Shown in pieces: positions 1-37,032 of a stretch of 37,032 nucleotides of DNA. Position 1 is the stretch's first letter, and every line of letters starts with the position of its first letter. This DNA is from a virus. The stretch spans positions 1 to 37,032 of the IMG/VR virus record IMGVR_UViG_3300050821_016542; one strand, 5' to 3'. The notes beneath the pieces were generated by a model. That model was given only the letters and a program-made list of their open reading frames with translations. It was not told the DNA's origin and searched no databases. The position numbers were made by a program, and so were the translations under genes.

Positions 1-98
1 CTTATGGAATGATTAAAGTTGATTCAAATATGATCACAATAGGCCCCGCAGGGCCTGGATCTGGATTACCTATTCAGCAATTCACTTCAGCTGCTCCC
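1..98. repeat. 98-bp terminal direct repeat, left copy
   Basis: These 98 bases are identical to the last 98 bases of the window. A coding frame continues through the join without a break, so the contig is a closed circle with assembly overlap, or a circularly permuted or terminally redundant linear genome. An exact repeat of this short length inside a coding region fits an assembler overlap better than a biological terminal repeat. That last point is inference. Confidence 0.95.
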
Positions 99-146
99 AT
101 GGGATGGGAAAAATCAAAATACAATTGGCCTCTTAACGTGCTTTAA
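1..146 (+). CDS. C-terminal end of tail-associated paralog (gene split by the contig ends)
   Basis: This is the last part of the gene that begins near the right end of the window. Read across the circular junction, the frame enters at base 3 and ends at a TAA after the residues MGWEKSKYNWPLNVL. The joined protein is about 216 aa. The C-terminal piece contains GPAGPGSGLP, a short collagen-like Gly/Pro stretch common in phage fibre proteins. It lies 11 bp upstream of the next member of the same family. Confidence 0.85.
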   Translation, partial: YGMIKVDSNMITIGPAGPGSGLPIQQFTSAAPMGWEKSKYNWPLNVL

Positions 147-157
147 AAGGATTTTAT

Positions 158-817
158 ATGGCATTTGATCTCACATTACTCAATATAGGACGAGGTCGTT
201 TCAGTAACTATGCGTGTCCTCCTAATTCAGCTATTCATAATTACACCTCTAATGATGATATTGTCCTGATGCTTTCTTCAGGCTATTTCCCATCTTATTT
301 AGGTTATAGCGCGGATGAGGTGAAAGTAGGGGATTTATTAATTTTAAATTCCTGGCTTGCTCCTGGCATTGCTAATGATCATAGCATGAATTGTATTATT
401 CAGGGTGTTAACCCTATTCAGCTTTATTCACTCAATCAAGCGAATTATAATAATTATTCTGCACCCTATACGGGCGGTTCAAGTGGAAGCATGAATTTTG
501 CTTTTTTCAGAGATCCCTTTGGATTTGTGACTTTTTTTATCCTTAATACTTTTACAATTAATACAAATACAGGAGGAGGTAAACTTACTTTAACTTTTAG
601 TGTTCCTCCTATTTATCAACCTAATTCTAATTTTGGTTCAGGCGGCGTATTGGCTCCAATTCCATGTACCGTTGGCTCTTTAGGGAATTCACCTATTATT
701 TTAGATGTCCGAATTAATACCTCAATTGTGATTAGTCAAATGCCTGATCAAAATATTGGGGGGAATGCATCTATTGCGGTTCATAACAATGAATTTACAT
801 ATCTTGGTGCATCTTAA
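158..817 (+). CDS. tail-associated protein, member of a four-gene paralogous family
   Basis: A 219-aa protein with no signal peptide or membrane segment, rich in Ser, Asn, Thr and aromatic residues as in beta-structured tail proteins. It shares with the genes just before the right end an N-terminal MAF start, a GRGRFSN/GRGIFNN motif, a Ser-Asn-Asp motif near residue 32, the GYFP signature near residue 42 and a C-terminal QMP...GG..(S/T)(I/V)..HN block. The start is set by the AAAAGGATTTTAT leader used by its paralogs. It ends the string of fibre or spike-region genes and is likely a virion or receptor-interaction component. The exact role is unknown. A run of six G at 758-763 sits at the position of an eight-G run in its closest paralog. 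Confidence 0.8.
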   Translation: MAFDLTLLNIGRGRFSNYACPPNSAIHNYTSNDDIVLMLSSGYFPSYLGYSADEVKVGDLLILNSWLAPGIANDHSMNCIIQGVNPIQLYSLNQANYNNYSAPYTGGSSGSMNFAFFRDPFGFVTFFILNTFTINTNTGGGKLTLTFSVPPIYQPNSNFGSGGVLAPIPCTVGSLGNSPIILDVRINTSIVISQMPDQNIGGNASIAVHNNEFTYLGAS

Positions 818-834
818 TTCATGAATTTAGATGA

Positions 835-1032
835 ATGAAAAAACTATCGCAAAAAGATATAGAAGAATTGATTGCGATTTTAGAACATAGAAGAAAGTTA
901 AGGATAGCAAAGGAATTTATTACAAATAAGTATATTTTTATACCATTATGTATGGCTTTTGTCTATCTTGTGGACAATCCTAATATAGTGGTAGTGGATT
1001 TTGTGAAAAAAATATTATCTAAATTTATATAA
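835..1032 (+). CDS. small single-span membrane protein
   Basis: A 65-aa protein with a charged amphipathic N-terminus (residues 1-30, many Lys/Arg/Glu), one hydrophobic segment (about residues 33-52) and a basic C-terminal tail. No family recognised. Size, one membrane span and position at the end of the late operon would fit a holin or other lysis accessory, but no endolysin lies next to it, so this is only a suggestion. No strong ribosome binding site is visible; the start lies 18 bp after the previous stop. Confidence 0.45.
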   Translation: MKKLSQKDIEELIAILEHRRKLRIAKEFITNKYIFIPLCMAFVYLVDNPNIVVVDFVKKILSKFI

Positions 1033-1054
1033 AATTTCATTAAGGATGATGAAA

Positions 1055-1501
1055 ATGAAAAATCTATCAATTATTGGACATGTTGGTGCGCCTGTTTCTG
1101 TTATATTCACAGAAACAGGTAAAAAAGTGGGATCTTTTTCTGTAGCTGTTTCTGAAAGAACAACGAACAAACAAACAGGCGAAAAAGAACAAAAATCAGA
1201 TTGGTTCAAAGTCATCCTTTTTGGCTCTCTTGTTGACATTGCAGAAAAGTTTTTAGACAAAGGCTCTAAAGTTTATGTGCATGGCCAATTCAAAATTAAT
1301 AAGTGGACAGATAAAAATGGCATTCTTCAAACAACCATTGAAGTATTCGCTAATCAATTAGAATTTTTGAGCAGAATAGAAAAGGCTGAAAATGAAACAA
1401 CTACAACTCATAAGCCGTATAGCGAAACTAAAGCTTCATTTAATACTGGTAAACCTCAAAATACGCCTCCTACGTTTGATGACGAAGATATCCCCTTTTG
1501 A
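1055..1501 (+). CDS. ssb: single-stranded DNA-binding protein
   Basis: An OB-fold SSB of 148 aa. The N-terminal half carries the family pattern (IIGHVGAP...GSFSVAVSER...SDWFKVILFG...KGSKVYVHGQ), followed by a polar linker and the acidic tip DDEDIPF. That tip matches the bacterial SSB tail that recruits replication and repair partners, so this SSB probably plugs into host machinery. Methionines at 1046 and 1049 sit on top of the AAGG ribosome binding site, so the ATG nine bases downstream is chosen. It is the last rightward gene before the convergent early operon. It likely works with the RecT-like and RusA proteins encoded elsewhere here. Confidence 0.95.
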   Translation: MKNLSIIGHVGAPVSVIFTETGKKVGSFSVAVSERTTNKQTGEKEQKSDWFKVILFGSLVDIAEKFLDKGSKVYVHGQFKINKWTDKNGILQTTIEVFANQLEFLSRIEKAENETTTTHKPYSETKASFNTGKPQNTPPTFDDEDIPF

Positions 1502-1550
1502 TCGGGGGTAGAAGGCAAGAAGAGTTAATATTGTTTATTGCTTGAATTAT

Positions 1551-1733
1551 TTAGACATTTAATGAGAGAGCTTTCGTTACGTTATGTAAAGCAACTAATA
1601 GTAACTGGATATCTCTATCTTCCTGGTATTCTTCAAAAGCAACTTGTAAATAGGCAAACGACTCAATTGGGTCACGTAAAGCTTCAATAAGATCATCATG
1701 ATAACTTTTCGTATGCTTTAATAATTCAATCAT
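1551..1733 (-). CDS. short antidote-like protein lacking its HTH domain (copy 1)
   Basis: A 60-aa protein. The pattern YHDDLIEALRDP-ES-AYLQVAFEEY...LLLVALHNVTKAL follows the N-terminal helical half of HI1420-type addiction-module antidote proteins (Y..EL...L.DPE.A..YL.AA.EE...LFLLAL..VA.A). The family's usual XRE-type HTH of about 40 residues is missing because the frame stops right after this half. GGAG precedes the ATG, and the start overlaps the end of the upstream membrane-protein gene, so the two are probably coupled. No toxin partner is adjacent. Function is unknown; a dominant-negative partner for host antidotes is possible but speculative. Confidence 0.65.
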   Translation of the reverse strand: MIELLKHTKSYHDDLIEALRDPIESFAYLQVAFEEYQEDRDIQLLLVALHNVTKALSLNV

Positions 1734-1962
1734 TTTTCATCTCCTCTGTTTTTTCATCTTTTATTTTTTTTATAAAATTAATAGAGCATCGCATTGAAAA
1801 CCATAATACCACTATAAAAACAATTATAATGAATAAACATAAAAAAAAGAAATCTATACCCTTTTCTACTGCAAGAAAAAATAATACAATATTTGCTAAC
1901 ATTTCATTCATGAATTTTCCAATATCATAATTCGCAAAGTATAAAAGTAAATATGCGGTCAT
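1726..1962 (-). CDS. small membrane protein, two predicted spans
   Basis: About 78 aa. An N-terminal hydrophobic segment (MTAYLLLYFANY) is followed by a segment LANIVLFFLAV and a long one FFFLCLFIIIVFIVVLWF, then a basic C-terminal tail. The topology is probably two to three spans with a cytoplasmic tail. The frame stays open upstream to base 2043 but would then overlap the DUF1640 gene by about 60 bp, so the internal ATG is preferred. No clear ribosome binding site is visible, and translation may be coupled to the upstream gene. Its last codons overlap the start of the following gene. No family recognised. Confidence 0.5.
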   Translation of the reverse strand: MTAYLLLYFANYDIGKFMNEMLANIVLFFLAVEKGIDFFFLCLFIIIVFIVVLWFSMRCSINFIKKIKDEKTEEMKND

Positions 1963-1979
1963 AATTATTTTAACTGCAT

Positions 1980-2261
1980 TTAGTTTATAAAAATCTTTAC
2001 CACTAAGGTTGTAACCATGGCTAATGTAAACCCATTCATCCAATGCAATAACCTAAACTTACCCTCAAAATTAATCTTAATTTCTTTAATTTCTGATTTT
2101 ATTTCTGATTCTACTCTCAATAGATCAGCTTGAGTAACTAGACTTGTGTTCAGAGTTTCTGAAAATGCCATATTCATGGCTTTTGCTTGTTTAGTATTAA
2201 AGGCTCCATTTTCTTGGAGCGTTTCGACAAATTTTAGTGTGTCGAATGCAGGTAATGACAT
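1980..2261 (-). CDS. DUF1640-like coiled-coil membrane-anchored protein
   Basis: A 93-aa protein with the DUF1640 (CCDC90-like) layout: an N-terminal block FDTLKFVETLQENG.N.KQA (residues 6-25), a TQADL motif leading into a coiled coil (E.EIKSEIKEI), and a C-terminal transmembrane helix (GFTLAMVTTLVVKIF). DUF1640 proteins are widespread in proteobacteria, with no settled bacterial function. The start is preceded by AAGGAGTAAATATC, a leader almost identical to that of the next gene upstream. It is flanked by two HTH-less antidote-like genes. Confidence 0.75.
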   Translation of the reverse strand: MSLPAFDTLKFVETLQENGAFNTKQAKAMNMAFSETLNTSLVTQADLLRVESEIKSEIKEIKINFEGKFRLLHWMNGFTLAMVTTLVVKIFIN

Positions 2262-2266
2262 GATAT

Positions 2267-2473
2267 TTACTCCTTATATTTGTGAGCTTCCAGTACCTTG
2301 TGTAAACCCTTTAATAAGGATGTGATGTCTTCTTCATCCTCTTCATATTCTTCTACAATAGTGTATAAATAGGTAAGTAATTCACTTGGTTTAAGTAAAC
2401 TTTCCATAAGTTCATCATGATAAATTTTATCATCATCTACAACTAATTCATTTAAGCATAATTCATCTTTCAT
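2267..2473 (-). CDS. short antidote-like protein lacking its HTH domain (copy 2)
   Basis: A 68-aa acidic protein with the same architecture as the gene at 1551-1733: YHDELMESLLKPSE..TYLYTIVEEYEED...LLKGLHKVLEA. It matches the N-terminal half of HI1420-type antidotes and stops before the HTH. An AAGGAGTAAATATC leader precedes the ATG, as in the neighbouring DUF1640 gene. The two copies share pattern but are quite diverged, so this is an old duplication or two separate captures. No toxin gene is next to it. Confidence 0.65.
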   Translation of the reverse strand: MKDELCLNELVVDDDKIYHDELMESLLKPSELLTYLYTIVEEYEEDEEDITSLLKGLHKVLEAHKYKE

Positions 2474-2478
2474 GATAT

Positions 2479-2673
2479 TTACTCCTTACATTTTTGTTTA
2501 TTCAAACATTTTTTTCTTATAATTAGAATTTCTTTTGGTGCTTTAATATTTAACCATACCTGCCTTCCAGATATTTTATTGAGTGTGAGCTCTATATCCT
2601 CCCCGATAAGTATTTTTTGTCCATCACCAATTTCTTCATCTTTTTTCGGCATACTTATTGATAGAGATAACAT
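2479..2673 (-). CDS. divergent CsrA-like RNA-binding protein
   Basis: A 64-aa protein. From about residue 23 it follows the CsrA fold: IGEDIELTL-KISGRQVWLNIKAPKEILIIRKK aligns with IGDDI.ITVL..KGNQVRIGI.APKEV.VHREE. The N-terminal MLSLS resembles strand 1 (MLILT) but is followed by an insertion (MPKKDEEIGDGQK) replacing the usual TR.VGE. Residues equivalent to CsrA Leu4 and Arg44, known to be key for RNA contact, are kept. It is the second CsrA-type gene on this genome. AAGGAT lies upstream of the ATG, and a perfect stem-loop lies further upstream in its leader. It may bind other RNAs or form mixed dimers with the canonical copy (inference). Confidence 0.7.
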   Translation of the reverse strand: MLSLSISMPKKDEEIGDGQKILIGEDIELTLNKISGRQVWLNIKAPKEILIIRKKCLNKQKCKE

Positions 2674-2710
2674 ATTCTGATATCCTTATAGAGTATGTTG
2701 GTCATACAGT

Positions 2711-2748
2711 AATACGTGGCCTTAGTGTAAAAACTATTGCCACGTATT
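2711..2748. terminator. 10-bp perfect stem-loop in the leader of the divergent CsrA-like gene
   Basis: AATACGTGGC and its exact reverse complement GCCACGTATT flank an 18-base loop, and six T follow on the plus strand. Read rightward it looks like an intrinsic terminator. Read in the direction of the local operon (leftward) it sits just after one gene and in the leader of the next, so it may be an intra-operon terminator, attenuator or stability element. Confidence 0.6.
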
Positions 2749-2750
2749 TT

Positions 2751-2951
2751 TTAAGTATTAATATTTTTTAATATTTTTAATATCTTATGCCTATCTTTTA
2801 TATTGTTTTTTATTGATTCTTGGTCAAGTTTAATGACAGCTGTATTGTATTTTAATAAATTAAGTAATTCTTTTTCTTCATATTTTTCCCATGCAAGAAA
2901 TGCTCTTTCTTTTATTGGCCAATCCTTAAACTCATCCCATTGACTACTCAT
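2751..2951 (-). CDS. hypothetical protein, 66 aa
   Basis: A soluble, Lys/Glu-rich, helical protein with an aromatic N-terminus (SSQWDEFKDWPIKERAFLAW). No family recognised. A strong AAAGGGAG ribosome binding site precedes the ATG. The gene is followed directly by the 10-bp stem-loop. Early operon context suggests a small regulatory or host-takeover protein, but nothing in the sequence identifies it. Confidence 0.7.
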   Translation of the reverse strand: MSSQWDEFKDWPIKERAFLAWEKYEEKELLNLLKYNTAVIKLDQESIKNNIKDRHKILKILKNINT

Positions 2952-3045
2952 GGCTAACTCCCTTTAATTTTGTAGTTAAATGTTCATTCATATCATTATG
3001 ATGTTTGATGAAGTCCAAGTCTAGTGTTAATATTAGGGTGATCAT
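2944..3045 (-). CDS. possible 33-aa small protein or leader peptide
   Basis: A frame of 33 codons starts MITLILTLDLDF and is preceded by AAGGAAAACAATC, a good ribosome binding site. Its stop overlaps the start of the next gene, as coupled phage genes often do. It fills what would otherwise be a gap of about 165 bp. No homology can be judged at this length. It could be a real micro-protein or a translational coupler. Confidence 0.4.
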   Translation of the reverse strand: MITLILTLDLDFIKHHNDMNEHLTTKLKGVSHE

Positions 3046-3076
3046 GATTGTTTTCCTTGGTTTATAGTCATGATAA

Positions 3077-3109
3077 TGACATGCATATTTACAAATGCTA
3101 TGCATGTCA
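3077..3109. other. 10-bp perfect inverted repeat (hairpin)
   Basis: TGACATGCAT and ATGCATGTCA flank a 13-base spacer just downstream of a leftward gene. There is no T run, so it is a weak terminator candidate. An RNA stability hairpin or a protein-binding palindrome are alternatives. Confidence 0.55.
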
Positions 3110-3116
3110 TATAAGA

Positions 3117-3389
3117 TTACTTATTCATTTCTGATGCATAATCAATAAGAGGCTTCATGCATTCAGGGATAACATAATTTATTGCATGATCTAATCCCAT
3201 TAAATAAGCCTCTCCCTTCATAGGGCATATCATATAGCCATGTTTTTCTATATCTGAAAGCGTTATATCACTTTCGTTTACTAACTCTATGAATTCTTTA
3301 TATTCAGTCAAAATATTTTTTAACTTATTAAATGTATCTAATAAGTTATTGACAGTAGCTAAATTTAAGGTTAAATTCTTATCAGCCAT
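3117..3389 (-). CDS. hypothetical protein, 90 aa
   Basis: A soluble, mostly helical acidic protein with two Cys-containing stretches (GYMICPMKGEAYLMG and PECMKPL). It starts MADKNLTLNLATVNNLLDTF. A consensus AAAGGAGAACAATT leader precedes the ATG. No family recognised. It is bracketed by two strong hairpins, which may set its dosage separately from its neighbours. Confidence 0.7.
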   Translation of the reverse strand: MADKNLTLNLATVNNLLDTFNKLKNILTEYKEFIELVNESDITLSDIEKHGYMICPMKGEAYLMGLDHAINYVIPECMKPLIDYASEMNK

Positions 3390-3418
3390 AATTGTTCTCC
3401 TTTAAGTGATTATGGTTA

Positions 3419-3458
3419 GTGACAGGTATGTTTTGCGTTAAACTTACATACTTGTCAC
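3419..3458. other. 13-bp near-perfect stem-loop between early genes
   Basis: GTGACAGGTATGT pairs with ACATACTTGTCAC with one G-T pair, around a 14-base loop. It separates the Gp157-like gene from the next gene downstream in the leftward operon. There is no U run on the leftward transcript, so an RNA-processing or stability hairpin is as likely as a terminator. Confidence 0.55.
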
Positions 3459-3460
3459 GC

Positions 3461-3967
3461 TTATTTTATTACTAATGACATTCCTTGAGTTAATTGAGCA
3501 CCAGGAATATCAATGCCTTTTTTTAAATCTGACTTAACATAAGCCTTATCTACGGATGTTATGACCTTCGTTACGTAGTAGTTTTCTGGTATTAATTTCT
3601 CATCGATAATATCAAGCGCATGCGGACTGAGTCTTGTTGATGCTCCAAATTTGTAAAAAGATTTATCCAGACGTGATATTTCTTTTATATTCGCAAGACT
3701 CATCGAATTTAGAATGTAGTTTTCACAACTTTTCACATGTTTCTCTAAGCGTTCTTTCTTTTCTTTGAAGTCATCTATTGCAGCTTTAATGCCCACTATT
3801 TCATATTCCGTGTTTTTAATATGATTAAGGAGACTAAGTACATTTTCTTCGAAAGTACCCCCCAATCCCTCTAATGTATCTCTTATTACCTCTTCTGGCA
3901 TCTCATCGATGGACATCAAATGATCATAGGCTTCTTTGTATTCATTCGCAAGTTTAAATAAGTTCAT
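3461..3967 (-). CDS. Siphovirus Gp157-family protein
   Basis: A 168-aa protein matching the Gp157 family end to end: an N-terminal DEMPEEVIRDTLEGLGGTFEE-type block (residues 21-41), a long central coiled coil (residues 46-95) and a C-terminal domain with LIPENYYV and K..DIPGAQL motifs. Gp157 proteins occur in phage recombination modules beside single-strand annealing proteins and have been linked to phage resistance in streptococci. Their biochemical role is unclear. Here it follows the RecT-like gene by 12 bp with AAAAGGAAAAATC before the ATG, so the two are surely co-expressed. Confidence 0.9.
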   Translation of the reverse strand: MNLFKLANEYKEAYDHLMSIDEMPEEVIRDTLEGLGGTFEENVLSLLNHIKNTEYEIVGIKAAIDDFKEKKERLEKHVKSCENYILNSMSLANIKEISRLDKSFYKFGASTRLSPHALDIIDEKLIPENYYVTKVITSVDKAYVKSDLKKGIDIPGAQLTQGMSLVIK

Positions 3968-3979
3968 GATTTTTCCTTT

Positions 3980-4846
3980 TTAGTTCGTACCCATGATTAC
4001 TTTTTCCATTTCTTCTACATTGGCTGCATAATTTGGAGTCTCAGTGACTTTATTTTTTTCCTCTATAATAGCTAATTTAGCTTTCATGCTATTTTTTGCA
4101 GCTATCATTTCATCAAGGATAGATTGAGGTTGAGGGGGGATGCATAGCTTCGTTGCAACATGATAATAACCACCAAAAACATCTTTTAGAGAATTTATGT
4201 CAGTACATGCATTAATTTCGTTTTTAACATTTTCAATGTTAAATTCGTGGTTATTATTTTCTTCTTTATTTTGGTTATGATCTTCTTCTTTAACTTCTTC
4301 GTATTCACCTTCAATAGGTTTCCTTTCTAATTTAGTCGTAGATGAATGATCATCCGAATCCTCCAGCTCTTCTTTTGCGTAAAATCCAGATAGAACCCCT
4401 GGATAAATGGCTCTAATTGCTTCACTAATGACTCTTGCTCTGAGCATTTGTGCTGGGTATTTATGCCATGATGTATCTATTACATCACTTCTTATTAACC
4501 TTGCTTTTTTAGCTCTTTCCATGTCCCATGATATAGCTATCTCTCCTCCTTTTGGATGTGAAAAAACAGCGGATGCTATATCATCGGTAGATTTAGTCCA
4601 TTTAACTTTACCTCCTGCTTCTTGAAATCTTGCAAGCATCACATCAGCTTTTAAGCTAGGCTTTCCTTTAATAACGTGATACTCCATAACTGCTCTAGCG
4701 GGATGTATTTTTTCTGATTGTGCAATGGCCATTAACGCAAATGCTTCTTCTTTACTTCTTGACATTCCACTTCTATGCAATGCGTTTGCTAGCTTTTCAA
4801 AATCATTAACTGAATTAAAACATGATAACTCATTATTTTGTTTCAT
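3980..4846 (-). CDS. putative RecT-like single-strand annealing protein
   Basis: A 288-aa protein. Residues 1-165 hold the conserved part: helical N-terminus, then YHVIKGKPSLKADVMLARFQ, a beta section with FSHPKGGEIAISW, and WHKYPAQMLRARVISEAIR leading to YPGVLSGFYAKEELED. This succession (active substrate phrase, SW...KYP.QML.AR, then G.Y..EE) is that of phage recombinase-type proteins usually annotated RecT or recombination protein. Residues 166-288 are an acidic, low-complexity linker and a helical tail. Paired with a Gp157-like gene, SSB and RusA, a role in annealing-type recombination is likely. The ATG follows GGAG. Confidence is moderate on function, high on the gene. Confidence 0.75.
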   Translation of the reverse strand: MKQNNELSCFNSVNDFEKLANALHRSGMSRSKEEAFALMAIAQSEKIHPARAVMEYHVIKGKPSLKADVMLARFQEAGGKVKWTKSTDDIASAVFSHPKGGEIAISWDMERAKKARLIRSDVIDTSWHKYPAQMLRARVISEAIRAIYPGVLSGFYAKEELEDSDDHSSTTKLERKPIEGEYEEVKEEDHNQNKEENNNHEFNIENVKNEINACTDINSLKDVFGGYYHVATKLCIPPQPQSILDEMIAAKNSMKAKLAIIEEKNKVTETPNYAANVEEMEKVIMGTN

Positions 4847-4874
4847 TTTTAAACTCCATTTTCAATTGAACTAT

Positions 4875-5060
4875 TTATTCAGATTTAATACGATTAAAAA
4901 TCTCTTCTCGATGCACAGGCACTTCCTTATTTGCTATTACGCCAATACGAACTTGGTTACCTTGAACGCTTAATAGGGTCACTTTAATTAGACCATTAAT
5001 TGTCTCGTTCTCATTACCAATCATAAAACTTTCACCAACACGTCTTGTAAAAACCAACAT
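4875..5060 (-). CDS. csrA: CsrA-type global RNA-binding regulator
   Basis: A textbook 61-aa Csr[16 protein letters not shown] at the N-terminus, then [15 protein letters not shown] and the [13 protein letters not shown]-terminal block with the RNA-contacting Arg. CsrA dimers bind GGA in hairpin loops near ribosome binding sites and change translation and stability. Small RNAs with many GGA loops titrate it. GAGG seven bases before the ATG fixes the start; an upstream in-frame ATG four codons earlier lies too close. On a phage it could reprogramme host metabolism or virulence, as proposed for CsrA paralogs on mobile elements of Legionella. A second, divergent copy lies 2.2 kb downstream in the same operon. 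Confidence 0.95.
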
Positions 5061-5077
5061 TATATGCCTCACTACAG

Positions 5078-5236
5078 TTATTCGCCTATGAAATGGTATA
5101 GTTTTTCAATGCCTATGCTAAGTTTTTCTTCGTCTTCCTCCCTTAACTTTCTATCGAAAGCATAATCTTGTTCATCGCAATAATTATACTCATGAGAGTA
5201 ACAATTTGTAATAGAATCCATGTGCTGTTCATTCAT
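5078..5236 (-). CDS. small acidic hypothetical protein, 52 aa
   Basis: A 52-codon frame starting [19 protein letters not shown] and ending HFIGE. AGGAG lies seven bases before the chosen ATG, and another in-frame ATG two codons earlier is too close to it. It fits exactly between its neighbours, with 2 bp after the upstream gene. Rich in Glu, Asp and Tyr, with two Cys. No family recognised. Spacing and ribosome binding site support a real gene. Confidence 0.6.
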
Positions 5237-5238
5237 TT

Positions 5239-5499
5239 TCATTCTCCTGGAAAGTATGTTTCATCGATTATCTGTTCGAGAGTGAATATGTTTTTCTCTC
5301 TTTTATTAAATACTGATTTTACAGTATTTAGTAAAAATTCTTTATTAATTTTTTCTCTTAATTTTTTAATTAATGATTTTTTTTCATCATTAATGTTAAT
5401 AAAATTATTTTCAATTGTATCAATAAGTAATTTTATTTTTTCTTTTTTTCCATGAATATTATTTATCTCTAGTGTGAAATCCCTGTAAAATTTATCCAT
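5239..5499 (-). CDS. small protein with a DUF29-type C-terminal motif
   Basis: An 86-aa basic, helical protein (MDKFYRDFTLEINN...) that ends in FTLEQIIDETYFPGE. That ending is the C-terminal signature of DUF29 proteins (P.(S/T)LEQ(I/L)LD..F.P). The rest of a DUF29 domain is not obvious, so it is either a very diverged member or an unrelated helical body carrying the same tail. The frame is open 14 codons further upstream, but GGGAG sits just before the chosen ATG. Five other proteins near 15-17 kb share the tail. Confidence 0.7.
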   Translation of the reverse strand: MDKFYRDFTLEINNIHGKKEKIKLLIDTIENNFININDEKKSLIKKLREKINKEFLLNTVKSVFNKREKNIFTLEQIIDETYFPGE

Positions 5500-5541
5500 T
5501 TTTTTTCTCCCACGAATCCCATGTAGTATTTTTATCCACAT

Positions 5542-5715
5542 CTATTTTGTTTTCCAGTACATTTCTGTTTTAATCTCTTGAAAGTAATTAGTAATAAATT
5601 CGTGTTGTTTAGGAACAAGTTTAAGTTTATTTATCAGATACTGAATGGTTGTAATATGGGTTAAATTGGTTAGTGCATGCTCTTCTGTAATATCTTTGAT
5701 GTATAAATTTTTCAT
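5542..5715 (-). CDS. small hypothetical protein, 57 aa
   Basis: A 57-codon frame beginning MKNLYIKDITEEHALTNLTH and ending EMYWKTK, preceded by an excellent GGAGG. Its leader (CAAACATGGAGGATAAAAATG) is nearly the same as that of the next gene upstream, so a leader and perhaps a gene were duplicated. The product is soluble and probably helical. No family recognised. Confidence 0.6.
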   Translation of the reverse strand: MKNLYIKDITEEHALTNLTHITTIQYLINKLKLVPKQHEFITNYFQEIKTEMYWKTK

Positions 5716-5787
5716 TTTTATCCTCCATGTTTGTTTTGATTTCCTATATTCCTCGATTTACTCGAGGAATATTTAAAGTTGGATGAG

Positions 5788-6012
5788 TTATAGAGTAATT
5801 TTTTCCAATATCCCAATAACTCTTTTAATTTCATTAAAATTTACTTGAAATCTCTTACCAAGTATTGAGAATGTTCCGTTAATGTTCTTTTCGTTTATTA
5901 AACTTAGCGGTATATCCAGGCTGACTGCTTTAGCGTATACAGCGCAAGCTATAAGTAAGTCTTTAGTATCGATAGTTCCTTCAAGTTCGTCTAAGTTAAT
6001 TAAGTTACTCAT
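5788..6012 (-). CDS. first gene of the leftward early operon, hypothetical, 74 aa
   Basis: A soluble 74-aa protein (MSNLINLDELEGTIDTKDLL...) with a hydrophobic central helix LLIACAVYAKAVSLDIPLSL and a basic C-terminal half with FSILGKRFQVNFNEIKRVIGIL. No family recognised. GGAG precedes the ATG. It is the first gene after the leftward promoter and so is probably expressed immediately after entry. An early takeover or regulatory role is inferred only from position. Confidence 0.7.
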   Translation of the reverse strand: MSNLINLDELEGTIDTKDLLIACAVYAKAVSLDIPLSLINEKNINGTFSILGKRFQVNFNEIKRVIGILEKITL

Positions 6013-6052
6013 TTTTTATTCTCCATGTTTGTTTTAATTCCTGATGAGGTGA

Positions 6053-6080
6053 AGTATACGTGAGAAAGAGACGTTGTCAA
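6053..6080 (-). promoter_or_regulatory. leftward sigma-70 early promoter
   Basis: On the minus strand TTGACA (6080-6075) and TATACT (6058-6053) are separated by 16 bp, close to consensus. It would drive the operon that starts with the gene ending at 5788. It is divergent from the rightward promoter about 60 bp away. Confidence 0.8.
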
Positions 6081-6097
6081 CACTTATCTACTCAAAT

Positions 6098-6111
6098 AGA
6101 CAATATTGTCT
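6098..6111. promoter_or_regulatory. 14-bp perfect palindrome, candidate operator
   Basis: AGACAATATTGTCT is a perfect dyad midway between the divergent early promoters. This is where a lambda- or P22-like switch would place a repressor operator. The likely ligand is not known; the HTH protein encoded just to the right is one candidate. Confidence 0.6.
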
Positions 6112-6140
6112 TTTAAAGAAAATTTCCAAAACGAACGTTA

Positions 6141-6169
6141 TTGACACTAAGAGACGCTAGTGCCATAAT
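6141..6169 (+). promoter_or_regulatory. rightward sigma-70 early promoter with a dyad in its spacer
   Basis: TTGACA and CATAAT are separated by exactly 17 bp. Within the spacer CACTA and TAGTG (6145-6162) form an inverted repeat overlapping the -35 end, a classic place for repression. It drives the rightward operon starting with the HTH gene. Confidence 0.8.
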
Positions 6170-6201
6170 GTTGGCTAAAGAACATTGGGGAGGTGGGAAA
6201 A

Positions 6202-6420
6202 ATGCTTGAAAGTAATAATAATGATGAGGGAGTTCCTTATACTATAAAAGAAGCAGCTAACTTGATAGGTTGGCGTACTAGAAAATTAAAGTATCAAGTA
6301 GAAAGTGGGGCAATACCCTGTTTCATGATAGGTGCACATAAACATATTTTAGGAAAAACAATAAAAGAAATTAAATCAGGGGTTAGTTTTCCTATTGTTA
6401 AAAATGAAGAGGATAAATAA
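6202..6420 (+). CDS. small HTH DNA-binding protein (excisionase/MerR-like fold)
   Basis: A 72-aa protein whose centre (YTIKEAANLIGWRTRKLKYQ, then VESGAIPCFMIGAHKHI) follows the winged HTH_17 excisionase-type pattern: a helix-turn-helix, then a G.IP...IG.H..I wing. GGAGG lies eight bases before the chosen ATG. A GTG three codons earlier overlaps it. As the first rightward early gene beside palindromic operators, it is the best candidate for an early regulator of the switch. There is no integrase on the genome, so an excision role is unlikely. Confidence 0.8.
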   Translation: MLESNNNDEGVPYTIKEAANLIGWRTRKLKYQVESGAIPCFMIGAHKHILGKTIKEIKSGVSFPIVKNEEDK

Positions 6421-6431
6421 AGGTAATTAAA

Positions 6432-6761
6432 ATGCTAAATTTTACTACAAAAATTGGTGGTTATAAATTTTTATTATCCTATGGTTATCAATGCCATGAT
6501 AAATATTTAAAGGATATACAAAATGCATTAAATGATGATAATAATATTAGTTTTGATGACCTTAAAAGTATCCTTAAAAATGATTCATTTCCCTTATGTA
6601 ATTTTATGTGGTCTTTCGTTAATGATATGTATGATAGTTTTGATGATAATGATATGCATGTCATGCAGGAGGAGTTTATTCTTATGAATGAGATAGCGAA
6701 AGCACTATTTGATTATTTTGGAATTCAAATAGTAGAATATCCAAAAGATGAAGATAAATAA
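6432..6761 (+). CDS. hypothetical protein, 109 aa
   Basis: An acidic, soluble protein with a Tyr-rich N-terminus (GGYKFLLSYGYQCHDKYL) and a central DD-rich stretch. It ends YPKDEDK. No family recognised. It follows the HTH gene by 11 bp with a modest AAAGGTAATTAAA leader, so it belongs to the rightward early operon. Confidence 0.7.
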   Translation: MLNFTTKIGGYKFLLSYGYQCHDKYLKDIQNALNDDNNISFDDLKSILKNDSFPLCNFMWSFVNDMYDSFDDNDMHVMQEEFILMNEIAKALFDYFGIQIVEYPKDEDK

Positions 6762-6809
6762 TAAAATTTCTATTAAAAAATGGAGTGTTACTAAGGAGGG
6801 GTCGATATA

Positions 6810-7184
6810 ATGAATATTGATGAATTTAATATGAAAGTTAGGCAGATAAGGGATTTTTTAGAAGAAAATTTAAGTCCTATCATCGATGATTTATATATTA
6901 CTAATACAAAAAAACAGAAAACTTACTCAGGTGCAATGATTATTATTAATGGATTTCTTGACTATTTTATGAATAAAGTTGGTCTTCTTCAAGCTACACG
7001 TGAGTATCATATAAAAGAATCCGGCGATAATGAAGATTTGGAAGAATTAAGAAAGTCATTCTTAGATTGTGTTAATGATTTTACCAACTTTCATAGTAAA
7101 AAAATAGATGAATCCATAAAAGATGGTACTTCAATAAAGATAGAGGTATCAAAAGATGAGATTCTTTCTTCTACCATAAATTGA
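6810..7184 (+). CDS. small helical early protein, family A copy 1
   Basis: A 124-aa all-helical protein preceded by AAGGAGGGG. Its core YSGAMIIINGFLDYFMNKVG followed by LLQATRE is clearly related to YLGGASVMSGFLDFFINKIG then WIQALRE in the next gene. Both then carry a polar middle and end in a helix plus a short beta-like tail (TSIKIEVSKDE versus SAIEVEVRLDK). No known family recognised. The pair begins a run of similarly sized genes. Confidence 0.75.
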   Translation: MNIDEFNMKVRQIRDFLEENLSPIIDDLYITNTKKQKTYSGAMIIINGFLDYFMNKVGLLQATREYHIKESGDNEDLEELRKSFLDCVNDFTNFHSKKIDESIKDGTSIKIEVSKDEILSSTIN

Positions 7185-7226
7185 TATGAGAAAATAATGG
7201 ACATAACATAGAGGTAATAAGAACAA

Positions 7227-7580
7227 ATGGATACTGAAGAGCTTAGATTAAGAACTAAAAATATTACATATTATCTTTCGGATGAATTAGATAAAAATAT
7301 TGATCGCTTATTTTTATCTTTAATGAAAGCACAAAATAGTTATTTGGGTGGCGCAAGTGTTATGTCTGGTTTTTTAGATTTTTTCATAAATAAAATTGGC
7401 TGGATTCAGGCTTTGAGAGAGGGTAATATGCCGGAAGAAATTCAAAAAGATTTAATAAATAGAAAGCCAATTTTTACTGCTATCAATGGTAGTATTGATT
7501 ATTATAGAGAAATGATGGCTAAAGGAATAAAAGATAATTCAGCAATTGAGGTAGAAGTACGTTTAGATAAAATAGACTAA
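7227..7580 (+). CDS. small helical early protein, family A copy 2
   Basis: A 117-aa paralog of the preceding gene with the conserved GFLDFFINKIG core at about residues 47-57 and the same C-terminal (D)xS(A/I)I(E/K)(V/I)EV pattern. The N-terminal helices differ more. AGAGG lies about 13 bases upstream, longer than ideal. Function unknown. Maintained duplication suggests non-identical partners or an escape-from-host arms race (inference). Confidence 0.75.
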   Translation: MDTEELRLRTKNITYYLSDELDKNIDRLFLSLMKAQNSYLGGASVMSGFLDFFINKIGWIQALREGNMPEEIQKDLINRKPIFTAINGSIDYYREMMAKGIKDNSAIEVEVRLDKID

Positions 7581-7606
7581 AATATGTATTATAGGGGTAA
7601 TGGATA

Positions 7607-7942
7607 ATGGATGATCAAGAAGAAATTAATGAAATTACCGATGAATTAATTAAAAGCATGAAATTAATCTTTAAAAAAAAATCTAAGAACTTCAATCTTA
7701 ATGATAAGAGAAAGTTGGCTATTTTTCATTCTTCTATTTTAAGTGCTCTTAATAGAATGTCTGCTGAGCATTTAGCTCATACTTTGCATGATAATGATGA
7801 TAGTGAAGAATGTATTACCCGAGAATTGGGTATCGCATGGGGTTTTATGCAAGATTTAATTTTTAATCTAACCAAATTCAAAGAAAGTTTAAGGGAAAAA
7901 ACAAGTCCTGTATTTAGGAACATGAATTTAGAAATTATTTAA
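7607..7942 (+). CDS. small helical early protein, possibly related to family A
   Basis: A 111-aa protein: basic N-terminal half (KLIFKKKSKNFNLNDKRK), then a hydrophobic helix FHSSILSALNRMSAEHLAHT at the same relative place as the GFLDFF core of the two preceding genes, an acidic patch and a second helix. Size and helix spacing match its neighbours, but sequence identity is too low to claim homology by eye. A TAGGGGTAATGG leader precedes it. Confidence 0.65.
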   Translation: MDDQEEINEITDELIKSMKLIFKKKSKNFNLNDKRKLAIFHSSILSALNRMSAEHLAHTLHDNDDSEECITRELGIAWGFMQDLIFNLTKFKESLREKTSPVFRNMNLEII

Positions 7943-7980
7943 TCAATATTAAGGTAAGCTTTTATTAGAAAGGATATTAA

Positions 7981-8295
7981 ATGATGGATCATGAAAAATT
8001 AATTAATAAATATAAATTTATTGAAAATGATAAAAAAAATATTGAAAATGATCTTATTGATTTGATGGAAAAGAAACAGGATGATTTTTTACAGAATTTT
8101 GAAAATAAAAATTTTGGAAAAGGCGTATTTGTCCATCTTTATTGGGAGGCATTACTCGAATTACATGCACGCTTAACAAGAGATTTAGGAAATAATTTTA
8201 TTAATCCTTTAGATAAAAAAGAATGGGGAAGAAAGTATATTATAGCTCTCCTAAAAGAAGCTAAATATTTGACGAAAAAATGGGATATTAAATGA
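7981..8295 (+). CDS. small helical early protein, 104 aa
   Basis: A helical protein rich in Lys/Asn/Glu. A hydrophobic helix FVHLYWEALLELHARL starts near residue 50, again matching the layout of the neighbouring small genes. AAAGGATATTAA precedes the ATG. Its stop overlaps the next start (ATGA), so translation is coupled. No family recognised. Confidence 0.7.
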   Translation: MMDHEKLINKYKFIENDKKNIENDLIDLMEKKQDDFLQNFENKNFGKGVFVHLYWEALLELHARLTRDLGNNFINPLDKKEWGRKYIIALLKEAKYLTKKWDIK

Positions 8296-8639
8296 TGGAA
8301 CATAAAAAAGAAAGTTTAACCACTGACTTCAGGAATGATTTAATGTTATTGATTGGAAAATACAATAATGAATTTAATAAAGATTATAAGTGCGATAAAT
8401 TCATGTCAGAGGTTTTTATAGGTGGCCTTTCTAAATTATTATCTTATTTAATAGCAACTGGTTCTTCTTCTAAAGAGGGAACTCTAGATAAAGCTAATGC
8501 CGCAATTTTATTAGGTGAAATATTACATTTTATAGGTCAAGGTGTTATTCCTTGTTTTGAAGAGATAAAAGAAGCTAAAGATAAGCATATGATGGAGATT
8601 AACAATGATAAAAACAATGATAATTTTAAAAAAAAATGA
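8292..8639 (+). CDS. small helical early protein, 115 aa
   Basis: An all-helical protein with a core FIGGLSKLLSYLIATGSSS near residue 42 and a second hydrophobic helix AAILLGEILHFIGQGVIPCF. The C-terminus is a charged Asn/Lys tail. It is translationally coupled to the previous gene. The F.(G/S)G(F/L)..(L/F)L pattern at the same depth as in family A again hints at common ancestry. Function unknown. Confidence 0.7.
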   Translation: MMEHKKESLTTDFRNDLMLLIGKYNNEFNKDYKCDKFMSEVFIGGLSKLLSYLIATGSSSKEGTLDKANAAILLGEILHFIGQGVIPCFEEIKEAKDKHMMEINNDKNNDNFKKK

Positions 8640-8736
8640 AGTTTCTTCTCGCATAAGAATAGCTATCTTGGAAATTTTAGAACCAGAATTTAACGGGCTT
8701 AGTGATATAAATGATAATGAATTGAAAATGGCATGA
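8605..8736 (+). CDS. possible 43-aa protein overlapping the previous gene
   Basis: A 43-codon frame starts MIKTMIILKKNEVSSRIRIA and ends NDNELKMA. GGAG lies seven bases before its ATG inside the end of the upstream gene, and it then occupies the space up to the next gene. This is a good small-gene configuration. No similarity can be judged. Confidence 0.5.
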   Translation: MIKTMIILKKNEVSSRIRIAILEILEPEFNGLSDINDNELKMA

Positions 8737-8774
8737 TTTTTTAAATTAAATATTTACAACAAGGATGTTGAAAA

Positions 8775-9032
8775 ATGATTAATTATATAAACCTAAAAAA
8801 TGAAAAGGGGCTATCTTTTGCTGGAAACCCCCTTTTCCCACACACACCCAGGAGTATTTGGATGCGCATGTTTTATTCTACCAAACAGTTTATTTTCTTG
8901 TCAACCATTATTTTAAATAAAGTCACAATTTATTTAAAACAAAATAAGAGAATTCTATCTTACGATTTAGTTCTCTTCAAAGATAAAAAATTACTAACAA
9001 TCATAACAAAAACCGAAGGAATAATAGTATGA
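8775..9032 (+). CDS. hypothetical protein, 85 aa
   Basis: A basic protein (MINYINLKNEKGLSF...) with a hydrophobic, beta-like middle (FIFLSTIILNKVTIYL) and a C-terminal KKLLTIITKTEGIIV. AAGGATGTTGAAAA precedes the ATG. Its stop overlaps the start of the Rep-like gene, which argues for coupling and against a random frame. It may be a leader that sets Rep translation. No family recognised. Confidence 0.5.
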   Translation: MINYINLKNEKGLSFAGNPLFPHTPRSIWMRMFYSTKQFIFLSTIILNKVTIYLKQNKRILSYDLVLFKDKKLLTIITKTEGIIV

Positions 9033-10570
9033 TTACCAGTGCATTATCTTTAAGTAAGGAAATAGTTAATCCCCTTACTCACCTTAATAGTATCAAAGAA
9101 TTCTTTATGTTGGCTAGTCCTATTTTAAAAGAATTGTCTGCAAGCAATATTTCCTCCACTGCAAAATCATTATGGAAAGTAATCTTAGACCTATCTAAGA
9201 AGACAAAATCTCTAACTTGTTCCTATGCGCGATCTGCTCTAGCTAAAATGATTAATCGGTCAGTAAGAACAGTGACAACATTAGTAGCTGAATTAGAAGA
9301 TCATGGCTTTTTGAATGTTAGCCGTGGTTATGCTAGTCCCACCAGAAGGAGAATAAATGTCTATCATATAACCCTCCCTCAATATTTGATAGAAAAGGTT
9401 ATGCAAGAGCCTAATAGAAAGAAAAAGTTTCAAACTAAACAAAGGAGCGATGCCATGGAAAGGCTATGCACTAATGATAATTCATCCTCTATTTATGCCC
9501 CCTCCCCCCTTGAAGAATATAGTCTCCATGATAAGGATGATAGTGCAGAAAACTGCACTATAGATAAGAAAGAAGATCTTAATAACAATAACAACCTAAC
9601 AGATAACCCCAACTCCATTTCTGTTCCTATTTCTGTGTGTGTTAAAGAATTTAACGTTTTCGAGTCTCAGGGATTACTTGTGTATGTAAAAAGCCTAGTT
9701 AATGCACAATACCCAGAAATCCTTGATTTTATGGATGCCATCAAAAATCAGTTTGAATCTGGAAAATATGAACTAATAGAAGAGATTAAAGTTAAATGTC
9801 AAAAAATTGGTGAATCAAGGAAAGAATTAGAACATATTAAAGAGCATGAATTCCATAATATGAATAAAATAATGCCATTAACTATTAAAGAAAGAATTTT
9901 ATGCGAAGAAAGAAATAGTATCTTGGATTATAAAGATGAATTAGACAGCATGATAAAAAATTCATCTTTTATATATGTCCTAACAGTTATTTTCAAGAAG
10001 TACGAACAATACAAACACTTCTATGGCGAGAAGAAAAAGATAAGTGCTAACAAATCATCCTACTTTGAAAACAGAGAATCTAATAGCGAATATGAACAAG
10101 TAGAGCAAGCTGAAACAATGTGTAGCGTCATATTAAGTGAAATCAAATCGGATATTTCAAGACATCAAATCAATGCTAAATTAGCATTCTTTTTGAAAGA
10201 CCCATGCTTTGTAGGACATGATTTACGTGTTCACGATCCAAAGATACCTAAGAACATATTGAACAGATATTTTGAACAAGTTCAAGAAATTATAAAAGAT
10301 GACACGGTATATGAAATTTTCAACGAGATGGCAGCTTCCGTGAGATTTGGTGAGCTTTCACGATGTAAAGATGAAGAAGGACGAATTAGTTTTATAAAAG
10401 GTTTTAATGTGGCTTTAAAGCTTCTTAGGGAAGGACGATGGACAACGCCTAAATGTGTATCGGTAGTATTAGAGATGATTCCATATTCTGAATTGAAGGT
10501 TAATATTAATGGTATTTCATTGTTCGAGGATGTGAATCGTCAACTAGATAGCATGGGATTGTCAATTTAA
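9029..10570 (+). CDS. winged-helix replication-initiator-like protein
   Basis: A 513-aa protein. Residues about 60-130 form a winged helix of the HTH_36 type seen in plasmid and phage Rep proteins: LTCSYARSALAKMINRSVRT, VTTLVAELEDHGFLNVSRG and a basic hairpin SPTRRRINVYHITLP. A low-complexity Asn/Asp linker (residues 150-200) follows, then a long helical C-terminal region without a visible Walker motif, so it is not a helicase. No other replication gene is recognisable, so this is the best candidate for an initiator that recruits host DnaA/DnaB. Translation is coupled to the previous frame. Confidence 0.7.
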   Translation: MITSALSLSKEIVNPLTHLNSIKEFFMLASPILKELSASNISSTAKSLWKVILDLSKKTKSLTCSYARSALAKMINRSVRTVTTLVAELEDHGFLNVSRGYASPTRRRINVYHITLPQYLIEKVMQEPNRKKKFQTKQRSDAMERLCTNDNSSSIYAPSPLEEYSLHDKDDSAENCTIDKKEDLNNNNNLTDNPNSISVPISVCVKEFNVFESQGLLVYVKSLVNAQYPEILDFMDAIKNQFESGKYELIEEIKVKCQKIGESRKELEHIKEHEFHNMNKIMPLTIKERILCEERNSILDYKDELDSMIKNSSFIYVLTVIFKKYEQYKHFYGEKKKISANKSSYFENRESNSEYEQVEQAETMCSVILSEIKSDISRHQINAKLAFFLKDPCFVGHDLRVHDPKIPKNILNRYFEQVQEIIKDDTVYEIFNEMAASVRFGELSRCKDEEGRISFIKGFNVALKLLREGRWTTPKCVSVVLEMIPYSELKVNINGISLFEDVNRQLDSMGLSI

Positions 10571-10599
10571 TGGGTTTATTGTCAACCAAAGGAGTTGGT

Positions 10600-10755
10600 A
10601 TGAGCTTCACGGAAGAAGATTTGGATAAGAAATATCCATTGACGGAAGAGGAAAGATTACAACTAAAAAGTAAAATTTCTTTTTTAGAAGTAGATATTTG
10701 TAATAAAAAACGGGAGATTGAGATGATAAAGAAATTGATAGAAGGATATGATTAG
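10600..10755 (+). CDS. tandem short coiled-coil protein 1, 51 aa
   Basis: AAAGGAG lies five bases before this ATG, which is therefore preferred over the in-frame ATG ten codons upstream. The protein is a charged helix with heptad-like spacing and the motif KISFLEVDICNKKREIEMIK. It is the first of four consecutive genes of 51-62 aa built on the same (S/K)I.(F/L/S)(L/I)E.(D/E)I pattern. No known family recognised. Confidence 0.65.
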   Translation: MSFTEEDLDKKYPLTEEERLQLKSKISFLEVDICNKKREIEMIKKLIEGYD

Positions 10756-10777
10756 GTAAAATTTAAGAGGGTAAAAT

Positions 10778-10948
10778 ATGAGTAATGAGACTATTTCTAT
10801 GATTAAAAGGAACATCAAATTTTTAGAAGAAGATATTATTAATTGTCAAAATAATATGAAAAAATATGAGGTTCTTCTTGAAAAAAGAATGAGATCTCTT
10901 AAAAAAGAGAAAGATTTATTGGAACATTGGGAAAATTTAATGAGGTAA
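10778..10948 (+). CDS. tandem short coiled-coil protein 2, 56 aa
   Basis: A 56-aa frame starting MSNETISMIKRNIKFLEEDI with AAGAGGGTAAAAT before the ATG. The NIKFLEEDI segment matches KISFLEVDI of the preceding gene and SNIKLIEKEI of the fourth. Strongly helical, rich in Lys and Glu, ending in HWENLMR. It lies 22 bp after the previous gene and 3 bp before the next. Confidence 0.6.
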   Translation: MSNETISMIKRNIKFLEEDIINCQNNMKKYEVLLEKRMRSLKKEKDLLEHWENLMR

Positions 10949-10951
10949 ACT

Positions 10952-11140
10952 ATGTCTAAAGAAAGTTGTGAAAAAGAAGATCTTTTGAATTCTGTTTTAA
11001 TCAAAATTAAATCGATTGAAGAAGAGATTACAAAGCTAAAAGTTTTATCAGAAGGTATAAATAAATACATTTTAAATTATGAAAGTTCACTTATGATGCA
11101 TAAAAACATGATAGATATTATTAATGATGTTATAAAATAG
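10952..11140 (+). CDS. tandem short coiled-coil protein 3, 62 aa
   Basis: A 62-aa helical protein with the segment IKIKSIEEEITKLKVLSEGI, the same pattern as its three neighbours. ATGAGGTAAACT before the ATG provides a GAGG. The C-terminal half is more hydrophobic (MMHKNMIDIINDVIK) than in the others. Function unknown. Confidence 0.65.
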   Translation: MSKESCEKEDLLNSVLIKIKSIEEEITKLKVLSEGINKYILNYESSLMMHKNMIDIINDVIK

Positions 11141-11163
11141 TCAAGTTTAAAATGGAGAATAAG

Positions 11164-11331
11164 ATGTCTAAACCAATCCGTGAACCCAGAGAAGATGTTG
11201 ATGGTATTATTATAAGCAACATCAAATTAATTGAAAAAGAAATAGCCAAACGTAAAGATCTAATAGAAAAAATGGAGGAATCTATTAAAGAGGGAGAACT
11301 TACCTTAGAAATTCTTAAAGATATGTTGTAA
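11164..11331 (+). CDS. tandem short coiled-coil protein 4, 55 aa
   Basis: A 55-aa frame starting MSKPIREPREDVDGIIISNI and continuing KLIEKEIAKRKDLIEKMEES. GGAGAATAAG precedes the ATG. It has the motif SNIKLIEKEI shared with the three genes before it. It is the last gene of this rightward run; a minus-strand tRNA follows. Confidence 0.6.
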   Translation: MSKPIREPREDVDGIIISNIKLIEKEIAKRKDLIEKMEESIKEGELTLEILKDML

Positions 11332-11415
11332 TTTTCTAAAGATTTTACAAAATAATCAAAATTATTTCAAAACTTATAATTATAAATGAATGGTAAAGAA
11401 GATAATTTTATATGC

Positions 11416-11487
11416 CTCCCCGAGACAGATTCGAACTGCCGACCCAATGGTTAACAGCCATACGCTCTACCACTGAGCTACCGGGGA
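11416..11487 (-). tRNA. tRNA-Asn (GUU)
   Basis: The minus strand folds into a full cloverleaf: acceptor TCCCCGG paired with TCGGGGA (one G-T pair), D arm GCTC/GAGC, anticodon loop CTGTTAA giving GUU, five-base variable loop and T arm GGCAG/CTGTC with TTCGAAT loop. The discriminator is G, as expected for Asn. CCA is not encoded. It is antisense to the direction of the surrounding genes. Confidence 0.95.
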
Positions 11488-11525
11488 ATGATCGATATTA
11501 TAAATAATAGTTTGACTTAAGGTCA

Positions 11526-12275
11526 ATGTTTAAGATGGAAAAGAATATGCATGACTTCGAGCTGAAAAACATAGAAGGGTTTGATATAAACAATTTTAAG
11601 CAGATTAATTTCATTGTGGGTAAGAATGGGGTGGGTAAATCTCTTTTTATTGATCGTTTAATTAAAGCTTATAATGATGGTTTATTTCCTTTTTATAACA
11701 GAGCTAAAGTACATTTTCGTCCTCATAGGTTTGCCATAGACTACGGCCCCATTTGTATTATTAAGTCATATCTTCCTGATTTAAGTTCAATGGTGAAAAA
11801 ATGTATTAATGACTTAGTAGAAGACTTTGATAGCAAAGAAGTTGTTAAATTGGTAGACGACTCTTTAAAATTCTTTTTAGAAAATGAGGAATGTTTCTTA
11901 AACCATTATAATGAGAAGTGTTTATTAGACTATTACAATCATAATAAATTTATATTCAATTTATTATGTAACGTATTTTTTAGTAGTACACAAACTATAT
12001 TTATTTCAGAGCCATTCGATTCTATATTTCATCATTCTATCCTACAGTTTGTTGCTACACTTATTTATTGCATTATATCTGTAGAACCTAATTTAAAATT
12101 TATTTCTATCACTCAAAGTCATGACTTAATTAATCAATTTTGGGTTGCTTTACAAAGGCACGGAGATGTACTTGGATTGCACCGTCTTGAAGAAATAGAT
12201 GGAAAACTCTGCATGGTCAGCTTTCCCAAAGATGAGCTTGATACTGCCATGGAACTAAACTGGGAAGTTCGGTGA
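11526..12275 (+). CDS. SMC/ABC-type AAA ATPase (AAA_15/AAA_21-like)
   Basis: A 249-aa protein with an N-terminal strand ELKNIEGFDINNFKQINFIV leading into a Walker A motif GKNGVGKS (about residues 33-40). Near residue 160 TIFISEPFDSIFHHSILQF stands where family members have a Walker B plus Asp-box (IDEPE..LHP); the expected Asp is Ser in ISEP. An H-loop-like ITQSHD follows. The lid and coiled-coil arms are very short. Such ATPases occur in OLD-like nucleases and many mobile-element systems; no nuclease domain is attached here. It is not ParA, which would have KGGVGKT. It precedes the parS palindrome directly. Confidence 0.75.
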   Translation: MFKMEKNMHDFELKNIEGFDINNFKQINFIVGKNGVGKSLFIDRLIKAYNDGLFPFYNRAKVHFRPHRFAIDYGPICIIKSYLPDLSSMVKKCINDLVEDFDSKEVVKLVDDSLKFFLENEECFLNHYNEKCLLDYYNHNKFIFNLLCNVFFSSTQTIFISEPFDSIFHHSILQFVATLIYCIISVEPNLKFISITQSHDLINQFWVALQRHGDVLGLHRLEEIDGKLCMVSFPKDELDTAMELNWEVR

Positions 12276-12303
12276 ACCCCTGTGTATCTGTGCATGGCGT
12301 GCG

Positions 12304-12321
12304 ATGTTCCACGTGGAACAT
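12304..12321. promoter_or_regulatory. perfect chromosomal-type parS site
   Basis: The 18-bp perfect palindrome ATGTTCCACGTGGAACAT contains the 16-mer TGTTCCACGTGGAACA, which agrees with the bacterial chromosomal parS consensus TGTTYCACGTGRAACA bound by ParB. It is intergenic, 28 bp after the ATPase gene. No ParA or ParB gene is visible on the genome, so the obvious ligand is the host ParB (inference). Confidence 0.75.
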
Positions 12322-12325
12322 TTAG

Positions 12326-12376
12326 CTAACCGAATTCAGCTAGCGTTCGGTTAGTAGTTACCCGAATTCGGCTAAC
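12326..12376. repeat. two adjacent palindromic elements centred on GAATTC
   Basis: CTAACCGAA and TTCGGTTAG (12326-12354) form a 9-bp inverted repeat around an 11-base spacer. GTTACCCGAATTCGGCTAAC (12357-12376) is a 20-bp palindrome with a single mismatch. They lie between the parS site and the next gene and resemble the palindromes on the far side of that gene. Confidence 0.7.
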
Positions 12377-12426
12377 TTACTATTGACATTTTTAGAAATT
12401 GTATAAAGCATTAATAATGGGAGAGA

Positions 12427-12816
12427 ATGATGTCCCACGTGGAACCTATTCATTTATTAAGCGCAGACCTTGGAATAGAGAAGCGTATCAAAACATATGC
12501 ATGGCATACTTCAATAGAAGAGCTAATAGATATGTATGAATATGGACAGCTTGTTATACCTGATGAGTATAAAGAACGTTCTATCATAATAAAACCTGAG
12601 TTCACCAAAGCTCTAATAGAAGGGCGTGTAACTATTCCTTATATGTGGGTTTCTCTTCGTAGAAGAGAAGGAAAGTGGGTACTTGAAAAAGGTATAGAAT
12701 TATTTTTAATAATTATTGACGAAGTGTCTTTGAATGGAAAGTCTAAGTTTAAAAATAAAAAATGCTATGTAGATAAAATAGAAGAAGAATGGGTGACCAT
12801 TTTATATTTTTATTGA
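12427..12816 (+). CDS. short DUF262 (ParB-like-nuclease clan) relative, degenerate
   Basis: A 129-aa protein. Residues 25-85 follow the DUF262 N-terminal pattern: TSIEELIDMYEYGQLVIPDE, then a charged turn, KALIEGRVTIPYMWVSLRRR and EGKWVLEKG. Family members continue with a DGQQR catalytic-type motif; here EKGIEL takes that place, so the active site looks lost. Full DUF262 proteins are several hundred residues long, so this is a stand-alone fragment. GGGAG precedes the two possible ATGs. A parS-like sequence covers codons 2-7. A 36-codon frame overlaps its end. Similarity was judged by eye and is moderate. Confidence 0.6.
   Translation: MMSHVEPIHLLSADLGIEKRIKTYAWHTSIEELIDMYEYGQLVIPDEYKERSIIIKPEFTKALIEGRVTIPYMWVSLRRREGKWVLEKGIELFLIIIDEVSLNGKSKFKNKKCYVDKIEEEWVTILYFY
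12431..12446. promoter_or_regulatory. parS-like site overlapping the start of the DUF262-like gene
   Basis: TGTCCCACGTGGAACC differs from the parS form TGTTCCACGTGGAACC by one base. It lies over the start codon region, where bound ParB would block translation or transcription of the gene. Confidence 0.5.
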
Positions 12817-12899
12817 CTAATGCTTACCAACAAAATCTTGATGAAAGACACTTTGATGAAATAAAGGTTAAGTTTAAAGTTCCAATCAAGAAAAATTAA
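12789..12899 (+). CDS. possible 36-aa frame at the end of the DUF262-like gene
   Basis: A frame starting MGDHFIFLLTNAYQQNLDER overlaps the last codons of the previous gene in another frame. The ribosome binding site is weak (AGAAGAAG). It could be a small gene, or the former C-terminal end of the DUF262-like protein split off by a frameshift. Either reading is uncertain. Confidence 0.3.
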   Translation: MGDHFIFLLTNAYQQNLDERHFDEIKVKFKVPIKKN

Positions 12900-12909
12900 T
12901 AGCTTATCT

Positions 12910-12933
12910 AATTCCCCCGAATTCGAGGGAATT
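12910..12933. repeat. 24-bp palindrome with CGAATTCG core
   Basis: AATTCCC and GGGAATT flank CCGAATTCGA, whose centre CGAATTCG is itself palindromic. No T run follows, so an intrinsic terminator is unlikely. It is part of the palindrome cluster on both sides of the DUF262-like gene. Confidence 0.65.
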
Positions 12934-12968
12934 AAGGGTCGTCCAATTATGCGTGAAACTTTATACAA

Positions 12969-12984
12969 TGTTTCACGTGGAATA
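12969..12984. promoter_or_regulatory. parS-like site 3
   Basis: TGTTTCACGTGGAATA matches the parS consensus with one mismatch at position 15. The half-site GTGAAAC occurs again in inverted orientation at 12953-12959, giving an extra GTGAAAC/GTTTCAC dyad. Confidence 0.5.
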
Positions 12985-13082
12985 TCGAACTGTCCGGTAA
13001 TTCCGGTTAGTTGGAATATTGAACTATCGAGTAATTCTCGGTAGTTGGAACATTTTAAGTTATCCGGAAATTCCGTATAACT
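12979..13082. repeat. three tandem 34-36-bp hairpin units with compensating changes
   Basis: Units at 12979-13012, 13013-13046 and 13047-13082 each start GGAA(T/C)AT and contain an arm, an inner stem and an AATT loop. Unit 1 has AACT..CCGG-TAATT-CCGG..AGTT. Unit 2 has AACT..CGAG-TAATT-CTCG..AGTT, so the inner stem changed on both sides and still pairs. Unit 3 has AGTTAT.CGG-AAATT-CCG.ATAACT. The first unit overlaps the parS-like site. The array is iteron- or centromere-like, or a structured leader of the next gene. Confidence 0.8.
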
Positions 13083-13108
13083 GAATTTTGAACAGTAAAG
13101 GATATCTT

Positions 13109-13270
13109 ATGAAAGATGGAAAGCTACCTATTTTAGGAAAAAAAGAAATGGATCTAATTATTTATGACAGATTTGGAGATCATCGATTAATACATACTAT
13201 AATTGGAATATATGAAGATAATAAAGATATTGTTATAAAAGAAATAAAAGAATCTAAGTTAGATTCATAA
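13109..13270 (+). CDS. hypothetical protein, 53 aa
   Basis: A small charged protein (MKDGKLPILGKKEMDLIIYD...) predicted as beta strands plus a C-terminal helix. The frame stays open for seven codons upstream to a TTG, but AAAGGATATCTT just before the ATG supports this start. It directly follows the three-hairpin array, so its translation might be influenced by it. No family recognised. Confidence 0.6.
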   Translation: MKDGKLPILGKKEMDLIIYDRFGDHRLIHTIIGIYEDNKDIVIKEIKESKLDS

Positions 13271-13288
13271 GATATGAAAGGAGAAGCC

Positions 13289-13489
13289 ATGGAAAATTTA
13301 ATTTCAAATGAAATAAGAATTAAGATGAAAGTTACTATTGATATTCATTATGAATCATTAAATACAAAAGAAAGTACTGTTTATTTAATAGAAGATGACG
13401 ACATTCAAAATACTATCTTAGAGATATTGTTCTCACGGAAATCAGGATTGCCTTATAATTGCCATATTGATAAAGTATCAAAACGTTAA
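13289..13489 (+). CDS. hypothetical protein, 66 aa
   Basis: A small soluble protein (MENLISNEIRIKMKVTIDIHY...). AAAGGAGAAGCC before this ATG makes it the likely start rather than the in-frame ATG that overlaps it. A beta-rich N-terminal half with alternating hydrophobics is followed by an acidic patch and a basic end. It resembles the next gene in size and strand pattern (both have a ...VTIDI/...IEIEI strand near the start), which may mean a remote duplication. Confidence 0.6.
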   Translation: MENLISNEIRIKMKVTIDIHYESLNTKESTVYLIEDDDIQNTILEILFSRKSGLPYNCHIDKVSKR

Positions 13490-13501
13490 AGGATTTAGTT
13501 G

Positions 13502-13729
13502 ATGAATAATGAAAAAATAATTAAAGAAAAAGATATTTTCAAAATAGAAATTGAGATAAACGCGTTGGTTCAAGTTGGAGAGATAGATGAATTTTATGGA
13601 TGTGAAACAGGCTTATACTCTATTCAAAAACTTATTCAAGTAATAAATTTTAAAATAGATGATAATGAAGCTATAAATCAAATTATGGAAGTCATAAAGA
13701 AATGGAATACGCCTTATTCAATAACGTGA
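13502..13729 (+). CDS. hypothetical protein, 75 aa
   Basis: A small acidic protein with an N-terminal strand (IFKIEIEINALVQVGEI) and a C-terminal helical half (IQKLIQVINFKIDDNEAINQ). AAAGGATTTAGTTG leads into the ATG, close to the leader used by several late genes. No family recognised. Confidence 0.6.
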   Translation: MNNEKIIKEKDIFKIEIEINALVQVGEIDEFYGCETGLYSIQKLIQVINFKIDDNEAINQIMEVIKKWNTPYSIT

Positions 13730-13757
13730 TAAAAAGATTTTACATTAAAGAGGTTTT

Positions 13758-14021
13758 ATGATGTTAATGCACAATCCACCCCATCCTGGGAAAGTTGTTA
13801 AGCGGATGTTGATTGGGGCTAATCTGTCTGTTACAGAGGCTGCAAAAATACTTGGTGTTGAACGAATAAGCTTATCGAAATTGATTAATCAAAAATCAGG
13901 CATCAGTCCTGAAATGGCAGTTAGGCTTTCCTTAGCTTTTAATACAAGCAGTGAGATGTGGGTTAATATGCAAGAAATGTATAATCATTGCAGGGGTGGG
14001 ACTCGAACCCACGACCTCTAG
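13758..14021 (+). CDS. orphan HigA-like XRE antitoxin, 3' end fused into a tRNA
   Basis: An 87-aa frame. Residues 5-76 follow the HigA/VapI pattern: HNPPHPGKVVKRMLIGANLS, VTEAAKILGVERISLSKLIN, then ISPEMAVRLSLAFNTSSEMW. The HTH is complete. The final eleven residues (HCRGGTRTHDL) are antisense reading of the minus-strand tRNA, so the native C-terminus (family usually about 95-105 aa) was replaced when the two came together. No HigB toxin is adjacent. AAAGAGG precedes the ATG. It may repress host or own promoters, or neutralise a host HigB. Confidence 0.85.
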   Translation: MMLMHNPPHPGKVVKRMLIGANLSVTEAAKILGVERISLSKLINQKSGISPEMAVRLSLAFNTSSEMWVNMQEMYNHCRGGTRTHDL

Positions 14022-14060
14022 GTTATGAGCCTAGCAAGCTACCGCTGCTAACACCCTGCT
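13988..14060 (-). tRNA. tRNA-Met (CAU), initiator-like
   Basis: The minus strand folds as a tRNA: acceptor AGCAGGG/CCCTGCA with an unpaired A1-A72, T arm GTGGG/CCCAC with loop TTCGAGT, anticodon arm CTAGG/CCTAG with loop CTCATAA, and variable loop AGGTC. The unpaired 1-72 position and A11-T24 pair are marks of bacterial initiator tRNA. The third mark, three G-C pairs above the anticodon loop, is only partly present (two G-C and one A-T). The D arm is odd, with one extra base before it. CCA is not encoded. Confidence 0.85.
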
Positions 14061-14097
14061 TTTGTATTATAGCATCAAGGAAGATGAAAAAGTAATC

Positions 14098-14514
14098 ATG
14101 AGTTTATTTAGAATGGAGTTGCCCTATCCTCCAAGCGTGAACAAATATTGGATATACACAAAGCATGGTAAAATAGCTTTAACAAAAAAAGTACGTGAAT
14201 ACAAAAAGGCAGTGGCGTGGACAATTAATCTATCGGAATTATTTAAGCTATCGAGATGCAATAAAACTATTGATATCCCAGTAGTTGCTATGATTGAACT
14301 TTACCCGCCGGATAATCGCGTGAGAGATACAGATAATACGCAAAAGGCCATCTTTGATGCATTGCAATATGCTTATGTCATTCAAAATGATCAACTTATT
14401 GTTGAACATCATGTTAAAATGTTTCCAAAAAAAGATGGTGAGAAAAGTAATTACATTTTTGTTGAGATATGGGATGCTAAGTATTCGGTTTGGGATAAAA
14501 TTTTCTTGAATTAA
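14098..14514 (+). CDS. rusA: RusA-type Holliday junction resolvase
   Basis: A 138-aa protein with the RusA pattern: LPYPPSVNKYW near the N-terminus, a basic KKVREYKKAV helix, and PPDNRVRDTDNTQKAIFDAL then QNDQLI, which hold the acidic catalytic residues (D.RVRDTDN and the ND pair). RusA homodimers cut four-way junctions and branched replication or recombination intermediates before packaging. The length matches the family (about 120-140 aa). The frame is open back to the tRNA; the ATG at MSLFRMELPYPP is chosen because it starts just before the conserved domain, though no strong ribosome binding site is visible. Confidence 0.92.
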   Translation: MSLFRMELPYPPSVNKYWIYTKHGKIALTKKVREYKKAVAWTINLSELFKLSRCNKTIDIPVVAMIELYPPDNRVRDTDNTQKAIFDALQYAYVIQNDQLIVEHHVKMFPKKDGEKSNYIFVEIWDAKYSVWDKIFLN

Positions 14515-14529
14515 GAGGTGATTTGTATT

Positions 14530-14733
14530 GTGGTAGGTATATTTTTTTCATTAATTGCATTAATTGCATTAATTATTCACCTAATGTTATGTTTTTTTAT
14601 TTTTTACTTTGGTTATGAGCTTTATTTTCATCAATCTTTGTCATTTTTTGAAAAAAGAATTCTTTGGTTTTTATGGCTCGGGTTAGTGTTTATGTATACG
14701 AATTTTTCAAAAGTTCATATTTCCATAAAATAG
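14530..14733 (+). CDS. small membrane protein with two spans
   Basis: About 67 aa, almost entirely hydrophobic: GIFFSLIALIALIIHLMLCF and a segment ending FYFGYELYF, then a basic turn FFEKRI and WFLWLGLVFMY. No in-frame ATG occurs before the first span, so a GTG start is assumed, with AAGAGG eleven bases upstream. Holin-like in size and topology, but the position is inside a non-lysis region, so the role is open. Confidence 0.45.
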   Translation: MVGIFFSLIALIALIIHLMLCFFIFYFGYELYFHQSLSFFEKRILWFLWLGLVFMYTNFSKVHISIK

Positions 14734-14747
14734 AAAAAGGTTTTAAT

Positions 14748-14993
14748 ATGAATATTTTTAATTCAGTGGAAGTAATAGTTCGTTCAATTGAACAAAATAT
14801 ACCTAATGAAAAAGATTTTATCAAGACAGAAATAAGATATCATATAGTAAATAATAACGAAAATAGTAATAAAAAAATAAAAGAAATAAAAGAAATTATA
14901 GAAAACTTAAGTGAAGTAGACGATATAATTATAACTGAAAAAGAGGAAATTATAGATTTAATTGAATATATAGATGATATATTCAATTTTTAA
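14748..14993 (+). CDS. hypothetical protein, 81 aa
   Basis: A highly charged helical protein (MNIFNSVEVIVRSIEQNI...) rich in Ile, Glu, Asn and Lys, with an acidic C-terminus (LIEYIDDIFNF). AAAAAGG lies seven bases before this ATG, so upstream in-frame codons that overlap the previous gene are not used. No family recognised. Confidence 0.6.
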   Translation: MNIFNSVEVIVRSIEQNIPNEKDFIKTEIRYHIVNNNENSNKKIKEIKEIIENLSEVDDIIITEKEEIIDLIEYIDDIFNF

Positions 14994-15009
14994 TATAAGG
15001 ATAACTTTA

Positions 15010-15465
15010 ATGAATAAAAGAAAATTAAGAAAGGACTCATTAGATCAGCTTAAATTTTTAATAGAAGTTATACTTAAAGTTAAAACAAAGAGAGATATTA
15101 GTTTTTATGAGGAGGAAGCATTTAAATTTTATGTTTTTAAATTAAGAGAGGCAATAAAATATAATACAAAATTAAAGAAAGATTTAGATGGATTTTCAAG
15201 AAGAGCATATATGAGTATATTTAAACTTCCTGAAAACTTCAAACTTGATAATGAAGCTAAAAAGCTTATTGATAATGAAATGGAAAATAAATTACTCTCG
15301 CCAGAGGAAAAAGTTTATCGAGCACATTCATTGTTTAATGTGAACCCCGTTTTTGATCATATGTCATTAGATGAAATATTGGCATTTGATATTAAAAAAG
15401 AAATAGAATTGAACTCACTGATTAATTTACTCCCCATTCAATCCTCGGATGATTCGCTTCATTAA
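15010..15465 (+). CDS. helical protein with a DUF29-type C-terminal motif (variant)
   Basis: A 151-aa protein, all helical, with MNKRKLRKDSLDQLKFLIEV at the start. Near residue 120 NPVFDHMSLDEILAFDI resembles the DUF29 tail signature (P.SLEQILD.DF.P), though FYP is absent and about 25 residues follow. AAGGATAACTTTA precedes the ATG. It runs convergently into a leftward set of proteins with the same motif. The similarity is limited to the motif, so membership is tentative. Confidence 0.6.
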   Translation: MNKRKLRKDSLDQLKFLIEVILKVKTKRDISFYEEEAFKFYVFKLREAIKYNTKLKKDLDGFSRRAYMSIFKLPENFKLDNEAKKLIDNEMENKLLSPEEKVYRAHSLFNVNPVFDHMSLDEILAFDIKKEIELNSLINLLPIQSSDDSLH

Positions 15466-15809
15466 GTTATTATAGAATTATCATTACTAGGATAAAAGTT
15501 ATAATCCAGTATTTTTTCAAGTGAATATGGTTTTATTTTCTTAATATTAAATCTTTTTTTGAAATAATCATTCATTAGAAAGCAATAAATAGATTCTATA
15601 ATAATATTATTTGATTGTTTAAGTTCTTTTCTGATGAGAGATATTCGAACATGATCATATGGATGTGCTAGCATTGGAGGAATTTTAGATTCTTCAAAAT
15701 CAATAAGCCATTCTATAAGGCCTACCATTTGTGTGAGTTTGTCTAAAGTATAAGTTGAAATATAACGCAACTTTAAATCTTCTTCATTTTCATAATCAAA
15801 ATCTTTCAT
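15462..15809 (-). CDS. small helical protein with DUF29-type C-terminal motif
   Basis: A 115-aa protein. The last part IKPYSLEKILDYNFYPSND is a good DUF29 C-terminal signature. The upstream part (LTQMVGLIEWLIDFEESKI, MLAHPYDHVRISLIRKELKQ) is helical and has the H..L...I pattern expected of the middle of a DUF29 domain, but the N-terminal YAWL block is missing. AAGGTGATTGAT precedes the ATG, and the start overlaps the end of the upstream gene. Confidence 0.7.
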   Translation of the reverse strand: MKDFDYENEEDLKLRYISTYTLDKLTQMVGLIEWLIDFEESKIPPMLAHPYDHVRISLIRKELKQSNNIIIESIYCFLMNDYFKKRFNIKKIKPYSLEKILDYNFYPSNDNSIIT

Positions 15810-16278
15810 TATCAATCACCTTATCACATATTGAAGATAATACTACTTTAACCGCATCATGAATGACTTCAGGTGAAATATTCCCTTCTTTAGGTGCTGA
15901 CTTAATGGTTCTATATTCATGTACACCCCGAGGATAATTTTCAGCATCGGGATAGAAGTCAACATCGAGTATTTGATCTAGTGAGAAATGGGGATATTGA
16001 TTTACTTTAAATTCAAATTCGAACTGTTTTTTTTCATTCAAAATATAATCGAACATACTTTTTAGGTTAAAACCAGCATCTTGAGCCTCTAAAAGAATGG
16101 TTCTTTTATATATTAATCCATTATTTTCTTTTTCTAATTCTTCAATTTCCTTTTCTCGTTTTGCTATTTCATTTGATTTTATGCCGCTATTTCTTATGTT
16201 AATTAGTCTTGTTATAATAGATTTCATGGTATCAAATACCATTAATAAATGTTTTGTTTCAATATATGAAATGCTCAT
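15796..16278 (-). CDS. coiled-coil protein with DUF29-type motif and extra C-terminal tail
   Basis: A 160-aa protein: N-terminal helix (YIETKHLLMVFDTMKSIITR), a coiled coil with IAKREKEIEELEKENNGLIY (residues 38-57), then YPHFSLDQILDVDFYPDAEN near residue 100, a very good DUF29 tail signature, followed by about 45 more residues. AGGATTAAAA precedes the ATG. Coupled to the next gene. The DUF29 core helices are not recognisable, so the motif may be mobile between protein bodies. Confidence 0.7.
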   Translation of the reverse strand: MSISYIETKHLLMVFDTMKSIITRLINIRNSGIKSNEIAKREKEIEELEKENNGLIYKRTILLEAQDAGFNLKSMFDYILNEKKQFEFEFKVNQYPHFSLDQILDVDFYPDAENYPRGVHEYRTIKSAPKEGNISPEVIHDAVKVVLSSICDKVIDNERF

Positions 16279-16445
16279 TTTTAATCCTAATTTTCCTACG
16301 TGAAACAGGTGTTGCTTAAATAAAGTTATCCATGCATGAGCCTATACAGCATATGGGACTTCAATGATTTATCCACACATTTACACACAGAAATTGTGGA
16401 TAAGTTAATGAATGAAATCGCTAAAGCGTGACCGTTTATTCGTGG
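16279..16445. other. candidate replication origin with inverted DnaA boxes
   Basis: In this gene-free gap TTATCCACA (16369-16377) and TGTGGATAA (16395-16403) are two perfect DnaA-box 9-mers facing each other. TTATCCATG (16326-16334) is a near match. A parS half-site TACGTGAAACA (16297-16307) and a short CGCT/AGCG hairpin (from 16419) also lie here. Neighbouring genes point away from or across the gap without sharing it. Paired consensus DnaA boxes fit host-DnaA-dependent initiation. Confidence 0.6.
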
Positions 16446-16907
16446 TTAAAAATAACCCATCAAGATAATTTTATCATAAAGTATGTGTTCTAAAGTAAAC
16501 GGACATTTTTCAGGATAGCTCTCCTCAATTTGATCACTCAATCTTGCCGCTATTAATTTAGCGGTGGGGTAGCCACTTTCTAATGATTCGCAGGTTGAAA
16601 TATAGGATATTAAACTTGGGCTTTTGAATAGAATATTATTAATTTCAGTTCTTTTTCCTTCGATAACACCTTGAGTAAGCCATGCATCACTAAGACGTCT
16701 ATTTTCAGCAATTAAGAAAAATGCCATTAAGTGTTTAAGTAGGGCATCTAATTCACGTGTTACCCTTCTGGAGATACTTTCTATTTCATCGCATATGAAC
16801 CTATAATCACTTTGTGAAATAGAATTAAAATCTTTTTCTATAATTAAGTTAGACATGCGCATCAACCATGCATAATAATCTTTATTGTATTCAGATATTT
16901 CACTCAT
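16446..16907 (-). CDS. DUF29 family protein
   Basis: A 153-aa protein showing a whole DUF29 domain: YNKDYYAWLMRMSNLIIEKD at the N-terminus, IESISRRVTRELDALLKHLM in the middle, then W.....IEGKRTEINNILFKSPSL and the tail YPEKCPFTLEHILYDKI. DUF29 proteins are 140-160 aa and common in cyanobacteria and proteobacteria; their function is unknown. The last motif lacks the usual DFYP. The start overlaps the end of the gene upstream (AATGAGTGA). It anchors the identity of the related motif proteins around it. Confidence 0.85.
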   Translation of the reverse strand: MSEISEYNKDYYAWLMRMSNLIIEKDFNSISQSDYRFICDEIESISRRVTRELDALLKHLMAFFLIAENRRLSDAWLTQGVIEGKRTEINNILFKSPSLISYISTCESLESGYPTAKLIAARLSDQIEESYPEKCPFTLEHILYDKIILMGYF

Positions 16908-17226
16908 TATAAAAGCCAACGTCTATTATCTGTTCAAATGAAAAGTTTGTATTATCTTTTTTGTCTAATTCAACATTAGTGAGTTCATAGCAAGTATATA
17001 TGTGTTTAAATAATGAATCTTTATTGAGTAAATCAACTATTTTTTTTATAAATTCTGGATCCATTTCTTTAATTGTTGACCTTAAATGATCCAAGTTCTT
17101 TTTACTAGGATCTGTATCTTTGTTTTTAGAAATTCTTAATAGATTGATATTTATACTTATAATTTTCTTAATTACTTCAAAAGTAGTTACAGATATTTTC
17201 TGTAGTATTATATCTGGGTCGTTCAT
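16900..17226 (-). CDS. small protein with DUF29-type C-terminal motif
   Basis: A 108-aa helical protein (MNDPDIILQKISVTTFEVIK...) ending NFSFEQIIDVGFYNE, a clear form of the DUF29 tail. The N-terminal body is lysine- and isoleucine-rich with no YAWL block. AAGGAG precedes the ATG, and its stop is overlapped by the start of the bona fide DUF29 gene, so the two are co-translated and may interact. Confidence 0.7.
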   Translation of the reverse strand: MNDPDIILQKISVTTFEVIKKIISININLLRISKNKDTDPSKKNLDHLRSTIKEMDPEFIKKIVDLLNKDSLFKHIYTCYELTNVELDKKDNTNFSFEQIIDVGFYNE

Positions 17227-17337
17227 TTATCGCTCCTTAACTAATTTAGTGTTAAAATGAATAGTATTTTAACATTTTTGTTTACGCATTAACAGCACCG
17301 CTATACCATTCATAATTTTACAAAGATTAAATAACTA

Positions 17338-17365
17338 TTGACATTTATTAGTTAATAAGTATAGA
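17338..17365 (+). promoter_or_regulatory. sigma-70 promoter for the candidate ncRNA
   Basis: TTGACA and TATAGA with a 16-bp spacer, pointing right into a stretch without any rightward coding frame. The predicted first base (about 17371) coincides with the base of the first stem-loop. Confidence 0.7.
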
Positions 17366-17370
17366 ATGTT

Positions 17371-17523
17371 AAGACTTTGTAATCCATGGCACTCAAAGTC
17401 TGAAAAGGCGTATGCTTGGAATGGACTCTGTTCATACGCTTTGATATAATGCTGAAGTCTTCCTATAGGGTAAGTTAGTATCTTCCAAACGTGGAAGCTC
17501 CAGCAAATGCATATAGGAAGACA
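17371..17523 (+). ncRNA. candidate structured small RNA with three stem-loops
   Basis: Right after the promoter come three strong helices. AGACTTTG/CAAAGTCT (17372-17401). AAAGGCGTATG/CATACGCTTT with one bulged G (17404-17442), whose 18-base loop holds two GGA. GTCTTCCTATA/TATAGGAAGAC, a perfect 11-bp closing stem (17457-17522), enclosing CTTCC/GGAAG. No coding frame of note runs rightward here. A clear U run is lacking, so the 3' end is uncertain. GGA in loops makes it a possible CsrA ligand (inference). Confidence 0.6.
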
Positions 17524-17524
17524 T

Positions 17525-17842
17525 TTAAAATATTTTGTAAATTAATGATGTTAAAATTGAAGTTAATACTACAAGAATTGAATGGGATATTTTCCATTGG
17601 AAAGGTTCACAAGAGTATGTAGTTTCAGAAATAATTTTTATACTTTTGTATTTTGCCATTGCATTATTTAAAGATTTCAAAATAAACACAAGTTCATCTA
17701 TCTCTTCTTCAGAGAGTTTTTCACAACATTTAATTTTATTATAAAGAAAATTAGCTTTAAATAAACTCATTGTTATCATTGACTCGTCTTTATATAGATC
17801 AATATTTTCTACATGATTTTTATTTTCTGTTATATCATTCAT
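17525..17842 (-). CDS. tail-anchored membrane protein, 105 aa
   Basis: A soluble acidic N-terminal region and central helix (YNKIKCCEKLSEEEIDELVF) are followed by a single C-terminal hydrophobic span (ISHSILVVLTSILTSLIYKI). It has the same length and layout as the next gene upstream but no visible sequence similarity. AAGGATAATCATTA precedes the ATG. No family recognised; a membrane-targeted exclusion or host-interaction protein would fit but is not shown. Confidence 0.65.
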   Translation of the reverse strand: MNDITENKNHVENIDLYKDESMITMSLFKANFLYNKIKCCEKLSEEEIDELVFILKSLNNAMAKYKSIKIISETTYSCEPFQWKISHSILVVLTSILTSLIYKIF

Positions 17843-17860
17843 TAATGATTATCCTTATTG

Positions 17861-18178
17861 TTATTTTAAAAAACAAACTAAATTATATATGAAAATGGAT
17901 GAATTCAGAGCAAGTATCCCATATATTACGTAAAGTGAAGTTTTTGCTTTTATTGCTATTCTTTGTGATTCCATGCTATTCTTTTCAAGAATTTCAAGCA
18001 ATTCTCGTTCCGGTTCATTTTTTATTGTTTTTTCATAAATATTAGATGTGTTTCTTTTTTTCATTTCTTCCATTATAGAGTCGTACATGTACATAATGGT
18101 TTGTTGAAATTCGATGGGTATATCAAGTTTTACTTGATATTTAGTTTTTTCATCATCTTTTTTGACTTCAAAAATCAT
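17861..18178 (-). CDS. tail-anchored membrane protein, 105 aa (second of the pair)
   Basis: Residues 1-75 are charged and partly beta then helical (MIFEVKKDDEKTKYQVKLDI, then coiled-coil-like ELLEILEKNSMES). Residues 80-104 form one membrane span (SLYVIYGILALNSSIFIYNL). GGAGTAATAAGAA precedes the ATG. It is the first gene of a two-gene leftward unit ending at the ncRNA locus. No family recognised. Confidence 0.65.
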   Translation of the reverse strand: MIFEVKKDDEKTKYQVKLDIPIEFQQTIMYMYDSIMEEMKKRNTSNIYEKTIKNEPERELLEILEKNSMESQRIAIKAKTSLYVIYGILALNSSIFIYNLVCFLK

Positions 18179-18201
18179 TTCTTATTACTCCAATTTAGTC
18201 C

Positions 18202-18231
18202 GTGACAAATTGTAACAGCTTTAAATATAAT
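18202..18231 (+). promoter_or_regulatory. probable rightward promoter
   Basis: GTGACA and a perfect TATAAT are separated by 18 bp, upstream of the gene starting at 18268. The -35 box has one mismatch. Confidence 0.5.
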
Positions 18232-18267
18232 ATAGAAATGAGAGAATTATTAAGGAAAAGTTAATAA

Positions 18268-18753
18268 ATGGATGTAAGCGGATTATCACAATTATTTACA
18301 AAGACTATTTTTGAACTGATAGTATCTCTCAATCTTCTTAATGATTATGATAAATCTAAGTATGGAAAATGGCATCTTAAGAAATTAGTTAGAAAAGTGA
18401 AGATTAGAAGATCGTATGTACTTAATCTTCTTAAATCTACGCATGTGTATTTAAATTGTAGAAATCCTAAAAGAAAAAAAATAAGTGAATATGAATTAAT
18501 TAAAAAAATTACTAAAGAACATTATCCTCATGCGGAATTGAATGATATAGTTAGAATAATAAGGGATGCTCGTTTTTTGCCACATATTTACAATAAAAGA
18601 ATGGAAAAACTAGAAAAAGAAAGGAAGGAAATGAGAAAACAATGGTATAAGAAAACAAATTTTACAGAAAAAAGGGCTATTTTAAGAAAGAAAGATAAAG
18701 AAAAATGTGCATTGAATTGTTTGCATTGTATTGACATTAATTTTCGAAAATAA
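18268..18753 (+). CDS. basic hypothetical protein, 161 aa
   Basis: A strongly basic protein: an N-terminal helical part (MDVSGLSQLFTKTIFELIVS), a basic middle KLVRKVKIRRSYVLNLLKST, a long Lys/Arg/Glu helix (KRMEKLEKERKEMRKQWYKK) and a Cys-containing end CALNCLHCIDI. The charge pattern suggests nucleic-acid binding; no family recognised. AAGGAAAAGTTAATAA precedes the ATG. It is a single-gene rightward unit with its own promoter, lying between two leftward units. Confidence 0.65.
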   Translation: MDVSGLSQLFTKTIFELIVSLNLLNDYDKSKYGKWHLKKLVRKVKIRRSYVLNLLKSTHVYLNCRNPKRKKISEYELIKKITKEHYPHAELNDIVRIIRDARFLPHIYNKRMEKLEKERKEMRKQWYKKTNFTEKRAILRKKDKEKCALNCLHCIDINFRK

Positions 18754-19027
18754 TATCATTAATATACGTTTCGTGGGAGAACGACTCTGCTCTGGTACTT
18801 GCTAATATTTGCATCTTTTTAAATCTCTATGGGTTTTTAAGCCAAATACTAGTGTAGTTTCCTAGGGTCAATATCGATGTTTTAACTTCAGTTAAACTTC
18901 GCATATTGAATCCCACATGAGTTCCATTTTGGAACATGTGTTGAAAATACATAGAAAAATAGACATATCATTAAAATATGTCGATCATCTCGATAGGTAA
19001 AGGTATCGAATTAGACACCTTTAAACT
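18754..19027. other. gene-free region between convergent genes, with several stem-loops
   Basis: No convincing coding frame. Inverted repeats seen: TTTAACT/AGTTAAA near 18880-18896, CACATG(AG)TTCC with GGAACATGTG (18914-18940) and GACATAT/ATATGTC (18962-18982). The number of stems exceeds what terminating two convergent genes would need, so a second structured RNA or 3' UTR is possible. Confidence 0.5.
18999..19022. terminator. probable terminator between convergent genes
   Basis: AAAGGT and ACCTTT form a short stem followed by AAACTCTATTTTTT on the plus strand, just before the 3' end of the leftward gene. The stem is short (6 bp), so confidence is modest. Confidence 0.45.
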
Positions 19028-19234
19028 CTATTTTTTATTAATTTTTCTTACTTTCTTTAGTTTATTTAAAAGCCTATTGGCTTTCGCATCAATTTTATTT
19101 TCCATAAACTTGCTTAGATTACCTTTCACAACTTGTTGAGAGGCCCTAGCCTTAATTGGATATTTTCTTTTACTTGGTATTGCAAATTCATTTTTACTTA
19201 GCTTATTCCTAGCTTGTCTTGTCAATTTAGCCAT
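19028..19234 (-). CDS. small basic protein with a phage FA.P..RKYPI motif
   Basis: A 68-aa, very basic protein. LTRQARNKLSKNEFAIPSKR followed by KYPIKARASQQVVKGNLSK resembles a motif of phage and prophage proteins (L....FA.P..RKYPI.....A..A....S) also found fused to structural or protease genes. AAAAGGATTTTATAT lies before the ATG. Here it is alone and in the opposite direction to the late genes. Its role is unknown; nucleic-acid contact is likely from charge. Confidence 0.65.
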   Translation of the reverse strand: MAKLTRQARNKLSKNEFAIPSKRKYPIKARASQQVVKGNLSKFMENKIDAKANRLLNKLKKVRKINKK

Positions 19235-19293
19235 ATAAAATCCTTTTTATGTAAAATAAATAGTCAAATTAAAGAAAATTAAATTATTTAGTA

Positions 19294-19321
19294 TTGACAT
19301 ATTGTATACTATCAATATAAT
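19294..19321 (+). promoter_or_regulatory. late or structural operon promoter
   Basis: TTGACA and TATAAT, both perfect, with a 16-bp spacer. TATTGA and TCAATA form a dyad that spans the promoter (19292-19317), a possible control site. It lies upstream of terS, the first gene of the structural run. Confidence 0.8.
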
Positions 19322-19356
19322 TTAAAAAATAAATAATTTTTTACAGAAATATTATC

Positions 19357-19773
19357 ATGCAAAAACCAATATCGACTAAAAAAAGAAAATTTTGTTTATA
19401 TTATTGTAAAGGCATTAAGAAAAAAGAATGCTCTACATTAGCTGGTTATAAAAGTTCTAATGCTGCTAATACAGCAAGCCATTTATTGAAACAACCTGAT
19501 GTCCAAAAGGAGATAAGCAGAATTATGAGTCAAGCTGCTGATCAATTAGGAATAGATGAGACTTTCGTTCTGAGTAGACTTAAAGAACATGCTGATCATG
19601 AAGACGCAAAGACTGCTCTTAAAGCATTGTATCAAATAGGAAAACATTTAGGCATGTTTGTTGAAAACATTAATCATAAGATAATCGAAGATCAAGATGC
19701 GTATATAAAAGAGGTTCATAAGAACGTAGTCGAATCAAATCATGATGAAGCATGTAATGATTTATTAAAATAA
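19357..19773 (+). CDS. terS: terminase small subunit
   Basis: A 138-aa protein of the Terminase_2 type: STKKRKFCLYYCKG at the start, then AGYKSSNAANTASHLLKQPD followed by VQKEI. These form the DNA-binding helical domain that recognises pac or cos. The central helices AADQLGIDETFVLSRLKEHA and the acidic end are as expected for oligomerisation. It opens the packaging module and is followed by one small gene and TerL. Confidence 0.88.
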   Translation: MQKPISTKKRKFCLYYCKGIKKKECSTLAGYKSSNAANTASHLLKQPDVQKEISRIMSQAADQLGIDETFVLSRLKEHADHEDAKTALKALYQIGKHLGMFVENINHKIIEDQDAYIKEVHKNVVESNHDEACNDLLK

Positions 19774-19795
19774 TAAAAAAAGTCAAGGATGAATT

Positions 19796-20047
19796 ATGAA
19801 AACAAAAATAAATGATGATTTAGAAGATTATATTAATAAAACTTTAGAAAACATTTATAAATCTATAAATATTACAAATTTAAAGAAAGAAACGGAGGGT
19901 GGATTTACTAATTCACGTTTCTTTTTCGGATATCCCAGGTCTATAAAATTTAATTTTAATTTATTAATTGATCATTCTACCCAAGATGAAGTAAAAGTAG
20001 AGTTTGAAATTCCTATGATTTTAAAAAAAACTTTCACAGATGAATGA
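19796..20047 (+). CDS. hypothetical protein between terS and terL, 83 aa
   Basis: A small protein with a helical first half (LEDYINKTLENIYKSINITN) and a beta-rich second half (SIKFNFNLLIDH, VKVEFEIPMIL). AAGGATGAATT precedes the ATG, and the last codons overlap the terL start (ATGA). No family recognised. Constant coupling to terL suggests a packaging accessory role, but that is inference. Confidence 0.7.
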   Translation: MKTKINDDLEDYINKTLENIYKSINITNLKKETEGGFTNSRFFFGYPRSIKFNFNLLIDHSTQDEVKVEFEIPMILKKTFTDE

Positions 20048-21591
20048 ATACTACAAAAGCACAATGCGCAAGAATTAGACGGATAGTCCATAAAGATTTT
20101 AATCTTTATGCTCCTAATTTCTTAAAGATTACCACAAAAGGTAATACTGGTCAAGAAGGTCTCGTATATCTTAGACTAAATAAAGTTCAACAACTTCTTA
20201 ATGAAAAATTTGAAAAACAACTTAAAGAAAAAGGAAGAGTTCGCGCAATTATTCTTAAAGGTAGGCAATTCGGATGTTCGACCTTGATAGGTGCTCGTTA
20301 TTACTGGAAAACCACACATAATCCAGGTAAACAAGCTTTCGTTATTTCTCATTGTGGTGATACCACGGATATTCTATTTGGCATGGTGAAAAGATTCCAT
20401 GAAAATATCCCGCCATTGTTCAGAATAAGTACGGATAAAGAAAATGCTAAAGAATTAAATTTTAATAAAATAGACAGTAGATTTCGGGTGGGTACAGCAG
20501 GGAGTAAAAATGTTGGTCGAGGCGGTACGATTCATTATCTTCATGGATCAGAAGTAGCCTCTTGGGATAATGCACCAGAACTTGTCGCTGGTCTATTTCA
20601 GTGCATACCCGATACCCCAGGAAGTGAGGCCATTTTTGAATCAACGTCACAGGGACCAAATAACTTCTTTCATTCATTTTGGCAGCAAGCCATTAAAGGT
20701 GAAATCGAATATGAACCTATCTTTATATCATGGGCAATGTTCGAAGAATATGCTATGCAAGCACCGATTGGATTTTCTAAATCAGCAGAAGAATTCGAAT
20801 TAGCTAATTTATATGGTCTTAACAATGATCAATTGTACTGGCGAAGAAAGAAAATAGAACAATTCGGCATAGCAGGTAAGGATGGGTTGGTATTTTTTAA
20901 GCATGAATATCCATTATGCATTCAAGATGCTTTTCAAGCAAAAGATAGTCTAAATTTTATTAAATCCGAAGATGTTACTCGCGCAAGAATGGCTAAATCT
21001 GATGGATATGGCCCTTTGGTCATTGGCGTAGACCCTGCTACAGGAGCTGGAAAAGATAGGTCATCCATTATTAAAAGACAAGGAAGGAAAGCTTTTGACT
21101 TAGTGAGCTATACCAATGTCGATACTAAAGAATTAGCCGATAAAATACACAAAATTATTGAAGAATGCAAACCTGCAAAAGTATTTATCGATTTTACAGG
21201 AGTAGGTGTCGGAGTAGTCGATAATTTACGACATATGGGTCACCGGAATATTGTTGTACCAGTTAATGCGGGTTCTAAATCTTTAGATCCTGAAAGATAT
21301 CCTAATAAAAGACATGAGATGTGGGGAAAGATGAAAGATTGGCTTATAGATGAAAATGAGCAAGTTTCTATACCTGATGTAGAAAGTCTTCATAATGATT
21401 TGTGTTCAGTTAAATTTGAAGGAATTGGTTCTGATTCAAATGGCAGAGTTTTACTTCAAAAAAAGGATAAAATGTATAAAAGCCCGGATGAAGCAGATGC
21501 GCTGGCATTGACATTTGCATTACCAATATCATCCGTAAGCAGCATCAATACGCGTTCATTAATGAATCCAACTTTACGTCTACGAACTTAA
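20044..21591 (+). CDS. terL: terminase large subunit
   Basis: A 515-aa ATPase-nuclease. The N-terminal motor has an atypical Walker A LKGRQFGCST (about residues 75-84) and a Walker B-like IHYLHGSEVASW. The C-terminal RNase H-like nuclease has GVDPATGAGKDRSSI (residues about 329-343), VFIDFTGVGVG and a final DEADALALTFALP. TerL docks on the portal, translocates DNA and cuts it. The length is normal. The start overlaps the previous gene. Confidence 0.96.
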   Translation: MNTTKAQCARIRRIVHKDFNLYAPNFLKITTKGNTGQEGLVYLRLNKVQQLLNEKFEKQLKEKGRVRAIILKGRQFGCSTLIGARYYWKTTHNPGKQAFVISHCGDTTDILFGMVKRFHENIPPLFRISTDKENAKELNFNKIDSRFRVGTAGSKNVGRGGTIHYLHGSEVASWDNAPELVAGLFQCIPDTPGSEAIFESTSQGPNNFFHSFWQQAIKGEIEYEPIFISWAMFEEYAMQAPIGFSKSAEEFELANLYGLNNDQLYWRRKKIEQFGIAGKDGLVFFKHEYPLCIQDAFQAKDSLNFIKSEDVTRARMAKSDGYGPLVIGVDPATGAGKDRSSIIKRQGRKAFDLVSYTNVDTKELADKIHKIIEECKPAKVFIDFTGVGVGVVDNLRHMGHRNIVVPVNAGSKSLDPERYPNKRHEMWGKMKDWLIDENEQVSIPDVESLHNDLCSVKFEGIGSDSNGRVLLQKKDKMYKSPDEADALALTFALPISSVSSINTRSLMNPTLRLRT

Positions 21592-21604
21592 AAGGATTTT
21601 AATC

Positions 21605-23695
21605 ATGGCAAGGAAGCCTAAAAATAAAGATGAGATGGATACCAATCAACAAAGTGATATGGATATCATCGAAGAGATTAATCAAAATATAAACAACTAT
21701 TTAGATTACTCTAAAGATAATGTGACGCGTGGTCAAGATGATAAGCGTTTTCTCTATGTTAATCCATGGTCAAGTGCTCAAGAACAAGAACTTAACAGGT
21801 TACAGAAACCTGTGATGTCATTTAATAAAACCTACGACATCATTAGAAAAGTGATTGCTGAGCAAAGAAACAATAAGACTCAATTCAAGGTCTCTTCTTT
21901 ATTAGGTTTGAGTAGTGAAGAAGAAATCAATGTATTTAAAGGCGCGATCACCAAAATAGCTCGTGATTCTGAGACATCTTCAGTTTTTGATAGAGCTTAT
22001 GATGATGCTGCTTCTTCAGGATTTGGGGTATGGCGTGTTTACACTGATTATGAACATGAACTATCTTTTAATCAATTACCAAAGATTGCATGGGTTTCTG
22101 ATCCTGAAAAATGTTTTTGGGATACGTGTGCTGTTGAAGCAACCATGTTTGACAGTGAATTTTGTGGTTATTACCAAAATATGAACAAGGATAAGTTCAA
22201 AAAGTTACATCCTGATATCAAAGATCCTGATTCATTTAATACTTATTTTAGAGACAGTACCTTTAAATGGATAGATAAAAATACACTTGCCATTGTGGAA
22301 TACTACAAGAAAGAATGGTTTGAGACAGATAAATATCAGCTTAGAAATAATCAAGTCATGTATAAAAAAGAATACGATGACATGATGAAGGATATGAGAG
22401 ATCAAGAAGATGAAGATAAAACACAATTCGACATCGTCAAAAAAGAAAGAACGAAAGATTTTAAAATTGTTTATTACAAAGCAATTAAAGGAAAAGTCAT
22501 CGAAAAAGCCGATTGGCCTATTAAACGCCTTCCATTAGTAAGGGTTGTTTGTGATTCACAACGTATCAACGGAAGAGAATATATCATGTCTTTGGTTTCT
22601 TTCGTTAAAGATGCCCAACTATTTCATAATTTAGTAAAAATAGAGATTGCGCAAGCTTTACAATATAACCGAAGAGAACAATGGTTATCCCATCCAAGTA
22701 GTATTGCTGCTTATACGGATGCGTGGAAAAACCCATCTATTCAACAAGGTGTATTGCTTTATGATTATGATGAGCGAGGTGGAAAGCCAGAAAAAATTGG
22801 CCCGTCTGAGATATCACAAACCCTTATGGAACAAGCCCAAATGTCTGAGAGAGACATTCAAAGTATCCTTGGTTTATATGAATCAAATCGCGGTGAATCA
22901 AATAATGAATTATCTGGTAAAGCTATTCGTGAAAGACAAAGAACTGGATTACAAAGTGCATGCGTTCTGAATGATAACTTTAACAAAGCAGTTGAACAGA
23001 CAGGGAAAATTGTAGGAGATTTGCTACAAAAAGTGGTGGATACTGAAAGAAGACTGAGTATTCATATGGAAGATGGCAAAAGTAAGGATGTTATTGTTAA
23101 TAAGCCATCTTTAAATGGAGAGAAAGAATTCGATTTATCAAAAGATAAGTACGATATTGTTATCGATCCGGGTCCATCTTTTGCTATACAAAAAGCAGAT
23201 TCATTGGATGTTCTAATAAATCTTGTAACAATTAACCCAGGTCTATTCCCGTTGGTCGCTGATATTATTGGCCAAAACATTGATATCAATGGTACTGAGA
23301 CCTTACGCACAAGATTGCGAGAATTGGTTCCACAAGAGATTCGCGCAAAAGAAGAAGGCTTACCACCTCCTCCTCCCCCTCCTCCCGATCCTATGCAAAT
23401 CGTTTTAGAAAAACAAATCGAAACACAAAATAGAGAAATACAAGTTAAAGAACAGAAAAATGAAGCTGAATCTATGTTACAAGAACAAAAACAAATGCTT
23501 GAGTTCTTTGTACAGAATCAGAAAGCACAACAAGAACAAATGAAATTAGCCTTGGAGGAAATGAGAATAGAACAGGAGAAAAGAACTCAAGAAAATAACA
23601 GGGTGATTGAAGAAATGAAATTTTATGCAACTTTGATTCAATCAGTGAATAAATCAATACCTTCTCGGGAATTTAGTAAAGAAATTATTTTTTAA
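21605..23695 (+). CDS. P22-like portal protein
   Basis: A 696-aa portal of the P22 gp1 type: long N-terminal wing and stem with DKRFLYVNPWSSAQEQELNR, then SFVKDAQLFHNLVKIEIAQA and NELSGKAIRERQRTGLQ in the crown region. Near residue 590 eight prolines in a row lead into a Gln/Glu-rich coiled coil of about 90 residues, comparable to the P22 portal barrel helix. It forms the dodecameric DNA channel and binds TerL and the gp4-like adaptor. The AAAAGGATTTTAATC leader sets the start. Confidence 0.93.
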   Translation: MARKPKNKDEMDTNQQSDMDIIEEINQNINNYLDYSKDNVTRGQDDKRFLYVNPWSSAQEQELNRLQKPVMSFNKTYDIIRKVIAEQRNNKTQFKVSSLLGLSSEEEINVFKGAITKIARDSETSSVFDRAYDDAASSGFGVWRVYTDYEHELSFNQLPKIAWVSDPEKCFWDTCAVEATMFDSEFCGYYQNMNKDKFKKLHPDIKDPDSFNTYFRDSTFKWIDKNTLAIVEYYKKEWFETDKYQLRNNQVMYKKEYDDMMKDMRDQEDEDKTQFDIVKKERTKDFKIVYYKAIKGKVIEKADWPIKRLPLVRVVCDSQRINGREYIMSLVSFVKDAQLFHNLVKIEIAQALQYNRREQWLSHPSSIAAYTDAWKNPSIQQGVLLYDYDERGGKPEKIGPSEISQTLMEQAQMSERDIQSILGLYESNRGESNNELSGKAIRERQRTGLQSACVLNDNFNKAVEQTGKIVGDLLQKVVDTERRLSIHMEDGKSKDVIVNKPSLNGEKEFDLSKDKYDIVIDPGPSFAIQKADSLDVLINLVTINPGLFPLVADIIGQNIDINGTETLRTRLRELVPQEIRAKEEGLPPPPPPPPDPMQIVLEKQIETQNREIQVKEQKNEAESMLQEQKQMLEFFVQNQKAQQEQMKLALEEMRIEQEKRTQENNRVIEEMKFYATLIQSVNKSIPSREFSKEIIF

Positions 23696-23721
23696 TTTAA
23701 CCAACAATCTAAGGATAGATG

Positions 23722-24516
23722 ATGGAAAATATGACGCAAGGAAGCGAACAAGAAATTAACACAACAATTGAACAACCAACAGAACATACAGGAGAACAAC
23801 AAACAAATCAAACCAATGATAATACCTCTTCTACACCCTCCTCTGACTATCCTAGTGAATCAGCTTCTTCTTCCAATAATTTAGATGAACCAGAATATCT
23901 CAAAAAAAGATTAGGAAAACAGGCGAGACAGCATATAAAAGAAAAGGAAGAATTAGAAAGAAATTATGAAAGAAGACTTCAAGAGATTCAATACAGACAG
24001 CAAAATAATTATGCAAATGAGGCTGCCCCTCAAGAAGACATTGACTTAAGTAATCCTAATCATCTTTTAGCTGCTGTCGATGAATTGGTTAATCAAAGAT
24101 TGATAGAAAAAGAGAAACAATCATCTCAACAAGCCATCACAAGAAAAATACAAAATTTTGTAGACTCTGCACGTGAAAAATACAGTGATTTTGATGCATT
24201 AGCTGAACAATACAAATATGCCCCTGAAGGTTTTGCGGAAGCCATTCCTCTTTTAAAGAATGCCGATGATGTAATGTATCAAGTTTTAAAAGATCCAAAA
24301 GAATATAATAATCTTCTCAATAAAAGTCCTGCTGAAGTCATTCATCGATTGACAGAGATATCTTATCATTTGTCCTCAAGAAATACGGTTTCAAAAGCTC
24401 CTCCTCCTATCAGACCCCTGACTGCATCAGGTTCTCCCATGAATTTAACAAAATCCTGTAAAGAAAGAAGGGCTGAATTAAGAGAAGAATATAGAGGAAG
24501 AAGTAGAAGAAAGTAA
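23722..24516 (+). CDS. scaffolding protein (P22 gp8-like position)
   Basis: A 264-aa hydrophilic protein: residues 1-55 low-complexity Gln/Thr/Ser/Asn, a central coiled coil (LGKQARQHIKEKEELERNYE and on), a helical domain with FVDSAREKYSDFDALAEQYK, and a basic C-terminus (CKERRAELREEYRGRSRRK). Disordered acidic N-terminus plus helical body plus basic coat-binding tail is the scaffold design of P22 gp8. The position between portal and coat agrees. AAGGAT six bases upstream favours the second of two adjacent ATGs. Confidence 0.85.
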   Translation: MENMTQGSEQEINTTIEQPTEHTGEQQTNQTNDNTSSTPSSDYPSESASSSNNLDEPEYLKKRLGKQARQHIKEKEELERNYERRLQEIQYRQQNNYANEAAPQEDIDLSNPNHLLAAVDELVNQRLIEKEKQSSQQAITRKIQNFVDSAREKYSDFDALAEQYKYAPEGFAEAIPLLKNADDVMYQVLKDPKEYNNLLNKSPAEVIHRLTEISYHLSSRNTVSKAPPPIRPLTASGSPMNLTKSCKERRAELREEYRGRSRRK

Positions 24517-24545
24517 ATTATTTTACAGTAAGTATATTTTTTATA

Positions 24546-24573
24546 TTGACTTTATAAATAAATAATTTACAAT
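24546..24573 (+). promoter_or_regulatory. probable coat-gene promoter
   Basis: TTGACT and TACAAT with a 16-bp spacer in the only sizeable gap of the structural operon, about 140 bp before the coat gene. It would give the extra transcript that coat protein demands. Confidence 0.6.
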
Positions 24574-24647
24574 TACTTTAAAAGCTATTCGTGGTTGGCT
24601 TTATGTACCATTGGCCTTTACAGACGGGCGTACAATCTGGCAGTTTT

Positions 24648-24669
24648 CATGTTTTCTTGCAAAAACATG
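24648..24669 (+). other. stem-loop in the coat-gene leader
   Basis: CATGTTTT and AAAACATG pair around a six-base loop, 46 bases before the coat ATG. It may stabilise the messenger or modulate translation. Confidence 0.55.
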
Positions 24670-24715
24670 TGATTAAAAACGGATTTTTTAAACACATAGC
24701 AAAAGGAATTGTGCA

Positions 24716-25948
24716 ATGCCTGCCAATAATATTCCCGTCTGGAACATCATCACCAATGAAACATTACCAAGATTTATCAATCAAAGTCCTTTTATTATCA
24801 CATCCGATCGCGGGTTTGATAAATATTTTAAAGAAACAGGCTATCAGGTTGGTGAGACCATCAATATTCGTCAAAGACGACGATCATTTCCTGTTCAAGG
24901 TCGTGTAGCCAACCCAAATGCCATCCAAAATCCTTTAATTCCGCTTACTATCTCTCAAGAATGGAATGATAGTATTGAATATACCGGTAAAGAAGTTGCT
25001 CTTTTCTTAGAAAAAGAAGCAATTGAATTTGCTGAACGCGAAATAGCTCCCATGGCTACTGGGTTAGCCAATAACATTGAGTTATTTTGTGCGCAACAAG
25101 CCACATTACAAATCAATAACATTATTGGCGATCCCTCTCAGAATTTATCAAGTTATTCTGCTATTGACGATGCCAAACGATTCTTGCTTCAGCTTGGGGT
25201 TAATTTAAGAAAAGGATGTTACATTGCAACAAGCCTTATTGATGCCCATACCTTAAGAAGTGCTTTAAATAATCAATTTAACCCTGTTATCAATGAAGAG
25301 ATCGATATACACGGTAGTCTGGGTAATCTAGCTGGTTTTGATTTATATGAAAGTGCATTAATAGATATTCATACAAATGGCCCACTAGGTGGCACACCTA
25401 TTGTCAGTGCAACTACCAATTCTGGTGATGGCGTTATCTCTATCAGTGGATTTACTCCAAGTACCCTCGTTCTGAATGCAGGGGATGTGATTTATTTTGC
25501 AGGCGTTTTTTCAATTAATCCACTTACTTATAATTCTACCGGTAATTTGATGCAGTTTGTTGTCACTTCTCCTGTGACATCGGATATTTCAGGTAACGCA
25601 GTGATTCCTATTTTCCCTTCTATTATCTCTGACCCAAGTAATACAACCAGAAATGTGACCGGTGCTATCCCATTTAGTACACCTTTGCAACTATATGGTG
25701 CACCTAATGCTGTATATAACGTCAATATTGCTTATGCGCCTGAAGCATTAATATTAGCTGTTCCTCCAAAACCTCCTTTATACATCGTCAATTACGGGCA
25801 AGCGACTGATGAAGAAACCGGAGTTTCTTTACGATTAGGCATGGCTGGTGACATATTTAATGATGTTAACTTAGTTAGATTAGATGCATTGTATGGTGCT
25901 CTTTGGAATGCTCAATATTGTGTAAAAATTGCAAGCTTGGCGACTTAA
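24716..25948 (+). CDS. major capsid protein (P22 coat type)
   Basis: A 410-aa HK97-fold coat protein of the P22 gp5 kind: N-arm starting MPANNIPVWNIITNETLPRF, then YKETGYQVGETINIR-type and EYTGKEVALFLEKEAIEFAE segments, an I-domain-like insertion rich in Gly/Ser/Thr (about residues 225-320) and a C-terminal LRLGMAGDIFNDVNLVRLDA then LYGALW. The length is close to P22 coat (430 aa). AAAGGAATTGTGCA precedes the ATG. Confidence 0.93.
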   Translation: MPANNIPVWNIITNETLPRFINQSPFIITSDRGFDKYFKETGYQVGETINIRQRRRSFPVQGRVANPNAIQNPLIPLTISQEWNDSIEYTGKEVALFLEKEAIEFAEREIAPMATGLANNIELFCAQQATLQINNIIGDPSQNLSSYSAIDDAKRFLLQLGVNLRKGCYIATSLIDAHTLRSALNNQFNPVINEEIDIHGSLGNLAGFDLYESALIDIHTNGPLGGTPIVSATTNSGDGVISISGFTPSTLVLNAGDVIYFAGVFSINPLTYNSTGNLMQFVVTSPVTSDISGNAVIPIFPSIISDPSNTTRNVTGAIPFSTPLQLYGAPNAVYNVNIAYAPEALILAVPPKPPLYIVNYGQATDEETGVSLRLGMAGDIFNDVNLVRLDALYGALWNAQYCVKIASLAT

Positions 25949-25950
25949 TT

Positions 25951-26301
25951 ATGAATGAAAATATCATTATTTATGAAAAAAATTCAGGAAGGCCATTAAG
26001 GCTAACTGAACAATCGGCACAACGTTTATTAAACTCAGGTGCATTTTTATCATTAAGTGCGCATATCAATCATAAAGGAGTGAATACAGATGGACGAAAA
26101 AGGATACACATACCCACAGAACGGCATGAAATCGAAGAAAAAAATGTCTCAGATGAAGTGTGCGATGTGGATTGCAACACCGGATGTCAAAGTACCGAAG
26201 CCAAACATCACAGTGAATGCATCTCCCATGGAGAAGAAAAGGACTTAACGCAAGTGAAGCGATCCAGAGGTAGACCTAAAGTCATTAAGGATGATTTATG
26301 A
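25951..26301 (+). CDS. small head-region protein with a C-terminal AT-hook-like motif
   Basis: A 116-aa protein that starts 2 bp after the coat stop. The first half (IIIYEKNSGRPLRLTEQSAQ, then LLNSGAFLSLSA) looks folded. The second half is a His/Cys/Glu-rich linker (CDVDCNTGCQ) ending KRSRGRPKVIKDDL, whose RGRP core is an AT-hook. It could contact packaged AT-rich DNA or be a head-completion factor. No family recognised. Its stop overlaps the next start. Confidence 0.7.
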   Translation: MNENIIIYEKNSGRPLRLTEQSAQRLLNSGAFLSLSAHINHKGVNTDGRKRIHIPTERHEIEEKNVSDEVCDVDCNTGCQSTEAKHHSECISHGEEKDLTQVKRSRGRPKVIKDDL

Positions 26302-26435
26302 TCAAAGATTGGAATTTTCAGAAAAAAAAGAAATCCTCTAAAGGAGATAAGGTCGTTATTGATATAAAAAAACCTTTGATCATGGATGAAAAATCCAAGA
26401 AAAAGAAAAAAGGCAAACATACCAAATCTGATTAA
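26298..26435 (+). CDS. 45-aa lysine-rich protein
   Basis: A 45-codon frame starting MIKDWNFQKKKKSSKGDKVV and ending GKHTKSD, with about twenty lysines. It starts inside the stop of the preceding gene (ATGA). Its charge suggests DNA contact inside the head or internal packaging; no similarity can be assigned. Gap filling and coupling support it as a real gene. Confidence 0.55.
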   Translation: MIKDWNFQKKKKSSKGDKVVIDIKKPLIMDEKSKKKKKGKHTKSD

Positions 26436-26463
26436 TTCAGGTTTCATCAAATGGATTTGAAAA

Positions 26464-27204
26464 ATGGCCGTAGTGATTTCTAATGATATTGCTTTTAAAG
26501 CATTTAATATCCTTGCGGTCTATTCTCCTAGAGATGTTCCGAATGCTGATGATATTAATTATGCCCTTGATGAACTGAATGACATATTAGCTTCATTTGG
26601 TTCAGATGGGCAACTTATCCCATTTAGACAAAAAGTTAGTTTTCAACTTAATTCTGGGCAAAATTCTTATATCTTTTCAGATACAGTGCCTGCGGATGTG
26701 GTCATGCCGCCTATCGTGGAATTAAGCGAATGTAATATTACATTTAATAACGTGATTTTACCTTGTCTGGTTGTTCCCTACAGTAACATTGTTAATACAT
26801 CACGAGTGACTCAATTAAAAGCTATTCCAGGTACGGTGTATCTTCAAAAATACCCTAATTACAGTGAGTTATATTTTTATCCTGCACCCACCCCTTTGAT
26901 TAATTTAATTGCTACCATTTATGCGAAGTTTTATTTAACATCTGTTGTACCTTTTCAGGAAATGACAAATATACCCCCTTATTTTGTTCAGTTTTTAAAA
27001 TATAAATTGGCAAGAAATTTACGACCATCTTACCCAACTGGATATTGGACTGAGAGTGCAGAAGATACTTATCAAAAACTGTTGAAAAAAGTAGAATCAT
27101 CGAATGATATTGATGTTTGCATCCAAGGGGATGCGCTCTTAACAAGAACAGGAACAACAACGAGTCAAAGCTTGCTTGGTTTACTGCCTGTGGCAGGTAG
27201 TTAA
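26464..27204 (+). CDS. P22 gp4-like portal-tail adaptor
   Basis: A 246-aa protein with an N-terminal helical block (AFNILAVYSPRDVPNADDIN, then ALDELNDILASFGSDG) that matches gp4/gp6-type head-tail connectors, a beta-rich middle, and PPYFVQFLKYKLARNLRPSY near residue 175. In P22-type virions this adaptor binds the portal and holds the gp10 hub. Larger than P22 gp4 (166 aa), with extra beta-strands in the centre. Position before the gp10-like gene supports the call. Confidence 0.78.
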   Translation: MAVVISNDIAFKAFNILAVYSPRDVPNADDINYALDELNDILASFGSDGQLIPFRQKVSFQLNSGQNSYIFSDTVPADVVMPPIVELSECNITFNNVILPCLVVPYSNIVNTSRVTQLKAIPGTVYLQKYPNYSELYFYPAPTPLINLIATIYAKFYLTSVVPFQEMTNIPPYFVQFLKYKLARNLRPSYPTGYWTESAEDTYQKLLKKVESSNDIDVCIQGDALLTRTGTTTSQSLLGLLPVAGS

Positions 27205-27206
27205 CC

Positions 27207-28697
27207 ATGAATAATAAACGACAAGGTGAATTTAAACGCGTTCCTTCGCCTGTTGTAGGTGGCTTTTCAAGGAATATCATTGATAAAATTTGTCCCGATA
27301 GAACAATTAATCTTTACCCTATTTTTTCCAATAAAGCAAAAAACCAAGCTTATTTAGCACCATGGCCTGGTCTTCATTTAATGGGAACTGTGGGAACGGG
27401 CGTGATTCGTGCATCCACAACCGTATTGAGTATTAATTTTGTTGTATCAGGACAAGCCTTTTATTATTTGGATTCAGCATTTGTACCGCATGCCTTATCT
27501 GGCAATATCATGACTACATTTACAGGCTTTGTAAGTTCTGCTGCAAATTTGCATCAAGTTGCTTTTTGCGATGGCGTCAATGCATTTTATTACAATGGTA
27601 CCAATGTGATACCGATGACTATTCCTACAGGTGTGGTGCCTTCGCATGTCTGTGCCTTTGATAACTATGTCATTATTTGTGATAAATTGACCAATCGTTT
27701 TTTTGTTTCTCCTCTCAATGATGTCAGTACTTGGGATCCCCTTAATTTCGCATCGGTTACTTCGATATCCACGACATTGGTTGCTGCCATTCGATTAAAA
27801 AGACGTGTATTCATATTTGGTTATCAAGTTGGGGAAGTATGGGTCGATGCAGGGGCATCCAGTTTTCCATTAAGACGAGACAATAATCTTCTCATTGAGC
27901 ATGGCATCGAAGCGATAGGTTCAATTGCCCAAGGATTTGAATTAGCTTTTTATCTTTCCCGTGATCAAGATGGTGTAGGTGGCATCATGATGATTTATGG
28001 GGTTCAACCGATTAAAATAAGCACATTAGAGATTGACTTAGAAATCCAATCATTTGCTGTGACCTCGGATGCAACAGGGTCAGTTTATAAAATAAACGGG
28101 CAAATTTTCTATCAAATTAATTTTACAACGGCCAATCGAACATTTGTTTTTAATTTTGACCAATACAAGATTGATCCAGAAAATGCATGGCATGAATTGA
28201 TGATGTTAGATCAATCACGTTATATGGCCGAAAATCATTCTTTTTATCAAGAAAAGCATCTCATGTTTTCTTATGTAGATAATACATTTTATGAATTAAA
28301 TGAGAATTTTTTTGATAATAATGGTGATCCCATATTGAGAAGAAGAATCTATAGGCTTCTTTCATCCCCTAATTATGAAGAAGCTAAAATTCATCGTTAT
28401 TATTTAGACATGCTACAAGGAATGGGTGATTTATCTCCTCCTATTATCATTGATACAGAGCCTGTCGCGACCCAAGCGAATGATCCTCAAGTTTATTTAT
28501 CGATTTCTGAAGATGGAGGTATTACTTATAAAGATTATGGCGGCCGATCGATCGGAAAAATAGGCGACTTAACCTATCGTACTTTTTGGCTCAATATGAA
28601 ACAAAGAAGAGATAATGTTGCACAAATCACCATGATTACGACAGTACAGGTTTATATTTTAGGTGCTTCAGTTGATTATACGCTAGAGGCACAATAA
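27207..28697 (+). CDS. P22 gp10-like DNA stabilisation / tail hub protein
   Basis: A 496-aa beta-rich protein of the Phage_stabilise family (P22 gp10): VGGFSRNIIDKICPDRTINL, LAPWPGLHLMGTVGTGVIRA, VCAFDNYVIICDKLTNRFFV, STWDPLNFASVTSIS and LKRRVFIFGYQVGEVWVDAG follow the family in order. gp10 hexamers cap the adaptor and anchor fibres and needle. The start is 2 bp after the gp4-like gene. The length matches P22 gp10 (472 aa) well. Confidence 0.92.
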   Translation: MNNKRQGEFKRVPSPVVGGFSRNIIDKICPDRTINLYPIFSNKAKNQAYLAPWPGLHLMGTVGTGVIRASTTVLSINFVVSGQAFYYLDSAFVPHALSGNIMTTFTGFVSSAANLHQVAFCDGVNAFYYNGTNVIPMTIPTGVVPSHVCAFDNYVIICDKLTNRFFVSPLNDVSTWDPLNFASVTSISTTLVAAIRLKRRVFIFGYQVGEVWVDAGASSFPLRRDNNLLIEHGIEAIGSIAQGFELAFYLSRDQDGVGGIMMIYGVQPIKISTLEIDLEIQSFAVTSDATGSVYKINGQIFYQINFTTANRTFVFNFDQYKIDPENAWHELMMLDQSRYMAENHSFYQEKHLMFSYVDNTFYELNENFFDNNGDPILRRRIYRLLSSPNYEEAKIHRYYLDMLQGMGDLSPPIIIDTEPVATQANDPQVYLSISEDGGITYKDYGGRSIGKIGDLTYRTFWLNMKQRRDNVAQITMITTVQVYILGASVDYTLEAQ

Positions 28698-29035
28698 TGG
28701 CTTCATTTGATACACCAGCTTTCTTAAATGATCCGCCTGTTTATGATGAATTACTAGAAACTATTGATAGAACTAAACTAAATGATTCATGGTCAAATTG
28801 GTTTGATGATGTGGTGGAATCGATGGGTCAATGTATTACTCATGATTTCATTGTTGACCCTATTACTGGAGATAGGAGAGATGCCGCTATCTTAATGGCC
28901 ACAGGGGGTTCAATAACTGATAGAAATAACTTAGAAAATGCTCGCAATGGTTCAATATGGTACAACACGGATACTGATCAATTTAATTTTAGACAAGGTG
29001 GATCATGGGTAACATTTACCCCCATCCCCGCATAA
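28697..29035 (+). CDS. small tail-associated protein, 112 aa
   Basis: Residues 1-55 are helical and acidic (LLETIDRTKLNDSWSNWFDD, VVESMGQCIT). Residues 68-112 form a small beta domain ARNGSIWYNTDTDQFNFRQG followed by GSWVTF, the kind of repeat-like element that phage fibre and tail proteins use (N(G)SIWYNT...F.F...GSW). It overlaps the gp10-like stop. Likely a tail or needle accessory; no exact family recognised. Confidence 0.75.
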   Translation: MASFDTPAFLNDPPVYDELLETIDRTKLNDSWSNWFDDVVESMGQCITHDFIVDPITGDRRDAAILMATGGSITDRNNLENARNGSIWYNTDTDQFNFRQGGSWVTFTPIPA

Positions 29036-29059
29036 TTAGTTTAACCATGGATGGTTATC

Positions 29060-29776
29060 ATGAGTATTTGGGATAGTTTATTTGGGGGTGGTGAGAAAGC
29101 AGCCGCGAAAGAGCAAGCGGAATCTGCTGAAAGAGCCATGCAAGAAAGACGTGCTGCTGAACGACGTGCACGTCAAGATTTTAGACCCTATCTCGAATCG
29201 GGCGAGCGCGCATTACCTCAATACGAAGGCATGGCTAAGGAGATGGTTGATTCGCCTGGTTTTCTTGAAAGTTTACTCGGTCAATATAAACCCTCAGCAT
29301 CCTATGAAAACCGATTTAATCAAGGTAACCGTGCCATTAATCAGGCCATGGGATCAAATGGTATGTATGGCAGTGGTGATCTTTTAAAATCACTTATGGA
29401 ATATGGACAAAACCTAGCCAGCGAAGATGAGCAACGATATCTTGAAAATGTTCTAGGCATTCGAGGTAATGCCATGAATGCTTTCGGTGCCATTGCTAAT
29501 CAAGGATATAATTCTGCGGCAAATATTGGCAATATTACTGCGAATACTGGCCAAGGATTGGCTGAAGATCAAAATAGATATGGTGAAGCTAGGGCTAATG
29601 AACGGCGAGCAAGTTCTAATATTTTAACCAATATATTGGGTACCGCAGGCAGAGCTTTAACAGGTGGTATCTCAGGTGCAATGGGCGGTGGTGGATTTGG
29701 AGGATTTGGAAGCGGTTTTGGTCAAGGCCTAAGAAGAGGATTTAACATCTATGGGCATGGATTAGGGGATTATTAA
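29060..29776 (+). CDS. DNA ejection protein (P22 gp7-like position)
   Basis: A 238-aa protein: helical Ala/Glu/Arg-rich N-terminal region (KAAAKEQAESAERAMQERRA), a centre with ASYENRFNQGNRAINQAMGS and ENVLGIRGNAMNAFGAIANQ, and a C-terminal Gly-rich, weakly hydrophobic segment (GISGAMGGGGFGGFGSGFGQ). This is the usual make-up of phage ejection proteins that leave the head with DNA and line the periplasmic channel. An in-frame ATG lies three codons earlier; GGATGG spacing favours this start. Confidence 0.8.
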   Translation: MSIWDSLFGGGEKAAAKEQAESAERAMQERRAAERRARQDFRPYLESGERALPQYEGMAKEMVDSPGFLESLLGQYKPSASYENRFNQGNRAINQAMGSNGMYGSGDLLKSLMEYGQNLASEDEQRYLENVLGIRGNAMNAFGAIANQGYNSAANIGNITANTGQGLAEDQNRYGEARANERRASSNILTNILGTAGRALTGGISGAMGGGGFGGFGSGFGQGLRRGFNIYGHGLGDY

Positions 29777-29779
29777 ACA

Positions 29780-31555
29780 ATGGCTATTCAACCCATTAAA
29801 TCTCAAACTATTCTTGATGTTTTTGGACGACAGTCTAAATTAGACAAGGAAATGGAACAAGCGCGACTCGCTAACATTCTAGCAGGTTATAACAATACTA
29901 TCAAAGGGGTAGAGGCTCAATACGCCCCGCAAATGTCCCAAGAAGAACTAAGGAAAGCTCAATTATTCAATATGATACAGCAAGCCAAAGCTAAGTATGC
30001 AGAACAAAATGAGCGGGCAAGTTTACAGGATATTTTGGCGGGTACCAATGTTAAAAATCAAACTGCAAGAAACTGGGAATTACATAACCAATACCTGCCC
30101 AGGGAAAAAGAAGCAGCTATTCAAATGTCAGAAATGAAAAATAAAAACTATCCCTTGGAAATGGAAGATGAAAGAAGAAAAAATTTATCTGAATACTTAA
30201 AAAAAATACAAGAAACTAATAAATTAAAAAATGAAAATATTGAATTTCCAAATAAAATGAAACGTGAACAGGAGAAAAATCAATCTATTGTAGACAAGAA
30301 TTTAGCCAGTAAATCATTGTCTGAATTAAAATCGGCCGAACAAAAAATAAAAAATGAATTTGTTAGAAGACAGCAAATAGCTCAAACTCTAATAGGAGAA
30401 AATCAAGCGCAATATGCACAGCCTATGTCAGAAACTGCTTTACAAGGCAATAAACTAAGAAATCAAGGTCAACAAATTTCTAATCAGTACGCCCCTCAAA
30501 TCGCACAAGGCAATATTGAGGGTACACGATTAGGTAATGAAGGCAAAATAATAGCCAACCAATATGCCCCTCAAATCGCACAAGGCAATATTGAGGGTAC
30601 ACGATTAGGTAATGAAGGCAAAATGATAGCCAATCGAGCTGCACCTCAGATGAATGAAGCCAATCTTCAAGGCAAACAATTAGGCAATCAATTAACAGAA
30701 CAAGAAATAAAAAAAGCAACGATAAATAATGAATATGCAAGAAAAGAAAAAGAATTAGAGATGGAAATGAGCCAGGCTAAGGCAAAATATGAAAAATTCA
30801 AAGCTGAGAATGCGCCAAAAGAATTAGCAAATGAAACCATGAAAGCAGAATCTTATGCCAAAGCGAATAGTTCAGTAAACTTGAATAAAAAAAATGCACC
30901 TAAAGTAGCTCAAATTCAGACGCAACTTAACGAACTGAAAAAAACACACATCGATCCTATAAATGGCGAGAAACTTAGTGGCAGGGCATTAGAAGATCAA
31001 ATCAATAATTATCGGATGGCATTGGATGATGCTGTGGTTTCTCCAGATGATAAGAGATTTCTGGGTACCGTTGGCATGAACATGGATTTGTTCAGTGAAA
31101 TAAATAAAAGACAAATCGCTCAAAATTACGGGGTGTTTGCAAAAATAAAGATGGGTGCTAAAAATGTAGCAAAGCCTTTGGGTTATAATGATGAAGTTTT
31201 AAATCGATTTGATCAATTCCTTCATCAGATAGCACCAACAGCAGCTGAAGGTATGAGATATGCATTTAAGGGTTCAATTCAACCATCAAATTTAAAAAAA
31301 TGGTATAACCAAGTTGTCCCTAACGCGTGGAATAACCCAGAATCAGCTTATTCAAGAATAGTGCAATTTGAAAAACAAATGCATGATGAAACCAGATCTC
31401 GATTAAAAAATGTACCTAGAGATGGCTATTATCGACAAGTTAGATTTGAAAATTACCATTTAATCCCTGGCGATATTGTTCCTAAAAATGCGGATGAATT
31501 AGTTAACGTTGCTAGAAAAATTGGGTTAGCTCGGGGGTTAAATAATGCAAAATGA
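29780..31555 (+). CDS. repeat-containing ejection protein
   Basis: A 591-aa, Gln/Asn/Lys-rich helical protein. Residues about 210-320 contain tandem 25-residue repeats built on YAPQIAQGNIEGTRLGNEGK, two nearly identical and two diverged. An earlier YAPQMSQEEL near residue 53 shows the pattern is older. The C-terminal part (IKMGAKNVAKPLGYNDEVLN...) is a compact helical domain. Between two other ejection-like genes it fits P22 gp16/gp20-type proteins that unfold and pass through the tail. Confidence 0.8.
   Translation: MAIQPIKSQTILDVFGRQSKLDKEMEQARLANILAGYNNTIKGVEAQYAPQMSQEELRKAQLFNMIQQAKAKYAEQNERASLQDILAGTNVKNQTARNWELHNQYLPREKEAAIQMSEMKNKNYPLEMEDERRKNLSEYLKKIQETNKLKNENIEFPNKMKREQEKNQSIVDKNLASKSLSELKSAEQKIKNEFVRRQQIAQTLIGENQAQYAQPMSETALQGNKLRNQGQQISNQYAPQIAQGNIEGTRLGNEGKIIANQYAPQIAQGNIEGTRLGNEGKMIANRAAPQMNEANLQGKQLGNQLTEQEIKKATINNEYARKEKELEMEMSQAKAKYEKFKAENAPKELANETMKAESYAKANSSVNLNKKNAPKVAQIQTQLNELKKTHIDPINGEKLSGRALEDQINNYRMALDDAVVSPDDKRFLGTVGMNMDLFSEINKRQIAQNYGVFAKIKMGAKNVAKPLGYNDEVLNRFDQFLHQIAPTAAEGMRYAFKGSIQPSNLKKWYNQVVPNAWNNPESAYSRIVQFEKQMHDETRSRLKNVPRDGYYRQVRFENYHLIPGDIVPKNADELVNVARKIGLARGLNNAK
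30491..30640 (+). repeat. 75-bp in-frame tandem repeat
   Basis: Two consecutive 75-bp units starting at 30491 and 30566 are almost identical at the DNA level (the first 57 bases match), encoding 25-residue repeats. Diverged copies lie on either side. Such identity suggests a recent unit duplication by slippage or recombination. Confidence 0.85.
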
Positions 31556-33122
31556 CACTTATGAGTTATTAAATTCGTTATCAGATGAAGATATTATACG
31601 TATCCAAAATAGGGATTTCGCGCCACTTGAAAAAATTAAGAATAAGAAAACAGGAAACAATCAACAGCCTCAACAGCAAATGGAACCTTCCCAACGTCCG
31701 ATGAATCAAAACCAAGGTATGCTCCCTGAAGAAAGTCAAAATCCATACAAAAACAACAGTATAGGCAGGAATTTAGCCAGTGGATTAGCCAGCGGAGCTT
31801 ATGAAAATGTTCGTGGCATTGCTGATTTAATCGGGTTAAAACCTAAGCCTCGTCAGTTTTGGGGAGACCCTGAGTCAAACTCATTTGGATTTGGTAAGTT
31901 TTTGGGTGAATGGGGTACGCCAGCTGTAGGTGCCTTGAAAGCGGGTAAAGCTATTGGCAAAGCTGCACCTGCTTTAAGACAAGCTGCTTCATGGTTACCT
32001 GAAGCTTTAGGCGTAGGTGCAGTTGGTGCAGCTGTTCATCCGGGTTCAATCAATGAAAGGCTTGCAACCGGTGCTGGAGAGGCCGCTTTAGTGCCTGCAT
32101 TTCATGGGGCGGTTAAAGGATTCAGAGCAGCGAAACAAGGCATTAGCAACGCTCGTAGTAATCTAAAATATTCAAGTCCTGGGAAATTTAATGAAGAAAC
32201 ACGAAAAACAGTTCAAGAGGTATTAGGAAATAAACCATTCACAAAAGAAGTAGAAAGAGAATCAATTACGGGGATAATTAATAAAAAAGCGAGAGATTAT
32301 TTAACAAAATCAAACGAAATGTATAACGGTATTATAAAAGAAGCTACCGAAAAAGGATATGATGGCGTTAAAAAGAAAATTGAATTCAACAATAGAGATT
32401 ATTTTTTAAATAAAGCTGATATTGATGCAGATAAAAATATTTCTCATTTATTTGCAAATTTCTTAGAAAAACCATCTTTTGGTAGAGCGCATAGATTACA
32501 ATCTGCCTTAGGAAGAGAATCCTTTGCACTTAAAAATCCAGAGAATAGGGAGGTAGTTAGGAAGAGAGGAGAATTATATGGTGAACTACACGATAAGATA
32601 GTCGATGCCATGGATTCAACAATAAAAAAAAATGGAGATAATAATATACTATCTTCGTACAAAAATGCTTCAAATTATTATGAACGTAATGTAGTTCCTT
32701 ATTATAAATCAAATTATGAAATAAGTAATATTTCTCGAAGTTTGCCTGAGAAAGAAAGATATCACTACCCACGAAATATTATTCATACATTATTAGAAGA
32801 TACCCATACAATGAAAAAAGTAAGGGATGATATGCCTAAAGGAACTAAACGAACCATTTTATCAAGATTATTAAATGGTGTCGAAGATAATCCTAAACTA
32901 TTAAAGAAAAGAATCAATAAAATAAATTCAGGCGGTGAATTTGAATTAGTTAATAAAAAAGATTTAAAACAAATAGAAGACTTTCTAAGAAAAGGAAAGG
33001 GACTTGAGATAGTCAGAGAGTTTGTTAAGAACAATAAAAAGAAACTTTTACTTTTACCAGGAGCGGCTACAATTTATGTAGGAGCAAAAGCAGGTAAAGC
33101 ATTGGTATCTAAAGAAGATTAA
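31545..33122 (+). CDS. ejection protein with glycine-alanine membrane-active region
   Basis: A 525-aa protein. Residues 1-75 are Gln/Asn-rich and disordered. Residues about 75-200 are Gly/Ala-rich with amphipathic hydrophobic helices (IGRNLASGLASGAYENVRGI, ALGVGAVGAAVHPG), as in phage proteins that insert in the envelope. The rest is helical and basic, and the last residues hold a hydrophobic segment KLLLLPGAATIYVGAKAGKA. The start overlaps the previous gene. Likely the third of the ejected proteins; a transglycosylase motif was not seen. Confidence 0.78.
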   Translation: MQNDTYELLNSLSDEDIIRIQNRDFAPLEKIKNKKTGNNQQPQQQMEPSQRPMNQNQGMLPEESQNPYKNNSIGRNLASGLASGAYENVRGIADLIGLKPKPRQFWGDPESNSFGFGKFLGEWGTPAVGALKAGKAIGKAAPALRQAASWLPEALGVGAVGAAVHPGSINERLATGAGEAALVPAFHGAVKGFRAAKQGISNARSNLKYSSPGKFNEETRKTVQEVLGNKPFTKEVERESITGIINKKARDYLTKSNEMYNGIIKEATEKGYDGVKKKIEFNNRDYFLNKADIDADKNISHLFANFLEKPSFGRAHRLQSALGRESFALKNPENREVVRKRGELYGELHDKIVDAMDSTIKKNGDNNILSSYKNASNYYERNVVPYYKSNYEISNISRSLPEKERYHYPRNIIHTLLEDTHTMKKVRDDMPKGTKRTILSRLLNGVEDNPKLLKKRINKINSGGEFELVNKKDLKQIEDFLRKGKGLEIVREFVKNNKKKLLLLPGAATIYVGAKAGKALVSKED

Positions 33123-33153
33123 AGGATTAATCTAACACAAAGGACATACGGAT

Positions 33154-34707
33154 ATGGCCTCAACATTTATCGAAGCACCCCAGCCATGGTGGATTTTTAA
33201 TGATGCAACTGGTAAGCCTTTGGCTGGTGGAACCATCTATACTTACGATAGCTTAACGCGTGACCCTAAAGCCACTTACAAAGATGCTGCTGGATTAATC
33301 GAACAAGAATTTCCTATTACATTAGATGCCTCTGGCATGGTTGATAGTTCCATATTTTGGGAATTAAACGGTACAAGTGGTTACTACATTGAAATTTTCG
33401 ATGGTAAAGGCGACTTGCTTAGATCGGAGGATAACTTTCCTCTTTCTGTAGGAGGAGGGGGAGGAGGAGGGCCAATTAATGAGTATTTTGAGTCCACCAA
33501 TTACATTGATAATATCGATTTCAAATTCAATAATGGCACTATTTCTCCTGTTCCCGTAGGTGATACGCCTGTTGCACCAGGGGGATGGATTTTTAGAAAA
33601 GCAGAAAATTTTGCAGTTTTTGATGATATTGTATTTACAAGAATAAACCTTAGTTCTGTATCGGCTGCTTATAATCCAGAATATCTTTTAACTTATACAG
33701 CAACAAGTTTCACTGGATTAGAAACAGAAAAATCATTACTCAAAAAAATAAATAACGTTAAATCATTTAACAATGAAATGATTACCATAAGTTTTTATGC
33801 ATTTTCAACATTACCTTCATCACCTGCTGAGATTATTGTCATACAGAATTTTGGTACAGGGGGATCGCCTTCTGCGCCAAATATTCAGCTATTCCCTTTT
33901 ACTTTCCCAGGCAGTGGCGTTATTGATGAAACATTTACCGTTGCAAGTACCGTTGGAAAATCGCTTGGTACAAATGGAGATGATTATATTGCCATTGGGT
34001 TTCGATATCCTTTATCTACTCCTGGCGTATTTAGCGTAACACGTTTCAGTATTATTCGTGGTGATTTGACTCCTCCTAATGGATTTTTTGATACTCCTTC
34101 TCAGACATTTTCAAAATGCATACAAGATTTATTGTCAACTATGTTCCCATTTTATACCACTGGATTTGTTGCTAAGTTCTTTGTTGATTATGGTGTAATC
34201 AATAGTGTGCCTACAAAATATGCTATATCAGGTTTTATTGGTATGGAAAATCAAACAATAGGCAGTGCATCTTCAGCCGCGGTAGAAGCTAATAATCAAT
34301 ACATGAATCTTTTTATTTACCTTTGGATGAGTACGAGTCAATCAGCGTGCCCTGTCTCTGGAGGACGTGGGGTGTCTGCCCAAGCAGATTGGGCTGCAAA
34401 TAAAACAATAACATTGCCTAATACACCAGGAAGAGTAGATGGATGTGTAGGGACAGGCTCAGGATTAACTCCAAGAGTTATGGCAGAAACTTTTGGAGAA
34501 GAAAACCATCAAATAACTGAACCTGAAATGGCTGCTCATAATCACACAATAAGCCCGACAGGAAAAGTATTTGTAAATGCAGGCACTTTTTTGCCGGCCT
34601 ATACCAGTGGTTTACCAGGTATTACTGCCTCTAGCATTTCAGGAGCAAACGTTCCTCATAACACCATGCAACCGACCGTCTTTTCTTATTGGTACATCAA
34701 ATATTAA
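33154..34707 (+). CDS. tail fibre/collar protein
   Basis: A 517-aa protein. The N-terminal domain (PWWIFNDATGKPLAGGTIYT, YKDAAGLIEQEFPITLDASG) resembles head-binding or anchor domains of phage fibres. A poly-glycine hinge lies near residue 105. A beta-rich body follows. The C-terminal part (ETFGEENHQITEPEMAAHNH and NVPHNTMQPTVFSYWYIKY) matches the phage tail-collar fold with its metal-binding histidines and NTMQP signature. It is the probable receptor-binding fibre or its base. Confidence 0.85.
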   Translation: MASTFIEAPQPWWIFNDATGKPLAGGTIYTYDSLTRDPKATYKDAAGLIEQEFPITLDASGMVDSSIFWELNGTSGYYIEIFDGKGDLLRSEDNFPLSVGGGGGGGPINEYFESTNYIDNIDFKFNNGTISPVPVGDTPVAPGGWIFRKAENFAVFDDIVFTRINLSSVSAAYNPEYLLTYTATSFTGLETEKSLLKKINNVKSFNNEMITISFYAFSTLPSSPAEIIVIQNFGTGGSPSAPNIQLFPFTFPGSGVIDETFTVASTVGKSLGTNGDDYIAIGFRYPLSTPGVFSVTRFSIIRGDLTPPNGFFDTPSQTFSKCIQDLLSTMFPFYTTGFVAKFFVDYGVINSVPTKYAISGFIGMENQTIGSASSAAVEANNQYMNLFIYLWMSTSQSACPVSGGRGVSAQADWAANKTITLPNTPGRVDGCVGTGSGLTPRVMAETFGEENHQITEPEMAAHNHTISPTGKVFVNAGTFLPAYTSGLPGITASSISGANVPHNTMQPTVFSYWYIKY

Positions 34708-34721
34708 AAAGGATTTTAATT

Positions 34722-35060
34722 ATGGCTACTTATGAAGATGTTCCCATTATCCCTGTTAACTCTAAGCAAAGAAGCCGAGAAATGGGATGGAATGTTTACG
34801 ATGGAAAAAGAGCGATAAACGGTGTTTACTTTTATGGTAAAACACAGGATACTTTCATGGTTTCTAAATGGATCCATGTGGGTACCACAGGTAACCTTGT
34901 TTTTGAGCAAATAGATGGTGAAGTGGGTGTGGTTTTAAATGCAGAAGTAGGATGGCATCCCGTTTCTGCAAGAAGGATTTTAGTTTCAGGTACCCCCAAT
35001 GATGGAGGCGCATCGGTAACCACGACAGCGACAAACGTGACTTATCACGGCGGCACTTAA
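34722..35060 (+). CDS. spike-base-like tail protein
   Basis: A 112-aa beta protein. SKWIHVGTTGNLVFEQIDGE followed by a VGWHPVSARRILVSGT stretch follows the spike-base (RCAP_rcc01079-like) pattern (GTAG.LVV...G......G..LP...RR...TGT). In gene transfer agents and phages this small trimeric domain connects the spike to the tail tip. The AAAAAGGATTTTAATT leader fixes the start; frames upstream overlap the fibre gene. It precedes four related tail genes. Confidence 0.72.
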   Translation: MATYEDVPIIPVNSKQRSREMGWNVYDGKRAINGVYFYGKTQDTFMVSKWIHVGTTGNLVFEQIDGEVGVVLNAEVGWHPVSARRILVSGTPNDGGASVTTTATNVTYHGGT

Positions 35061-35108
35061 AGGTTACTTTTATTAAAGGATTAATAAAATAATAAAAAGG
35101 ATTTTATC

Positions 35109-35777
35109 ATGGCTTTTAACCCAACAAACTTAACTTTTGGTAGAGGAATATTTAATAATTTTTCTTCTGAGAATGGCCCCGCGCAACATATTTATAGTTC
35201 TAATGATTCAATAGCACTCATGACTTCTAATGGATATTTCCCTCCATACTTTGGAACATCCTTATCAGACAATCAAAGCCAAGTTAAAGAAAATGACATT
35301 TTAGCTCTTGCCTCAAGTTCGGATAGTATTTCTTTAAGTTATTTAATTTCAAGTATCAATCCCATCATATTGAACACTTCAGCTGAGTCATATGATGAAT
35401 ATTTTGGCGTTTCTTATTCAGGTGCCAGCTCAGGAACTCTGGATATTGCTTTTTCAAGAACAGGTAATCTTGTTACCTTTTATGTTCTTTCAACAGCATC
35501 CCTTTCAACGGGAAGCGGCGGCCATTATTTATTAAATTTATCTCCTCCTAGACGTTACTTACCCGCAGCAGATTATAACCTAGGTTCTACTCCAGGAAAT
35601 GTTCTTTTGCCATGCCCATTAGTTAATGGTGTATCTGCTTTATTTGCTGATATTGTCATTAGATCACTTGGAAACATACAAATTTTTCAAATGCCATCAT
35701 CTGATTTCTTGGGGGGGGCTACCGTTACATTGCATAATTTTTCTGGTTCATATCGTGGGATTGATTTAACTAGTTAG
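35109..35777 (+). CDS. tail-associated paralog with an eight-G tract
   Basis: A 222-aa member of the four-gene family: FGRGIFNNF, SSNDSIALMTSNGYFPPYFG and a C-terminal IQIFQMPSSDFLGGATVTLH. The closest relative is the 219-aa gene at the left end, with motifs in the same order. The codons for LGGA contain eight consecutive G (35711-35718), remarkable in AT-rich DNA and a possible slippage site that would replace the last 20 or so residues. Leader AAAAAGGATTTTATC. Confidence 0.8.
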   Translation: MAFNPTNLTFGRGIFNNFSSENGPAQHIYSSNDSIALMTSNGYFPPYFGTSLSDNQSQVKENDILALASSSDSISLSYLISSINPIILNTSAESYDEYFGVSYSGASSGTLDIAFSRTGNLVTFYVLSTASLSTGSGGHYLLNLSPPRRYLPAADYNLGSTPGNVLLPCPLVNGVSALFADIVIRSLGNIQIFQMPSSDFLGGATVTLHNFSGSYRGIDLTS

Positions 35778-35799
35778 TCAGATTTAAAAGGATTTTATC

Positions 35800-36417
35800 A
35801 TGGCTTTTATTCAAGATAATTTTATACCAAAAAGAAAAACATTCTTATTTCCTGATTTATCTTCGAGTATTTATATTTCTGATGATGGTATCAGTACTAT
35901 TTTGAGTGACGGTTATTTTCCAAATTGGTTTGGTTTGGACAATAACTCAGTTGTTCCATTAAGAGATACGCTGATGATAATGAGTACCAGTGATTATTTA
36001 GTGAAAGAATATTTGGTCATTTCAGATAATCCGGTTGGCCTTTCTATCGCAAGCGTTCCTTCTGAAACAGAGTATTTAATGGTTAATACTTCAGGTGCTA
36101 TTGTTACAAGCATGCCTATATTCTTTTACAAGAATAATGTATTCAATGTCGCACTCTTTATTATACCAGCATCGTTATCATGGACAATTACCCAACCTGG
36201 AAAAATTAATTTCAATGATTTCAGTCTGCCATCAGGATTCACCCCTGCTAATTTTCCAGTTTATTTGTCTATTCATGGTATTTATAATGGAACACCAATT
36301 TATTTTAATTTTACATTAAGTAATGATTCTCCTTATCTATCTCTTGATCATACTTTTGAAGTGGGAGATACCTTAAGTATTACCAATGCATTGACTCTTT
36401 ACACTATTGAATCATAA
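35800..36417 (+). CDS. tail-associated paralog, 205 aa
   Basis: A diverged family member: MAFIQDNFIPKRKTF start, SDDGISTILSDGYFPNWFGL signature and D.L.IMS block in the usual places. The C-terminal half differs from the first two members (YLSIHGIYNGTPIYFNFTLS). Its first eight residues resemble those of the next gene (MSFIQENFMP), so these two form a subgroup. Leader AAAAGGATTTTATC. Confidence 0.78.
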   Translation: MAFIQDNFIPKRKTFLFPDLSSSIYISDDGISTILSDGYFPNWFGLDNNSVVPLRDTLMIMSTSDYLVKEYLVISDNPVGLSIASVPSETEYLMVNTSGAIVTSMPIFFYKNNVFNVALFIIPASLSWTITQPGKINFNDFSLPSGFTPANFPVYLSIHGIYNGTPIYFNFTLSNDSPYLSLDHTFEVGDTLSITNALTLYTIES

Positions 36418-36429
36418 GGATGTGATTAC

Positions 36430-37032
36430 ATGTCATTTATACAAGAAAATTTTATGCCAGATAGAGCGGCTTTCAATAGCTCTCTTACATCTCAATGTTT
36501 TGGTATTCATCGTTTCATTAGCAGCACTGATACATTTTCAGAGATTGAGTCTTTAGATTATTTCCCCGCTTACTTTGGCCTTGATAAAGATTCAATCAAA
36601 AACAATGACTATTTATATGTACAAGATAGTGATGAAAATTTTAAGCAATATCTTATTTCATTAGACGAATTTGGAGATATTACGCTTGTAGCGTCTGTTG
36701 AAGATTTAGTCGTTACTTCGGTTATTCATGGGCTTGATCCCGTGCTTACTTATAATATCGATCTTATATTTGCTCTAAGAGATAATTTTGTCACGATTAT
36801 TATTCCGTCTTTTGCTCTTCCTTCACCTACTGTCACAAGTTTCGCAACCATCGCTCTTCCTACGAATTTTTTACCTCTTACATCAAGCGTTCCATTTTAT
36901 GAGTATATGTTCATCACAGATAACAATGTTCAAACTTATGGAATGATTAAAGTTGATTCAAATATGATCACAATAGGCCCCGCAGGGCCTGGATCTGGAT
37001 TACCTATTCAGCAATTCACTTCAGCTGCTCCC
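36430..37032 (+). CDS. tail-associated paralog crossing the contig end (N-terminal part)
   Basis: Begins MSFIQENFMPDRAAFNSSLT and holds SLDYFPAYFGLDKDSIKNND, the family signature near residue 43. The frame is open to the last base and, through the 98-bp overlap, continues in the left end to give about 216 aa. AAGGATGTGATTAC precedes the ATG. Its middle and end are unlike the other members, as expected if the C-terminal halves vary for target recognition (inference). Confidence 0.85.
   Translation, partial: MSFIQENFMPDRAAFNSSLTSQCFGIHRFISSTDTFSEIESLDYFPAYFGLDKDSIKNNDYLYVQDSDENFKQYLISLDEFGDITLVASVEDLVVTSVIHGLDPVLTYNIDLIFALRDNFVTIIIPSFALPSPTVTSFATIALPTNFLPLTSSVPFYEYMFITDNNVQTYGMIKVDSNMITIGPAGPGSGLPIQQFTSAAP
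36935..37032. repeat. 98-bp terminal direct repeat, right copy
   Basis: Exact copy of the first 98 bases of the window; see the left copy. Counting it once gives a 36,934-bp unit. Confidence 0.95.

Follow-up and report, generated by a model that had tools for sequence, protein, structure and literature searches.

The array and its surroundings

The stretch of DNA analysed here (the window) is a 37,032-base virus record that carries phage genes, among them those for the small and large terminase subunits, portal, SSB, a RecT-like protein, RusA, and a replication-initiation-like protein. Within it lie three tandem hairpin units (Table 1), which the original prediction had described by their inner stems (CCGG/CCGG in unit 1, CGAG/CTCG in unit 2) and by altered arms in the third. 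This description is confirmed, as all three units form a 10-bp stem with a 5-nt loop, with 8, 9, and 9 of the ten pairs being Watson-Crick. The remaining pairs are one G.T and one T.T in unit 1, one T.G in unit 2, and one C.T in unit 3. Units 1 and 2 repeat with a period of 34 nt and are 79% identical, and a consensus close to unit 1 has one match in the window compared with 0 expected.

Table 1. Features of the array and its neighbourhood, in positions of the window
Feature	Position	Strand	Sequence or remark
parS-like site, exact	12305-12320		TGTTCCACGTGGAACA; match to the parS consensus
Palindrome	12326-12354		CTAACCGAATTC...GTTCGGTTAG; neighbour of array, candidate only
Palindrome	12356-12377		AGTTACCCGAATTCGGCTAACT; neighbour, candidate only; pattern in 1 IMG/VR contig only
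ORF, 129 aa	12427-12816	+	between parS-like sites; no family found; structure model mean pLDDT 49
parS-like site, 2 mismatches	12431-12446		overlaps start codon region of ORF 12427
Palindrome	12909-12934		TAATTCCCCCGAATTCGAGGGAATTA; neighbour of array; unsupported as a family member by covariance model R1 (E 0.92)
Palindrome	12946-12983		directly upstream of array
parS-like site, 2 mismatches	12969-12984		separated from unit 1 by 3 nt
Hairpin unit 1, AACT..AGTT form, 25 nt	12988-13012		AACTGTCCGG-TAATT-CCGGTTAGTT
Hairpin unit 2, AACT..AGTT form, 25 nt	13022-13046		AACTATCGAG-TAATT-CTCGGTAGTT
Hairpin unit 3, outer arms exchanged (AGTT..AACT), 25 nt	13058-13082		AGTTATCCGG-AAATT-CCGTATAACT
Small ORF, 53 aa	13109-13270	+	downstream of array; no family found

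Folded as RNA, the region 12900-13110 reaches -68.1 kcal/mol compared with -44.7 +/- 4.0 kcal/mol in shuffled sequences (z -5.9), and folded as DNA it has a z of -4.9; in both cases none of 200 shuffles was as good. The fold is one of five hairpins in a row rather than three, as it includes the two palindromes that lie closest upstream of the array. However, the window is AT-rich and contains 63 places with at least 8 of 10 pairs, so lone hairpins of such strength are not rare. For this reason, and because the T.T of unit 1 and the C.T of unit 3 are unpaired, the window units alone are thin evidence of covariation, and the case for it therefore rests on their relatives. Model R2, trained without the window, scores unit 1 at 38.8 bits (E 2.1e-4) and unit 2 at 36.2 bits (E 5.4e-4) and recovers only an 11-nt core of unit 3 (E 4.6), the weak result being due to a training set that contained one outer-arm form.

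The ATG at 13109 lies 27 nt downstream of the end of the array. The ORF at 12427 has no relatives in IMG/VR or phage records and no Pfam match up to E 10, on which ground a suspected resemblance to DUF262/ParB-fold proteins was dropped; the ORF at 11526 has no relatives in IMG/VR and none in plasmids, and the structure models of both are of low confidence (mean pLDDT 49 and 44, respectively). A DNA search of 11400-14600 among phages returned tRNA matches and no close relative of the array region, while the part analysed of the one IMG/VR contig that shares the window's terminase (L002) does not extend to the array. The host was not found by a terminase search of genome contigs, which gave a single distant locus (40% identity, Elusimicrobiales). 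Known Rfam RNAs were considered and rejected for the array, as the window has only two tRNAs and nothing comes near the gathering score in 12250-13120. Further downstream, a HigA-family antitoxin ORF (TIGR02607, E 1.3e-22; 13758-14060) overlaps at its end a tRNA-Met gene on the opposite strand, and its last residues therefore read antisense tRNA. Near the ends of the record, three ORFs look similar by eye (158-817, 35109-35777, and 35800-36417), with starts like MAF.LTLLNIGRGRF or MAFNPTNLTFGRGIF.

Dispersed hairpins and the RhuM genes

The window array belongs to a family of dispersed hairpins in which pairing is kept while the letters change. An AACT-form search pattern (AACTNNCNNGNAATTCNNGNNAGTT), which leaves only four stem pairs free, matches at least 120 IMG/VR stretches, with at least 118 copies being distinct when flanks are included. 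At least three of the four free pairs are Watson-Crick in 95 of 118 copies, and all four are in 34. The exchanged-arm pattern (AGTT..AACT) matches 83 IMG/VR stretches, giving 74 distinct copies, 60 of which have at least three of the four free pairs Watson-Crick. A 30-nt consensus was found in 124 of 50,697 phage records (including P1, P7, and lambdoid, Vibrio, Proteus, and Burkholderia phages, along with one Mycobacterium phage) and in 1,883 of 5,426 E. coli genomes. In phage P1, a single copy sits where pmgU and pmgT meet (L202, 1502-1526), and in an E. coli prophage (L346, 1501-1526) the annotation splits a DUF551 gene into two incomplete pieces, the second starting at the palindrome. Limited literature searching found no paper with the DNA strings of the family, nor one on dispersed palindromes in phages.

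When 46 copies were aligned (33 of them distinct, and 3 of the 46 being the window units), changes on both sides of the stem occur at 6 of 10 pairs, in 23 cells compared with 6.0 in shuffles; none of 500 shuffles was as high and slid controls were far lower, although the search pattern had fixed some columns and the test is free at four pairs only. It had been proposed that pairing rather than sequence is selected, and that changes on one side left uncompensated on the other would speak against this. Such changes were looked for in the relatives, and the result favours pairing, as seen in the covarying cells, in the exchanged-arm copies, and in the RhuM genes described below.

The copies are not confined to one kind of place. 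Among the matches listed, and with ORFs from a greedy caller making the placement approximate, 54 of the 118 copies are within an ORF and 48 are between ORFs, while 13 overlap a stop and 3 overlap a start. They are found in both orientations relative to genes, including between divergent and convergent genes. In a set of 155 well-paired copies, 60 are in ORFs, in all three frames (25, 11, and 24) and on either strand relative to the loop (40 and 20), and 46 lie between co-directional ORFs (18 and 28 by orientation). Mismatches on the coding strand are 18 G.T compared with 13 A.C. In 13 of 118 copies, a second hairpin of equal size follows, with its start exactly 26 nt from that of the first, usually as AACYTGTAAG-N5-CTTACARGTT, compared with chance hairpins in 1.9% of 50-bp control stretches. 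Tandem sets are therefore not peculiar to the window. The 13 loci are L083, L092, L096, L103, L121, L135, L141, L146, L147, L164, L188, L189, and L192, and the inner arm TGTAAG of this second hairpin is also present among the hairpins of RhuM genes. An intrinsic terminator was rejected, as no terminator-like site was called at the array and a T-run (at least 5 T in 8) follows 2 of 121 relatives, or 8 of 121 on the other strand, compared with a background of 5.9%.

Many of the copies inside ORFs encode peptides of RhuM (PF13310), such as SVVRKFRTTA-DGKNY and TIRNFRIVQ-EG. We assembled a sample of 65 RhuM genes by protein similarity only, consisting of 15 of 51 matching phage-collection records and 50 places in 294 genomes of one bacterial phylum (30 loci from the search output and 20 more by score order). 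Selection by protein alone removes the bias of selection by pattern, with one of the 65 (L445) being already known to bear a palindrome. In 58 of the 65 genes, at least 8 of 10 pairs form at exactly one offset, where the mean is 8.71 pairs compared with about 2.4 at other offsets; at in-frame null positions of the same genes, at least 8 pairs occur at a frequency of 0.0008. The seven exceptions comprise four genes with a 10/10 palindrome 8 nt downstream, one with a 10/10 palindrome at a different offset, where the alignment is poor, and two that have none. The four with the shifted palindrome (L436, L488, L492, and L493) are a class of RhuM genes marked by ..RKFGISEFSTKPTNFYN...

The 58 hairpins represent 50 distinct 25-mers, in which 467 of 500 cells are paired, compared with 260 on average and 302 at most when the arms are shuffled among genes. 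Their coding-strand mismatches are 9 G.T compared with 13 A.C, and the peptides that they encode vary freely (TIRKFRIV, TTEEFSVV, VVRKFRTT, TISKMEIV). Across a tree of these 58 proteins, the form of the outer arms switched 10-11 times, with at least 8 or 9 changes forced by supported branches. Palindromes of this kind cannot be produced by constraint on the protein; what the RhuM site keeps is the hairpin. E. coli RhuM matches the PADLOC candidate defence family PDC-S05 (E 2.8e-173). No solved structural relative of RhuM was found, and no paper naming RhuM appeared among the literature matches listed for RhuM with palindrome or hairpin.

The window and the RhuM genes are linked by the hairpin itself. 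The set of RhuM hairpins used for this comparison was chosen without the window, and when the 37,008 25-mers of the window were ranked against it, the top three were the three units, with 22/25 (unit 1), 23/25 (unit 2), and 23/25 (unit 3), followed by 21/25 for the next and 19/25 for the fifth to seventh. Like the window units, the RhuM-gene hairpin has 25 nt, a 10-bp stem, a 5-nt loop, outer arms of AACT/AGTT or AGTT/AACT, and the same inner-arm vocabulary. It differs in being a single copy within a coding sequence, whereas the window has three tandem copies between genes and no RhuM. A wider AACT-form pattern matches 32 places in 27 of the 294 genomes, with a reversed control pattern matching in 4 genomes. 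By-eye comparison placed 20 of the 32 at the start of a RhuM match and 12 elsewhere; RhuM is therefore the usual home of the hairpin in these chromosomes, with phages carrying it elsewhere. The idea that RhuM is also encoded by the phages in which the hairpin is dispersed was rejected, as it is present in 0 of 49 element-bearing records and 0 of 44 controls. The original prediction, made from one locus, could not see that the units have relatives in many phages and an anchor in RhuM genes.

Possible functions of the hairpin

What might the hairpin do? We favour, at a probability of roughly 40%, the reading that the array consists of three tandem copies of a hairpin that is dispersed in phages and fixed in RhuM genes, and that works at the level of DNA, where it is read in trans. 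Action at the DNA level is suggested by the occurrence of relatives in both orientations and in coding and non-coding places, and by mismatches that do not favour G.U (in small numbers); the absence of a T-run was likewise counted for DNA rather than RNA. Hence, the earlier suggestion of a cruciform-type DNA element fits better than its RNA counterpart, and the element would act where supercoiled or single-stranded DNA takes on the shape of a hairpin or cruciform.

A hairpin array in the RNA leader of the gene at 13109 (and of other mRNAs), controlling translation, decay, or processing, was the other half of that suggestion and would account for the strong RNA fold of the region and for the array stopping just short of the ATG. 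We consider it unlikely, given that relatives lie in both orientations to genes, even between divergent or convergent ones, that neither the dispersed copies (18:13) nor the RhuM hairpins (9:13) show the excess of G.U expected from RNA constraint, and that no Rfam family reaches the gathering score; a leader specific to this one gene is not supported. Nor does mutation alone, in which template switching during replication repairs imperfect palindromes and yields covariation without selection, appear at all probable. Template-switch repair can keep perfect pairing in the absence of functional selection, and it would give double changes in coding and non-coding copies alike, but it leaves unexplained the constant stem length, loop length, and outer-arm letters, the structuring of one codon position in 58 of 65 RhuM genes, and the 10/10 palindrome 8 nt further on in four of the seven exceptions. 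A partition or origin region, in which a host-type parS and palindromes would serve the segregation of an extrachromosomal prophage by host ParB, is quite unlikely as an account of the hairpins, even though one exact and two near parS-like sites (to a TGTTYCACGTGRAACA-like consensus) lie within 680 bp, compared with 0.07 sites expected, and the gene at 9029-10570 codes for a replication-initiation-like protein. At least 120 IMG/VR contigs contain the exact 16-mer, compared with 12 for a control palindrome matched in base composition, and 49 of 119 sites (among the matches listed) lie between ORFs compared with 11.6% of random points. Over the window and 33 longer contigs of the 80 listed, 0 of 34 records have a ParB_N domain (PF02195). 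On the other side, the window has neither ParA nor ParB, the match is exact at one site of three, and the 120 loci selected by hairpin (L082-L201, 1.09 Mb) show four parS-like sites with at most 2 mismatches. Because hairpin-bearing loci elsewhere so rarely have them, parS is not needed to explain the hairpins, and the possibility that phages may carry host-type parS without ParB is a separate lead. As to the predicted centromere, three parS-like sites do flank the array, but the hairpins themselves are not parS. Iterons of an origin find no clear support, the array having a 34-nt period but letters that vary while pairing is kept, and the initiator-like gene ending at 10570, 2.4 kb away. As to the parS-like sites themselves, exact pairs of TGTTTCACGTGAAACA and TGTTCCACGTGGAACA occur 23-24 nt apart in L259, L281, L309, L318, and L319, one viral contig (L315) has five exact TGTTCCACGTGGAACA sites over 11.5 kb, and a viral contig of 4,484 bases, the size of a small ssDNA phage, has one exact site (L221, 2485-2500).

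A further alternative arises from the position of the dispersed copies, which lie at mosaic junctions. When 122 element-bearing loci were compared all against all, counting long alignments and each pair in both directions, alignments touching the element were one-sided in 303 of 401 cases (76%) compared with 1,621 of 5,676 (29%) at random points of the same loci, a share that may be inflated, and an effect size that is uncertain, as the loci were chosen for element content. The alignment ends cluster 0-15 nt beyond the element. Of the 303 one-sided alignments, 75 are inverted. The homology of mEpX2 to many lambdoid phages stops at query position 397, which is the start of the element, and the Sf6 record has boundary sequences annotated in the same region. 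The palindromes could thus be recombination joints, short shared sequences at gene or domain boundaries through which phage genomes are broken and rejoined, as with lambdoid boundary sequences, the hairpin shape being either a by-product or an aid to annealing or junction resolution. This is possible, although we lean against it. The dispersed copies may take part in making the junctions. The elements overlap stops, starts, and linkers, and the window encodes both a RecT-like protein and a RusA-like resolvase. However, a joint of shared sequence should conserve its letters, and here letters vary while pairing stays; the fixed codon position in RhuM is left unexplained; and the annotated bsq4 and bsq5 of Sf6, taken with 30-nt margins, reach 6 and 7 of 10 pairs at best and have no such palindrome. 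The locus L333 gave no R2 match. Recombination joints and DNA sites read by a protein are not exclusive of each other.

Returning to a DNA site read in trans, a common reader is suggested by the arm vocabulary shared between window, phage, and RhuM hairpins. RhuM (PDC-S05) would be the best candidate for the trans-acting protein, and a natural one because the hairpin is built into its gene. Since RhuM is missing from the window and from all 49 element-bearing phages, it must, if it is the reader, come from the host, and in a phage that lacks RhuM the tandem array would serve as a binding, decoy, or false-self site for a host protein. The 12 of 32 AACT-form places away from a RhuM match count against RhuM as reader, and the host gene and the phage arrays may instead share a reader that is neither. 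A more specific version, that the hairpin is a DNA tag read by RhuM-type proteins (a candidate defence family) carrying it in their own gene, for self-regulation or as a self-mark, with phage copies, single or in tandem arrays, being decoys or false self-marks, strikes us as doubtful. If true, recognition would be coded by a hairpin, of which the reader holds a copy within its own coding sequence, and the system would be conserved across phyla.

The fixed RhuM hairpin together with the phage copies suggests an unrecognised DNA signal. Structure kept at one codon position while letters and amino acids change is strong evidence for a nucleic-acid function inside a protein gene. As the same hairpin is scattered in phages, and tandem here, a candidate defence gene is linked to a signal in phage DNA. 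The finding also provides a concrete candidate for a structured element at the boundaries within phage mosaics.

Comparison with known systems

The array resembles several known elements. Its likeness to parS lies in the three parS-like sites that adjoin it, but the hairpin units lack the CACGTG core. REP/BIME palindromes, which occur with RAYT transposases, are short hairpins, dispersed and perhaps served by a single protein family, and the present family is alike in both respects; it differs in that no tyrosine transposase was seen with it, in having a copy at a fixed codon inside a gene, and in its letters. The PeSL cassettes of T4-type phages are stem-loops at gene boundaries that are thought to help in module shuffling. 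The hairpins share the gene-boundary stem-loop with them, but have no promoter part and no terminator tail and occur in both orientations.

A parallel at the level of position is with the lambdoid boundary sequences, for which a model of recombination at short boundary sequences has been outlined (PMC3233612, PMC3029335). As there described, and as annotated for the bsq of Sf6, these are short conserved sequences at gene boundaries and mosaic junctions, and the relatives of the window units are likewise found at such junctions. In contrast to bsq4 and bsq5 of Sf6, which are without the palindrome, the hairpin family is a covarying palindrome, and one that has spread beyond the lambdoid phages.

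Follow-up and report, generated by a model that had tools for sequence, protein, structure and literature searches.

Gene content of the phage and of the cluster around D

We analysed the virus record IMGVR_UViG_3300050821_016542 of IMG/VR in its entirety, and the window is this whole stretch of 37,032 bases (GC 32.5%). The phage is known from environmental DNA only. Its genes encode a P22-type portal and coat protein, a terminase, a RecT-like protein, SSB, RusA, Gp157 and CsrA. Searches with portal and terminase returned one 12 kb contig of a single metagenome (100% identical); beyond this contig, all terminase matches were below 41% identity and close relatives of the phage are lacking. The CsrA gene (Pfam E 4.4e-19) adjoins the RecT-like gene, and CsrA together with a HigA-family antitoxin points weakly to a gammaproteobacterial host. 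At its 3' end the HigA-family gene overlaps a tRNA-Met gene encoded by the other strand, and no HigB toxin was seen beside it.

The open reading frames named in an earlier note, here called A to F, are all present (Table 1). The end of gene E covers the start of gene D by 8 nt and C and B overlap by 14 nt, which suggests coupled synthesis of the pairs; the ribosome-binding sites are plausible. Gene E has a good Shine-Dalgarno sequence (AAGGAG). Gene F lies apart, in the left, leftward-reading cluster with the CsrA and RecT genes, and its last codons hold the next gene's ribosome-binding site.

Table 1. Positions of the genes, tail motifs and neighbouring features in the window
Feature	Positions	Strand	Description
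CsrA gene	4875-5072	-	
Gene F	5239-5499	-	86 aa; C-terminal tail
F tail	5248-5286	-	FTLEQIIDETYFP; 19.4 bits
Third DnaA-box site	5532-5540		TTATNCACA
HigA-family antitoxin gene	13758-14060		
ORF A	15010-15465	+	proposed weak member, rejected; tail 0.3 bits
Gene B	15462-15809	-	115 aa; predicted helical body without DUF29 sequence signal, DUF29 tail
B tail	15489-15527	-	YSLEKILDYNFYP; 24.2 bits, held-out tail HMM
Gene C	15796-16278	-	160 aa; motif at residues 98-110, then about 50 more residues
C motif	15949-15987	-	FSLDQILDVDFYP; 20.8 bits
Inverted repeat	16360-16412		
DnaA-box sequences	16369-16377, 16395-16403		TTATCCACA
Gene D	16446-16907	-	153 aa; full DUF29 domain protein
D tail	16461-16499	-	FTLEHILYDKIIL; degenerate, without D..FYP; 12.1 bits, tail HMM
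Gene E	16900-17226	-	108 aa; tail at extreme C-terminus
E tail	16906-16944	-	FSFEQIIDVGFYN(E); 8.9 bits, held-out tail HMM; fifth best in window
Hairpin	17455-17522		
105-aa protein gene	17525-17842	-	
105-aa protein gene	17861-18178	-	

D is the only recognisable DUF29 protein of the record

DUF29 is an uncharacterised bacterial protein family. The earlier note had singled out D as the one true DUF29 protein, and D is indeed the sole recognisable one in the record by Pfam: it matches PF01724 with an E-value of 1.5e-20 and 74.3 bits (gathering cut-off 22.5) over profile positions 2-135 of 138. A profile of about 40 DUF29s, built without window sequences, also matched D over its full length. 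The same holds for PHROG 11797, a group of phage DUF29-like proteins with no recorded function (E 5.8e-7), whereas no match to it was obtained for B, C, E or F. A relative of D was sought in the phages collection and none was found.

The AF2 model of D (38 sequences, pLDDT 85.6) predicts helices at residues 6-23, 32-68, 75-95, 99-104 and 106-124 and a tail helix at 139-143, the latter in a high-confidence region. Using VIA-align, the model matched the solved DUF29 structure 3fcn from Rhodospirillum rubrum with Z 11.5 and an rmsd of 4.4 over 129 residues, while the next entry reached 5.9. The alignment covers residues 15-151, including the tail, and D is thereby predicted to adopt the all-helical fold of 3fcn. 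Its tail is the most degraded of the set: FTLEHIL is followed by YDKIILMGYF, and the second half of the motif is lost.

The DUF29 C-terminal motif recurs on other proteins of the phage

The C-terminal motif of DUF29 comprises about 13 residues, [FY][ST][LF][ED][QK]I[IL]Dxx[FY][FY]P; membership was tested with the form [FYW][ST]xEQ[IL][LM]Dxx[FY]xP. A loose six-frame regular expression found it in B (15527), C (15987), D (16499), E (16944), F (5286) and A (15361), with one further, unrelated match in a HigA-type antitoxin. Using a tail HMM free of window sequences, the five best matches of the six-frame translation were B, C, F, D and E in this order, with 19-24 bits for B, C and F and 8.9 bits for E. 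Among 60 dinucleotide-shuffled windows the top single score was 18.0 and the top fifth-ranked score 5.2, compared to 24.2 and 8.9 in the real window. These held-out scores are preferred to those from alignment A2, which includes B, C and F and therefore inflates window scores. The profile of about 40 DUF29s also matched B, C, F and E, and the match was confined to the tail (profile positions 121/131-149).

Judged by their sequences, B, C and F are secure carriers of the motif. E is a weaker one, as its proline is replaced by asparagine, but it belongs to the same operon; its tail ends in FYNE instead of the expected FYP because the start codon of D sits there. The signature described in the earlier note for proteins around the DUF29 gene is thus confirmed for B, C, E and the distant F, and the motif occurs three or four times in the record without a DUF29 body. 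Calling it a tail is correct for B, E and F, where it is terminal, but not for C, where it is internal in contrast to its C-terminal place in the family, and in D itself it is degraded. The weaker tail proposed for ORF A fell away, since it reached 0.3 bits and its motif is non-terminal. The body of A resembled DUF29 only at p 0.013 (body-only HMM against shuffles), which the anchored profile test did not confirm.

In cellular genomes the motif is diagnostic of DUF29

A degenerate DNA pattern of the motif gave 37 matches at 35 loci in 257 Gb of prokaryotic genomes; 36 are DUF29 open reading frames or remnants and one (L034) is a chance match. With the tail profile, 14 matches at E ≤0.001 were obtained in 274 gammaproteobacterial genomes, every one coinciding with a separately found DUF29 match or remnant. 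In ten DUF29-bearing genomes with mapped DUF29 places, the strong tail matches (E <0.01) were likewise all DUF29s or remnants; both profile scans used A2 and hence an alignment including B, C and F. A tail detached from DUF29 was not found in the cellular genomes checked by pattern (257 Gb) or profile (274 and ten genomes), and the motif is diagnostic of DUF29. The sole exact match in a virus (L009, 2894-3226) was taken as chance: here, a HigA-type antitoxin of a viral contig starts with a look-alike of the DUF29 tail, YSFEEILDEDYGP (tail HMM score 17 bits), which is probably coincidental.

These data bear on the idea that an AT-rich phage acquired four similar helix-forming peptides by convergence or chance. 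A look-alike peptide does start the antitoxin of L009 and 18 bits were reached once among the 60 shuffled windows, but three scores of the real window exceed every shuffle, its five best matches are all real genes on the same strand, and exact matches to the motif are rare in 257 Gb. The pattern scan, the shuffled windows and the coincidence of tail and DUF29 matches in the 274 genomes largely refute this explanation, which we regard as very improbable.

DUF29 genes are multi-copy in cyanobacteria, in large sulfur bacteria and on plasmids; 18 matches were counted in Achromatium (L031) and 21 in Thiomargarita (L020), tandem arrays and broken copies included. Tandem DUF29 genes of plasmids and large sulfur bacteria resemble the phage cluster in having adjacent or overlapping motif genes, but the adjacent copies that we read there are complete DUF29 domains, whereas the phage carries tails on other bodies. 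On the E. coli plasmid pSTEC648_2 (L007, 2582-3435), two overlapping DUF29 genes precede one for a DEAD/DEAH helicase. We looked for conserved neighbours of DUF29 genes, both on plasmids and in cellular genomes, and found none.

Tails without bodies are a pattern of this single phage, and related viruses do not have these genes. No relatives of B, C, E or F were detected in viral_contigs, among 79 terminase-related viral loci, or in 274 gammaproteobacterial and 385 alphaproteobacterial genomes. PADLOC and NCBIfam gave no usable match for the cluster, and DUF29 was not mentioned by name or accession in the open literature searched.

B, C, E and F carry the tail without a recognisable DUF29 body

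The profile-profile comparison proposed in the earlier note aligned B, E, C and F with 45 DUF29s over 21 tail columns only (hhalign, probability 94%, P 9.7e-8). For the bodies alone, the hhalign probability was below 1% for B, C, E and F and 98% for D. PF01724 did not match any of the four at E-values up to 10, and a body-only HMM tested against shuffles gave p 0.13-0.68. The anchored profile test of the bodies showed no consistent signal, with only C reaching p 0.046. None of the body hallmarks Y..DFYAW, EEIE, HLLKW, SW..TI.EQR and SPSL is present in these proteins of 86-160 aa, and helices 1-4 with the residues corresponding to W14, E41, R86 and P132 of D were not recognised from sequence.

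Across 56 other DUF29s, scores range from 107 to 179 bits for the body and from -0.4 to 42 bits for the tail (median 21.7). The tail is therefore the more variable part, and ordinary decay would lose it first. The phage shows the reverse: the tails of B, C and F score about 24, 21 and 20 bits, their bodies about 0. Tails of median strength on bodies without any signal argue that the tail is selected for itself. This agrees with the view of the earlier note that the motif was retained while the rest diverged or was replaced.

Comparing the tails of B, C, E and F pairwise, 17 of 39 identical residues are encoded by different codons, so the tails did not arise by recent copying of a single DNA segment. 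This motif is genuine; outside the phage it is specific to DUF29, and in the phage its amino acids are kept despite differing codons and without a recognisable body. The same data weigh on the explanation that the genes are decaying DUF29 pseudogenes. Fragments and broken copies of DUF29 are common in cellular genomes, but such fragments retain recognisable pieces of the body, while the phage genes are intact reading frames with start sites and tight overlaps that keep their tail residues though codons differ; decay is accordingly highly unlikely.

Tail-anchored alignments of the bodies resulted in p-values of 0.013 (B-C), 0.017 (B-E) and 0.042 (C-E), with no resemblance to D and no kinship of F to the others. 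On this weak mutual resemblance, B, C and E have the appearance of paralogues and F would be a more distant member of the tail-bearing proteins of the phage.

Two possible readings: truncated duplicates or a docking tail

Structure predictions covered B and D. The B model is based on a weak alignment of 4 sequences, and one of five models was good (best pLDDT 78, the others around 50). It predicts helices at residues 9-41, 50-65, 68-79 and 81-86 and a tail helix at 97-101, an order that, in this model from 4 sequences, corresponds to DUF29 without helix 1. Fold searches of PDB and BFVD with this four-sequence model found no solved or viral match, and 3fcn was not among the results. Full DUF29 domains in all proteins, which the earlier note had named as the sign of plain duplication, were thus not seen: the D model matches 3fcn, and the B model lacks both helix 1 and a solved match, but its predicted helix order is DUF29-like.

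Because of this helix order, truncated duplication stays a live rival, a serious possibility that we rank second. It holds that B, C, E and perhaps F are DUF29 copies whose first helix was lost and whose sequences have diverged past recognition, with a tail that packs internally and docks nothing. In its favour, genes E, D, C and B lie side by side on the same strand, B, C and E resemble each other, and the helices of the B model follow those of the D model minus helix 6-23. Divergence predicts the opposite of what we observed, since in other DUF29s it is the tail that varies more than the body, and a body signal is absent by HMM, hhalign and anchored profile tests. That the B model did not find 3fcn would also speak against duplication, but decides little either way, since Foldseek ranked 3fcn poorly for D too.

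The reading that we place first, and hold tentatively, is that the tail is a separately selected module, kept by the phage on a small protein family and docking on a common partner. Tails on unrelated-looking bodies suggest a working part of its own. The DUF29 body would have been lost or replaced in B, C, E and F while the 13-residue tail was kept as a functional module, which may bring E, D, C, B and F to one common partner; we infer the role of a docking peptide, which the earlier note had suggested, from this arrangement. The partner could be a DUF29 core, either D of the phage itself, whose motif has decayed and whose tail site might be filled in trans, or a DUF29 of the host. Alternatively, a host protein normally bound by DUF29 tails may be the target. 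Against such a module, the structural alignment with 3fcn and the predicted AF2 tail helix put the tail of D within the fold. Judged from the models, DUF29 probably includes the tail as an ordered element of its fold, and conservation of the tail could therefore serve internal packing. A further point against the module is that a single phage shows the pattern.

A special form of the docking-module reading takes D with its decayed tail as the receptor or hub, whose empty tail site would be filled by the intact tails that E, C, B and F supply. The only DUF29 body of the record lacks D..FYP, C, B and F keep it wholly and E nearly, and the E and D genes overlap by 8 nt, but D retains FTLEHIL, which may suffice for its own site; we consider this form improbable. 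In a further reading, which is doubtful, the phage made the DUF29 C-terminal peptide a stand-alone tag on several proteins, either to assemble them on a DUF29 core of its own or of the host or so that they compete for the partner that host DUF29s bind. If true, this would provide the first functional handle on DUF29. The natural separation of tail and body points to which part of DUF29 may carry function, and the tail could serve as a short bait peptide for finding the DUF29 partner.

Further features near the cluster

Upstream of E, two genes encode 105-aa proteins whose only hydrophobic segment forms the extreme C-terminus, an arrangement seen in tail-anchored membrane proteins; neither matched a family. 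Between E and the nearer of these genes lies a long hairpin with an 11-bp outer stem and an inner stem-loop (-22 kcal/mol, z -3.7), for which no Rfam family was found. An inverted repeat between D and C contains two perfect DnaA-box sequences facing each other, and the third and last such site in the window precedes gene F by about 33 nt. Their total is no more than expected by chance; the odd part is their placement.
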